A stretch of 40,197 nt of DNA from a bacterium (lineage in GTDB: Bacteria > T1Sed10-126), in contig PWHN01000106.1 in the NCBI GenBank assembly GCA_003554945.1, forward strand, positions 1 through 40,197, written 5' to 3'. The translations under genes and the position numbers were made by a program. Of this stretch, positions 1 through 40,197 are shown one piece after another (the first letter of the stretch is position 1; each line of letters begins with the position of its first letter). The notes beneath the pieces were generated by a model. The model saw only the letters and a program-made list of their open reading frames with translations. It ran no database searches and was not told the origin of the DNA.

Positions 1-79
1 ATAGCAGCGAAAATTTATAGCAATGGAAGCCTTTGGAGCGCTTTTCCTTTTTAGTGGCGAAATCTTGTAAACTAAAAAC

Positions 80-108
80 TTGCCAGTAGCAAAAGGTTAA
101 CATATAAT
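80..108 (+). promoter_or_regulatory. sigma-A type promoter upstream of the NifX-like gene
   Basis: TTGCCA at 80-85 and TATAAT at 103-108 are separated by exactly 17 bases, close to the housekeeping sigma-factor consensus. Transcription would start near 115, leaving a leader of about 140 bases before the start codon at 257. I see no convincing riboswitch in that leader. The promoter probably serves the NifX-like gene and DUF134, and perhaps the genes beyond. Confidence 0.65.
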
Positions 109-256
109 GAATATATATTCAAAAAGAGGGTGGTCGTCCCCTTACAAAATTGATAGTCATGAGAATTGTTAACTCGAAAAAATTGTATTTCAGGCAAAGG
201 GGGTGGAACGTGAGTTATTGAACAGAACTGAGTATCAAATAATAGGAGGTATAACC

Positions 257-745
257 ATGGGTATTGTAGCTGTAGCAACACCGCAGGGGGGCAGTGACGA
301 TCAGGTCTCACCTGTTTTTGGTCGCTGCCAGAAATTTACCCTCTTTGACGTTGGTGGGGAGCAGGTCGAGGAAGTTGAAGTAATTGATAACAAGCACGCT
401 TCGGCGGAGCGTGGAGCCGGAACCCAGGTGGTAGCCCCGCTGGCACGTGAAGGAGTTGAGGCAGTTATCGCCGGTAATTTTGGTTCCAAGGTTTTTCCCG
501 TGTTTGAAGAAACAGGGGTTAAGCCATACGTGGCCGGTAGCCTGACGGCAGCAGAAGCAGCTAACGAGTATAAAGAAGGAGAGTTGCGCAAAGCGGAGTC
601 GACCGTGGATTCGCAAAGTTATCCCGGTTACAGGTCGCCCGGCGGGGGGAGAGGAAGTGGTCGACCGGACCATCGCCGCCGCGGGCGAGGTCTCGGCCAG
701 GGCGGTCCTCCCGGAGAGAGAGGTAGCGGGGGGAAAAGGTTATGA
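257..745 (+). CDS. Dinitrogenase iron-molybdenum cofactor biosynthesis (NifX/NafY-like) family protein
   Basis: A 162-residue protein of the small NifX/NifB-C-terminal-like fold, a family that binds or carries iron-sulfur or metal clusters. In non-diazotrophic anaerobes such proteins usually have an unknown role in cluster handling. The family pattern is visible: a beta-strand start (IVAVATP), the SPVFGRC segment near residues 21-27, and the VEAVIAGNFGSKVF stretch. The tail after about residue 115 is rich in Gly, Arg and Pro and probably disordered. The start at 257 is chosen because an ideal AGGAGGT (244-249) lies eight bases upstream; an in-frame GTG at 203 has no comparable site. The 3' end overlaps the DUF134 gene by four bases, implying translational coupling. 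No nitrogenase genes are visible, so a role in nitrogen fixation is not supported. Confidence 0.8.
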   Translation: MGIVAVATPQGGSDDQVSPVFGRCQKFTLFDVGGEQVEEVEVIDNKHASAERGAGTQVVAPLAREGVEAVIAGNFGSKVFPVFEETGVKPYVAGSLTAAEAANEYKEGELRKAESTVDSQSYPGYRSPGGGRGSGRPDHRRRGRGLGQGGPPGERGSGGKRL

Positions 746-1032
746 CGCCGCGCGAACGTCGTCGCCGCCGGATTAATCACAACCCGAGCTGGGGAAAATT
801 TGGTCCTCTGGGAGAGCCACAAACTGGGGAAATTTTCTTACGCCCTGATGAGCTTGAAGCCCTGCGTTTGTGCGACCACGAGGGTTTTTCGCAGAAAGAG
901 GCGGCCCGGGAAATGGACGTATCCCAGCCCACTTTTCACCGAATACTGCGGGCCGGCCGTAAAAAGGTTAGTCAGGCTTTGACCGAGGGTAAAGTTTTAT
1001 ATTGTAATCAGCTGGAAAAACAGAAAGGATAA
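742..1032 (+). CDS. DUF134 / UPF0251 family protein, probable HTH regulator
   Basis: A 96-residue basic protein matching the DUF134 (UPF0251) family. An Arg-rich N-terminus is followed by a conserved FLRPDELEALRLCD segment and a sigma70-region-4-like helix-turn-helix over roughly residues 45-80 (FSQKEAAREMDVSQPTFHRIL). Family members are predicted DNA-binding proteins and are often found next to NifX-like iron-molybdenum cofactor family genes, as here. The ATG overlaps the previous stop (ATGA), so the two proteins are probably made together. A local regulatory role over this metal-cluster-related operon is an inference. The length is normal for the family. Confidence 0.85.
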   Translation: MTPRERRRRRINHNPSWGKFGPLGEPQTGEIFLRPDELEALRLCDHEGFSQKEAAREMDVSQPTFHRILRAGRKKVSQALTEGKVLYCNQLEKQKG

Positions 1033-1037
1033 CTCCA

Positions 1038-1082
1038 ATGAAAGTTACTGTCTCGCTTATCGAATTGGATTTTGTAAGATGA
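1038..1082 (+). CDS. Possible 14-codon coupled leader ORF
   Basis: A 14-residue reading frame (MKVTVSLIELDFVR) starts at an ATG preceded by AAGGAT and ends in TGA overlapping the ATG of the MBL-fold gene (ATGA at 1079-1082). The MBL gene has no good ribosome-binding site of its own, so this mini-ORF may deliver ribosomes to it. I do not recognise the peptide. It could equally be chance or a relic of a gene start. Confidence 0.25.
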   Translation: MKVTVSLIELDFVR

Positions 1083-1756
1083 AACTCCAGCTACTTTATG
1101 ACGACGAAGGTGTGGGGGGCTATGGAACGGGCTGGGGTGTGTCCTGTTACCTGCCGGAGTTAAAACTGCTATTTGACACTGGTTGGGATTCTACAATACT
1201 GCTGAATAATATGGGGAAATTTGGTATTACTCCCGATAAGATAGAGAGAATATTTATCTCTCATTCGCACTGGGATCATATTGGCGGGTTGTCGGAAGTT
1301 CTACATCCTGGGGTTACAGTTCATCTTCCCGCCTCTATTTCGGAGCACCTGAAAGAGGAAATAAACGCTCGGGCTGAAGTTGTGGAAGAAAGCAGCCGGC
1401 GTGAAATTACCGGGGGAGTCTGGACGAGCGGCGAGCTGGGGGAGGAGATTAAGGAGCAGTCGCTGGCTGTCAAAACTGGCTCGGGACTATTCGTCCTGAC
1501 CGGTTGCGCTCATCCCGGGCTTCCACCAATTTTTCAAACTTTTGAAAAGATTGGAAAAATTAAAGCCCTGGTGGGCGGATTTCATGACTTTTCAAAACTG
1601 CCCCTCTTGCGGGGACTTGAGGTAATTGTTCCCCTTCACTGCACGGAGGCTTCAGAAGAAATTTTTGCGACCTATCCCGAACAGACGTTTAGAGCCGTCG
1701 TGGGGACAACAATCGCAAAAACAGGCGAAGAGGACTGGCGATTATCATGGATATAA
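1079..1756 (+). CDS. MBL-fold metallo-hydrolase
   Basis: A 225-residue metallo-beta-lactamase-fold protein. The metal-binding signature SHSHWDHIGG lies at residues 61-70 (H62, H64, D66, H67), further ligands are probable in TGCAHPG near residue 143, and a late histidine lies in VPLHCT. The N-terminus (LLYDDEG, then GWGVSCYLPELKLLFDTG) resembles the subfamily often labelled 7,8-dihydropterin-6-methyl-beta-ribofuranosylaminobenzene phosphate synthase-like, common in anaerobes and methanogens and mostly of unknown substrate. It probably binds two Zn or Fe ions in the cytoplasm. It follows DUF134 by 46 bases on the same strand and its start overlaps a 14-codon ORF. The specific reaction cannot be assigned from sequence. 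Confidence 0.85.
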   Translation: MKLQLLYDDEGVGGYGTGWGVSCYLPELKLLFDTGWDSTILLNNMGKFGITPDKIERIFISHSHWDHIGGLSEVLHPGVTVHLPASISEHLKEEINARAEVVEESSRREITGGVWTSGELGEEIKEQSLAVKTGSGLFVLTGCAHPGLPPIFQTFEKIGKIKALVGGFHDFSKLPLLRGLEVIVPLHCTEASEEIFATYPEQTFRAVVGTTIAKTGEEDWRLSWI

Positions 1757-1797
1757 TATACTTGTAGATATCAGAAATTCATCTGGAGGTGTAGCCG

Positions 1798-2886
1798 GTG
1801 AGTGAAATACAAAAGTGGCTTGAGCTGATAAACTTGGAAATTAAGGAGGTCGTGGGTTGTACTGAACCGGCCTGTATAGCATTATCGGTCGCTCGGGCTG
1901 TCATTGAACTTGAGGAGGCAGGGATTGAAGCAAACCCTGCCGAGCTTAAAGTTGAACTGGAAATTTCCAGGGACGTATACCGCAATGCTTCAACGGTTAA
2001 TGTGCCCGCCGTTAAAAAAAAGGGAATTGCAGCCGCTGCAGCGGCTGGTCTCCTGGCAGATTCGCCCGAGCTTAACCTGTTCCTGGAGTTTAATAAGGAA
2101 GATGTCAGGCAAATTAACCAGCTGATAAAAAGCCCGGACTGGCTCGTAGCTAAAGAGTTAGAGCGCCATGGGGTTTTTGTCCGTACTACCGTGCGGAGCG
2201 GAGATAATTGGGCTGTCGTTGAGGTCGCTGAGGAGCATGATAACGTTGAAAAAGTTGTTTTGAACGGCGAGGTTGTAGACACTTCTCCCCGCTGTCAGAG
2301 AGCTGTAATTGAGAATTTGGAACAGGTCCGGGAAATAGTATGGCTGGATGACGGTCAACTGCAAGCAGTGGTGCGTGATTACATCTGTAAGCAGGGCGAA
2401 GTAGCTGAACTGCTTGAAGTCGATAGTGAACCTATGGCCCGCCAGGTTGAGGCGCTGATACTCCAGCGAATGGCGGGAGAATCACTACCTATCCAGACCC
2501 TGACCGGCTCCGGCAACCAGGGAATTTTTGTCGCCCTACCCCTTTATCGACGTTATAAGGAGGAAGGAAAAAGTTTCCTGGTGACGGCCTTGTTTACGGT
2601 GCTTGCCCAAATTTATTTCACTCAGCGACAACAGCGAATCTCTGACACCTGTGGTCTTACGGATAAGTCAGCGCTCTCGCTACTGGCTGGTTACTTGTAT
2701 GAAAAAGGTTGTTCGATTGACAAAATTCAGGCCGCGGTTGATGTTTTGCGGGAAGCTCTGCGCGGCCTTCGCTGTGATGGGGCCAAGGAGAGCTGTGCGT
2801 TGAAGGGTTATGTGGCGATGCAGGCCGTGGAGAGGATGGCGTCTGAATCGGCGCTAAATATTTACCTGTCCGAAAAAAGCATCTGA
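1798..2886 (+). CDS. L-cysteine desulfidase family protein (Fe-S, serine dehydratase alpha-like)
   Basis: A 362-residue protein of the L-cysteine desulfidase / UPF0597 family (COG3681), which splits L-cysteine to pyruvate, ammonia and sulfide using a 4Fe-4S cluster. Visible hallmarks are VVGCTEPA with C21 as the probable catalytic-base cysteine, the glycine-rich TGSGNQGI loop, and three cysteines at about 285 (CGLTDKS), 326 and 333 with the spacing of the cluster ligands in the Methanocaldococcus enzyme. The GTG start is supported by CTGGAGGTG just upstream. The cluster is oxygen-labile, fitting an anaerobe. The gene lies 41 bases after the MBL gene and probably belongs to the same transcript. 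A related dehydratase acting on another hydroxy- or thiol-amino acid is possible. Confidence 0.85.
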   Translation: MSEIQKWLELINLEIKEVVGCTEPACIALSVARAVIELEEAGIEANPAELKVELEISRDVYRNASTVNVPAVKKKGIAAAAAAGLLADSPELNLFLEFNKEDVRQINQLIKSPDWLVAKELERHGVFVRTTVRSGDNWAVVEVAEEHDNVEKVVLNGEVVDTSPRCQRAVIENLEQVREIVWLDDGQLQAVVRDYICKQGEVAELLEVDSEPMARQVEALILQRMAGESLPIQTLTGSGNQGIFVALPLYRRYKEEGKSFLVTALFTVLAQIYFTQRQQRISDTCGLTDKSALSLLAGYLYEKGCSIDKIQAAVDVLREALRGLRCDGAKESCALKGYVAMQAVERMASESALNIYLSEKSI

Positions 2887-2934
2887 TTAAATTTTCAGAA
2901 AAATGATACTGTATAAGAAAGAGAGGAGGTTTGT

Positions 2935-3690
2935 ATGGTGGGAGTTTTAGAGGCGACCCGGAAGAAGTTTACGGAGATACTACGGGAAGAGGGGCTTGAA
3001 AAGAAGACAATTGATATAGCTGTCAGAGGTCTGGAGGTCGAGGAGGCAATCGGCGACCCGGAGCGGGATGATTTCCCGCTGCAGCAGGGCGAAGAAGTGA
3101 TGATTGAAGCTACCTTTGGCGACTCGCGCGGGCAGGCGTTCACCGACCGCCCAACCGATTACAGCGGCTCAATTTCGGAGCTGCTCGAACTAAATTTAAA
3201 CCGGCCTCACAACCGGGCGCTGGTTGTTGCCGCCGTCAACGCTGTCTTACGAGAACTTGATTTAATTGAGGGCACTCGCCACTGCCGAGACGAGGAGCCG
3301 GAAAAATGTGGTCAGAGAATGGTCGAGTGGCTCGATGAAAATCATCCGGAAGTGAATAAACTGGGAATTGTCGGCTACCAGCCGGCTATCATCGAAGCCT
3401 GTTATAAAAGTTACGGTAAAAATTTGATGGTCAGTGACTTGAACCCGGAACGGGTTGGTGAACAGGTGGGGGAGGGTGTAAGGGTTTTGAACGGGAAGAC
3501 GGAAAACCGGCAGTTGGTGGAGGAAACAGATTTTGTACTCGCCACGGGTTCAACGATAATTAACGGGACAATAAACGAGCTGCTGCAGCTGTTCGAGGAG
3601 TATAACCGCAGTCACGCTTTCTTTGGCAATTCAATAGCCGGTCCCGCTTATCTCTTAAATTTACCCCGCCTCTGTTTTTACGGTCACTGA
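2935..3690 (+). CDS. DUF4213/DUF364 protein (putative heavy-metal chelation domain)
   Basis: A 251-residue protein with the two-part architecture of the DUF4213 (N-terminal) and DUF364 (C-terminal, Rossmann-like) family. Conserved features are the DFPLQQGEEVMIEA strand, the GQAFTD turn near residues 62-67, and the C-terminal LGIVGYQPAII motif with the LATGSTIINGT loop. Members are annotated as putative heavy-metal chelation proteins and are common in anaerobes near molybdenum, iron or tungsten genes; the biochemical function is not known. The ATG at 2935 is preceded by GAGAGGAGG. It follows the desulfidase by 48 bases and ends the plus-strand group. Metal handling agrees with the NifX-like gene upstream, but that link is inference. 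Confidence 0.8.
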   Translation: MVGVLEATRKKFTEILREEGLEKKTIDIAVRGLEVEEAIGDPERDDFPLQQGEEVMIEATFGDSRGQAFTDRPTDYSGSISELLELNLNRPHNRALVVAAVNAVLRELDLIEGTRHCRDEEPEKCGQRMVEWLDENHPEVNKLGIVGYQPAIIEACYKSYGKNLMVSDLNPERVGEQVGEGVRVLNGKTENRQLVEETDFVLATGSTIINGTINELLQLFEEYNRSHAFFGNSIAGPAYLLNLPRLCFYGH

Positions 3691-3761
3691 CTGCCTCGGA
3701 GGTAAAGTTGTTAAGAAAATTAAGGATTAGAATTTGTATTATCTGGGAGAAATGCCCAAAT

Positions 3762-4889
3762 TCAGGGTTTTAAAGTGCGGGAAATAATATCTTCTCTCAG
3801 CAGTTCGTGAATCGAGTCGACGAAATCACGAGCGTTGGGAGTAGAGTGCAAGTTTGTGGTTGTAACTATGACCATTTCAAACTCCGGTATAACAAAGATA
3901 AACTGGCCGCCGTAGCCCCAGGCAAAGAAGGCATCCAGGTCGCGATAGTTGTTGTTCCACCAGTAATAGCCGTAGGGATAGCTGTGAAAAGTGTCTTCAA
4001 CGTGGGCCCGGGTTGATTCTTCTACCCAATTAGATGCTATAAGCTGTTCTCCCTGCCAGCGGCCGTCGTTCAGGTAAAGTTTGCCGAGCCGGAGCATTCC
4101 CCGCGGGGAGATGGTCAGGTTGTTGCCGCCAAACCGGTAGCCCTCGGGACTCCTCTGCCAGTGGTGGATCAAGACATTTAGTGGATCGAAGAGGTGTTGT
4201 TGAGCGTAGTCTTTTAGATCGCGACCGGTCGCCCGGGTAAGCAGGGCGGCAAGGATATGAGAATCGCCGGTGCTGTATTCTGTTTCCTTCCCGGGAGCTG
4301 CCACAAACGGCTGGTTGAGAGCGTAATCTAGCCAGTTGCTACTGGTGGTCCAGTGACCGTAGTTATCAAAACTGGTCGTCTGCAGACCGGAGCGCATTAA
4401 AAGCAGGTTACGAACAGTTATATTCTTACGTTTCTCAGAGCTATTTTGTAATTTTCCCGGAAAAAAATCACCAACTGTTGCTTCTAAACTCTCAAGATCC
4501 CCCTCCTGGAGAGCAATTCCAACCAGAGCCGAAAGGATACTTTTCGAGGCAGACTTGACATTAACTCCGTCCCCAGGCGCGAGACCATTCTGGTAGTGTT
4601 CAAGAATAATTTCATTTTCTCGTGAAATTAGCAGACTGGTAAGCGGCTCCAGGTTTTTGGCGCTTGACCGGATGTTAACGAGGTCGGTGTCTGAAAAATC
4701 GGTAAACTGCAGCTCTTCTTCCTCGACCGTGGGAGCTTTTCCGGTTTGGGTATCCTCCTCCTGTTCGGGTGAGCAGCCGTTAAATAGTGTCCCGGCCAGC
4801 AGGAGCAAGCAGAGAGTGATGTGAAAAATGAGTCTCTGTCGGGAAGATAAATTGTCAGAATTCAAAGCAAGATAATCTGTTAGTATCAA
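3762..4889 (-). CDS. Serine hydrolase, beta-lactamase class C-like lipoprotein
   Basis: A 375-residue serine hydrolase of the class C beta-lactamase / penicillin-binding-protein-like / esterase superfamily. The nucleophile motif is S113-A-S-K116 (SxxK), the second motif is YST in EYSTGDSHI, and the third is the C-terminal GYGGQFIFV in place of the usual HxG or KTG. The N-terminus has a hydrophobic stretch (residues 21-38) ending FNGC, an acceptable if weak lipobox, so the mature protein is probably a lipid-anchored periplasmic enzyme; an acidic linker follows. The start is uncertain: the frame opens with TTG at 4889 and there is no ATG before the signal sequence. The substrate is unknown (peptide, ester or amide), and it need not be a resistance enzyme. 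It is transcribed alone, opposite its neighbours. Confidence 0.8.
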   Translation of the reverse strand: MILTDYLALNSDNLSSRQRLIFHITLCLLLLAGTLFNGCSPEQEEDTQTGKAPTVEEEELQFTDFSDTDLVNIRSSAKNLEPLTSLLISRENEIILEHYQNGLAPGDGVNVKSASKSILSALVGIALQEGDLESLEATVGDFFPGKLQNSSEKRKNITVRNLLLMRSGLQTTSFDNYGHWTTSSNWLDYALNQPFVAAPGKETEYSTGDSHILAALLTRATGRDLKDYAQQHLFDPLNVLIHHWQRSPEGYRFGGNNLTISPRGMLRLGKLYLNDGRWQGEQLIASNWVEESTRAHVEDTFHSYPYGYYWWNNNYRDLDAFFAWGYGGQFIFVIPEFEMVIVTTTNLHSTPNARDFVDSIHELLREDIISRTLKP

Positions 4890-5095
4890 TTTTATAAATT
4901 CCCGGTTGGAGATTTATCAAATTAAGCTGGTAAGATTCATGTTTCTGCCAAATATTCTACGATAACCGGGTCAGTCAAACAAGCAACTTCTTCTGAAGTT
5001 TCATGTCCAATAGCGGAAGGATGGGGGTTCAACAATTGAACAAAACAGGAAATGTAGTAAAATAATAGCCGGGGAAAGTTCTGAAATCATAAAAA

Positions 5096-5230
5096 ATGGA
5101 TTGCGGGTCAAGCCCTGGGACGTTATACGTTCCCGCCATGACGGGCGTGAGGTCAAGATCAAGTTCCCCCCTCACCTGTGTCCTCTCCCTCGGGGGGAGA
5201 GGAATTAAGTCAAGAGCGGATTGGGGTCCG
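5096..5230. repeat. Intergenic palindromic repeats between the serine hydrolase and gpsA
   Basis: The 450-base gap 4890-5340 contains no gene I can support. It has a palindromic repeat ATTGCGGGTCAAGCC...GGCGTGA at about 5099-5148, interrupted by the 17-base unit GGGACGTTATACGTTCC (5117-5133), which recurs in other gaps of this window. A pyrimidine/purine hairpin (TCTCCCTCGGGGGGAGA) follows near 5184-5200. A shorter copy of GGGACGTTAT lies at 5268-5277. Confidence 0.6.
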
Positions 5231-5340
5231 CACTGACGAACGGTAGGTCGACGTGTGATGGGTCGGTGGGACGTTATATGGCTTCAGCAGTGAACGTGAG
5301 CGGTATGTTTTGAATCAACTAAGAAATGATGGTGTTGATT

Positions 5341-6342
5341 ATGCGTGTTTGTGTGCTTGGCGCCGGGAGCTGGGGAACAGCGATAGGGAAGTTGCTGGGG
5401 GAGAGGGAGGAGGTTGTGCTCTGGGATATTCAGGAGCCACTTCTGGAGACAATAGCCGAAACTGGTGAAAACAAGCAATATTTACCCGGTCAGTCGCTTC
5501 CGGCAAACGTGACAGTGGAGAAAAAATTCAGTGCTGCGGTAAAAGACAGTGAGCTTCTAATTGTTGCCGTTCCTTCGCACGCTTTCGCTTCGGTAATTGA
5601 GAAGTTAGAGGAAGAAGAAAGGGATTTTGACAGCGTGCTTGTGCTCAGCAAGGGGTTTGACCCGGAGACTGGGAAACGCTTGAGTGAAGTTTATAGTCGT
5701 ATATTTGGCAGCCTAGACAATTATTATTTACTTACCGGACCTTCACATGCCCGTGAGGTAGCCCGTGAACGTCCAACCACGGTGACACTTGGCGGCGCCG
5801 ATAACGCCGGCCGTGAACGTATGCAGTCTTTGTTATTCCGGGACTATTTTCGTGTTTATACTAATGACGATTTAATCGGTCTGGAGATGGGTGGTGCTCT
5901 TAAAAATATAATAGCCCTGGCGGCCGGTGTGGCTGACGGGCTTGGTTTTGGAGTTAATGCCCGTGCGGCCCTGATCACCAGGGGGATGAACGACCTTCGT
6001 GAAGTTTCAGAATTCGAGGGGGCACAACGACGCACGCTTTATGGGCTGTCCGGACTGGGAGACCTGATAGTGACTGCCACCAGTGAGCTCTCTCGTAATT
6101 ATCAGTGCGGCCAGTATCTGGCCCGGGGACTAAGTCTTCAAGAAGCCAAAAGTAAGATTGGTCAGGTGGTTGAAGGAATTAACGCTACCAGGCTGGCAAT
6201 GCAGCGGGTTCGGAGTGGTGGCCTGCGAGCGCCGCTATTCAAAACCGTTGAGGCTGTGCTTGCTGGCGAGTTAAGCCCCTCCGAAGCCGTAAAAGAATTG
6301 ATGACCCGGCGAGCGAAGGCAGAGTTTGAAGATGTCGACTAA
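5341..6342 (+). CDS. gpsA: Glycerol-3-phosphate dehydrogenase [NAD(P)+]
   Basis: GpsA reduces dihydroxyacetone phosphate to sn-glycerol-3-phosphate in the cytoplasm, the first step of phospholipid backbone synthesis. The 333-residue product has the full family pattern: nucleotide-binding GAGSWGTA near residue 8, LSKGF, the GPSHAREVA signature, MGGALKNIIALAAG carrying the catalytic lysine, and a C-terminal SRN region. Length is normal. I chose ATG 5341 because the protein then begins exactly at the Rossmann strand (MRVCVLGAG); ATG 5326 is in frame and possible, and neither start has a strong ribosome-binding site. The 3' end overlaps the HU-family gene by 11 bases, so gpsA, the HU-like gene and the MerR-like gene form a tightly packed operon that ends before a tRNA gene. 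Confidence 0.95.
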   Translation: MRVCVLGAGSWGTAIGKLLGEREEVVLWDIQEPLLETIAETGENKQYLPGQSLPANVTVEKKFSAAVKDSELLIVAVPSHAFASVIEKLEEEERDFDSVLVLSKGFDPETGKRLSEVYSRIFGSLDNYYLLTGPSHAREVARERPTTVTLGGADNAGRERMQSLLFRDYFRVYTNDDLIGLEMGGALKNIIALAAGVADGLGFGVNARAALITRGMNDLREVSEFEGAQRRTLYGLSGLGDLIVTATSELSRNYQCGQYLARGLSLQEAKSKIGQVVEGINATRLAMQRVRSGGLRAPLFKTVEAVLAGELSPSEAVKELMTRRAKAEFEDVD

Positions 6343-6628
6343 AAAACGTTTAATTCAGGAAATTGCTGAGATTGGTGTGACTCAAAAAACGGCAAGGAGC
6401 ATAATCGAAAAGATTTGCGGCGAGATCGAGGAGAAATTAAGTGACTGTGAGCCGGTAAAAATAGAAAATTTTGGCCGCTTCGAAATTCGAAAACATAGCG
6501 CCCGCCGGATGAAAAACCCGGAGACGGGTGAGCTTCATCATATTCCGGAGCGAAGCGTGGTGCACTACAAAGCAAGCGATAATTTTACTGACCGGTTTAA
6601 CGAGGAAACCAATGAAGCAGATGGATAA
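6332..6628 (+). CDS. HU/IHF-family DNA-binding protein
   Basis: A 98-residue histone-like protein of the HU/IHF family, which bends DNA as a dimer and organises nucleoid and regulatory complexes. The conserved core EPVKIENFGRFEIRKHSARR leads into the DNA-binding arm, where MKNPETGE replaces the usual RNPxTGE, and the C-terminal VVHYKASDNF matches the family end. The arm tip Pro of the P-x-T-G motif is present. The Shine-Dalgarno site is weak because the start lies inside gpsA. Placement directly before a MerR-like gene and tRNA-Pro(GGG) resembles the ihfA-merR-tRNA-Pro arrangement known in Proteobacteria, which hints at an IHF-alpha-like role, but HU is equally possible from sequence alone. 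Confidence 0.9.
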   Translation: MSTKKRLIQEIAEIGVTQKTARSIIEKICGEIEEKLSDCEPVKIENFGRFEIRKHSARRMKNPETGELHHIPERSVVHYKASDNFTDRFNEETNEADG

Positions 6629-6968
6629 TCTTGAGCTGCCCGACGATCGGCTTTACTATTCGATTGGAGAGGTTGCTGAGTTACTCGACGTTGAGACGCA
6701 TACTCTGCGTTACTGGGAGGAGGAGTTTGAACAGCTTGAGCCCCAGAAGACCCCCGGTGGGCAGCGCCGCTATCGAGTGGAGGAGCTGGAGTTTCTGAGC
6801 CGAGTTAAACATTTACTTCACGAAGAGAAATATACTACGGAGGGGGCCCGGCAAAAACTCAAGTTGTGGGAGAAGCAGCCGGAGTTGCTGGAGGCCCCGG
6901 CTGAAATAAAGAAAATTTGTAAGGAGGCGCTGGAACAGATAAACCAGTTCGTGGAGCGCGAACTTTAG
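6612..6968 (+). CDS. MerR-family transcriptional regulator
   Basis: A 118-residue protein with an N-terminal MerR winged-helix domain: YSIGEVAELLDVETHTLRYWEEEF at roughly residues 17-40, then TPGGQRRYRVEELEFL, as in the CarH/MlrA-like subgroup. The remaining 45 residues form a short helical region (LLHEEKYTTEGARQKL) with no ligand-binding cysteines, so it is not a metal or drug sensor of the classical type. The start at ATG 6612 is supported by GAGGA at 6602-6606 and overlaps the HU gene by 17 bases. Orthologues of this short MerR protein sit between ihfA and tRNA-Pro in Proteobacteria, and their function is unknown. Target genes cannot be predicted here. Confidence 0.88.
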   Translation: MKQMDNLELPDDRLYYSIGEVAELLDVETHTLRYWEEEFEQLEPQKTPGGQRRYRVEELEFLSRVKHLLHEEKYTTEGARQKLKLWEKQPELLEAPAEIKKICKEALEQINQFVEREL

Positions 6969-7004
6969 ATAAGGGTAAAATCTTCCGACCTCATGCCCCC
7001 TTTC

Positions 7005-7065
7005 TTTTTCCCCCTTGAAGGGGGTAAAGAAGATGGATTGCCGGGTCAAGCCCGGCAATGACGAA
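7005..7065. repeat. Intergenic hairpin repeats before tRNA-Pro
   Basis: Two members of the dispersed repeat families sit in tandem. CCCCCTTGAAGGGGG (about 7010-7025) is a pyrimidine/purine hairpin, and ATTGCCGGGTCAAGCCCGGCAAT (about 7036-7058) is a near-perfect palindrome. Both have relatives in other gaps of this window. Confidence 0.6.
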
Positions 7066-7123
7066 ACCGAGGGAAGGTTCTGGGATAATGGTCGTTGTTC
7101 TTTTAAATTTAATTCTTTTCACT

Positions 7124-7129
7124 TATAAT
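7124..7129 (+). promoter_or_regulatory. Probable -10 element of tRNA-Pro
   Basis: A perfect TATAAT lies 19 bases before the first tRNA base. The -35 region at the right distance is a weak TTTTAA (7101-7106). The AT-rich setting and the distance fit a tRNA promoter, but transcription from the upstream operon could also contribute. Confidence 0.45.
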
Positions 7130-7147
7130 ATTGTTCCTCAATTTTAA

Positions 7148-7221
7148 CGGGACGTGGCGTAGCTTGGTAGCGCGCGCGCCTGGGGGGCGCGAGGTCGCCG
7201 GTTCAAATCCGGCCGTCCCGA
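7148..7221 (+). tRNA. tRNA-Pro (anticodon GGG)
   Basis: A 74-base cloverleaf. The acceptor stem pairs CGGGACG (7148-7154) with CGTCCCG (7214-7220), with discriminator base A at 7221. The anticodon stem CGCGC/GCGCG (7175-7179 and 7187-7191) encloses loop CTGGGGG with anticodon GGG at 7182-7184. The T arm is GCCGG-TTCAAAT-CCGGC. C at position 1 and A at 73 are the bacterial tRNA-Pro identity features. The 3' CCA is not encoded and must be added enzymatically. It follows the gpsA/HU/MerR group. Confidence 0.97.
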
Positions 7222-7315
7222 CTTCACTCACTTTCCTTTTACCATCCACCTTATCTGTTAAAATAATTGCTATAGCCAAAGATTTTTATTTCAGTGGTTG
7301 AAAGGAGACTCTACC

Positions 7316-7744
7316 ATGAGTTCCAAGAATTTCACCCCACACAACCCCTATCTTGCGGTTGATGCAATTATCCGTTATGAAGAGGGGATAGTTCTTGTTA
7401 AACGAAAAAATCCTCCGCTTGGCTGGGCACTGCCCGGAGGTTTTGTGGAATACGGGGAGAGCGTTGAGACAGCAGTGGAACGGGAAGTGCGTGAGGAGAC
7501 CGGACTGGAGCTGGAAGACATCAAGCAGTGGAAAGTTTTTTCGCGGCCGGAGCGTGATCCGCGTAAGCACGTTGTAACGGTCTGTTTTACCGCCGAGGGA
7601 AAGGGTAAATTAAAAGCGGCTACAGATGTAAAAGAAGCACAGGTCTGGAGTCCCGACCGACGCATACCGGAGCTTGCCTTTGACCACGAGCAGATCCTGG
7701 AGCAATATCTCCAGGAATATGAAGGAGGAGATAACGATGGATAA
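7316..7744 (+). CDS. Nudix hydrolase
   Basis: A 142-residue Nudix hydrolase. The catalytic Nudix box is complete, with GGFVEYGES at its start and REVREETGLEL at its end (residues about 41-66), giving Mg-dependent cleavage of a nucleoside diphosphate linked to another group. The protein resembles the small MutT/ADP-ribose-pyrophosphatase-like subgroup, and WALPGGFVEYGE is typical of ADP-ribose or nucleotide-sugar hydrolases. The substrate cannot be fixed from sequence. The ATG at 7316 is chosen over an in-frame TTG at 7298 because AAGGAGA lies at 7301-7307. The 3' end overlaps the mannose-1-phosphate guanylyltransferase gene by eight bases, so a link to nucleotide-sugar metabolism is plausible. 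Confidence 0.9.
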   Translation: MSSKNFTPHNPYLAVDAIIRYEEGIVLVKRKNPPLGWALPGGFVEYGESVETAVEREVREETGLELEDIKQWKVFSRPERDPRKHVVTVCFTAEGKGKLKAATDVKEAQVWSPDRRIPELAFDHEQILEQYLQEYEGGDNDG

Positions 7745-8825
7745 GCTGGCTGTGATAATGGCCGGAGGAACCGGGACGCGGTTCTGGCCGATGTCGCGCA
7801 GCGATCGGCCCAAGCAGGTGATAAGCCTCGAGGACGATCGAACCATGCTTGAAAATACTATCCGCCGTCTGCGTCACGTTTATAATCTTGAAAATATATA
7901 CGTGATTACTTCGCGGGAACACCGTCAACCGGTGCGTGAGGCCTGTGGAGACCTGCCGCCAGAAAATGTTATTGGCGAGCCAGAAGGGAGGGACACTGCC
8001 GCCTGTGCCGGCTGGGCCGGGCTGATCGCACGCGAAGAGCTGGGGCCCGAGACAGTAATTGGAGTCTTTCCGGCCGATCACCGTATTAGTCCGCGAGAGA
8101 AATTTATCACTGCGGTCGAAGCGGCCAGCCAGGCCGCCACTGAGCTTGACGGACTGGTGACGTTTGGAATTCGCCCTGCCTTTGCCTCAACAGGTTACGG
8201 CTATATCAATTATGACGAATCAGAAAGTCGAGAATTTTCCCAGAAAAAGGTCTTTGCAGTTAAAAAATTTACTGAGAAGCCTGACAAAAAATTAGCTCGC
8301 CAATTTATTGAAGCCGGTGATTATCTCTGGAACAGCGGCATGTTTTTCTGGACAGCGCGGCGGATATTAGCTGAAATAGAAGAGTATATGCCCGGACTGA
8401 GTGAGGGCCTGGAAAAAATCCGGGATGATTGGCAGCAGAGCCGGAGCTGGGAAAAGGCGGCTGAAAGTCACTACTCAACGCTTCCCCAGACCTCGATCGA
8501 CTACGGGATTCTTGAAAAATCCAGCCGTGTATGGACGCTACCGGTTGATTTTGACTGGTTGGACCTGGGGACCTGGGATGCCCTGGAAAATCTCTTTGAG
8601 AGGGATGACGCGGGGAACGTGGTTTTTGGTGACTGTGAAATAGTGGATGGGACCAACAATATCATCGTTTCTGCGGAAGGACCTTTTATTGGTTGTGTTG
8701 GCGCGGAAGACTTGATTGTTGTTACAACTGATGACGCTGTGCTTGTATGTGACCGTAATCGAGCGGAGGAAGTAAAGAAGCTCGTTAATAAGCTTAAAGG
8801 TGCAGATATGGACGAGTTATTGTAG
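7737..8825 (+). CDS. manC: Mannose-1-phosphate guanylyltransferase
   Basis: This enzyme makes GDP-mannose from mannose-1-phosphate and GTP, providing mannose for surface polysaccharides. The 362-residue protein has the nucleotidyltransferase signature AGGTGTRFWPMSR near residues 9-21, the lysine in RPKQ, FPADHRI (the metal/nucleotide loop), the FTEKPDKKLA sugar-phosphate segment and GDYLWNSGMFFW. Its length matches the single-domain form; the phosphomannose isomerase cupin domain of larger ManC proteins is absent. GGAGGAG precedes the ATG at 7737. It is translationally coupled to the Nudix gene. A related NDP-hexose pyrophosphorylase is unlikely given the WNSGMFFW and EKP motifs. Confidence 0.92.
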   Translation: MDKLAVIMAGGTGTRFWPMSRSDRPKQVISLEDDRTMLENTIRRLRHVYNLENIYVITSREHRQPVREACGDLPPENVIGEPEGRDTAACAGWAGLIAREELGPETVIGVFPADHRISPREKFITAVEAASQAATELDGLVTFGIRPAFASTGYGYINYDESESREFSQKKVFAVKKFTEKPDKKLARQFIEAGDYLWNSGMFFWTARRILAEIEEYMPGLSEGLEKIRDDWQQSRSWEKAAESHYSTLPQTSIDYGILEKSSRVWTLPVDFDWLDLGTWDALENLFERDDAGNVVFGDCEIVDGTNNIIVSAEGPFIGCVGAEDLIVVTTDDAVLVCDRNRAEEVKKLVNKLKGADMDELL

Positions 8826-9013
8826 TAATAATCTGAGTGCTTGGTTCTCAGAACGGAGAAACTGCAAAACTGCTTCCTAAAATAGTAAAAAGGATTTCAA
8901 CAGAGCCTTTGTCGTTGAGCGAATAATTTATAAAAGTGAATAATACGACTGAACTTTAACCGGCTTACCGTCGATAATTGTACTAAAGCTTTTATCGAAG
9001 GGAGCTGGTTAAG

Positions 9014-9211
9014 GTGGAGGACGATTCTGGACGGGAATTCGAGAAATTTATGAGAGCTCAAATCAACCAGGTTTTTACCTTTAAGAAAGAGCTCGAAAAT
9101 AAACTGGTTATGTCAGTCGATAGCGAGAAGGCGGCCCGCATGTGGGTGAGTTTGCGCGCTGACGACTTTCGCAAGTCCTTCGATAAAAAAACGACCATTC
9201 TTACCGAGTGA
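9014..9211 (+). CDS. Small hypothetical protein
   Basis: A 65-residue acidic/basic mixed protein with no recognised domain, signal peptide or membrane segment. GTG start with GGAGCT eight bases upstream. It looks helical (residues 5-45) and ends in a charged stretch, DDFRKSFDKKTT. It stands alone between manC and the TPR gene. The upstream gap 8826-9013 contains an inverted repeat of TCGATA and TATCGA around 8973-9000 but no clear promoter. No function is proposed. Confidence 0.5.
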   Translation: MEDDSGREFEKFMRAQINQVFTFKKELENKLVMSVDSEKAARMWVSLRADDFRKSFDKKTTILTE

Positions 9212-9312
9212 ATAATCTCCCCATTAATTCTTTCTTTCCTTCCTGAACAGGTGAAAATTACAGAATTTTTGAATTTTATGCTAAAATATACAAAAAGGAG
9301 GGCGAGTCTGCC

Positions 9313-10797
9313 TTGAAAAAAATAACTATATTTTCTGTCGCATGTTTGTTTCTGTTCATGGGTCTGCCCTTAAGGGCAGATGACCCCGGAACTATGTTTC
9401 TTGAAGCAGATCAGTTATTAGAAGCTGGCGAGTTAGATGAGGCGGCGGAACTATATCAAGCAGTAATTGACAGCGAGCCCGACGATACCCTGCGCTACGA
9501 TGCCAAAGAATCGCTGGGCGAAATTAATTTTGAAAAGGGCCGGCTGGGAGAAGCGCGGCAGTATTTTAAGACTGTCAGCGAAAACCATCCGGATCAACTG
9601 GCCCGTGGATTTGCTCTTTTCAGTAAGATTGAAATAGCTCTGCTTGAGGACGACCTGCGTGAGGCAGAGGAACTTATCCGACGTTTTGAATCTAATCATC
9701 CAGACCATCCCATCTATTCAGTAGTTCAGGAAGAATTTTCTGAATTGATAGATCCTACCCCGGAACCAGAGCCAGAACCTGATCCTGAAGTTCCCGAACC
9801 GCCCGATGATCCACCGGAAGAGGAGCCGCCAACCGAAGAGATACCCCCTGATCCGGAGCAGGCACTGGCCGAGGACCCTGAGTTGCGCCGTCAGCTAATT
9901 GCTGAGCTGGAACGGCTCAAACGGCGGGAAATGAGGCTGGAGGAACAGTATGAGGCCAGTCGGCAAAAAGTCGAAGACTTAGAGAGACAGCTTGAAGAAA
10001 TTCCGCGCCCGGAAATTTTAAGGGATGAGATAGCCGCCCGGGTGGAAGAGCGACTGGATGAGCTGCGCCGCCGTAATCGGGAATTGCTCGAAAGATTGGA
10101 GTCTACTTCAGCTCAAAATAGGGAGCTGGCAGAACGGCTGACTGAGTATCAGTCCAGGCTGGCGGAGCTTGAGGACGAGAATGAACTTTTAACCAGGCAG
10201 AACCAGCGCTTGACCGAGGCAATATCACAGGAAATCGTTTCCCTTGTCCGGGAAGGGCGGTTAACCGATATTGCCCGCGAAGTTGAATTAACAGACACGG
10301 CCGTCGCGGCCCTGGATGAACGGGAAGAATCACTGCGTGCTCGGGCCCGGCAAGCCATAAGTGAAAGCAAATACGACGTTGCTCTAAACAATTTGCATCC
10401 GCTGCTTCAGGAAGACCCAACGGCGGTTGACCATTATCTTGCCGCCCAGGCTTACTGGCGGTTGAGCGGTGAGCCGATTCCGGCACTTGAACATGTAAGC
10501 CGGTCAATTGAGATGGCTGAAGACCCGGACCCGGAGCGATTATTACTTAAAGCGGAGATACTCCTGGAGGCCGACCAGAGGGCCGAGTTAGAACAATTCC
10601 TGGCGCGCTGGGGGAACTGGTTGAACGAGCATGCGGAAGACGAAAATGAGTCCCGCTGGTTTTTAATACGAGGTCGCCGCCTCTTGAACATGGGCGCTGA
10701 CGACCGGGCATTTTTTGAGTTGATGCGCTCTGTAAACGCTGCTCCCGGCAGTGCCTGGGCTCAGCAGGCCAGGACCATAATTAACGAAGAGCTTTGA
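9313..10797 (+). CDS. Exported TPR / coiled-coil protein
   Basis: A 494-residue protein with a classical signal peptide (residues 1-22, cleavage after LRA). A TPR-like region (about 25-130, units such as EAGELDEAAELYQAVIDSEPDD) is followed by a Pro/Glu-rich linker (about 148-182), a long charged coiled coil (about 185-310) and a second TPR-like region (about 335-490, VALNNLHPLLQEDP). The layout suggests a periplasmic scaffold that spans from an anchored end through the proline-rich linker. TTG start with AAAAAGGAGGG at 9293-9302. The last bases overlap the start of the MurG-like gene, so production of the two is coupled and a role in envelope assembly is likely but unproven. I do not recognise a named family. 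Confidence 0.75.
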   Translation: MKKITIFSVACLFLFMGLPLRADDPGTMFLEADQLLEAGELDEAAELYQAVIDSEPDDTLRYDAKESLGEINFEKGRLGEARQYFKTVSENHPDQLARGFALFSKIEIALLEDDLREAEELIRRFESNHPDHPIYSVVQEEFSELIDPTPEPEPEPDPEVPEPPDDPPEEEPPTEEIPPDPEQALAEDPELRRQLIAELERLKRREMRLEEQYEASRQKVEDLERQLEEIPRPEILRDEIAARVEERLDELRRRNRELLERLESTSAQNRELAERLTEYQSRLAELEDENELLTRQNQRLTEAISQEIVSLVREGRLTDIAREVELTDTAVAALDEREESLRARARQAISESKYDVALNNLHPLLQEDPTAVDHYLAAQAYWRLSGEPIPALEHVSRSIEMAEDPDPERLLLKAEILLEADQRAELEQFLARWGNWLNEHAEDENESRWFLIRGRRLLNMGADDRAFFELMRSVNAAPGSAWAQQARTIINEEL

Positions 10798-11861
10798 GTT
10801 CCGGCAGCGCTGTGGAGCTGGCGCTTGCCTCTGGTCCTACCGGTGGTCATTTGCTACCGGCAATATTAACCGCCCGGCAGTTTCAGCATTACGGTATTAA
10901 TACCTGTCTATTTTCATCCGCCCCCGCATCTCATCCTCTATTAAACAATTATGAAGGAGAATACAGCCGTCTGCGAATTAAAAATTGGTCGGCAGTGGAC
11001 TTATTAGCAAAAATTCAGGGACTGCAGGAGCTTTCGCATCATTTTTTTCGTCTTCGCAAACAGATTCGTGAATATGACGCTCTGCTTGCTTTCGGGGGGT
11101 ATTCATCGGTCCCTGTAATTGCTTCGGCACTTTATGCTCGCAAACCAATTTATCTGCAGGAACAGAATCGTATCCCCGGCAAAACGACACTTCTGTTCAG
11201 TAATTTTGCCCGGTCAGTCTTCTATGGTCTGCCACCGCTTAAACGAGGGGGCGAGCAGCGCTGGTATTTAACCGGTAACCCGACTCGTCCGGTGAAAACT
11301 ATCTCCGACTCCTGGTTTGGAGACAATCATTTGCTGGTCGTGCTCGGTGGTTCCCAGGGCTCGTTGGAACTTTCAGAACATCTCTCAAAAACAGGAGGCG
11401 AACTTCTTGAGGAGGGGTGGAAGATATATTACGTGGCCGGTAAGTTTGGTCGTGATTTGAGGGGAAGGTTTGAAGATTATGATAATTTTCGTCAGGTTGA
11501 GTTTACCAACCAGTTACCGGAGATCATGTCTTGCGCCACCTGTGTATGGAGTCGTGCCGGCGCCGGGACCGTAAGTGAACTGGCCGTATATAACGTTCCG
11601 GCGCTGCTGTTTCCCTTCAAAGCTGCGGCCGACTCGCATCAGCATTATAATGCCGGCTGGCTGGCTGGTATTGGCCCGGCCCGGGTAATAAAAAAGGGGG
11701 AGGACAACAAATTAGTGGAGCTGACAAAGCGGCTTTCGGAAGCAAAATCTGGTTATGATTTACCCGCTGAAATGGAGACGGAAGCAGCGGGAAAAATAGT
11801 TACGACCATGATTGATGATTTGTCTTTAGAAAAAACGGATGAGGTAGTAAACAATGAGTGA
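10794..11861 (+). CDS. murG: MurG-like UDP-GlcNAc:lipid glycosyltransferase
   Basis: MurG transfers GlcNAc from UDP-GlcNAc to lipid I, giving lipid II for peptidoglycan, on the inner face of the membrane. The 355-residue protein has the family motifs in order: GPTGGHLLPA (GGTGGH loop, first glycine changed to P), FGGYSSVPVIASA, LQEQNRIPGK (HEQN variant with Q for H), GNPTRP, VLGGSQGS, and the nucleotide-binding SRAGAGTVSELAV followed by FPFKAAADSHQHYNA. Length is normal. It starts at TTG overlapping the previous stop codon and lies outside any cell-division cluster. Because of the GP for GG and Q for H changes, a specialised paralogue is possible, acting on a different lipid-linked sugar. Confidence 0.82.
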   Translation: MSSGSAVELALASGPTGGHLLPAILTARQFQHYGINTCLFSSAPASHPLLNNYEGEYSRLRIKNWSAVDLLAKIQGLQELSHHFFRLRKQIREYDALLAFGGYSSVPVIASALYARKPIYLQEQNRIPGKTTLLFSNFARSVFYGLPPLKRGGEQRWYLTGNPTRPVKTISDSWFGDNHLLVVLGGSQGSLELSEHLSKTGGELLEEGWKIYYVAGKFGRDLRGRFEDYDNFRQVEFTNQLPEIMSCATCVWSRAGAGTVSELAVYNVPALLFPFKAAADSHQHYNAGWLAGIGPARVIKKGEDNKLVELTKRLSEAKSGYDLPAEMETEAAGKIVTTMIDDLSLEKTDEVVNNE

Positions 11862-12708
11862 TAATTTATTATCCAGAGCCCTGGGAAAAATTGAATACGC
11901 CCTGCTTGACTTTGAGACAACCGGTAGTTCACCGGCCTACGGTCACCGGGTTTGTGAGCTTGGACTGCTTGTGATTGAAATGGAAAATAACGACGGGCAG
12001 TTGGACTATCGACCGGTTGAAAGTTATCAGCAACTAATTGATCCCCGGCGGGAAATTTCACCGGGGGCTCGGGCCGTCAACGGAATAACCAGAGATATGG
12101 TTGAAGGTAAACCATTTTTTGAAGAAATTACCGAGCCGCTCCTCGAACTGATTTCTGAGCGTCCACTGGTTGCTCACCACGCCCCATTTGATATGAAGTT
12201 CCTGGTGGCTGAACTGGAGCTTGCCGGCGAGGCCTTCCCAAATGTCCCCGTGCTGGACAGTTGTGCGCTTGCTCGGAGGCAATTTGATTTTGCCAGCAAC
12301 GCGCTCGAAAATATCGCCGCCACACTGGGAGTTGACAGGCCAACTCATCGGGCACTGGACGATGTTCAGGCGCTGGCTGATGTCTGGACACATTTGCTTG
12401 CCCAATTAATTGAACGGGGAGTGCAGAACCTGGGGGAACTGTTAGAAAAACAGGGCGGCGAAGTTAAGGTCACCAAACCGGATTCTCCCCGTTCTTTACC
12501 GCTTCCAATTAACGAAGCCCTGGCTACTCGCCGCCCCTTGAAAATAGAATATCAGAGCGCCGGTGGCCGCCGCTCAACCCGTAGAATTACCCCCCTGAAA
12601 GCGACGCGAAACAACGAGCGTGATTACCTGATTGCTCACTGCCACCGGTCCGGTGCGCAGCGCACCTTTAGGATTGATCGTATAATCGGGGTGGATGGTG
12701 GGGAGTAG
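11854..12708 (+). CDS. DEDDh 3'-5' exonuclease fused to a WYL domain
   Basis: A 284-residue two-domain protein. Residues 15-195 form a DnaQ-type exonuclease with ExoI LLDFETTGS (D19, E21), ExoII HHAPFDMKFL and ExoIII HRALDDVQAL, so the four acidic metal ligands and the catalytic histidine are present. After a linker, residues about 222-280 match the WYL fold: RPLKIEYQSAGG, then RRITPLKATRNN, DYLIAHCH and RTFRIDRIIGV. WYL domains usually bind ligands or nucleic acid and regulate the attached module. The gene overlaps the MurG-like gene by eight bases. The nuclease is probably active; its substrate and the WYL ligand are unknown. It is not the PolC proofreading subunit, which is much larger. 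Confidence 0.85.
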   Translation: MSDNLLSRALGKIEYALLDFETTGSSPAYGHRVCELGLLVIEMENNDGQLDYRPVESYQQLIDPRREISPGARAVNGITRDMVEGKPFFEEITEPLLELISERPLVAHHAPFDMKFLVAELELAGEAFPNVPVLDSCALARRQFDFASNALENIAATLGVDRPTHRALDDVQALADVWTHLLAQLIERGVQNLGELLEKQGGEVKVTKPDSPRSLPLPINEALATRRPLKIEYQSAGGRRSTRRITPLKATRNNERDYLIAHCHRSGAQRTFRIDRIIGVDGGE

Positions 12709-12714
12709 ATAGAA

Positions 12715-13416
12715 TTGCCGTCCAGCGAAAGCCAATCCTGGGTTGAACAGATAGCCGGAAAAATTTGGACCCGGGAGAAGTGGATACCCTGGAAGCTGAC
12801 GCAACTGCACGCCCGGATGACCCTGGTCAGACTGGAGCCAGGCTTGCTTCTGCACTCGCCGCTGCCGCTCAATAACTCCGACCTAAATTTTATTGAATCC
12901 AGGGGTGAAGTAAGGTGGATTGTTTCTCCAAACCGCTGGCATTATCGCTATTTAAAATCAGCGCGTGACCTTTTTGAGGAGGCAAAATTTTACCTGCCGC
13001 CAGCCCCGGCCCGCCGCTATCCCGAGCTTGATCCAGCCGGTACTCTTGATGCCGATCCAAATATCGCCGGCCAAAAACTAAAAATAATTCCGGTTGGCGG
13101 AAGCCCCCTCGTTGAAGAATACGTTTTTATCTTATCGCACCTGAGAACGGTAATTGTTGGCGATTTAATTGAATATTTTTATTCCCGGGGACCACTGCTT
13201 ATGCGTTTGATCGCGCGCCCCCACGGTGTTTACAACCATTACGACATCGCAAGAGTCTGGCGCTGGACAGTCTTTGACAGAGAAGTTATGCGCCGGGCGA
13301 TAAATGATATTCTTTCCTATCAACCGCGCCGTCTGATTCTCGCCCACGGTCCAGTGGCGGAAGACTCCGCCGCGGAAATTATTAAAAAGGTCTTCGACTG
13401 GCTGTTAAGTTCCTAA
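12715..13416 (+). CDS. DUF4336 family protein
   Basis: A 233-residue protein matching the DUF4336 family, a metallo-beta-lactamase-like fold usually lacking the full metal site. Typical segments are LLLHSPLPLNN near residue 44, VRWIVSPNRWHYRYL near residue 66, and the C-terminal PRRLILAHGPVAED. The family occurs in cyanobacteria and proteobacteria and has no established reaction. TTG start six bases after the exonuclease gene, with GGGGAG across its stop codon. It appears to close the operon that begins with the TPR gene. No signal peptide, so probably cytoplasmic. Confidence 0.75.
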   Translation: MPSSESQSWVEQIAGKIWTREKWIPWKLTQLHARMTLVRLEPGLLLHSPLPLNNSDLNFIESRGEVRWIVSPNRWHYRYLKSARDLFEEAKFYLPPAPARRYPELDPAGTLDADPNIAGQKLKIIPVGGSPLVEEYVFILSHLRTVIVGDLIEYFYSRGPLLMRLIARPHGVYNHYDIARVWRWTVFDREVMRRAINDILSYQPRRLILAHGPVAEDSAAEIIKKVFDWLLSS

Positions 13417-13602
13417 ACCGATTACCGTTATTATGAATCATCTGACCGGGAAATAAATACCCACTTTTTTCATAAACTGATACAAAAGGGACCAGTTAAG
13501 ACGTTTCTTTTTTTCCCTACAAATTGTCGATTTAGACTCTGTTTATAAACCCATTTTTACGCTCTTTGAAGTCCACAAAAATTATGTGTTTTTTGTGCCT
13601 TT

Positions 13603-13618
13603 TGGCTCGGAACTTGCT
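13603..13618 (+). promoter_or_regulatory. Sigma-54 (-24/-12) promoter for the diguanylate cyclase
   Basis: TGGCTCG-GAAC-TTGCT at 13603-13618 matches the RpoN consensus TGGCACG-N4-TTGCT with a single change, with the required GG and GC ten bases apart. Transcription would begin near 13630, leaving about 30 bases before ATG 13660, with GGGAGGA in between. The rest of the gap 13417-13602 is AT-rich and could hold activator sites; I see no riboswitch in it. Confidence 0.65.
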
Positions 13619-13659
13619 CATATATTTAGTGGGGGAAAATTAGGGAGGAAGTGAGAGAA

Positions 13660-15024
13660 ATGAAAAATTATAAAATGGGCAGTGATGTCTTTTGCTGGAT
13701 GCTGGAAAAGATGCCAGACGCATTTGCATATCACAAGATTATTACCGACCAGTCTGGCGAGCCGGTTGATTATCTGCTGCTGGATTGCAATAAAGCTTTC
13801 GAAGAAATAACCGGGCTAAAAAGGAGCGAGGTGCTTGGCCGGCCTATCACGGAAATCTTTCCGGGAATAGAAAACTCAGAGTTTGACTGGATAAAGAAAT
13901 ACGGCGAGGTGGCCTTAAACGGCACCAGCATCCATTTTGAACAGTATTCTGAACCATTGGACGCTTGGTATGAGGTTAGTGCTTACAGCGAAAAAAGAGG
14001 TTTTTTTGTTACGGTGTTTCGTGATGTGACGGAAAGAAGAGAAATCGAAAAAAAACTTCGAACTAGTGAGATGCGCTACCGGACCCTACACGACGCCCAC
14101 CAGGATGTTATCTGCCGCTGGAAACCGGATACGACTTTAACTTTTGCCAATGATAATTACTGCGACTTGTTTGGTTTGGAGGGAGACTTGAGTGAATACC
14201 GGTGGATTGACTTTCTTCCGGAAGCTGAGCAGTCAAAGATGAAGGAAACCCTGTCTGAACTGATAGCAGATCCCAAAAATTTAACCTACGAACATAAAGT
14301 TGTCAGCGCCAGCGGGGAGATCCGCTGGTATCAGTGGAAGGATACGCCCATATATGACGGTGATCGTCTGGTTGAATTTCAGTCGACAGGTCGGGATATC
14401 ACCAAATTGAAGGAAATTGAAGAAAAATTGCAGGAGAAGAACCGCAAGCTTGAACAGACGGAAAATAAGCTTCGGGCGGCTAACCTTTCGCTTGAGAAGC
14501 TGAGCCGTAGGGATTCACTGACTGAGCTGGGTAACAGGCGAGAATTTGATCGAAAATTTGAAGATGAATGGGAAAGAATGAACCGCGAAGGCGCGCCAAT
14601 TTCGCTAATCATCTTTGATATTGATCACTTCAAAAATTACAATGACCACTATGGTCACCCGGAGGGGGATAGAATTCTTCATGAAATTGGACAGACCATT
14701 GCGAGAGGGGCCCGGCGGCCCGCCGACTGTGCTGCTCGCATTGGCGGCGAAGAGTTCGCGCTTATTCTGCCTTACACCGGTGCGACCGGAGCGGAGAATG
14801 TGGCTAATGAAGTGCTCAATAACGTTAGAGGTTTGCACCTTCAGCACAGCTATTCAAACACCGCTGACGTGGTAACTATCAGTGCCGGCGTGGCTACCTG
14901 CGTGCCTGGTGTAGACAATAGTTTGGGCGAATTGTTAATCGATGCTGATCGAGCTCTATACAGAGCCAAAAGCGATGGCCGAAATTGTGTTCGTAGTACC
15001 AATGGAAAGATGAAAGCTATTTAG
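13660..15024 (+). CDS. Diguanylate cyclase with two PAS domains
   Basis: A 454-residue soluble signalling protein that should make cyclic di-GMP from two GTP. Two PAS domains (about residues 8-125 and 133-258; the second has the KVVSASGEIRWYQWKD end typical of PAS-PAC) are joined by a coiled coil (260-290) to a GGDEF domain (about 290-450). The active-site loop is GGEEF at 362-366, fully functional in type, and an inhibitory I-site RPAD sits five residues before it, so product feedback is expected. ATG 13660 is preferred over GTG 13651 because GGAGG at 13644-13648 is too close to the latter. Expression appears to be under sigma-54. The 3' end overlaps the convergent MFS gene by eight bases. 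Confidence 0.93.
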   Translation: MKNYKMGSDVFCWMLEKMPDAFAYHKIITDQSGEPVDYLLLDCNKAFEEITGLKRSEVLGRPITEIFPGIENSEFDWIKKYGEVALNGTSIHFEQYSEPLDAWYEVSAYSEKRGFFVTVFRDVTERREIEKKLRTSEMRYRTLHDAHQDVICRWKPDTTLTFANDNYCDLFGLEGDLSEYRWIDFLPEAEQSKMKETLSELIADPKNLTYEHKVVSASGEIRWYQWKDTPIYDGDRLVEFQSTGRDITKLKEIEEKLQEKNRKLEQTENKLRAANLSLEKLSRRDSLTELGNRREFDRKFEDEWERMNREGAPISLIIFDIDHFKNYNDHYGHPEGDRILHEIGQTIARGARRPADCAARIGGEEFALILPYTGATGAENVANEVLNNVRGLHLQHSYSNTADVVTISAGVATCVPGVDNSLGELLIDADRALYRAKSDGRNCVRSTNGKMKAI

Positions 15025-16234
15025 TTTTTTGAAATTTTTTGAACTGCATACGTAGCAATAAAACAAGTCCAACCGCAATACTGCAGCCGATAGTTGAGAT
15101 CAAGAAAATCAGGTTATAGTCACCGATAATGTCATATAATTGTCCGTAAATTACTGGTCCTAACAGCCCGCCAATGCCGTAGCTGGAAAATAGCAGACCG
15201 TAGTTTGCCCCCATGTTCTCAATTCCAAACAGGTCCGAGGTAACCACCGGATAAAGTATGAGCAGAGCACCGAAGGCCAGTCCAAACACCACCCCTGAGA
15301 GGTAGAAAGCCCAGGTCAGGCCAGCGGAAAGGTTGAACATAACTGCTGAGCTTCCCATCGCCAGGCAGGCCAGTCCCAACAGCAGTAGGTGGCCGACCTC
15401 ATCCGAGATCGCCCCCATGCTGACGCGGCCGAGGCCATTGAAGACGGCAATAACACTGAGAATAAAAGCGGCCGCCATTGGTTGAACGCCTGTCCCTTCA
15501 GCGTAGTAGACAACGTGACCCATTGTACCCAGACCAACGGTAAGAGCTAAAAACCAGGCCGTCCAGGCCAGCCAGAAGGTTGAAGTTTGAACCGTCTCCA
15601 ATGGTGTTAGATTCATCATTGATTCATGAACATTGTTTTCTTTGTTTTCATCCATTAGCTTCTTCGGTGGCAAAACCATTACTGTGGATGCCAGCGTGGT
15701 TAATCCTAAAAAACCAACGCCAAGACTTAAAAACGCGGTCTGCCAGCCGTATACTTCTATTATAAAATTAGCCAGTGGTGAGAGGATAAAGGAGCCGGCT
15801 CCAAATCCAAAAATAACAAGTCCGCTCATTAAGCCTTTTCGCTCAGGGAACCACTTGACCACGGTTGTAACCGGCGTTACGTAGGCGAATCCGGTTCCCA
15901 GTCCGCCGAGCACACCGTAGGTTAAACAGAGGAAGATGAGACCGGTAGAAAACCCGCTTAACAGGTATCCTGAGCTGAAGATTACTGCTCCTGCCAAACA
16001 GACGGGACGTGGGCCGTAAAGGTCCTGCAGCCAGCCTCCGAGGATCATTCCAATCGTGTAGAGCAAAAGAAAGATCGAAAAGGGCAGAGAAGCCTGGGCT
16101 CCCGACCAGCCAAACTCCTCAATTAAAGGGTCGACATAAACTCCCCAGACGTAAGCCACGCCCAGCACAAGCATAATCAACGTCCCCGCCGCAACTATAA
16201 GTGAGGGATGAATGTAAGAATTGGTTCGTCTCAT
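15017..16234 (-). CDS. MFS transporter, oxalate/formate antiporter (OFA)-like
   Basis: A 405-residue inner-membrane protein with twelve predicted hydrophobic helices, matching the OFA family of the major facilitator superfamily (OxlT-like, also monocarboxylate carriers). Seen features are GVAYVWGVYVDPL in helix 1, the loop 2-3 motif GGWLQDLYGPRP, and FPERKGLMSGLVIFGFGAGS in helix 5. The substrate is probably a small carboxylate such as lactate, oxalate or formate; it cannot be fixed here. The start at 16234 is chosen because GGGAGGTA lies six bases upstream; a longer frame begins at 16273 without a site. The gene is divergent from ppx, and an 8-bp inverted repeat lies between the two. Confidence 0.88.
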   Translation of the reverse strand: MRRTNSYIHPSLIVAAGTLIMLVLGVAYVWGVYVDPLIEEFGWSGAQASLPFSIFLLLYTIGMILGGWLQDLYGPRPVCLAGAVIFSSGYLLSGFSTGLIFLCLTYGVLGGLGTGFAYVTPVTTVVKWFPERKGLMSGLVIFGFGAGSFILSPLANFIIEVYGWQTAFLSLGVGFLGLTTLASTVMVLPPKKLMDENKENNVHESMMNLTPLETVQTSTFWLAWTAWFLALTVGLGTMGHVVYYAEGTGVQPMAAAFILSVIAVFNGLGRVSMGAISDEVGHLLLLGLACLAMGSSAVMFNLSAGLTWAFYLSGVVFGLAFGALLILYPVVTSDLFGIENMGANYGLLFSSYGIGGLLGPVIYGQLYDIIGDYNLIFLISTIGCSIAVGLVLLLRMQFKKFQKTK

Positions 16235-16264
16235 TTTATTTACCTCCCAAAAAATTTTTAGAAA

Positions 16265-16294
16265 GTATAACACTTTTTCACAAAATTGTTATAC
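16265..16294. promoter_or_regulatory. Inverted repeat between divergent MFS and ppx genes
   Basis: GTATAACA (16265-16272) and TGTTATAC (16287-16294) form a perfect 8-bp inverted repeat with a 14-base spacer, 31 bases upstream of the MFS start. Each half resembles a -10 hexamer read outward, so it may be a repressor operator or overlapping promoter elements. Confidence 0.35.
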
Positions 16295-16398
16295 ACTTAA
16301 TACAACTTAAGGTTCATCCGCTATTGTTGTGAGCAAATGGTAACCCAGGTTTGACTTAGCTCGGATAAAACAGCAGTGAATCTTACAGGTGATAGCAA

Positions 16399-17328
16399 GT
16401 GGGCAAAATTAACTCTACCCCTCCACGCGCCGTCCTGGACCTGGGGACTAATTCCACCCGCTTCCTGCTTGCTCGACCAACTGATGATAAGTTTGACTTG
16501 GCCGACGTGGTCTGTCGTGGTTCCCGGGTAACCCGGCTCGGTGAAGGGGTCGATGACGAAGGCCGGCTAAGTCCCCGGGCTATTGAGCGAGTTCTCGCTG
16601 CGGTTGAGGATTATGACCGCCAGGTGAAAGCAGAGGCTGGGAACTGGGCAGGGGCAATAGCAACCAGTGCCTGCCGGCGGGTGAAAAATAGCGACACGCT
16701 GCTGGAAGAGGTAGAAAAAATTATTGGCTGTAGTCCTGAGATAATTTCTGGCCAGCAAGAGGCAGCGTTGATTTATAAGGGGGTTAAAGCATCGCTGCCA
16801 CTGGCGAGTGAAGGGGTAGTGGCCGATATTGGGGGCGGCAGTACGGAGATTATAAATTATGAAGCCGGAGAAATAGTTAACCTCGAGAGTTTCCCGGTCG
16901 GGGTGGTTAGTCTGCGTGAAAAATGTGTTGCCGGCCAGCGCTGGGAGAAAAAAATGACGACTTGTGTCTTAAAACAGTTAAAAACAGTATTTTCAGGCTC
17001 TGATTTTAACAAAAACAGGCTCTATGTCGCCGGTGGCACCGGAACTACTCTGGCAGCTTTAAAATTAGAGCTGGAAGAATACGATCCCAATTTAGTTCAC
17101 GGGGAACACATTTTAATTGAGCAGTTACGCTCGATACGCAGCCGGTTGGAGGCACTCACGTTCAAAGAAATAGCTCGTTTGCCGCAGATTATGACGGGGC
17201 GTGAAGACGTTATTATTCCCGGCCTCTACATTCTTGAAAAAATTATCGACAGGAGCGCTGCAAAAGAGGCTATTGTAAGTGACGTTGGTATTCTCATCGG
17301 TCTGTTAATTGAATCAGCAACAAAATGA
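16399..17328 (+). CDS. ppx: Ppx/GppA family phosphatase
   Basis: A 309-residue member of the exopolyphosphatase / guanosine pentaphosphate phosphatase family (ASKHA fold), which removes terminal phosphate from polyphosphate or pppGpp. The N-terminal AVLDLGTNSTRFLLA phosphate loop, the CRGSRVTRLGEGVD segment and the second loop VVADIGGGSTEI are intact, as is GGTGTTLAAL near residue 214. It is the short form without the C-terminal HD-like domain. GTG start with AGGTGA six bases upstream. Which of the two substrates is preferred cannot be read from sequence. The region downstream holds a structured element. Confidence 0.9.
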   Translation: MGKINSTPPRAVLDLGTNSTRFLLARPTDDKFDLADVVCRGSRVTRLGEGVDDEGRLSPRAIERVLAAVEDYDRQVKAEAGNWAGAIATSACRRVKNSDTLLEEVEKIIGCSPEIISGQQEAALIYKGVKASLPLASEGVVADIGGGSTEIINYEAGEIVNLESFPVGVVSLREKCVAGQRWEKKMTTCVLKQLKTVFSGSDFNKNRLYVAGGTGTTLAALKLELEEYDPNLVHGEHILIEQLRSIRSRLEALTFKEIARLPQIMTGREDVIIPGLYILEKIIDRSAAKEAIVSDVGILIGLLIESATK

Positions 17329-17369
17329 AATTGTAATCTTCCAGGGGTATGGTTACAGATGTGTTATAG

Positions 17370-17641
17370 ATGAAGGAGGTATCTTATTATCTCATTCTCG
17401 CGGCCATCCAGGCTGCTCTGAGGTTTAAATCACCGGCATTGTAGAAATCCCAAAGCAGAATATAGTTTTGGACCCTTTCGTTACTCATTCTCGATTCGCA
17501 TCCAGCGAATCTCCGAGGTATAGAAATTAGTAACCAGCCCATCCAGGGCTACTAATTTCTATAAATCCGTATACGAAGGGTCCAAAACCTTTTGTCGAAG
17601 TTAATGAGATTTAAAAATCCGATAATAAGCACCTCCTTCAT
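17370..17641. other. Large structured element with three ATCCA-loop hairpins (candidate RNA or mobile hairpin element)
   Basis: An outer stem joins ATGAAGGAGGT...TTATTATC (17370-17391) to GATAATAAG...CCTTCAT (17621-17641). An inner long-range stem joins GTTTTGGACCCTTTCGT (17465-17481) to ACGAAGGGTCCAAAAC (17573-17588). Hairpin 1 (17397-17422) and hairpin 2 (17490-17517) have the same design: CTCG, a variable stem (CGGCC/GGCTG or ATTCGC/GCGAAT), loop ATCCA, a CTC bulge, then YGAG. Hairpin 3 (17519-17563) has a 13-bp stem TATAGAAATTAGT, an AACC bulge, AGCCC/GGGCT and again loop ATCCA. No reading frame is credible. On the minus strand the loops read TGGAT. The strand of any transcript is unknown; it could also be the leader of the gene at 17718. 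Confidence 0.7.
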
Positions 17642-17717
17642 TTGTAAACGAATTGGTGGGAGAAAACAATTAAATTAATTTTACGATCAGATAATCCAAC
17701 TGATTTGAGGGATAAAA

Positions 17718-19031
17718 ATGAAGCGCAATAAATTTTATTTACTAACCTTGTTTATACTGATAGTTCAGTTCTGGATACCTTCCTCAATCAGGGCCGCTGT
17801 GCCCGAGTCGCATCCTGATTACCTCAAGCAAATAGATGCTGACACGACAGAGTATCCATACAGCTATTCCGGTCGTGTTGAACTGGGGCGGGCGCTGGCA
17901 GAAGCCGGTAAGTCGACGGAGGCGCTTGAGCTCTATTCCGAGCTACTGGAGGAATATCCCGGGGACCCGGACTTGCTACTGCTGCGTGCCCTTGTGCACA
18001 CCTGGAGCGGCAACTACGACGCCGCTGAGAGTGACCTGCGGGAGGCTATTGAAGCGGGCGATGATTATGCCGACCACTGGCATCTGCTCGGTAACGTTAA
18101 GTTCTACAGCGGCCGTTCACAGGCGGCGCTGTCTGCTTACAATAGGGCGCTGGAACAGGACCCGGAACGGGGAGATATTTATCTTGCCCGGGCGCGTCTT
18201 TTGATTGCCGAAAATAACCTGGAGGAAGCCTTTACTGATCTGGAGGCGGCCCGCGAGTTGAGTGCTGACGAGACTGAAGTTCAGCGACTTTTACTGCAGC
18301 TCGAGCACCGCTGGAGCCTCGAACGTGAGTTTGGTGCAAGAAATTGGTTATTGACCACCAGCTACGACTACGTTGATGTTGACGGTAGGGATTCCTGGCG
18401 CGCCTATCAGCTCCTGGCCTCGCGTCGGTTTGAAAAGGGCTCATTAAATCTTGAACTGCGCCGCGAAAAACGTTTTGGAGACTATCAGAATGCTTATGGA
18501 GTGACCGGTTATTTCACTGAACTTTGGACTGGCGCCTGGGGAAGCCTGGGCTACTACAGCTCGTCTCGCTCTGATGATTATTTGCCGGATCATGATCTGC
18601 GGGTAGAGTTTCATCAAAATGTAGTCGACGACCTTTTTGGCCTGCTAAGTTATCGGCGTCTTGAATTTAGCGAAACGGAAGTCGATATATACGGAACCGG
18701 TTTTGAGTATTATTACAAAAATTGGTTTGGAAGATTAAAACTTGACTATTCTCGCGCCGACAGCGGTGGCTTGTTAAGCCAGCTGATGCTGCGCAATTAT
18801 TATCAAGGTGACGGAGACAATTATCTTGAAATTTCGGGCAGTTACGGGAAAGGACGTCGCCAGGATCAGTTTGTCGAAGAGAAAGTCAGCCTTGACTCCC
18901 ATTCCGTTGGCTTCGCCTGGCAGACCTATCTAACGCAACAACAGGGATTAAAACTCTCTTATGAACAGGTCGTTTACGACGATGAGCCGGACCGAAGGAC
19001 CTACAGTTTTGGTTTTAACTATCGATTTTAA
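17718..19031 (+). CDS. TPR protein with YaiO-like outer-membrane beta-barrel
   Basis: A 437-residue exported protein. A signal peptide (1-27, ending IRA-AVP) precedes TPR repeats (about 45-195, such as EALELYSELLEEYPGDPDLLLLRALVHTWSG cut into 34-residue units). From about residue 205 to the end, alternating aromatic and polar strands form a predicted beta-barrel that ends FGFNYRF, with a terminal phenylalanine as used for outer-membrane insertion. This matches the YaiO-type architecture and resembles the TPR-barrel exporters of secreted polysaccharides (PgaA, BcsC). GAGGGA precedes the ATG. It faces a convergent response regulator/HEAT/glycosyltransferase operon, suggesting one polysaccharide export system with the inner-membrane synthase. 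Confidence 0.82.
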   Translation: MKRNKFYLLTLFILIVQFWIPSSIRAAVPESHPDYLKQIDADTTEYPYSYSGRVELGRALAEAGKSTEALELYSELLEEYPGDPDLLLLRALVHTWSGNYDAAESDLREAIEAGDDYADHWHLLGNVKFYSGRSQAALSAYNRALEQDPERGDIYLARARLLIAENNLEEAFTDLEAARELSADETEVQRLLLQLEHRWSLEREFGARNWLLTTSYDYVDVDGRDSWRAYQLLASRRFEKGSLNLELRREKRFGDYQNAYGVTGYFTELWTGAWGSLGYYSSSRSDDYLPDHDLRVEFHQNVVDDLFGLLSYRRLEFSETEVDIYGTGFEYYYKNWFGRLKLDYSRADSGGLLSQLMLRNYYQGDGDNYLEISGSYGKGRRQDQFVEEKVSLDSHSVGFAWQTYLTQQQGLKLSYEQVVYDDEPDRRTYSFGFNYRF

Positions 19032-19057
19032 TGAATCAATCGCCAATAACTACAGGG

Positions 19058-19366
19058 TACCTGTTTAGCGCATACTCACAAATGCCGCTTAGTTCGTCAT
19101 TCCGGGCAAGCGACCGTAAGGAGCGCGACCCGGAATCCATCGACCTCAGCACGTCATTCCGGCCTCCGAGCCAGAATCCATCTTGAATTTTAAACGGTTA
19201 TCGGTCAAGACTCAAAGATTTGCTGCGAGTTACGGGTTGCGAGTTAAAGGTTAAAACCTATAACTGAAAACTATAAACTGAAAACTTAAAATTGATTGCG
19301 GATCGTGGTCCGCAATGACGATCGTTAGGACACGCCCGTTATGACAGGGAGGGCGCTAAACAAGTA
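19058..19366. repeat. Composite intergenic repeat with terminal inverted repeats
   Basis: It fills most of the 344-base gap 19032-19375. TACCTGTTTAGCGC (19058-19071) and GCGCTAAACAAGTA (19353-19366) are terminal inverted repeats matching at 13 of 14 positions. Inside are two TCATTCC...GAATCCAT palindromes (19095-19180), a TTTAAACGGTTATC segment, short direct repeats of AACTATAAACTGAAAACT (about 19260-19290) and an ATTGCGGATC...GTCCGCAAT palindrome (about 19294-19317). The inner order is shared with the gap at 30719-31216. No gene is seen. Confidence 0.65.
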
Positions 19367-19375
19367 CAATACAGA

Positions 19376-20758
19376 TTAGTCAAAGCCTTTTTTAGAAATT
19401 TCACCCCAGCTACCACTTCCTTTCCTTAAAGAACGGAGTAGGCCGTAAAATCGCCAGAGTGAGTTCACCTGCCGATAGCCTAAATTTTCCAGCAAAGCGG
19501 CCAGGAAGAGCTTACTGAATGCTTCGCGTGATTTGTAAATGTCAAATGAAATAACCTCGATCAGAAAGGTAATGACTGAGAGAAAAATACCGTAAGCTAT
19601 TGAGATAAAGAAAAACGCGATGGCCATTGGGGGAGCGGTAAAGCCAAAAATTATTCCCAGACCAAGGTAAAAGTATCCTACTGTTTCGACGGCAGCTCCA
19701 AGTCCTTCAAATATTAGCTGATAGGGAAAAGCCAGCCAGCCGGCAGCGCCGCTGCCCGACTTGAAAAGAAGTGATATATTTTTGTATGTGCTCTGCATGA
19801 GTCCGTGCTGCCAGCGTATTCTCTGGCTGCGGAGGCTGTTAATGTCAGAGGGAACCTCGGTCCAGCATACAGGGTCGGGAACGTAGTGAATCCGGTAGTT
19901 TTTTTCCTCTTCGCTGAGCCGGCGGTGGAGCCGGATGATAACCTCCATGTCCTCGGCGACGTTATCCGTGTGATATCCGCCGATTTTAAGGAGTGTTTTC
20001 CGCTCAAAAACACCGAAAGCTCCCGATATTATCATCAGTCCGTTTAATGGTTCCCAGCCCATGCGGCCAAAGAGAAAAGCCCGCAGGTATTCAAGCACCT
20101 GAAGCAGGGGCAAAAATTTATTTGGGAGACCTGCTTTAAGCATAAACCCGTCCTTGATCTGGCAGCCGTTGGCGACGCGGACAGTCCCCCCGCTGGCAAC
20201 TGTGCGTGAATCAAGTAAAAAGGGCTGGACAATTTTTGTTAAACTTTCCGGTTCCAACACCGAATCACCGTCGATACAGCAAATCAGGGGTGAACGGGCG
20301 ATATTTATTCCGACGTTCAGGGCGTCGGCTTTTCCGCCGTTCTCTTTTCTCACCAGCTTTAAATTATCGTACTGTTGTGAACGGTAAATAGTGTTTAAAT
20401 CTCTGGTTTTAATTTCCTCACGATATTTTTCCAGGGATTCCTTCATATCAAAGCTGTTGATCAATCGGTCGGCAGTTTTGTCTGTCGAACCGTCGTCAAT
20501 GACAATTAACTCTAAATTGGGATATCGGAGTTGACTGAGGGAACGAGCTGTCTCTACAATGGAATTTTCTTCGTTAAAAGCGGGGACAAGCACGGTAATT
20601 GGGGGCATAACCTCGGACAGCTCCCCCCCAAGCCGTGTGAAATGAGTCATTTCCATATAATTTTTTATTGCGAACAAAGCGGTTATGCTGAGTAGCAAAT
20701 AGATTGTATTTATCGAAAAAAAGTAAGCCAGGAAAAAAGTATCCAGATAATAAGTCAT
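19376..20758 (-). CDS. Membrane processive glycosyltransferase (GT2, PgaC/cellulose-synthase-like)
   Basis: A 460-residue inner-membrane family 2 glycosyltransferase that probably polymerises and helps export a beta-linked polysaccharide. An N-terminal helix (about 10-32) is followed by the catalytic domain with VIDDGSTDKT, CIDGDS (the DxD site), VAEDMEV (the catalytic base ED) and QRIRWQHG (Q/RxxRW), the full set for processive enzymes, then three to four C-terminal helices (about 345-430). The nearest known relatives in architecture are poly-beta-1,6-GlcNAc synthase PgaC/IcaA, but the sugar is not determined. The start overlaps the stop of the HEAT gene by four bases. It ends the minus-strand operon that begins with the response regulator. 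Confidence 0.9.
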   Translation of the reverse strand: MTYYLDTFFLAYFFSINTIYLLLSITALFAIKNYMEMTHFTRLGGELSEVMPPITVLVPAFNEENSIVETARSLSQLRYPNLELIVIDDGSTDKTADRLINSFDMKESLEKYREEIKTRDLNTIYRSQQYDNLKLVRKENGGKADALNVGINIARSPLICCIDGDSVLEPESLTKIVQPFLLDSRTVASGGTVRVANGCQIKDGFMLKAGLPNKFLPLLQVLEYLRAFLFGRMGWEPLNGLMIISGAFGVFERKTLLKIGGYHTDNVAEDMEVIIRLHRRLSEEEKNYRIHYVPDPVCWTEVPSDINSLRSQRIRWQHGLMQSTYKNISLLFKSGSGAAGWLAFPYQLIFEGLGAAVETVGYFYLGLGIIFGFTAPPMAIAFFFISIAYGIFLSVITFLIEVISFDIYKSREAFSKLFLAALLENLGYRQVNSLWRFYGLLRSLRKGSGSWGEISKKGFD

Positions 20759-21831
20759 TTTTTAACCTTCAGTTCCAGCGCTTTGTATAGTGCGTCGCGC
20801 GCGAATTTGTCATTAAGAGTTTCAGCCCGGTTTTCCAACTCTTCCATTGATACTGCCGGTAGGTTTGCTAAGGCTTCGGCGGCCCGGGTCCGAACCCACC
20901 AGTCACCGTCACCTAAAGTCTCCAGCAGAGCGTCTAACGATTGACGGCTGCCCAGTTCGCCGAGCACCCGAGCTGCCTGTATTCGAACAAAATAAGTCGG
21001 ATGCGATAAAAACTCCAGGACAATCTCTTCGTCCTGAGGACGCCCAACACGCCGGAGCACACGCAGCCCTCGGGCAAGGGTTTCTTCGTTTTGCCAGGTT
21101 TGCAAATGTTGTCGTAAATAATCTGCGCCAGCGGTGTTGTCCGCAGCTTCCAGAAAGGGAAGCAGTTGCGCTAATTTTTCTTCCGGCGTCTGTTTTAGTC
21201 GTTTTAACAGATAGTCGGTGAGCAGTTTCCGGTCAACTTCACGGCAGTATTTGAGATAGTAGTTGACCGGTCTCTCGGGATTTTTAAGCACGTCATCAAA
21301 TATATACTTAAGAGCCTTTTTAGGGGCAGGACCCAGTAAAGCTCGGATTGCCTGTAACCGGACAAGTGGTCTGTCCGAGTTGCATAGTTCAAGCATTTCT
21401 TTAACAGTTGATTTATCCTTAAGAGCCCCAAGTGTGATTATCGCTAAAATTTTTAGCTCCAGCTTTTTTCCATCCAGGTAGCGGTGTGCTATTTCATTTA
21501 ATTTAATTTTTTTTGCGGCCTCCCTGAGCCTGAGTCGTTCAGTTTCTTCAACCTTTTCATAAAGGTCGTTCCATAACTCTAGCAGGTAGGGCTCAAGGTC
21601 TGCTGTTGGTTTTGGCAACTCGGGAGTTTCACCTGAAAGCCACTGAAAGAGCAGGGGACGGTAAATTTTTATAGTTTTTTTATGTAATTTCTGGTGTCTG
21701 GAACGTTTTTTCTGTAGTTGCAAAGCAATTAGCAGGACAGTCAAAGAAACAGCGACTATAAGCATACCGATGAAGATCGCAAATCTCAGGTAGGCGGGAA
21801 TTAAGCTGATAATTTGGCTTATCGTAGTCAC
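20755..21831 (-). CDS. Membrane-anchored HEAT-repeat protein
   Basis: A 358-residue protein with one N-terminal transmembrane helix (about residues 16-38) and a basic stretch (KKRSRHQKLHKK) that should keep the rest in the cytoplasm. Residues about 105-350 are HEAT/PBS-type helical repeats: LVRLQAIRALLG, EETLARGLRVLRRVG, YFVRIQAARVLGELG and WWVRTRAAEALANLP, spaced by about 31-35 residues. Such solenoids bind partners rather than catalyse. The gene overlaps both neighbours by four bases, so it is made in fixed proportion with the response regulator and the glycosyltransferase. I infer a scaffold that links the regulator to the synthase. Confidence 0.85.
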   Translation of the reverse strand: MTTISQIISLIPAYLRFAIFIGMLIVAVSLTVLLIALQLQKKRSRHQKLHKKTIKIYRPLLFQWLSGETPELPKPTADLEPYLLELWNDLYEKVEETERLRLREAAKKIKLNEIAHRYLDGKKLELKILAIITLGALKDKSTVKEMLELCNSDRPLVRLQAIRALLGPAPKKALKYIFDDVLKNPERPVNYYLKYCREVDRKLLTDYLLKRLKQTPEEKLAQLLPFLEAADNTAGADYLRQHLQTWQNEETLARGLRVLRRVGRPQDEEIVLEFLSHPTYFVRIQAARVLGELGSRQSLDALLETLGDGDWWVRTRAAEALANLPAVSMEELENRAETLNDKFARDALYKALELKVKK

Positions 21832-22205
21832 GAGTTAGTTTTGAGAAATTTATTAATGCGAGCGATCGTTTTGCGGGTGTCTATTGGTTTTTCTATGTAA
21901 TCATCGGCCCCTAACCGAAAAGCTTTCTCCATGTCATCGCCCGCATCTGAAGCGGTGATCATGACTGTTGGAATATTTTCCCAGGACTCAGATTTTTTAA
22001 GCTCCTTGAGGATTTCAAAACCGTTTTTAAAGGGTAGATAGAGGTCGAGCAGTGCAAGTTCGGCCGGCGGGTTGGTCTGGATGTATTCCACTGCTGATTG
22101 TCCGTCCTCGAAGCTGATTACCTGCATATCATTTCTTTTTAGTAAATGCTCCAGAAGCATTCTCATGTTGTTGTCGTCTTCAACCAGTAAAACTGTTGTT
22201 TCCAT
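21828..22205 (-). CDS. Single-domain response regulator
   Basis: A 125-residue receiver domain with no output domain. The acidic pair is D10/D11 (VEDDNN), the phosphorylation site D54 (LLDLYLP), the switch residue T in VMITASD and the lysine in IEKPID, all intact. First gene of the minus-strand operon with the HEAT protein and glycosyltransferase, overlapping the former by four bases. A stand-alone receiver here probably acts by protein contact, perhaps on the HEAT protein, and may receive phosphate from the hybrid kinase encoded divergently at 22622. No strong ribosome-binding site is seen (GGGCAAATTA before the ATG). Confidence 0.92.
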   Translation of the reverse strand: METTVLLVEDDNNMRMLLEHLLKRNDMQVISFEDGQSAVEYIQTNPPAELALLDLYLPFKNGFEILKELKKSESWENIPTVMITASDAGDDMEKAFRLGADDYIEKPIDTRKTIARINKFLKTNS

Positions 22206-22245
22206 TAATTTGCCCTTTCGTTAACCGTATTACTTGAATTTAGTG

Positions 22246-22450
22246 TAAGTGTTTAGTGTGATCTAATAAATTATCAGGTATTCCGTCATTACGGACAAGC
22301 GATTATAAGGAGCGTGACCCGGAATCCATGTTGAATTTTAAACGGTTATCGTTCAAGACCATCCCCACTTTCCTTTTCCCCCCTTCAAGGGGGAAAGACA
22401 AAGGGGGGTAAAAAAATGGTTTACGGGTCAAGCCCCGCAATGACAATTAC
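22246..22450. repeat. Intergenic repeat cluster upstream of the hybrid kinase
   Basis: The 416-base gap 22206-22621 holds TAAGTGTTTAGTGTGA (22246-22261), similar to the terminal repeats elsewhere. It also has a TCATTACGG...CCGGAATCCAT palindrome (about 22286-22329), the shared TTTAAACGGTTATC segment (about 22336-22350), a CCCCCCTTCAAGGGGG hairpin (about 22378-22393) and a GGTTTACGGGTCAAGCCCCGCAATGA unit cut by short loops (about 22417-22442). The remaining 170 bases before the kinase are AT-rich, with TACAAT at 22533 as a possible -10. Confidence 0.55.
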
Positions 22451-22621
22451 GTCTCTCTTTATTATAGGCGATTTTTGAAAATATATCAGCAAGTTCTAAG
22501 AAATTTAGACCAAACTTTTGAAAGATAAGTGATACAATAGACAAGAAGTTTATCCTGCAGTCAGGCTGTGGTCTGTTCGTCTGTCCTGGGTCTGGTATTT
22601 TGATTTTTGGAGTGTTCTGTT

Positions 22622-25600
22622 TTGAATGATGATAAGCGGTTGTTCACTTTTGGTTTGATAGCTTTTGGGGTAATCTTATTTATAGCTTTGTTACAGCTCT
22701 TTCTTTTACCGCTTCAGGACCAGTTGCCGGAATTGTCAGTAACAATTGTTTTGGAGGCTGGTCTTGCTCTCCTGATTAGTGTTTCGTTGTTATATTTTAC
22801 ATTACGGGGTCTTCCTTTTTTGAAACAAAACGTGCGGAGACATGTAGGTTACTTGTTTCTGCTGGGCTTTGCGCTGGTTTTTAACTATGCTCTAACCGAT
22901 TTAATTGAAAATTTCTACCAGCATCCGGACCTATTGAAGGCACTGTTGGAGGAGGGGGCGCTTTTGGGGGGAGCGCTAGCCCTGGCACTGGCGATCCGGG
23001 CCTGGGCCAAAGAAAATCAGAGACAGCAAAATTTACTAAAAAGGTCGAACCGGGAGCTTGAGGAGGGCCGGGAATCCTTTTCCACCCTGATTAACAATGC
23101 TCCGGACTGTATATTTATCAAGGATAAGGAAGGACGTTATCAACTGGTAAACCGGGAGCTTGAGGAGCTTTTTGACGCCCCGGCTGAGGAAATTATTGGG
23201 AAGACAGACCGGGATCTTAGCCCTACGGACGCCGAAGCCGAAGATTTTCGTCGGGATGATGAGGCGGCGCTTAAGTCAGGAGAAAAACAAATAAATGAGG
23301 AAGAGATAACTGACGCTCAGGGGAATAAACACTGGTTCCAGACAAAAAAGGTGGCAATAAATTACCGGGGTGAGAAATCCGTCCTGGGGATCACGAGGGA
23401 AATTACAAGGCGCAAAAAGATGGAAGAGGAGATCAAAGCTCGGGAACGGGAGCTTGAGTCAATTTTTGAGGCGACGCGGACAGTTAGTCTGATCAAAACT
23501 GATCTTAACTCAGTAATCGAGGAGTTTAGCAGCGGGGCCGAGGAAATATTTGGTTACGAGAGCGAGGAAGTAATTGGTCGTCACGTAGCTTTTCTTCACA
23601 CGGAAGAAAGCTCCGAAGAACTTTCGGAGTATGTCGAAAGATTAAGAAGAGGAAAAGAGGGTTTCACCATAGAAACCAACCTGGTCCGCAAGTCGGGCGA
23701 GAAATTTCCCGCGCTCTTCAGTGTTCAGCCAGTTTTGAATGAAGACGAAGAAATAACAGGTACACTGGGGATTACCGTGGACATAACGGAACAGAAACAA
23801 CGCGAACAAAGATTAAAAGCAACTGAACAGCGGCTCTCCCTGGCCCTTGATGGAACGGATACCGGCGTCTGGGAGTGGAACCTGGAGACCGACGAGGTTA
23901 TCTGGTCCGAGTCAATGGAACGTCTGTTCGGGCTTGACCCCGGTAGCTTTGAGGGCACTTACGAAGCGTTCGCCAAATTTGTTCATCCGGACGATCGACC
24001 GGTCCTGGAAGAGGAGATTGAACAAACCATTTCCACGGGGGAAACCTTCCAGACACAATATCGAATTAAGAGCAAAACTGGCGGTCAGAAGTGGGGGGGA
24101 GCACGGGCTGATCTGGTTGAGGACGTTGACGGGACCCGACGTATGATTGGCATTGTCACCGATATCACCGAACAAAAGAGAAAAGAGGAGGCGGTAAAGG
24201 AAGCCCGTCAGAGGCTGCGTCAGATTATTGATCTGCTGCCCCAGTTGATCTGGGCTAAAGACAGTAAGGGTAAATACATCCTGGCAAATGAAGCCGTAGC
24301 TGATGCTTATGGAGTAAGTGTTGATCAGCTCGAGGGAATGAAGGATATCGACTTAGCCTCTAATCCAGAGGAGGCTCGCCAGTTCCGGCGCGATGACCTG
24401 GAAATAATTGAAAGCGGTGAACCCAAACACATTCCAGAGGAACCCCTGACCGATGCCGACGGTGAAACCAGGTATGTGCAAACGACGAAAATTCCTTATA
24501 GCCCGACTGATTCTGATAAGCAGGCAGTCCTGGGAGTGGCTTTTGATATCACGAAGAGAAAAGAGCTTACCGATCAGTTGCGGGCTAATGAGCAGTTCCT
24601 TCGTAATCTAAGTCAGATTTCAGCCTCTATTTCAAAAAATTGTGATGGAAAAATTGATGAGTTTTTGGAACTGGGACGTGAACACCTTGGAATGTCTTTC
24701 GCTCGGGTGGCCAAAATGAAGGAAAACGAATTTGAGATTATTTTAGCCCAAGGCCTCAATGAGATTCCGGAAAATTCCACTCTCCTGTTGGAGGAAAAAG
24801 GTTACTGCCAGATGACTTTCGAGAGGAACGAATCGCTTTTTTTAAGTTCCGCCGAGCAGGTAATAGAGACTGTTGGTTCTGAACTTTATGAGAAATTTCA
24901 GGTAAATACCTACGCCGGTGAGCCAATCGCGATAAGTAATGAGCCATGGGGGGTCGTCTGTTTCGGACGGGTTGAAACGAGGGGGGAAGAATTTAGCGAT
25001 AAAGAAAAAATTAGTCTCAGGCTTCTTGCCCGAGTAATCCAGGCGGAGTTGGAGCAGAAATATAATCTGGAACGTATCAACAGAACCCGTTCGGAGGCCG
25101 AAGAAGCCAACCGGGCCAAGTCGCAGTTTCTAGCCCGAATGTCTCACGAAATTCGCACGCCGCTCAATGCAATAATGGGTATGGCGGATCTGCTGGCTGA
25201 GACGGAGCTGAACAACGAACAGAGTCACTACGTCGACGTGTTTCAAAACTCCAGCGAAATTTTGGTTAGCCTGATAAACGATATCCTTGATCTATCTAAA
25301 ATTGAAGCGGGTGAGCTGAAATTACACGAGGATTATTTTTCTCCCGAAGCTCTGGCCGTTGAAACGACTGAATTTTTTGCCCAGAAAGCACACGAGCTGG
25401 GACTGGAGTTAAACGTTTACGTGGACCCGGATTGCCCGCCTGAAGTGCTGGGGGATCGAGATCGCCTGCGGCAGGTTCTGGTCAATTTACTCTCCAACGC
25501 AATTAAGTTCACTGAGGTTGGTGAGGTTAATTTAAATCTGCACGTGGAAGAAAGAGAGGCGGAGGAAGTAAAATTGAGGTTTGAAGTCGAGGACTCGGGC

Positions 25601-26650
25601 ATCGGAATTTCAGAATCTGATCAGGAGAATATTTTTGAGGAGTTTGTCCAGGCGGACGAGAGCTCCTCGCGCCGTCATCAGGGGACCGGACTGGGACTAA
25701 ACATTTCCTGGCAGTTAGTTAATAAAATGGGAGGTATGATTGACCTTGAGAGTCAGCCGGGCGAGGGCAGTAAATTTTACTTCGAGCTCAGTCTACCCTG
25801 GCGAGATTCCGCTCCTGAAAAAGTCACTGAGCCCGCAGTAACTGAACTGGAAGGTCTTACGGTTCTTGCGGTGGATGACAACGAGACTAATCTGGAAATT
25901 GTGGCGAAATATCTTGAAGCTAACGGGATCGAGGTTACGGTAAATACTGATCCCAGAGAGGCTTTGAATCAATTGAGTAGCGAGCCCTTATTTGATGTTA
26001 TACTTCTGGACTATCAGATGCCTGGTTTAGATGGTTTTGAAGTGGTAGATAGCTTGCCAGAAAGTTATCAGCCGAAATCAGTCGTAATGTTAAGTTCCGA
26101 CGACCTGTCCGAAACGCGCCGCCAGGCCGAAGCCAAAGGTATTGGAGATTATCTTGTCAAACCGGTCGGGCGTTGTAAATTAGAGAAAACTCTGTTAAGG
26201 CTTGTTCAAAAAGAGACCGGTTCAGGAGAAATAGAGCCCGGGGAAGCTATTGAAGAGGAGGTTAAGCTCCTGCAGGGGTCTGTCTTGCTGGCTGAAGATA
26301 ATGCCAATAACCGCCTGGTTGTTAATTCTTATCTGAGTAGTGAAGAAATTGAAATTGAGACGGCGCTCAATGGTCAGGAAGCTTATGAAAAATTGCAAAA
26401 AAAAGAGTATGACCTGGTGCTCATGGATCTTGAGATGCCGGTAATGGATGGTTACGAGGCTACGAGTCGTTTCAGGCAGTGGGAAGCAGAAAACAGGGAA
26501 TCACGGCAGCCGATTATGGCACTAACTGCGCATGCGATGGAAGGAGCTCGTGACAAAGCACTTGAACACGGCTGTGACGATTACCTCGCCAAACCTGTAA
26601 AAAAACAAGCCCTCCGGGATAAACTGGCGCAGTATTTGAACGAAGGATGA
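22622..26650 (+). CDS. Multi-PAS hybrid sensor histidine kinase
   Basis: A 1342-residue hybrid kinase. Four hydrophobic helices (about residues 5-135) form a membrane domain. Four PAS domains follow (about 150-265, 275-395, 400-530, 535-655; the third has the VWEWNLETDEVIW and FVHPDDR features of PAS_3), then a GAF-like domain (about 660-815). The HisKA domain has MSHEIRTPLN with phosphoacceptor H842. The ATPase has N box LVNLLSNAIKF, DSGIGIS and GTGLGLNIS. Two receivers have aspartates D1130 (LLDYQMP) and D1269 (LMDLEMP). There is no Hpt domain; a separate Hpt protein lies at 31472. I chose TTG 22622 because TTGGAGT (22606-22612) fits it; the in-frame TTG 22607 lies inside that site. Signal unknown. 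Confidence 0.93.
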   Translation: MNDDKRLFTFGLIAFGVILFIALLQLFLLPLQDQLPELSVTIVLEAGLALLISVSLLYFTLRGLPFLKQNVRRHVGYLFLLGFALVFNYALTDLIENFYQHPDLLKALLEEGALLGGALALALAIRAWAKENQRQQNLLKRSNRELEEGRESFSTLINNAPDCIFIKDKEGRYQLVNRELEELFDAPAEEIIGKTDRDLSPTDAEAEDFRRDDEAALKSGEKQINEEEITDAQGNKHWFQTKKVAINYRGEKSVLGITREITRRKKMEEEIKARERELESIFEATRTVSLIKTDLNSVIEEFSSGAEEIFGYESEEVIGRHVAFLHTEESSEELSEYVERLRRGKEGFTIETNLVRKSGEKFPALFSVQPVLNEDEEITGTLGITVDITEQKQREQRLKATEQRLSLALDGTDTGVWEWNLETDEVIWSESMERLFGLDPGSFEGTYEAFAKFVHPDDRPVLEEEIEQTISTGETFQTQYRIKSKTGGQKWGGARADLVEDVDGTRRMIGIVTDITEQKRKEEAVKEARQRLRQIIDLLPQLIWAKDSKGKYILANEAVADAYGVSVDQLEGMKDIDLASNPEEARQFRRDDLEIIESGEPKHIPEEPLTDADGETRYVQTTKIPYSPTDSDKQAVLGVAFDITKRKELTDQLRANEQFLRNLSQISASISKNCDGKIDEFLELGREHLGMSFARVAKMKENEFEIILAQGLNEIPENSTLLLEEKGYCQMTFERNESLFLSSAEQVIETVGSELYEKFQVNTYAGEPIAISNEPWGVVCFGRVETRGEEFSDKEKISLRLLARVIQAELEQKYNLERINRTRSEAEEANRAKSQFLARMSHEIRTPLNAIMGMADLLAETELNNEQSHYVDVFQNSSEILVSLINDILDLSKIEAGELKLHEDYFSPEALAVETTEFFAQKAHELGLELNVYVDPDCPPEVLGDRDRLRQVLVNLLSNAIKFTEVGEVNLNLHVEEREAEEVKLRFEVEDSGIGISESDQENIFEEFVQADESSSRRHQGTGLGLNISWQLVNKMGGMIDLESQPGEGSKFYFELSLPWRDSAPEKVTEPAVTELEGLTVLAVDDNETNLEIVAKYLEANGIEVTVNTDPREALNQLSSEPLFDVILLDYQMPGLDGFEVVDSLPESYQPKSVVMLSSDDLSETRRQAEAKGIGDYLVKPVGRCKLEKTLLRLVQKETGSGEIEPGEAIEEEVKLLQGSVLLAEDNANNRLVVNSYLSSEEIEIETALNGQEAYEKLQKKEYDLVLMDLEMPVMDGYEATSRFRQWEAENRESRQPIMALTAHAMEGARDKALEHGCDDYLAKPVKKQALRDKLAQYLNEG

Positions 26651-26672
26651 TCTATTTGAAGGAGTTTTTATT

Positions 26673-27863
26673 GTGAACGGAAATTTAGAAAGTCCACGGA
26701 TACTCTTTGCCGATGATCAGGAAATGATTCGCCTTGCATATGAGAAAAAACTCAGCGGAGCCGGTTACGATGTTGATACTGTCTGCGATGGTCAGCAGGC
26801 AATTGAGTCGCTGGCGCAAGGAAAAGAATACGACCTGGTTCTCTCCGACATGGAAATGCCTGAAGCTGACGGTTTCGACGTCATCGAATCGCTGCGGAAA
26901 AGCTATTCGAAATCAGAGCTTCCCCTCATCATCCTTACTGCCAGTCCTTATTCGGAACGGGTTGTCAGGGCGCTTAAGGCTGGCGCCAATGATTTCATAG
27001 ATAAAGCGAATGATTTTGAGGTGATTGTTGCTCGCGTTGAAACTCAACTGTCCCTGAAGCAGACGAATAAGGAACTGAGCGATTACGCTGAAAACCTGCG
27101 TCAGTTGAATGAAATAAAGGATCGTGAGCTGGAGATAGCATGGGAGATTCAAAAAGAACTTTTACCTGATTACGAGTTAGAGCTGGAGCGCTATGATATT
27201 GGTCTATGTTATCGCCCCACAACCAAGCTTGGGGGTGATTTTTATAATTTTATTCAATTTGAGGAAGCAGAAAAAAATCTCGTCTGTCTGGCTGACGCAG
27301 CCGGTCACGGTGTGCCGGCGGCACTGTTGAGTGCTCTTTTTAAGGCACAATCAGACCTTGTGCTGGATGGTAGCCGGGATTTGGGTGAAGCGATAAACAT
27401 TTTAAACGAACGCTTACATGAGTTGTTGCCTTCCGGCAAGTTTATTAGCACCTTTTTTCTGCTCCTGGACCACAATCAGTCTCGGGCCGAGTTCATTAAA
27501 TGCAGCCAGGAACCAGGCTTGCTATTCCTTGATGGGCTGAATGTTAAGACGCTGGAGACAAACGGTGTTTTGCTCGGCGCTTTCGGGCCGGAAATGTTGT
27601 CTGGAGGCAATTACTTTGAAACCTGTTCTATATCGCTCCGGGAAGGGGACAGGGTGGTTCTTTACACGGATGGCGTCACTGAAGCAGAGACTTCCGAAGG
27701 AGAGCAGTACGGTGAAACAAGATTTTACGACTTGCTCCAAAAAAATAACCAGCTTTCACCGGACGAGCTTTCAGAGAAGGTTTTGGCGGCTGTCCAGGAC
27801 TTTACCGGCCGCCAGCAACTGGAGGATGATTTTTCTGTTTTAGTCGTTGATGTTTGTGAATAG
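26673..27863 (+). CDS. Response regulator with PP2C (RsbU/SpoIIE-type) phosphatase
   Basis: A 396-residue two-domain protein. An N-terminal receiver (about 8-125; FADDQEM acidic pair, site D in LVLSDMEMP, T in ILTAS, K in IDKAND) is joined by a coiled coil (about 130-160) to a PP2C-family phosphatase (about 170-395) with GGDFYNF, CLADAAGHGVPAAL and VVLYTDGVTEA, the metal-binding aspartates being present. Such proteins dephosphorylate a STAS anti-sigma antagonist when the receiver is phosphorylated. GTG start with AAGGAG ten bases upstream, 22 bases after the hybrid kinase, so the two are co-transcribed. The likely substrate is the STAS protein at 28325. Confidence 0.93.
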   Translation: MNGNLESPRILFADDQEMIRLAYEKKLSGAGYDVDTVCDGQQAIESLAQGKEYDLVLSDMEMPEADGFDVIESLRKSYSKSELPLIILTASPYSERVVRALKAGANDFIDKANDFEVIVARVETQLSLKQTNKELSDYAENLRQLNEIKDRELEIAWEIQKELLPDYELELERYDIGLCYRPTTKLGGDFYNFIQFEEAEKNLVCLADAAGHGVPAALLSALFKAQSDLVLDGSRDLGEAINILNERLHELLPSGKFISTFFLLLDHNQSRAEFIKCSQEPGLLFLDGLNVKTLETNGVLLGAFGPEMLSGGNYFETCSISLREGDRVVLYTDGVTEAETSEGEQYGETRFYDLLQKNNQLSPDELSEKVLAAVQDFTGRQQLEDDFSVLVVDVCE

Positions 27864-27869
27864 AAAGGC

Positions 27870-28260
27870 TCCATATTCCGTCATTCCGGGCAAGCGACCC
27901 CGGACTTGATCCGAGGGAGCGCAATTCAGAATCCAGATTGAATTGGTCGTCATTCCGGGCGGAGCCAAGCGGAGACCCGGAATCCATCTGGTAGAGCAGT
28001 AATCGGTAATCAGTAATCAGTGAAATTCAGTAAGCGGTATTCGGTTTTCAGTAATCGGTGAAGTCAAAACCGATTATCGACTACCGGTTTACCCGGTCTT
28101 ACCGATTACCGATTACTGATTACCGGGGTTCCACCGATTACTGAACTTCTTGTGGGGCAGGGCCCGCAATGACGAGCAAGAAGTCAAGCCCGCGAGGATT
28201 GTACAGGCGCCAAACATTTAACTGGAAACTTTAAACTTCAAACTGAAAACTGAACTCCAG
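27870..28260. repeat. Intergenic repeat cluster with a long GTAATCGG-type inverted repeat
   Basis: The 461-base gap 27864-28324 holds two TCATTCCGGGC...CCCGGAATC palindromes (about 27880-27990). A stretch of degenerate GTAATCNG units (27997-28146) folds on itself: CGGTAATCAGTAATC (28004-28018) pairs with GATTACTGATTACCG (28111-28125), and TTCAGTAATCGGTG (28047-28060) pairs perfectly with 28132-28145. A palindromic CCCGCAATGACG remnant (about 28161-28173) and AACTGAAAACTG repeats (28216-28256) follow. No gene is seen. Confidence 0.6.
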
Positions 28261-28324
28261 CAACTTGCTGGATAATTAATTACTAGACAGAGCAGAAGTA
28301 AATCAAGAGAGAGGAGGAGTAAAA

Positions 28325-28669
28325 TTGGCTATCAAGAAAAGTTCTTGTGAAAGTCCGAACAAAGTAAGTTGTTTTGAGTTAAGTGGTAAAGTGTATCATG
28401 AAAACGTAACTGAACTGGAAAATGTGCTCAACAAGAGCATACAGGAGGGTAGCCGGGTGATAGTTCTCGACTGCCAGGAGCTCAAGATGATTGACAGCTC
28501 TGGGCTCAGTGTTCTAATCCAGGTGATAAAGCACCTTTCACAGCGCGACGGATCTTTGAAACTCTGTAATCTGAGTGAAGCTGTGGGAAAGGTTATCAGA
28601 CTCTCAAACCTGGAAAAATTTGTTGATATCCACGAGGATGTCGAATCGGCACTGGAGGAATTTTCTTAA
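28325..28669 (+). CDS. STAS-domain anti-sigma factor antagonist (SpoIIAA/RsbV-like)
   Basis: A 114-residue STAS protein. The fold runs from FELSGKVYHENVTELENVL to VVGKVIRLSNLEKFVDIHED-like helices, and the phosphorylated-serine loop is MIDSSGLSVL with serines at 58 and 59. In the unphosphorylated state such proteins bind and neutralise an RsbW/SpoIIAB-type kinase; phosphorylation releases it. TTG start with an excellent AGGAGGAG eight bases upstream. The gene converges with an RsbW-like gene, overlapping it by four bases at the 3' ends, and follows the REC-PP2C gene after a repeat-filled gap. A partner-switch set is therefore present within 3 kb, although no sigma factor is seen. Confidence 0.9.
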   Translation: MAIKKSSCESPNKVSCFELSGKVYHENVTELENVLNKSIQEGSRVIVLDCQELKMIDSSGLSVLIQVIKHLSQRDGSLKLCNLSEAVGKVIRLSNLEKFVDIHEDVESALEEFS

Positions 28670-29100
28670 TCAAGGTTAAAGTGGGCCGTTAATTTATTTT
28701 GCCCGTCAGCCGTTCTCTTGTATTCGATTTTGTCGGGTAATTTTTTTATCAGGGGTATACCTCGTCCGCCTATCTCAAGATTTTTCTTTCTTTCTGACGA
28801 TTCTGTTAGGGGGTTAAATGGAGGAGCAGAATCAAGGAAAGTTACCTGGACCGTATCGTCGCTGATGGAGAGTGTTACTTTCAACTTCTGTTCGTCTGAA
28901 TCGTGGGTGCTGGGAAAGGCATGTTTTAAAAAATTGGACTCAATTTCAGCGCAGACGGTCATTAAAGTTGTACCTACCTCGTCACTGACTTCCATTTCTG
29001 ATATTTGTTCCTCTATCCAGTCGACCAGTCCCCCGCTATAATCACTGACCGACTCGACCAGGAAGACGGCTTCTTCAGTTTTCCTGGTCAAGGGATTCAA
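28666..29100 (-). CDS. RsbW-like anti-sigma factor / serine kinase (HATPase)
   Basis: A 144-residue GHKL-type ATPase of the RsbW/SpoIIAB family. The N box is complete in pattern (AEIESNFLKHAF, with E, N and H correctly spaced). The second motif is DSAPPFNPL, with alanine where glycine is usual, and the third is GGRGIPLIKKLPDKIEYKR. It should bind ATP, phosphorylate the STAS protein and sequester a partner. The start lies inside the CpaF gene, overlapping it by 26 bases, so it is the second gene of that operon. Coupling to a secretion ATPase rather than to a sigma factor suggests that the partner could be part of the pilus or secretion machine; this is inference. Confidence 0.88.
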   Translation of the reverse strand: MNPLTRKTEEAVFLVESVSDYSGGLVDWIEEQISEMEVSDEVGTTLMTVCAEIESNFLKHAFPSTHDSDEQKLKVTLSISDDTVQVTFLDSAPPFNPLTESSERKKNLEIGGRGIPLIKKLPDKIEYKRTADGQNKLTAHFNLD

Positions 29101-30679
29101 ATACCCTTTCTGGAAATTCTATTCCCGCCTGATGGAAACGATCCACCAGGCTATCGGGCCGGCGCAGACACTTAAATTCACCGTACACTTTTCCCTCGCT
29201 GTCAATTCCCTGCTGCTGGTATGCAAAAATGTCCTGGAGGAGAACCCCTTTTTGTTCGTCCATTGTCACTTCGCTTACTCGGCTGATTTTTCTACTGCCG
29301 TCCTTGAGTCTTTTGATCTGAATAAGTAGGTCTACTGAAACTCCAATCTGGCGTTTCACTACTTGTTCTGACATATCATACTTAGATAGCATAGCTAAAT
29401 TTACGAGACGAAATATAGTTTCTTCAGGCGAATTAGCGTGTACTGTTGTAAAAGAACCGTCGTGGCCGGTATTCATCGCCTGGATCATATCGAGAAACTC
29501 GTCACCTCGGACCTCGCCAACTATTATTCTATCCGGTCGCATGCGCAGGGCGTCTCGGATAAGGTCTGTTGCTGTAACCTCGCCGACACCTTCAACATTA
29601 GGATCCCTGGTCTGCAGTCGAATCACGTTATCCTGGTAGTCGTGAAATTTTAACTCCAGAGTGTCTTCAATCGTTAATATTCGTTCATCGCTGGGAATCA
29701 GGGAGGATAAAATGTTCAACAGCGTAGTTTTACCTGTCGAGGTTCCCCCGGCAATAATTATATTCAAGCTTGACTTGACGCAGGAACCAAGGAAATAAGC
29801 AATCTCCGGGGTCAGGGTCTCGTTGTCGATAAGGTCCTCGATCTGTAGGGTTTCCCGTCCAAATTTTCGGATCGTGATCTTGGGGACTTCCGGGGTCAGT
29901 GGGGGAATAATCACGTGAACCCTGGAACCGTCCGGTAAGGTGGCGTCGACGCTCGGGGAGGAGTAGTCTACTGAACGAGGGGTGTGTTTTAATACCTTGT
30001 CCACTGTGCGCTTGACCTGGTCCGGGCTGACAAAAAATATGTCAGTCAGCTCTGTCTTCCCATGTCGCTCAACGTAAACCTCACGTAAGTCATTTACCAT
30101 AATTTCACTTACGCTTTCATCGTGGATTAACGGGGTTATCGGTCCATATCCAAGTACTTCGTTTACCACCAGATCAATTAAAAATTTCTCCTGTCGCCGG
30201 GTGAGATTTTTTGTTTTCATGGCGACAATTTTTTTCGTATATCCTTTGATTAGATTGTAAAAGTTACCTTCGCTCTCTGTCCCTGAGGTATCAATTTTTT
30301 TAGATTGATACTGGTTAACTACCGCTTCGATAATGTCGGGGACTACTTCCTTGAGCTGATCAATGAACTCCTGCTCAAAGGGAAGCTTTCGTTCCGCCGA
30401 GGGGACATGCTCGGATTTTTTAATTATCTCCAACCGTTTCTGTATTCTCTCGAGTTCTTCAAGCTGTTCCTCTTCAAATCCCATGTTCTCAGGGTCAAAT
30501 TCCGGTATTTCTAACTCATCAGTTGGCTCGCTTTCTTGTTCTGCCGGGCTTTTTTGGTTTTTGTCCCCAACGTCAGATTCTTCATCTTGTGTTTCTTTGT
30601 CACTTTTTACGTCGTATAGCTCGCGCAGTCGCTTCCCGATCTGGGAGTCCTGGCTACTATCGCTTTCTTTACCGCTCAA
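29075..30679 (-). CDS. cpaF: CpaF/TadA-type secretion ATPase
   Basis: A 534-residue hexameric ATPase of the type II/IV secretion superfamily, Tad/Flp pilus branch, which powers pilin assembly at the inner membrane. After an acidic, probably disordered N-terminus (about 1-60) come the N-terminal domain with LGYGPITPLI, SVSEIMVND and RVHVIIPPL, then Walker A GGTSTGKTTLLN, the Asp box LTIEDTLEL, RMRPDRIIVGEVRGDE, and the His box TGHDGSFTTVHAN. All catalytic motifs are intact. I place the start at TTG 30679, six bases after AAAGAGGTG; the GTG at 30688 is part of that ribosome-binding site. No TadB, TadC, secretin or pilin gene is nearby, so it is an orphan paired with the RsbW-like ATPase. Confidence 0.9.
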   Translation of the reverse strand: MSGKESDSSQDSQIGKRLRELYDVKSDKETQDEESDVGDKNQKSPAEQESEPTDELEIPEFDPENMGFEEEQLEELERIQKRLEIIKKSEHVPSAERKLPFEQEFIDQLKEVVPDIIEAVVNQYQSKKIDTSGTESEGNFYNLIKGYTKKIVAMKTKNLTRRQEKFLIDLVVNEVLGYGPITPLIHDESVSEIMVNDLREVYVERHGKTELTDIFFVSPDQVKRTVDKVLKHTPRSVDYSSPSVDATLPDGSRVHVIIPPLTPEVPKITIRKFGRETLQIEDLIDNETLTPEIAYFLGSCVKSSLNIIIAGGTSTGKTTLLNILSSLIPSDERILTIEDTLELKFHDYQDNVIRLQTRDPNVEGVGEVTATDLIRDALRMRPDRIIVGEVRGDEFLDMIQAMNTGHDGSFTTVHANSPEETIFRLVNLAMLSKYDMSEQVVKRQIGVSVDLLIQIKRLKDGSRKISRVSEVTMDEQKGVLLQDIFAYQQQGIDSEGKVYGEFKCLRRPDSLVDRFHQAGIEFPERVFESLDQEN

Positions 30680-30718
30680 AGCAATCACCTCTTTAGTAAA
30701 TCCCGTTAATTTTGACCA

Positions 30719-31216
30719 TAATTATTTAGCGCCTTCACTGTCATTCCCGGAACGAATGATTTCCCGGTAACGGCGACCGTGAGGTCTTGACCGTCATTCC
30801 CGTGGAAACGGGAATCCAGCGGAAGTTCAGTGATCGGTAATCGGTAGTCGGTGATCGGTCACTTCGGTAGTTCAACATCAAGATCAACGTCAAAGTCACT
30901 GGATTGCCCAATCAAGTTGGGCAATGACGACCATAAGCCACTGGATTGCCCGGTCAAGCCCTGGGACGTTATTCGTTCCGGGCAATGACGACCGATGCCG
31001 TTGTTGATTTCGAGCAAGCTACCCAGAATCCATCTTGGACTTTAAACGGTTATCGTTCAAGACTTAAAAACTAGTTGCGGATTATAAATTACGGGTTAAA
31101 ACCTATAACTGAAAACTTTAAACTATAAACTGGAAACTGAGAACTTAAAATGGATTGCGGATCGGAGTCCGCAATGACGTTCAATCCCAAAACACCCCGG
31201 GACCGCTAAACGGTTA
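30719..31216. repeat. 498-bp composite repeat with terminal inverted repeats
   Basis: It fills most of the gap 30680-31471. TAATTATTTAGCGCCT (30719-30734) opens it, and GGACCGCTAAACGGTTA (31200-31216) closes it in inverted form. Inside lie TTCCCGTGGAAACGGGAAT (about 30795-30813), GTAATCGGTAGTCGGTGATCGG units (about 30829-30858), ATTGCCCAATCAAGTTGGGCAAT (30902-30924), a palindrome cut by GGGACGTTATTCGTTCC (30963-30979), the TTTAAACGGTTATC segment, AACTATAAACTGGAAACT repeats (about 31098-31143) and ATTGCGGATCGGAGTCCGCAAT (about 31151-31172). No gene. The 31217-31471 part is plain AT-rich DNA. Confidence 0.65.
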
Positions 31217-31471
31217 CTTTTATCCAATCAGTCTAACTTTAATTATAACTTAGCTAAAAAAGTGAGAGTAAAATAATCGAGATTAATCTTTTTTCGACCA
31301 TTTTTCCTGAATTCAGCGAGATTAGGCGAGGAGAAAGAAGTTTTAGCGCAACGTTACTTACCTGGTTATGCTTGTGGTTGTAAGATCCAATTATGATAAA
31401 ATTAAGTTTACTTTGAAAGAAGAAATTTTTAAACCCGTGATGATCTTGATTATCAGGAAGGAATGGTAAAT

Positions 31472-31765
31472 ATGCCTATTCTGGAGCAAGTTGACGACGA
31501 CCTGCGCTCAATCCTACCGCAATTTTTTGATAATATTCACGCTGATCTTCAGGGGATTGAGACTTCTCTGGAGGAGGATTTAGAAGAGGCTCGCCGCCTC
31601 GCTCACGGTATTAAAGGGAGTGCCGGCAGTTTCGGTATCGCTGCTCTGCAGGAACAGGCAAAAAAGGTTGAAGAGTGTGCCAAAAATGGAGACAGGGGAG
31701 GGGCGGCCGAAAATTTTGATGAGCTAAAAAATATTGTTGCTCGGGCCGAATCTGAATTAGATTAA
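31472..31765 (+). CDS. Free-standing Hpt phosphotransfer protein
   Basis: A 97-residue four-helix-bundle histidine phosphotransfer protein. The phosphoaccepting motif is LAHGIKGSAGSFG with H45, followed by the ALQEQAKKVEECAKNG helix. It shuttles phosphate between receiver aspartates. ATG 31472 is preferred because AGGAAGGA (31455-31462) lies nine bases upstream; ATG 31463 touches that site. It is monocistronic and flanked by repeats. The natural partners in this window are the two receivers of the hybrid kinase at 22622, which lacks an Hpt domain, and the receivers at 21828 and 26673. Confidence 0.93.
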   Translation: MPILEQVDDDLRSILPQFFDNIHADLQGIETSLEEDLEEARRLAHGIKGSAGSFGIAALQEQAKKVEECAKNGDRGGAAENFDELKNIVARAESELD

Positions 31766-31768
31766 ATG

Positions 31769-31905
31769 TAATTATTTAGCACCTTCACTGTCATTACGGG
31801 CTTGACCTAAAGATCGTCATTGTCGGAGTCCGCAATGACGAGCGATAGGTCAAAACCTGGGACGTTATTTGTTTCCAATATGATACCGAGGATGCTAAAC
31901 AATTA
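31769..31905. repeat. 137-bp MITE-like element with terminal inverted repeats
   Basis: TAATTATTTAGCACCT (31769-31784) and GGATGCTAAACAATTA (31890-31905) are inverted copies agreeing at 13 of 16 positions. Between them are diverged ATTACGGGCTTGACC and CATTGTCGGAGTCCGCAATGACG palindromes and GGGACGTTATTTGTTTCC (31859-31876). No transposase and no clear target duplication are visible. Confidence 0.6.
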
Positions 31906-31947
31906 TCATTCAAACTATTTTTATGATGGAAAGAGTGAGGTTAAGTA

Positions 31948-33567
31948 ATGGCTGAAGAAAAGTTGCTGATTAAGAACGGTTACGTGGTTGACGGTAGTGG
32001 TGAAGCAGGTCGAGAGGCCGATCTGCTTGTTGAAGCGAGAGAGATTATTGAAATAGCTCCTGGGTTGAGTAAAAAATGTGATGAGGCAAAAGTGATTGAT
32101 GCTTCGGGACTTGTTGTCGCCCCCGGTTTTATAGATATCCATTCGCACTCCGATCTAAGTCTGCTTGAGGATGGGCGCGGACTGAGCAAGTCTTACCAGG
32201 GAGTTACTACGGAGGTGGTGGGCAACTGTTCCCTCGGGCCGGCTCCGGTGACTGAAGAAAACCGGCAGGAGGTAAAAAATACCTTTTCTTACCTGGCGGC
32301 CGAGGTAGACTGGGACTGGACTGATTACGAACAGTATCTGCAGCGTCTGCAGGGGTCAGACGTCGCCCTTAACCTCTGCCCACTGGCCGGATACGGCAAT
32401 ATCCGTGCGGCAGTGAATGGATTTCAGCGCGGTGAACTTCCCCCCGAACAGTTGTCTAAAGCTCGGGAGCTCCTGGATGAAGTCATGCGCCTGGGCGCAC
32501 GTGGGTTATCTGTTGGTCTTGTCTATATACCGTGTTGCTACGCCGAACTTCAGGAGCTTGTTCTGATGGCCCGGGTGTTGAAGTCGCACGACGGTCTTTT
32601 TGCCGCTCACCTGCGTAATGAAGGTCACAAGTTGCTTGAAGCTCTTGACGAGATTATTACTGTTATGCGCGCTTCAGGCGTCCGAACTGAGATATCGCAT
32701 CTAAAGGCTGCCGGAAAACCAAACTGGGGCCTGGCGCGGGAGGCGGCGGAAAAGATTTATGAACTGCGGGATCAGGGCTGGGAGCTTGGCTTCGATCTTT
32801 ATCCCTACCTGGTTGGCAGCACCTATCTTAGTGCGTTACTGCCCCGCTGGGCGCGAGAGAAGGGCAGGGAGGGGCTGACTGAAATATTAAGCGATTCCGA
32901 TCTGCGTTCTAAAATAAAGCAGGCGCTTGACAGGGGGAGCGACGACTGGCCCGGTTATCCCGGACCTGGCGCCCTGCGTCCCGAGGGGATAAAGATTGGT
33001 TCAGTCGCCAGTTCAAATAACCAAAATTTAGTTGGTCGTTCGGTCACCGAAATTGCTGAGCAGCGCGGCGCTGCTCCCTGGGATTGTTTCCTTGATCTAC
33101 TCCTTGAGGAGCAGGGACAGATAATCGGGCTCTATGAATACATGGACGAAGCCGATGTCGAGTATCTTTACTCGACGCCGGCGGCTGCAGTTGGTTCGGA
33201 CGGTCTGGCTATTCCCCCGGAAGGTCACTGGCTGAAGACGCGCCCGCACCCCCGCTATTACGGCACCTTCCCCCGTTTTTTACGCCGCTATGTCCGCGAG
33301 AAGAAATTAATGACGCTGGAAGAAGCCGTCCGCCGTATTACTTCAATACCTGCTGACCGCCTGGGACTGAAGAATCGCGGACGACTGCAGCCCGGACTGA
33401 GGGCTGACGTCGTTATTTTTGATCCGCAGGCGATTACCGATCAAGCGACCTATGATGACCCGCATCGTCTTTCCCGGGGAATCGAATATCTGTTTGTTAA
33501 TGGCGAGGCTATTATATATAATGGAAGTAGCAGCAAAAAATTCCCCGGCCAGTTGTTGTTGAAATAA
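31948..33567 (+). CDS. N-acyl-D-amino-acid deacylase (D-aminoacylase family amidohydrolase)
   Basis: A 539-residue amidohydrolase-superfamily enzyme that should hydrolyse N-acyl-D-amino acids to D-amino acids. Motifs in order: GFIDIHSHSDLSLL (metal-binding HxH near residues 68-70), VVGNCSLGPAP (the metal-bridging cysteine typical of D-aminoacylases), FAAHLRNEG, TEISHLKAAG, VGSDGLA (catalytic Asp) and THPR-like RPHPRYYGTFPRFL, ending with the small beta domain (GRLQPGLRADVVIFD). Length is normal and no signal peptide is seen. ATG with GTGAGG upstream. It stands between a MITE-like repeat and the AmmeMemoRadiSam gene with no obvious operon partner. A dihydroorotase or hydantoinase is excluded by the GNCS and HPR motifs. 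Confidence 0.9.
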   Translation: MAEEKLLIKNGYVVDGSGEAGREADLLVEAREIIEIAPGLSKKCDEAKVIDASGLVVAPGFIDIHSHSDLSLLEDGRGLSKSYQGVTTEVVGNCSLGPAPVTEENRQEVKNTFSYLAAEVDWDWTDYEQYLQRLQGSDVALNLCPLAGYGNIRAAVNGFQRGELPPEQLSKARELLDEVMRLGARGLSVGLVYIPCCYAELQELVLMARVLKSHDGLFAAHLRNEGHKLLEALDEIITVMRASGVRTEISHLKAAGKPNWGLAREAAEKIYELRDQGWELGFDLYPYLVGSTYLSALLPRWAREKGREGLTEILSDSDLRSKIKQALDRGSDDWPGYPGPGALRPEGIKIGSVASSNNQNLVGRSVTEIAEQRGAAPWDCFLDLLLEEQGQIIGLYEYMDEADVEYLYSTPAAAVGSDGLAIPPEGHWLKTRPHPRYYGTFPRFLRRYVREKKLMTLEEAVRRITSIPADRLGLKNRGRLQPGLRADVVIFDPQAITDQATYDDPHRLSRGIEYLFVNGEAIIYNGSSSKKFPGQLLLK

Positions 33568-33608
33568 ATACCAGTTATCTTTCAATCTTATTAACTGGTT
33601 CTGCCTTT

Positions 33609-33660
33609 AAAAAATCCCCTCTCCCCTGGAGGGAGAGGGTTAGGGTGAGGGGGAAAGTTT
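33609..33660. repeat. CCCCTCTCCC-type hairpin repeat
   Basis: CCCCTCTCCC, a short loop and GGGAGAGGG at about 33616-33640 form a stable hairpin; GGGTGAGGGGG follows. The same pyrimidine/purine design occurs near 5184, 22378 and 39291. There is no T-rich tail, so it is not clearly a terminator. Confidence 0.5.
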
Positions 33661-33702
33661 TTTGAAGTAGTTTTACCTAATACTACTTAACGAGGTGATT
33701 CC

Positions 33703-34476
33703 ATGCGCCGACCGTCGGCAACAGGACGTTTTTATCCCGGTAGCAAACGTGAGCTGCAAGCAACTGTTTCTGATTTTTTGAACAACGTAGACGATGTCGA
33801 ACGAAATGCGACCGGCGTCATCGCCCCCCATGCCGGCTATCCGTTTTCAGGCCAATGCGCCGCCTATTCTTATCGCGCGATCGAGCCGGCTGATACTTAC
33901 GTAATTCTTGGTCCCTGCCATTTTGCCTCAACCCGTCGCCCGGCCGTCTCCAACGAGAGCTGGAGCACACCGCTTGGCGAGGTGCCGGTGGACGAACAGT
34001 TTATCTCCGAGCTTGACGGCATTAAGATCGACGGCCGGCCACACGCCGAAGACCACGCGATTGAAGTTCAGCTCCCTTTCCTGCAGCACGAGTTTGAAAA
34101 TTTTGAAATAGTTCCCATTGCCACCGGCTCACTCAACGTTTCTGGAGCCCGACAGCTTGCCGCCTCTATCGACCGGGCAGCGGAGGCTGTGGACCAGGAG
34201 GTGCGCTTGATTGCCAGTTCCGACCTCAACCACTACGAGATGCAGGCCGAGCTCGAGGAACACGACCGCGAGGTTTATGAAAAGATACTTCAGATGGATG
34301 ACCAGGCGTTTTTTAAAGAGGCTACCAGCGGTTCTGTCTGTGGTTTCGCGCCAATTTTGGTCGCTATGAATGCGCTAAACGTTAGCGAAGCTGAGCTGCT
34401 TGATTATCGCTCAAGCTGTGACGTTACCAGTGACATCAAGCCGGGCGTCGGCTACGCAAGTATTGCTTTACGCTGA
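33703..34476 (+). CDS. amrB: AmmeMemoRadiSam system protein B (MEMO1 family)
   Basis: A 257-residue MEMO1-family protein, structurally akin to extradiol dioxygenases. Conserved features are RRPSATGRFYPG at the N-terminus, IAPHAGYPFSGQCAAY near residue 40, VILGPCHF, EDHAIEVQLPFLQ, ASSDLNHYE and the late CGFAPILVAM. In bacteria MEMO1 proteins co-occur with an AMMECR1 protein and a radical-SAM enzyme in an uncharacterised modification system. Neither partner is adjacent here, so they would have to be encoded elsewhere or fused. GAGGTGA lies six bases before the ATG. The upstream gap has only a hairpin repeat. Confidence 0.93.
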   Translation: MRRPSATGRFYPGSKRELQATVSDFLNNVDDVERNATGVIAPHAGYPFSGQCAAYSYRAIEPADTYVILGPCHFASTRRPAVSNESWSTPLGEVPVDEQFISELDGIKIDGRPHAEDHAIEVQLPFLQHEFENFEIVPIATGSLNVSGARQLAASIDRAAEAVDQEVRLIASSDLNHYEMQAELEEHDREVYEKILQMDDQAFFKEATSGSVCGFAPILVAMNALNVSEAELLDYRSSCDVTSDIKPGVGYASIALR

Positions 34477-34587
34477 ATAGTGCTTGGTCATAATTGAATT
34501 TTAAAGTTGCCCTTTGCTGTCGTTGCCAACAGATCATCGTGCACGGACTTGATCTGAGTATCAACCGGACAGCCGGGCATACTTGAT

Positions 34588-34895
34588 CGTCATTGCCCGG
34601 AACGAATAACGTCCCAGGGCTTGACCGGGCAACCCATAACGAACGTCATTACCCGGCTTGACCGGGTAATCCAGCGACTTTGACGTTGATCTTGACTTTT
34701 GCTCATAGACCGTTCAAATACAACGCCACTGGATTCCCGCTTCCGCGGGAATGACAACCAGAAAACGGATAAAAGTGCGGTCACATTTTTGACTGTGACT
34801 TGCAACTAATACCCCTTCCTTTTCCCCTGGAAGGGACGTATTTCAGAGGATTGCGGTTCAAGCCCGTAACGACACCGGGGAGGCCAAACAATTAC
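34588..34895. repeat. Intergenic repeat cluster upstream of yraN
   Basis: The gap 34477-34930 is nearly all repeats. CATTGCCCGG...CCGGGCAA (34591-34636) is interrupted by GGAACGAATAACGTCCC (34599-34615), the same 17-base unit as at 5117 and 30963 but in the opposite orientation. ATTACCCGGCTTGACCGGGTAAT (about 34648-34670), ATTCCCGCTTCCGCGGGAAT (34733-34752) and a CCCCTGGAAGGG hairpin (about 34825) follow. GAGGCCAAACAATTAC (about 34880-34895) resembles the 3' terminal repeat of the composite elements. No gene is seen. Confidence 0.6.
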
Positions 34896-34917
34896 ACAGG
34901 AACTTAATTTTCAATTT

Positions 34918-34924
34918 GAGGTGA
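34918..34924 (+). promoter_or_regulatory. Ribosome-binding site that places the yraN start at ATT
   Basis: GAGGTGA lies six bases before ATT at 34931, the same site and spacing used before ATG at 33703, 37003 and 38072. No ATG, GTG or TTG exists in this frame between the stop TGA at 34922 and the conserved LGSWGE segment. Confidence 0.6.
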
Positions 34925-34930
34925 CGGAAA

Positions 34931-35290
34931 ATTAATCGTAGCCATGACCTGGGTAGCTGGGGCGAGGACCGGGCGGCCGCCTACTTGCAGGAGCAGGGCT
35001 ATGAAATACTGGCTCGGAACTTAGAAACCCCGGTCGGTGAGTGCGATATCCTGGCTGAACACGATGACCGGCTGATCTTTGTTGAGGTGAAAACCCGTGG
35101 CAGCAGTCGCTATGGACCGCCGGAACTGGCGGTCCACCGCGAGAAGCGAGATCAGCTCCGCCGGGTTGCAAAATTTGAGCTGCGTGAACGTGAACATAAG
35201 AATTGTCAATTTGACGTAATTGCCATAGAATTTGATATGGATGAACCGGAACTTCGACACATAAAATCCGCTTTTGGGGGTGTTGAATGA
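34931..35290 (+). CDS. yraN: YraN family endonuclease-like protein, probable ATT start
   Basis: A 119-residue UPF0102/YraN protein with the restriction-endonuclease-like fold, often found next to comM and rnhB and probably linked to DNA processing. The frame reads NRSHDLGSWGEDRAAAYLQ, then GECDILAEH (catalytic D), VFVEVKTR-like FVEVKTR (ExK) and GGVE at the end. The conserved LGxWGE block lies upstream of the first usual start codon (TTG 34985), so translation must begin earlier. ATT 34931, six bases after GAGGTGA, gives exactly the normal family length; CTG 34949 is a less likely choice. The stop overlaps the comM start (ATGA). AUU initiation is rare and is known for infC and pcnB. Confidence 0.8.
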   Translation: MNRSHDLGSWGEDRAAAYLQEQGYEILARNLETPVGECDILAEHDDRLIFVEVKTRGSSRYGPPELAVHREKRDQLRRVAKFELREREHKNCQFDVIAIEFDMDEPELRHIKSAFGGVE

Positions 35291-36816
35291 GCTTAGCAAG
35301 GGTTTATTCCGGTTTGATTGACGGGGTTGACGGGGAAATAGTTACCGCCGAAGTTCACCTGGGCGACGGACTGCCCGGAGTCAATATTGTTGGTTTGCCC
35401 GACCAGGCGGTCAAGGAAAGCCGTGAGCGTATTAAGCCTGCGATAAAAGAGTCGGGTTTTAACTTTCCCAACCGTAAAATCACTGTTAATTTATCGCCCG
35501 CCGACAAGGCAAAACAGGGTTCAACCTACGATCTGCCGATTACGGTTGGAATTTTGCTTGCCTCCGGTCAACTTGAAATTGACCAGGGAAGTCTGGAAGA
35601 ATTCCTGCTGGTCGGCGAAATAGCCCTGGATGGTCGTTTGCGTGCCATTCCCGGTGTCCTTCCCCTGGCTCTCGCTGGAGCTGAGAACGATTTTAAGAGT
35701 ATTCTGCTGCCGCCGGGAAATTATAAGGAAGCCGAGCCGGTTGAAATAAAACCACTTCCCAGCCGGCATCTCAGGGCTGCGGTTGGAATTTTAGAGGGAA
35801 GATACGACCCGGAGCCGCCCGCCGTTGAAACTCAGCCCGAAACGTCAGCTATACCTGATTTTGTTGACGTGCACGGGCAGGGGTCGGCCAAACGGGCTCT
35901 ATCTGTGGCGGCCGCCGGCGGCCATAATGCGCTGATGATTGGTCCGCCCGGCACCGGTAAGTCGATGCTTGCCCGCCGCGTCCCCGGCATTCTACCACCT
36001 CTGAGTCGAGAGCAGGCCCTGGAAACCACGGCCGTCCATAGCGTTGCCGGTGCCCTTCTCGAACAGGAGACGATTGTCCACGAACCACCTTATCGCTCCC
36101 CGCATCATTCCATTTCAGGCGCCGGTCTCGTCGGTGGCGGCCAGGTGCCCGGACCCGGGGAGGCAAGTCTTGCCCACAATGGCGTCCTTTTCCTCGACGA
36201 ACTGCCCGAGTTCAGCCGCTCCGTCCTCGAAATGATGCGTCAGCCAATGGAGGACGGAGAAGTTCATATTTCGCGCGCCCGTGGTTCCTACTGTTTTCCC
36301 GCCAACTTCTTCCTTCTCGCCGCTATGAATCCCTGTCCGTGCGGTTATCTGACACACCCCGACCGTGAATGTATCTGCACGCCTAGCCAGGTTGACCGTT
36401 ACCGGCGCAAGCTGAGCGGTCCGCTGCTTGATCGTATTGACCTGCACCTCTCGGTCGGTCCGGTTGAATACGATACACTGCGCGAGGACGAGTCCAGCAA
36501 GAGTAGTAAAGAAATGAGAGAAGAGGTACTTGAGGCGCGAGAGAGACAGGCTGCCCGCTACGCCGGGGAAGATTTTTCGCTTAACGCTGAGCTGCCCGCC
36601 AAGGCGCTTGAAACCTACTGTGCTCTGACCGACAAAGCACACGATTTACTTCGCCAGGCTGTAGATAACCTGGGCTATAGCGCCCGCACTGTCCACCGTC
36701 TCCAGAAAGTCGGTCGCACCCTGGCCGACCTGGAAGGACAGGAAGACATCACCGACCTGCAAATAGCCGAAGCTCTCCAGTACCGCGAGTTCTCTGAAGA
36801 AAACTATCGGTTATAG
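35287..36816 (+). CDS. comM: YifB/ComM family Mg-chelatase-like AAA ATPase
   Basis: A 509-residue full-length ComM/YifB protein, in characterised bacteria a hexameric helicase promoting branch migration when transformed DNA recombines. The N-terminal Lon-protease-like domain has LPGVNIVGLPDQAVKESRER and LVGEIALDG. The AAA+ module has Walker A GPPGTGKSMLA near residue 219, Walker B GVLFLDELPEF, the zinc-binding CPCGY and CxC region (residues about 350-365) and sensor arginines, and the C-terminal domain has YSARTVHRLQKVGRT. It is translationally coupled to yraN, a widespread arrangement. DprA, often next, is absent. Confidence 0.95.
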   Translation: MSLARVYSGLIDGVDGEIVTAEVHLGDGLPGVNIVGLPDQAVKESRERIKPAIKESGFNFPNRKITVNLSPADKAKQGSTYDLPITVGILLASGQLEIDQGSLEEFLLVGEIALDGRLRAIPGVLPLALAGAENDFKSILLPPGNYKEAEPVEIKPLPSRHLRAAVGILEGRYDPEPPAVETQPETSAIPDFVDVHGQGSAKRALSVAAAGGHNALMIGPPGTGKSMLARRVPGILPPLSREQALETTAVHSVAGALLEQETIVHEPPYRSPHHSISGAGLVGGGQVPGPGEASLAHNGVLFLDELPEFSRSVLEMMRQPMEDGEVHISRARGSYCFPANFFLLAAMNPCPCGYLTHPDRECICTPSQVDRYRRKLSGPLLDRIDLHLSVGPVEYDTLREDESSKSSKEMREEVLEARERQAARYAGEDFSLNAELPAKALETYCALTDKAHDLLRQAVDNLGYSARTVHRLQKVGRTLADLEGQEDITDLQIAEALQYREFSEENYRL

Positions 36817-36885
36817 ATCTAACGTATACAAAATTTATTAATCCAAGCCAGTTGCGTATGGCAAGCTAAATGTGTAGAAGGTGGC

Positions 36886-36969
36886 TTGATTTTAACTTTG
36901 CCAGTGGACGAATTTACACAATATATCGGACTTGACCCTGTTGAAAATGTAATTCTTGAAAAAACATAA
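36886..36969 (+). pseudogene. Gene remnant with a PVDEFxQYxGLD motif
   Basis: An 27-codon open stretch (TTG 36886 to TAA 36967) encodes LPVDEFTQYIGLDPVEN. It resembles PPVDTFLQYFGLDLS encoded at 38599-38643, on the other side of the toxin-antitoxin genes. It is too short to be a whole gene, so I read it as a remnant. The family is not recognised. Confidence 0.35.
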
Positions 36970-36970
36970 T
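36941..36970 (+). promoter_or_regulatory. Candidate promoter of the TumE-type module
   Basis: TTGAAA (36941-36946) and CATAAT (36965-36970) with an 18-base spacer lie just upstream of the antitoxin candidate. An overlapping alternative is TTGAAA (36956-36961) with CATACT (36979-36984), spacer 17. Confidence 0.4.
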
Positions 36971-37002
36971 AAATCCATCATACTTAGAGTGAGGTGATTA
37001 AG

Positions 37003-37251
37003 ATGACAGAAGAAGAGGCTGTTAAATCTGCTTTAACAAAAGAGAGAGTTGAGGGGGAATACCTACTTTCAAAATTTCACAAAAAAATACAGCAATTCGA
37101 AGAAGAGTATAGTATGTCCACTGAAGATTTTATCGAGAGGTATGAAGCAGGGGAGCTGGGGGATAAAGAGGAATATATGGAATGGAAAGCTTTACACGAA
37201 AGCATAGAACACTGGCAAAATAAAATCAAAAAACTGGAAAAAGCCTGTTGA
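37003..37251 (+). CDS. Probable antitoxin partner of TumE (small helical protein)
   Basis: An 82-residue protein, charged and largely helical, with a coiled-coil-like C-terminus (HWQNKIKKLEKAC) and a STEDFIERYEAGELGDKEEYMEWKAL-type central region that resembles the small non-HTH antitoxins seen beside TumE/DUF6516 toxins. No DNA-binding motif is visible. ATG 37003 follows GAGGTGA by five bases; GTG 36994 is inside that site. The stop overlaps the TTG start of the toxin gene by four bases. Function is inferred from size, position and partner. Base composition is more AT-rich than the flanking housekeeping genes, suggesting acquisition. Confidence 0.65.
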   Translation: MTEEEAVKSALTKERVEGEYLLSKFHKKIQQFEEEYSMSTEDFIERYEAGELGDKEEYMEWKALHESIEHWQNKIKKLEKAC

Positions 37252-37628
37252 TACGAGACTATTTTGAAACAGTCAACGACACTTTTTCACAATGTCCATT
37301 TATTTTTAGTCAGAATTTAAATTTTATTGTGGTAGATTTTGATAGGGGTTATTGGAAAGGTAATTTTGAATTAAGAGAAAAATTCGAACTGTATTTGTTC
37401 GAATATATTATTTTGGTGTCTGAGACAACTAAAGTTCAAGATTATCGCTATCATTTCCAAGATGACGACGAAAACTTAGTTTTTCGTTTTGATAACGCTC
37501 CCCATCATCCAAGCCTGGAGAACTTCCCGAATCATTTACATTTTCCCGAAAAAGTCGTTGCGGCAGAGAAACCTTCGCTTGAGGAAGTATTGCAGCGAGC
37601 GCTAATGTTTTGTGAGATCACAGGATAA
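37248..37628 (+). CDS. TumE-like toxin (DUF6516)
   Basis: A 126-residue protein that matches the TumE/DUF6516 toxin family. The characteristic end is present: DYRYHFQDDDENLVFRFDNAPHHP cut at the conserved YRYHF and FRxDNAPHHP motifs (about residues 63-86), then FPNHLHFPEKV and the helix PSLEEVLQRAL. The biochemical target of this family is not settled to my knowledge. It starts at TTG within the stop of the upstream antitoxin candidate (TTGA overlap), the normal toxin-antitoxin layout. The gene appears complete, so the module may be active. Confidence 0.75.
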   Translation: MIRDYFETVNDTFSQCPFIFSQNLNFIVVDFDRGYWKGNFELREKFELYLFEYIILVSETTKVQDYRYHFQDDDENLVFRFDNAPHHPSLENFPNHLHFPEKVVAAEKPSLEEVLQRALMFCEITG

Positions 37629-37640
37629 ATTATGAAATAG

Positions 37641-37898
37641 GGGAGTCAAAGACTAAGGGCAACCAAGTTCCAGTTAACCGGTGCGATTAGAGACAAAGAA
37701 GTCCTAAAATCTCGTCTTCGTATCCTTCAGTTTGTCCTTGAAAACCCCGACCCCGATTCGGAAGTTGAGCCTCCGGTGGACAACTTCACTGGCGGCCCCT
37801 ACCGGCTGGAGTTCAAAAACGGCACAGTCCAGATCAGCTCCCGAATAGATGACGAGGATATAGACGAGGAAATTAGTTATACTGTAGTCTTGGATTAG
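37641..37898 (+). pseudogene. Coding remnant lacking a start codon
   Basis: An 85-codon open frame from after TAG 37638 to TAG 37896 has protein-like composition (RILQFVLENPDPDSEVEPP, GGPYRLEFKNG, EEISYTVVLD) but no ATG, GTG or TTG in its first two-thirds and no ribosome-binding site. It is probably the 3' part of a gene whose front was lost. No family is recognised. The rest of the gap 37629-38071 has no other feature except a possible promoter before 38072. Confidence 0.4.
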
Positions 37899-38071
37899 CT
37901 GAATTCCGTCTAAATATTCTTTATTCCGGGGGGAAGGCACTGGAAAGGGGGAAAAGTTTTCAAGAAAAAACTTATTAGCTGAATCAAAGAAATGGGGGGT
38001 CTTGCTTGTTATGGGAGTCAAATTAGACTTTTGATTCAGGATGTGGTAAACTTCTCAGTGAGGTGATAATT

Positions 38072-38290
38072 ATGAAATTAGACCTTTCTCTTGAAGAAAT
38101 GTCCCAGGAAGAGAAGTTGCTTCTCCTGGAGAATATCTGGGATAATTTAAAAGAATCTGAAGAAAGTTTTTCTTCGCCTGATTGGCACCAAGAAATACTT
38201 AAAAAACGCAAAAAGAAAGCTGAAGCGGGTGAAAGTGAATTTATTGATTGGGGAAAAGCTAAAGAAAATATTCGAAAAGCTGTTCAATGA
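38072..38290 (+). CDS. Addiction module component / antitoxin (TIGR02574-like)
   Basis: A 72-residue helical antitoxin of the putative addiction module component family. Typical features are LSLEEMSQEEKLLLLENIWDNL at the N-terminus (seen here in residues 5-26) and PDWHQEILKKRKKKAEAGE in the middle, the usual toxin-binding layout. ATG 38072 is preceded by GAGGTGA; the GTG at 38063 is inside that site. It overlaps the toxin gene by four bases (ATGA). A weak promoter, TTAGAC at 38023-38028 and TAAACT at 38047-38052, may serve it; antitoxin and complex usually autorepress. Confidence 0.85.
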   Translation: MKLDLSLEEMSQEEKLLLLENIWDNLKESEESFSSPDWHQEILKKRKKKAEAGESEFIDWGKAKENIRKAVQ

Positions 38291-38580
38291 GAATTGAGCT
38301 ACTTGCTCAAGCCGAGCAGGATCTAATTGAAGGGTATTATTTTTATGAACGTCAGGTTGAAAATTTAGGAGAATATTTCTTAGATTCACTTCTTTCAGAT
38401 ATTGATTCGCTTGAATTCTACGCTGGGATTCATTCCAAGCATTTTGGCTATCATCGTTTACTTGCCACCAAATTCCCTTATGCCGTCTATTATACAGTAG
38501 AAGAAGAAGTAGTACAGGTATATGCTGTTTTAGATTGTCGTAAAGATCCGGAGCAGACAAAAGAAAGATTAAATGAGTAA
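38287..38580 (+). CDS. RelE/ParE-family toxin
   Basis: A 97-residue RelE/ParE-superfamily toxin. The pattern includes LLAQAEQDLIEGYYFYERQ at the N-terminus, the central helix LDSLLSDIDSLEFYAG, and the beta-sheet end YHRLLATKFPYAVYYTVEEE then VQVYAVLDCRKDPE, typical of proteins paired with addiction module component antitoxins. It may block translation or gyrase; the residues do not decide. It is complete and coupled to its antitoxin, forming the second toxin-antitoxin module in this island. Confidence 0.88.
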   Translation: MRIELLAQAEQDLIEGYYFYERQVENLGEYFLDSLLSDIDSLEFYAGIHSKHFGYHRLLATKFPYAVYYTVEEEVVQVYAVLDCRKDPEQTKERLNE

Positions 38581-38796
38581 ACAGAAAAGAGGAAGAGACC
38601 GCCGGTCGACACTTTTCTACAATATTTCGGACTTGACCTCTCAAAAGGAGCGAGGCGATTTTATAAAAAATATGGGTCAGAAGAGCTTAATCCCACAAAA
38701 ATTAAAATATTTGCTCGGAAAAGGGTAGCATCAGGAAAAAAACGAGAGGAAATAAAAAACCGTCCGAATGTTCTCCCCCCTGAGGAGAGAATTTAA
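38581..38796 (+). pseudogene. Gene remnant downstream of the ParE module
   Basis: The frame directly after the toxin stop is open for 71 codons to TAA 38794. It encodes PPVDTFLQYFGLDLS followed by a basic stretch (FYKKYGSEELNPTKIKIFARKR) that I shorten here, and a PPEERI end. No start codon opens this frame at its beginning, while ATG 38574 starts a different frame that ends within 53 codons, which suggests a frameshifted gene. The N-terminal motif matches the remnant at 36886. Family unknown. Confidence 0.35.
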
Positions 38797-38840
38797 AGAA
38801 GACGGATTACTTTGAGTGGATTTAAAGGTGGTTCAAAAAG

Positions 38841-39212
38841 ATGGAAATAATTGAGAAAGAGAAGCACGAGGACGAGCGCGGCTGGGTCCGAGAAATTTAC
38901 TCCGGTGAACTGGGGGAGAAGCTGCAGAATATTCACCTGGGGACAATGGAACCGGGAGCGGTGCGCGGCAATCACTGTCATGAGCGCAGCCGGGAGTGGA
39001 TAACCTTTCTTAATGGGCCGGTTGAAGTTTATCTGGAAAAATCATCGGGAGAAGAGGTGTTCGAGATTGCACCGGGCAAGACACTGCGTTTTGATCCCAA
39101 TGAAGCTCACGCTTTCAAAAACTGTGGTGAAAATAAGGTCTATTTTTTCGCCTGGCGCGATCACCACTACACCGACCAGGACCCCGACACCGAAGCAACC
39201 CAGTTAGTATGA
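38841..39212 (+). CDS. Cupin-fold protein (WxcM/FdtA-like or sugar epimerase-like)
   Basis: A 123-residue single cupin domain. The metal- or ligand-binding motif is GAVRGNHCHERSREWITFL (residues about 33-51), followed by a second motif PNEAHAFKNCG, and the N-terminal DERGWVREIYSGE resembles that of the nucleotide-sugar epimerase and FdtA/WxcM families, where the pattern DxRGxL is common. It may act on a sugar-nucleotide or be a small cupin of unknown function. ATG with AAAGGTGG eleven bases upstream. It stands alone between the toxin island and the FMN-binding gene. Confidence 0.75.
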   Translation: MEIIEKEKHEDERGWVREIYSGELGEKLQNIHLGTMEPGAVRGNHCHERSREWITFLNGPVEVYLEKSSGEEVFEIAPGKTLRFDPNEAHAFKNCGENKVYFFAWRDHHYTDQDPDTEATQLV

Positions 39213-39398
39213 TCTTTTTGCCTCATACTTTGAATTATTTACTTATCTTCGCAGCTTTTCTATGTAGACCCTCTCCGAAAAGCTTTTTTATCTCAACCTG
39301 GCCCTCTCCTTCCAGCAAGGGAGAGACTTTTAGGAGTGGATCAAGAAAATTACCATAGACGAAACCGCTGGAGGATTTCTCTGAATGGGTGGGTGTTG

Positions 39399-39427
39399 TT
39401 GACAGGGGAAAAAGTATCCAATAAAAT
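39399..39427 (+). promoter_or_regulatory. Near-consensus sigma-A promoter of the FMN-binding gene
   Basis: TTGACA (39399-39404) and TAAAAT (39422-39427) are separated by 17 bases. Transcription would start near 39434, about 34 bases before the ATG at 39468. Upstream, 39213-39398 contains only a CCCTCTCC...GGGAGAG hairpin repeat (about 39301-39326). Confidence 0.7.
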
Positions 39428-39467
39428 AAATTGAACCTCAAGTTAATTAAGGGAGGAGCTGGTTGAG

Positions 39468-39929
39468 ATGAAAAACTGGAGAATACTTATTTACCTTATC
39501 TTGATTGTGCTGGCTGGGGTAATGGTTTTTTACCTGGGTCGCGGCGAGGTTCTGCACGAGGATCGTTACCTTTACGAGAACGGCACCTACAGAGGTATAT
39601 TTGCGGATGGCGACGAAATACAGGTGAACGTGGAGTTTGAATTAGAGGATGGAATCGTTCAGGCGGCTGATTTTCGCTGGTTGCGTCGCGACGAGAACTA
39701 CAACTTAGAGGCCGAGGACGATCCTTACAGGTCGGTAGTTCAGCAGTATAAAGAGACCCTGGAATATCTTGAAGGGAAGGAGCTCAAAACCTATCTGACG
39801 GACCTGTATTTCCCTGAAAATTTCGTTGAAACTGAAGTTGATGACTACACCGCTGCTACGATTCGCAGTCAGAAGGTAATTTCCGCAATAAGGGACGCTT
39901 TAAACCGAGGGGTTTACAGTAAAGATTAG
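39468..39929 (+). CDS. Membrane-anchored FMN-binding-domain-like protein
   Basis: A 153-residue protein with an N-terminal signal anchor (residues about 5-24) and an extracytoplasmic domain resembling the NqrC/RnfG-type FMN-binding domain: YENGTYRGIFADGDEIQVNVEFELEDGIV is read here as NGTYRG, IQVNVEF and DGIV, and the C-terminus VDDYTAATIRSQKVISAIRDAL matches the VDxxSGATxTSxxxxxAxxxAL pattern with TAAT for SGAT. The threonine that carries FMN in this family is kept. It could transfer electrons at the membrane, but no Rnf or Nqr gene is nearby. GGGAGGAGC twelve bases upstream of the ATG and a strong promoter indicate expression. Confidence 0.7.
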   Translation: MKNWRILIYLILIVLAGVMVFYLGRGEVLHEDRYLYENGTYRGIFADGDEIQVNVEFELEDGIVQAADFRWLRRDENYNLEAEDDPYRSVVQQYKETLEYLEGKELKTYLTDLYFPENFVETEVDDYTAATIRSQKVISAIRDALNRGVYSKD

Positions 39930-40059
39930 CCGTATAATCATCTGATCAGAAGAGCTCGAACAAGTTTAATAAAAACAGAAATACAACCGGTGAAATGAGC
40001 GGGACCGGGAATACTGAAATTACGGGAGTATCCGGTCCACTATGAAAAAGCCTTAGCCT

Positions 40060-40096
40060 GAACTATTCACGACAGTTTAACTGTCGTAAATAGTTC
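40060..40096. repeat. Long hairpin after the FMN-binding gene
   Basis: GAACTATT, C, ACGACAG, loop TTTAA, CTGTCGT, A, AATAGTTC: 15 base pairs with one mismatch. There is no T-run on either side, so it is probably not an intrinsic terminator. The rest of 39930-40197 shows no gene; the window ends in AT-rich DNA. Confidence 0.5.
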
Positions 40097-40197
40097 ATCC
40101 ACAGGACAGCCGTTTATCGTCTCCAAAAAAGGATTAAGCAATTATATTCCAGTCTGGCTATTTCTACATAATGTAATTTTCCAGTTTTTCTGTAAAC

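Follow-up and report, generated by a model that had tools for sequence, protein, structure and literature searches.

The structured stretch at 17370-17641 of the window (the whole piece of DNA analysed, 40,197 nucleotides long) consists of two small mobile DNA repeats, the second inserted in the first, which have a three-armed fold in common. The structure is real and not due to chance, yet it is not a single regulatory element. The reading we favour, and consider somewhat better than even, is that these are short mobile DNA repeats with a three-way-junction fold as their defining feature, which are REP-like, are mobilised in trans as folded DNA and were captured by MITEs in the host genome.

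A search of the host genome revealed the region to be a mosaic, whose outer parts and inner part match different sets of repeats. When copies were compared side by side, both window repeats followed the plan P1 - TCATTCTC - P2 (with a CTC bulge) - CGAGG - P3 - AATCCG - P1'. A class-B MITE sits within a class-A MITE, and the features are arranged as follows:

17325 to 17331, no strand: left target-site duplication (TSD) of the outer MITE A, ATGAAAT, overlapping the Ppx/GppA stop codon at 17326-17328
17332 to 17668, plus strand: outer repeat, MITE family A, with the imperfect TIR TGTAATCTTCCA...TGGGAGAAAACA
17370 to 17391, plus strand: outer P1 5' arm ATGAAGGAGGTATCTTATTATC, pairing with 17621-17641
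17392 to 17423, plus strand: outer junction strand TCATTCTC, P2 hairpin GCGGCC-ATCCA-GGCTGC, CTC bulge and TGAGG
17424 to 17434, plus strand: outer P3 5' arm TTTAAATC..., split by the inner repeat (assigned from the uninterrupted homologues L025 and L026)
17435 to 17604, plus strand: inner repeat, MITE family B, its right TIR lost by truncation
17435 to 17450, plus strand: left TIR of the inner repeat, GGCATTGTAGAAATCC, inserted in the outer P3 arm
17465 to 17484, plus strand: inner P1 5' arm, pairing with 17569-17588
17485 to 17518, plus strand: inner junction strand TCATTCTC, P2 GATTCGC-ATCCA-GCGAAT, CTC bulge and CGAGG
17519 to 17563, plus strand: inner P3 with a one-sided ACCA bulge and an ATCCA loop
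17564 to 17588, plus strand: inner junction strand AATCCG and P1 3' arm
17606 to 17641, plus strand: outer P3 3' arm, junction strand AATCCG and P1 3' arm (GATAATAAGCACCTCCTTCAT)
17669 to 17675, no strand: right TSD of the outer MITE A, ATTAAAT

The TSD pair of the window, ATGAAAT/ATTAAAT, contains one mismatch. All hairpins and long-range stems described in the original prediction are present, but the three hairpins are parts of two elements: hairpin 1 (17392-17422) represents the outer P2, and hairpins 2 and 3 (17485-17563) are the inner P2 and P3. Likewise, the two long-range stems exist, but as the P1 stems of two repeats. The pairing of AAGGAGGT with ACCTCCTT, which had been likened to a Shine-Dalgarno/anti-Shine-Dalgarno duplex, is merely the P1 sequence of family A; the P1 sequences of the other families are unrelated and, judging from this comparison, the likeness is a coincidence of one subfamily.

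The consensus motif is a three-way junction of the form P1 - TCATTCTC - P2 - CTCCGAGG - P3 - AAWYCC - P1'. RNA folding of 17360-17650 gave -109 kcal/mol with z-scores of -9.8 (plus strand) and -8.7 (minus strand), and none of 200 shuffled sequences folded as well. For the inner unit folded as DNA, the z-scores were -12.2 (plus) and -10.2 (minus), and DNA folding additionally paired the ATT of the first junction strand with the AAT of the third. The window contains two copies of the module CATTCTCG-N-CATCCAG (0.00 expected). In an alignment of 18 sequences 90.6% of the cells were paired, 23 of the 31 pairs were doubly changed and any one-column slide destroyed the pairing. A further alignment, of 69 sequences from several phyla, was fitted to the covariance model, which makes it lean towards structure; here, 90.5% of the cells were paired and 25 of 31 pairs contained double changes. 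Doubly changed cells numbered 551 versus 166 after shuffling, the covariation score was 0.52 versus 0.12, and the covariation collapsed once one arm was slid by one column. The earlier observation of a shared plan, with stems which differ yet pair, was confirmed on these relatives.

The near-invariant positions (TCATTCT, CTCCGAGG and AA.CC.G) are all located at the junction; most junction positions were fixed by the genome-scan pattern, which makes their invariance outside the host genome partly a product of construction, and the host-genome alignment likewise shows near-invariant junction positions. As far as can be judged from the aligned copies, the junction strands are nearly invariant and the stems differ completely yet pair. 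The unit is about 130 nt long, and BLAST matches from copy to copy break off at these limits. In P1, pairing stops after about 24 nt and includes a conserved mismatch of two bases close to the junction.

A covariance-model search, which the original prediction had proposed for related genomes, was performed with a model built from 18 copies. In the host genome (2.2 Mb, 121 contigs) it gave 63 matches at E-values up to 1. The inner window copy was matched at 17482-17573 with an E-value of 1.9e-29, this copy being a member of the training set. About 60 motif copies, of no fewer than nine stem types, are present in the host genome. Twelve or more contig ends of its assembly lie inside such repeats (L047, L052, L054, L055 and other loci) and, therefore, copies are probably under-counted.

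The host genome carries the unit within three clear MITE classes, distinguished by their TIRs and TSDs. Family A has the TIR TGYNTTCTCCCA and 7-bp TSDs; uninterrupted copies measure 194 bp, and in three of four other copies examined the same ends were found with perfect 7-bp direct repeats (AATTATA at L027, GATAAGG at L025, TCTAAAT at L021). Classes B/C have the TIR GGCTYTGTWGARATCC, which we take to resemble IS6-family ends, and 8-bp duplications; intact family-B copies of 200-213 bp with an 8-bp TSD were found at C98, C14 and C58. Classes D/E/H have the TIR ACTAAAGTTTTGCG and 5-bp duplications. Mini-MITEs of class C (66-114 bp) are devoid of the core motif. They had been considered as empty sites, which was rejected, and are read as internal deletions. 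Because these mini versions of the GGCTYTGTWGARATCC class lack the motif, it is dispensable for TIR-driven movement. The suggestion that the stretch might be a mobile hairpin element was thus borne out by the ~60 copies, the TIRs and the target duplications, together with empty and filled sites (see below).

In several host copies (L023, L027 and L021) P2 was swapped for other hairpin cassettes, e.g. CCCAGCYGG...CCGGCTGGG. Such replacement cassettes, including CCGAGCACTCAAT...ATTGAGTGCTCGG, are common to several families. At L043/L048, family D is nested within a family-H-like P1, a repeated Russian-doll arrangement.

The gene at 17718 is a YaiO-type outer-membrane gene, and the repeats lie in its upstream region, where they had been proposed to form a leader. 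Riboswitch-like control of this gene would agree with that position. However, this motif recurs at about 60 other places in the genome, and the insertion lies between target duplications which overlap the upstream gene's stop codon. Because the motif is found in scores of unrelated contexts, the leader is unsupported, and a leader dedicated to the YaiO gene is effectively refuted.

For the distribution across genomes, 84,980 species were scanned with a strict pattern, for which about two loci were expected by chance according to our own estimate. The scan gave 49 loci, mostly in Nitrospirota MAGs, with further ones in Patescibacteria, Omnitrophota, Sulfurospirillum and one Thermoplasmata contig. 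A match in Parabeggiatoa (L108) was rejected as chance, being the sole scan locus which failed the covariance models. One MAG labelled 'Nitrospinota' places in a Nitrospirota family. The motif was found in all 21 genomes that had supplied loci and, of 295 Nitrospirota genomes sampled, in 54; the highest copy numbers in Nitrospirota were 80, 57, 45 and 39 per genome. Elsewhere, two Patescibacteria genomes had six copies apiece, Sulfurospirillum had four and Omnitrophota had one. Covariance-model searches gave no motif in the only other sampled member of the host phylum nor in 57 genomes elsewhere in the domain, and no match was obtained in the viral contigs searched. The Thermoplasmata-labelled contig (L116, PWHR01000048.1) carries a family-D copy similar to those of the genome of the window; by this similarity, it is probably misbinned and derived from a related organism.

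Most Nitrospirota copies are naked units of ~130 bp without TIRs, and no TSD signal was detected in 79 naked copies. The AS27 genome is an exception, with TIR-like ends TAAACCC..AATTGTCATT. The copies are intergenic, with 103 of 120 free of overlap with mechanically called ORFs. Nitrospirota copies start about 12 nt past stop codons and lie inside operons, e.g. trpE-trpG and dprA-topA (gene names read from sequence). The trpE-trpG gap is 2 nt long in two relatives, and six have an intact or damaged element there. In these six, P1 persists and P2 and P3 are largely replaced. The element was therefore gained or lost at an orthologous site; the empty sites could be precise losses. As P1 differs between families, it was considered whether the core inserts into pre-existing hairpins or whether the flank arises by inverted duplication. 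Both were rejected where the evidence bears on them, because P1 arms within a genome are related and diverged by compensation, and because the empty trpE-trpG sites hold neither arm.

Other sequences were seen in the same gap. At L302, where relatives carry the three-way-junction element, there is an unrelated insert with inverted-repeat flanks and a small ORF resembling a four-helix-bundle protein (23S rRNA intervening-sequence type). L304 and L306 contain a different hairpin-rich repeat, AAGCATGACTAACTTTCGCTTACC..., probably of another dispersed family. In the orthologous copies L299 and L300, P3 is replaced by a CCCCCTCAAATCCCCC...GGGGGACTTAGGGGG hairpin, which looks like a separate dispersed repeat.

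The positions past stop codons and within operons would also suit a motif selected as RNA, i.e. an intercistronic or 3'-UTR mRNA element for stability, processing or protein binding, which was spread by transposition and is useful or tolerated. REP elements acting on mRNA are comparable, the fold is very stable as RNA and, in tandem gene contexts, the plus strand of the motif is co-directional with the genes in 41 cases and opposed in 17, a bias which leaves room for a role in the transcript. In contrast, orthologous copies are absent or have P2 and P3 replaced wholesale, and the mismatches do not show the excess of G-U over A-C expected of an RNA. In P2 and P3 together, 26 G-T and 28 A-C mismatches were counted; because both are equally frequent, there is no RNA-strand bias, whereas a small tRNA control gave 4:0. 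In Nitrospirota, the G-T:A-C counts were 8:15 and 8:11, and a second count gave 57 G-T versus 36 A-C, with P3 badly aligned there. In P1, 73 A-C versus 25 G-T mismatches were found, partly at fixed mismatch positions; this excess favours the minus strand, against the prevailing direction of transcription. The test on mismatches is a weak one, since symmetric mismatches would arise in decaying copies as well; the balance lends mild support to a fold at the DNA level and is not proof. Low G-U content had been considered as proof of DNA-level selection and was dropped, as a similar fraction was obtained for tRNA stems; the strand test uses only the balance of G-T versus A-C. Overall, selection as RNA appears rather unlikely.

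The minus strand bears GGA in hairpin loops and had been proposed to form a CsrA-titrating RNA. A csrA gene is present, and the P2 loop has the GGA in 23 of 25 copies of the host and in all 18 copies of AS27. Among other Nitrospirota copies it is found in just 29 of 82, conservation is strongest in the junction strands (a comparison partly biased, as the junction was the search key), and the element is mobile and occurs in unrelated contexts. Titration of CsrA is, thus, a very improbable function.

Under the favoured reading of a folded mobile DNA, the unit would spread in the manner of REP sequences, serving as a folded DNA substrate in trans, and a putative enzyme would recognise the junction rather than the sequence of the stems. 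In the host of the window, MITEs may have captured the unit, so that their transposases would now copy it too; after insertion, it would be mostly passive between genes. We infer both the mechanism of movement and any cellular role. A candidate enzyme would be a Y1 HUH transposase of the same genome, which moves ssDNA hairpins in classical REP/RAYT systems. Consistent with this are the REP-like copy number, the intergenic sites, the conserved internal mismatches of P1, the absence of TSDs from Nitrospirota copies and the presence of Y1 genes in the host genome and in each of the 11 carriers that were tested first. However, of 35 Y1 genes checked none had a convincing element within ~1.5 kb, Y1 presence was not associated with the element (40 of 54 carriers versus 169 of 241 non-carriers), two genomes with at least 14 copies gave no Y1 match, and no GTAG-type foot was seen. 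A Y1/RAYT partnership is therefore supported neither by adjacency nor by co-occurrence, and we regard it as improbable. The negative results on adjacency and association also count against the favoured reading, as they link no enzyme to the element.

At the gathering threshold of Rfam, neither the window element nor ten loci holding the motif gave a match, and permissive searches (E-values up to 10) returned chance-level matches only. A literature search found no description of such an element. As far as these searches show, the element is undescribed, and it is real and widespread. It acts like a REP, is carried like a MITE and departs from the RAYT systems. REP and BIME sequences are similarly short, high-copy and intergenic, often lie just past stop codons and inside operons, and are mosaics of imperfect palindromes with conserved mismatches; they differ in being based on a single short hairpin instead of a ~130-nt three-way junction, and REP sequences have a GTAG foot and a flanking or correlated Y1 transposase (RAYT, TnpA-REP). 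The host units resemble MITEs in being part of elements of ~190-430 bp with TIRs, target duplications of 5, 7 or 8 bp and no transposase ORF. Unlike MITEs, one structured core is common to classes with different ends, and in most of the Nitrospirota genomes seen it lacks TIRs. ERIC, BOX and Correia-type repeats are also intergenic imperfect palindromes of ~100-150 bp with many dispersed copies, but differ in sequence, fold and phyla according to their general descriptions. The strong covariation and conserved junctions are as in a real RNA family of Rfam.

A conserved fold of higher order is unusual in short bacterial repeats, of which the well-known ones are mostly simple hairpins. In Nitrospirota, many groundwater lineages among them, the family is abundant, and it crosses phyla. 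Stems which are replaced wholesale around a fixed junction could easily pass for a riboswitch or ncRNA when covariation is screened for. Tentatively, and with less than even confidence, the element may represent an unrecognised class of mobile DNA, which uses a folded junction as its signal, depends on an enzyme other than the known REP transposases, occurs in several phyla and rides on unrelated MITEs. Identifying an enzyme that reads the junction would uncover either a new mechanism of structure-guided mobility or a branch of REP biology that has been missing.

Elsewhere in the window, a solitary class-C MITE end, GGCTCTGTTGAAATCC, lies at 8850-8907, with its minus-strand TIR at 8892-8907. 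It is joined within ~40 bp to a sequence similar to the left end of class-E MITEs, GCAGTTTCTCCGTTCTGAG, and this mosaic remnant adjoins an NTP-transferase gene.
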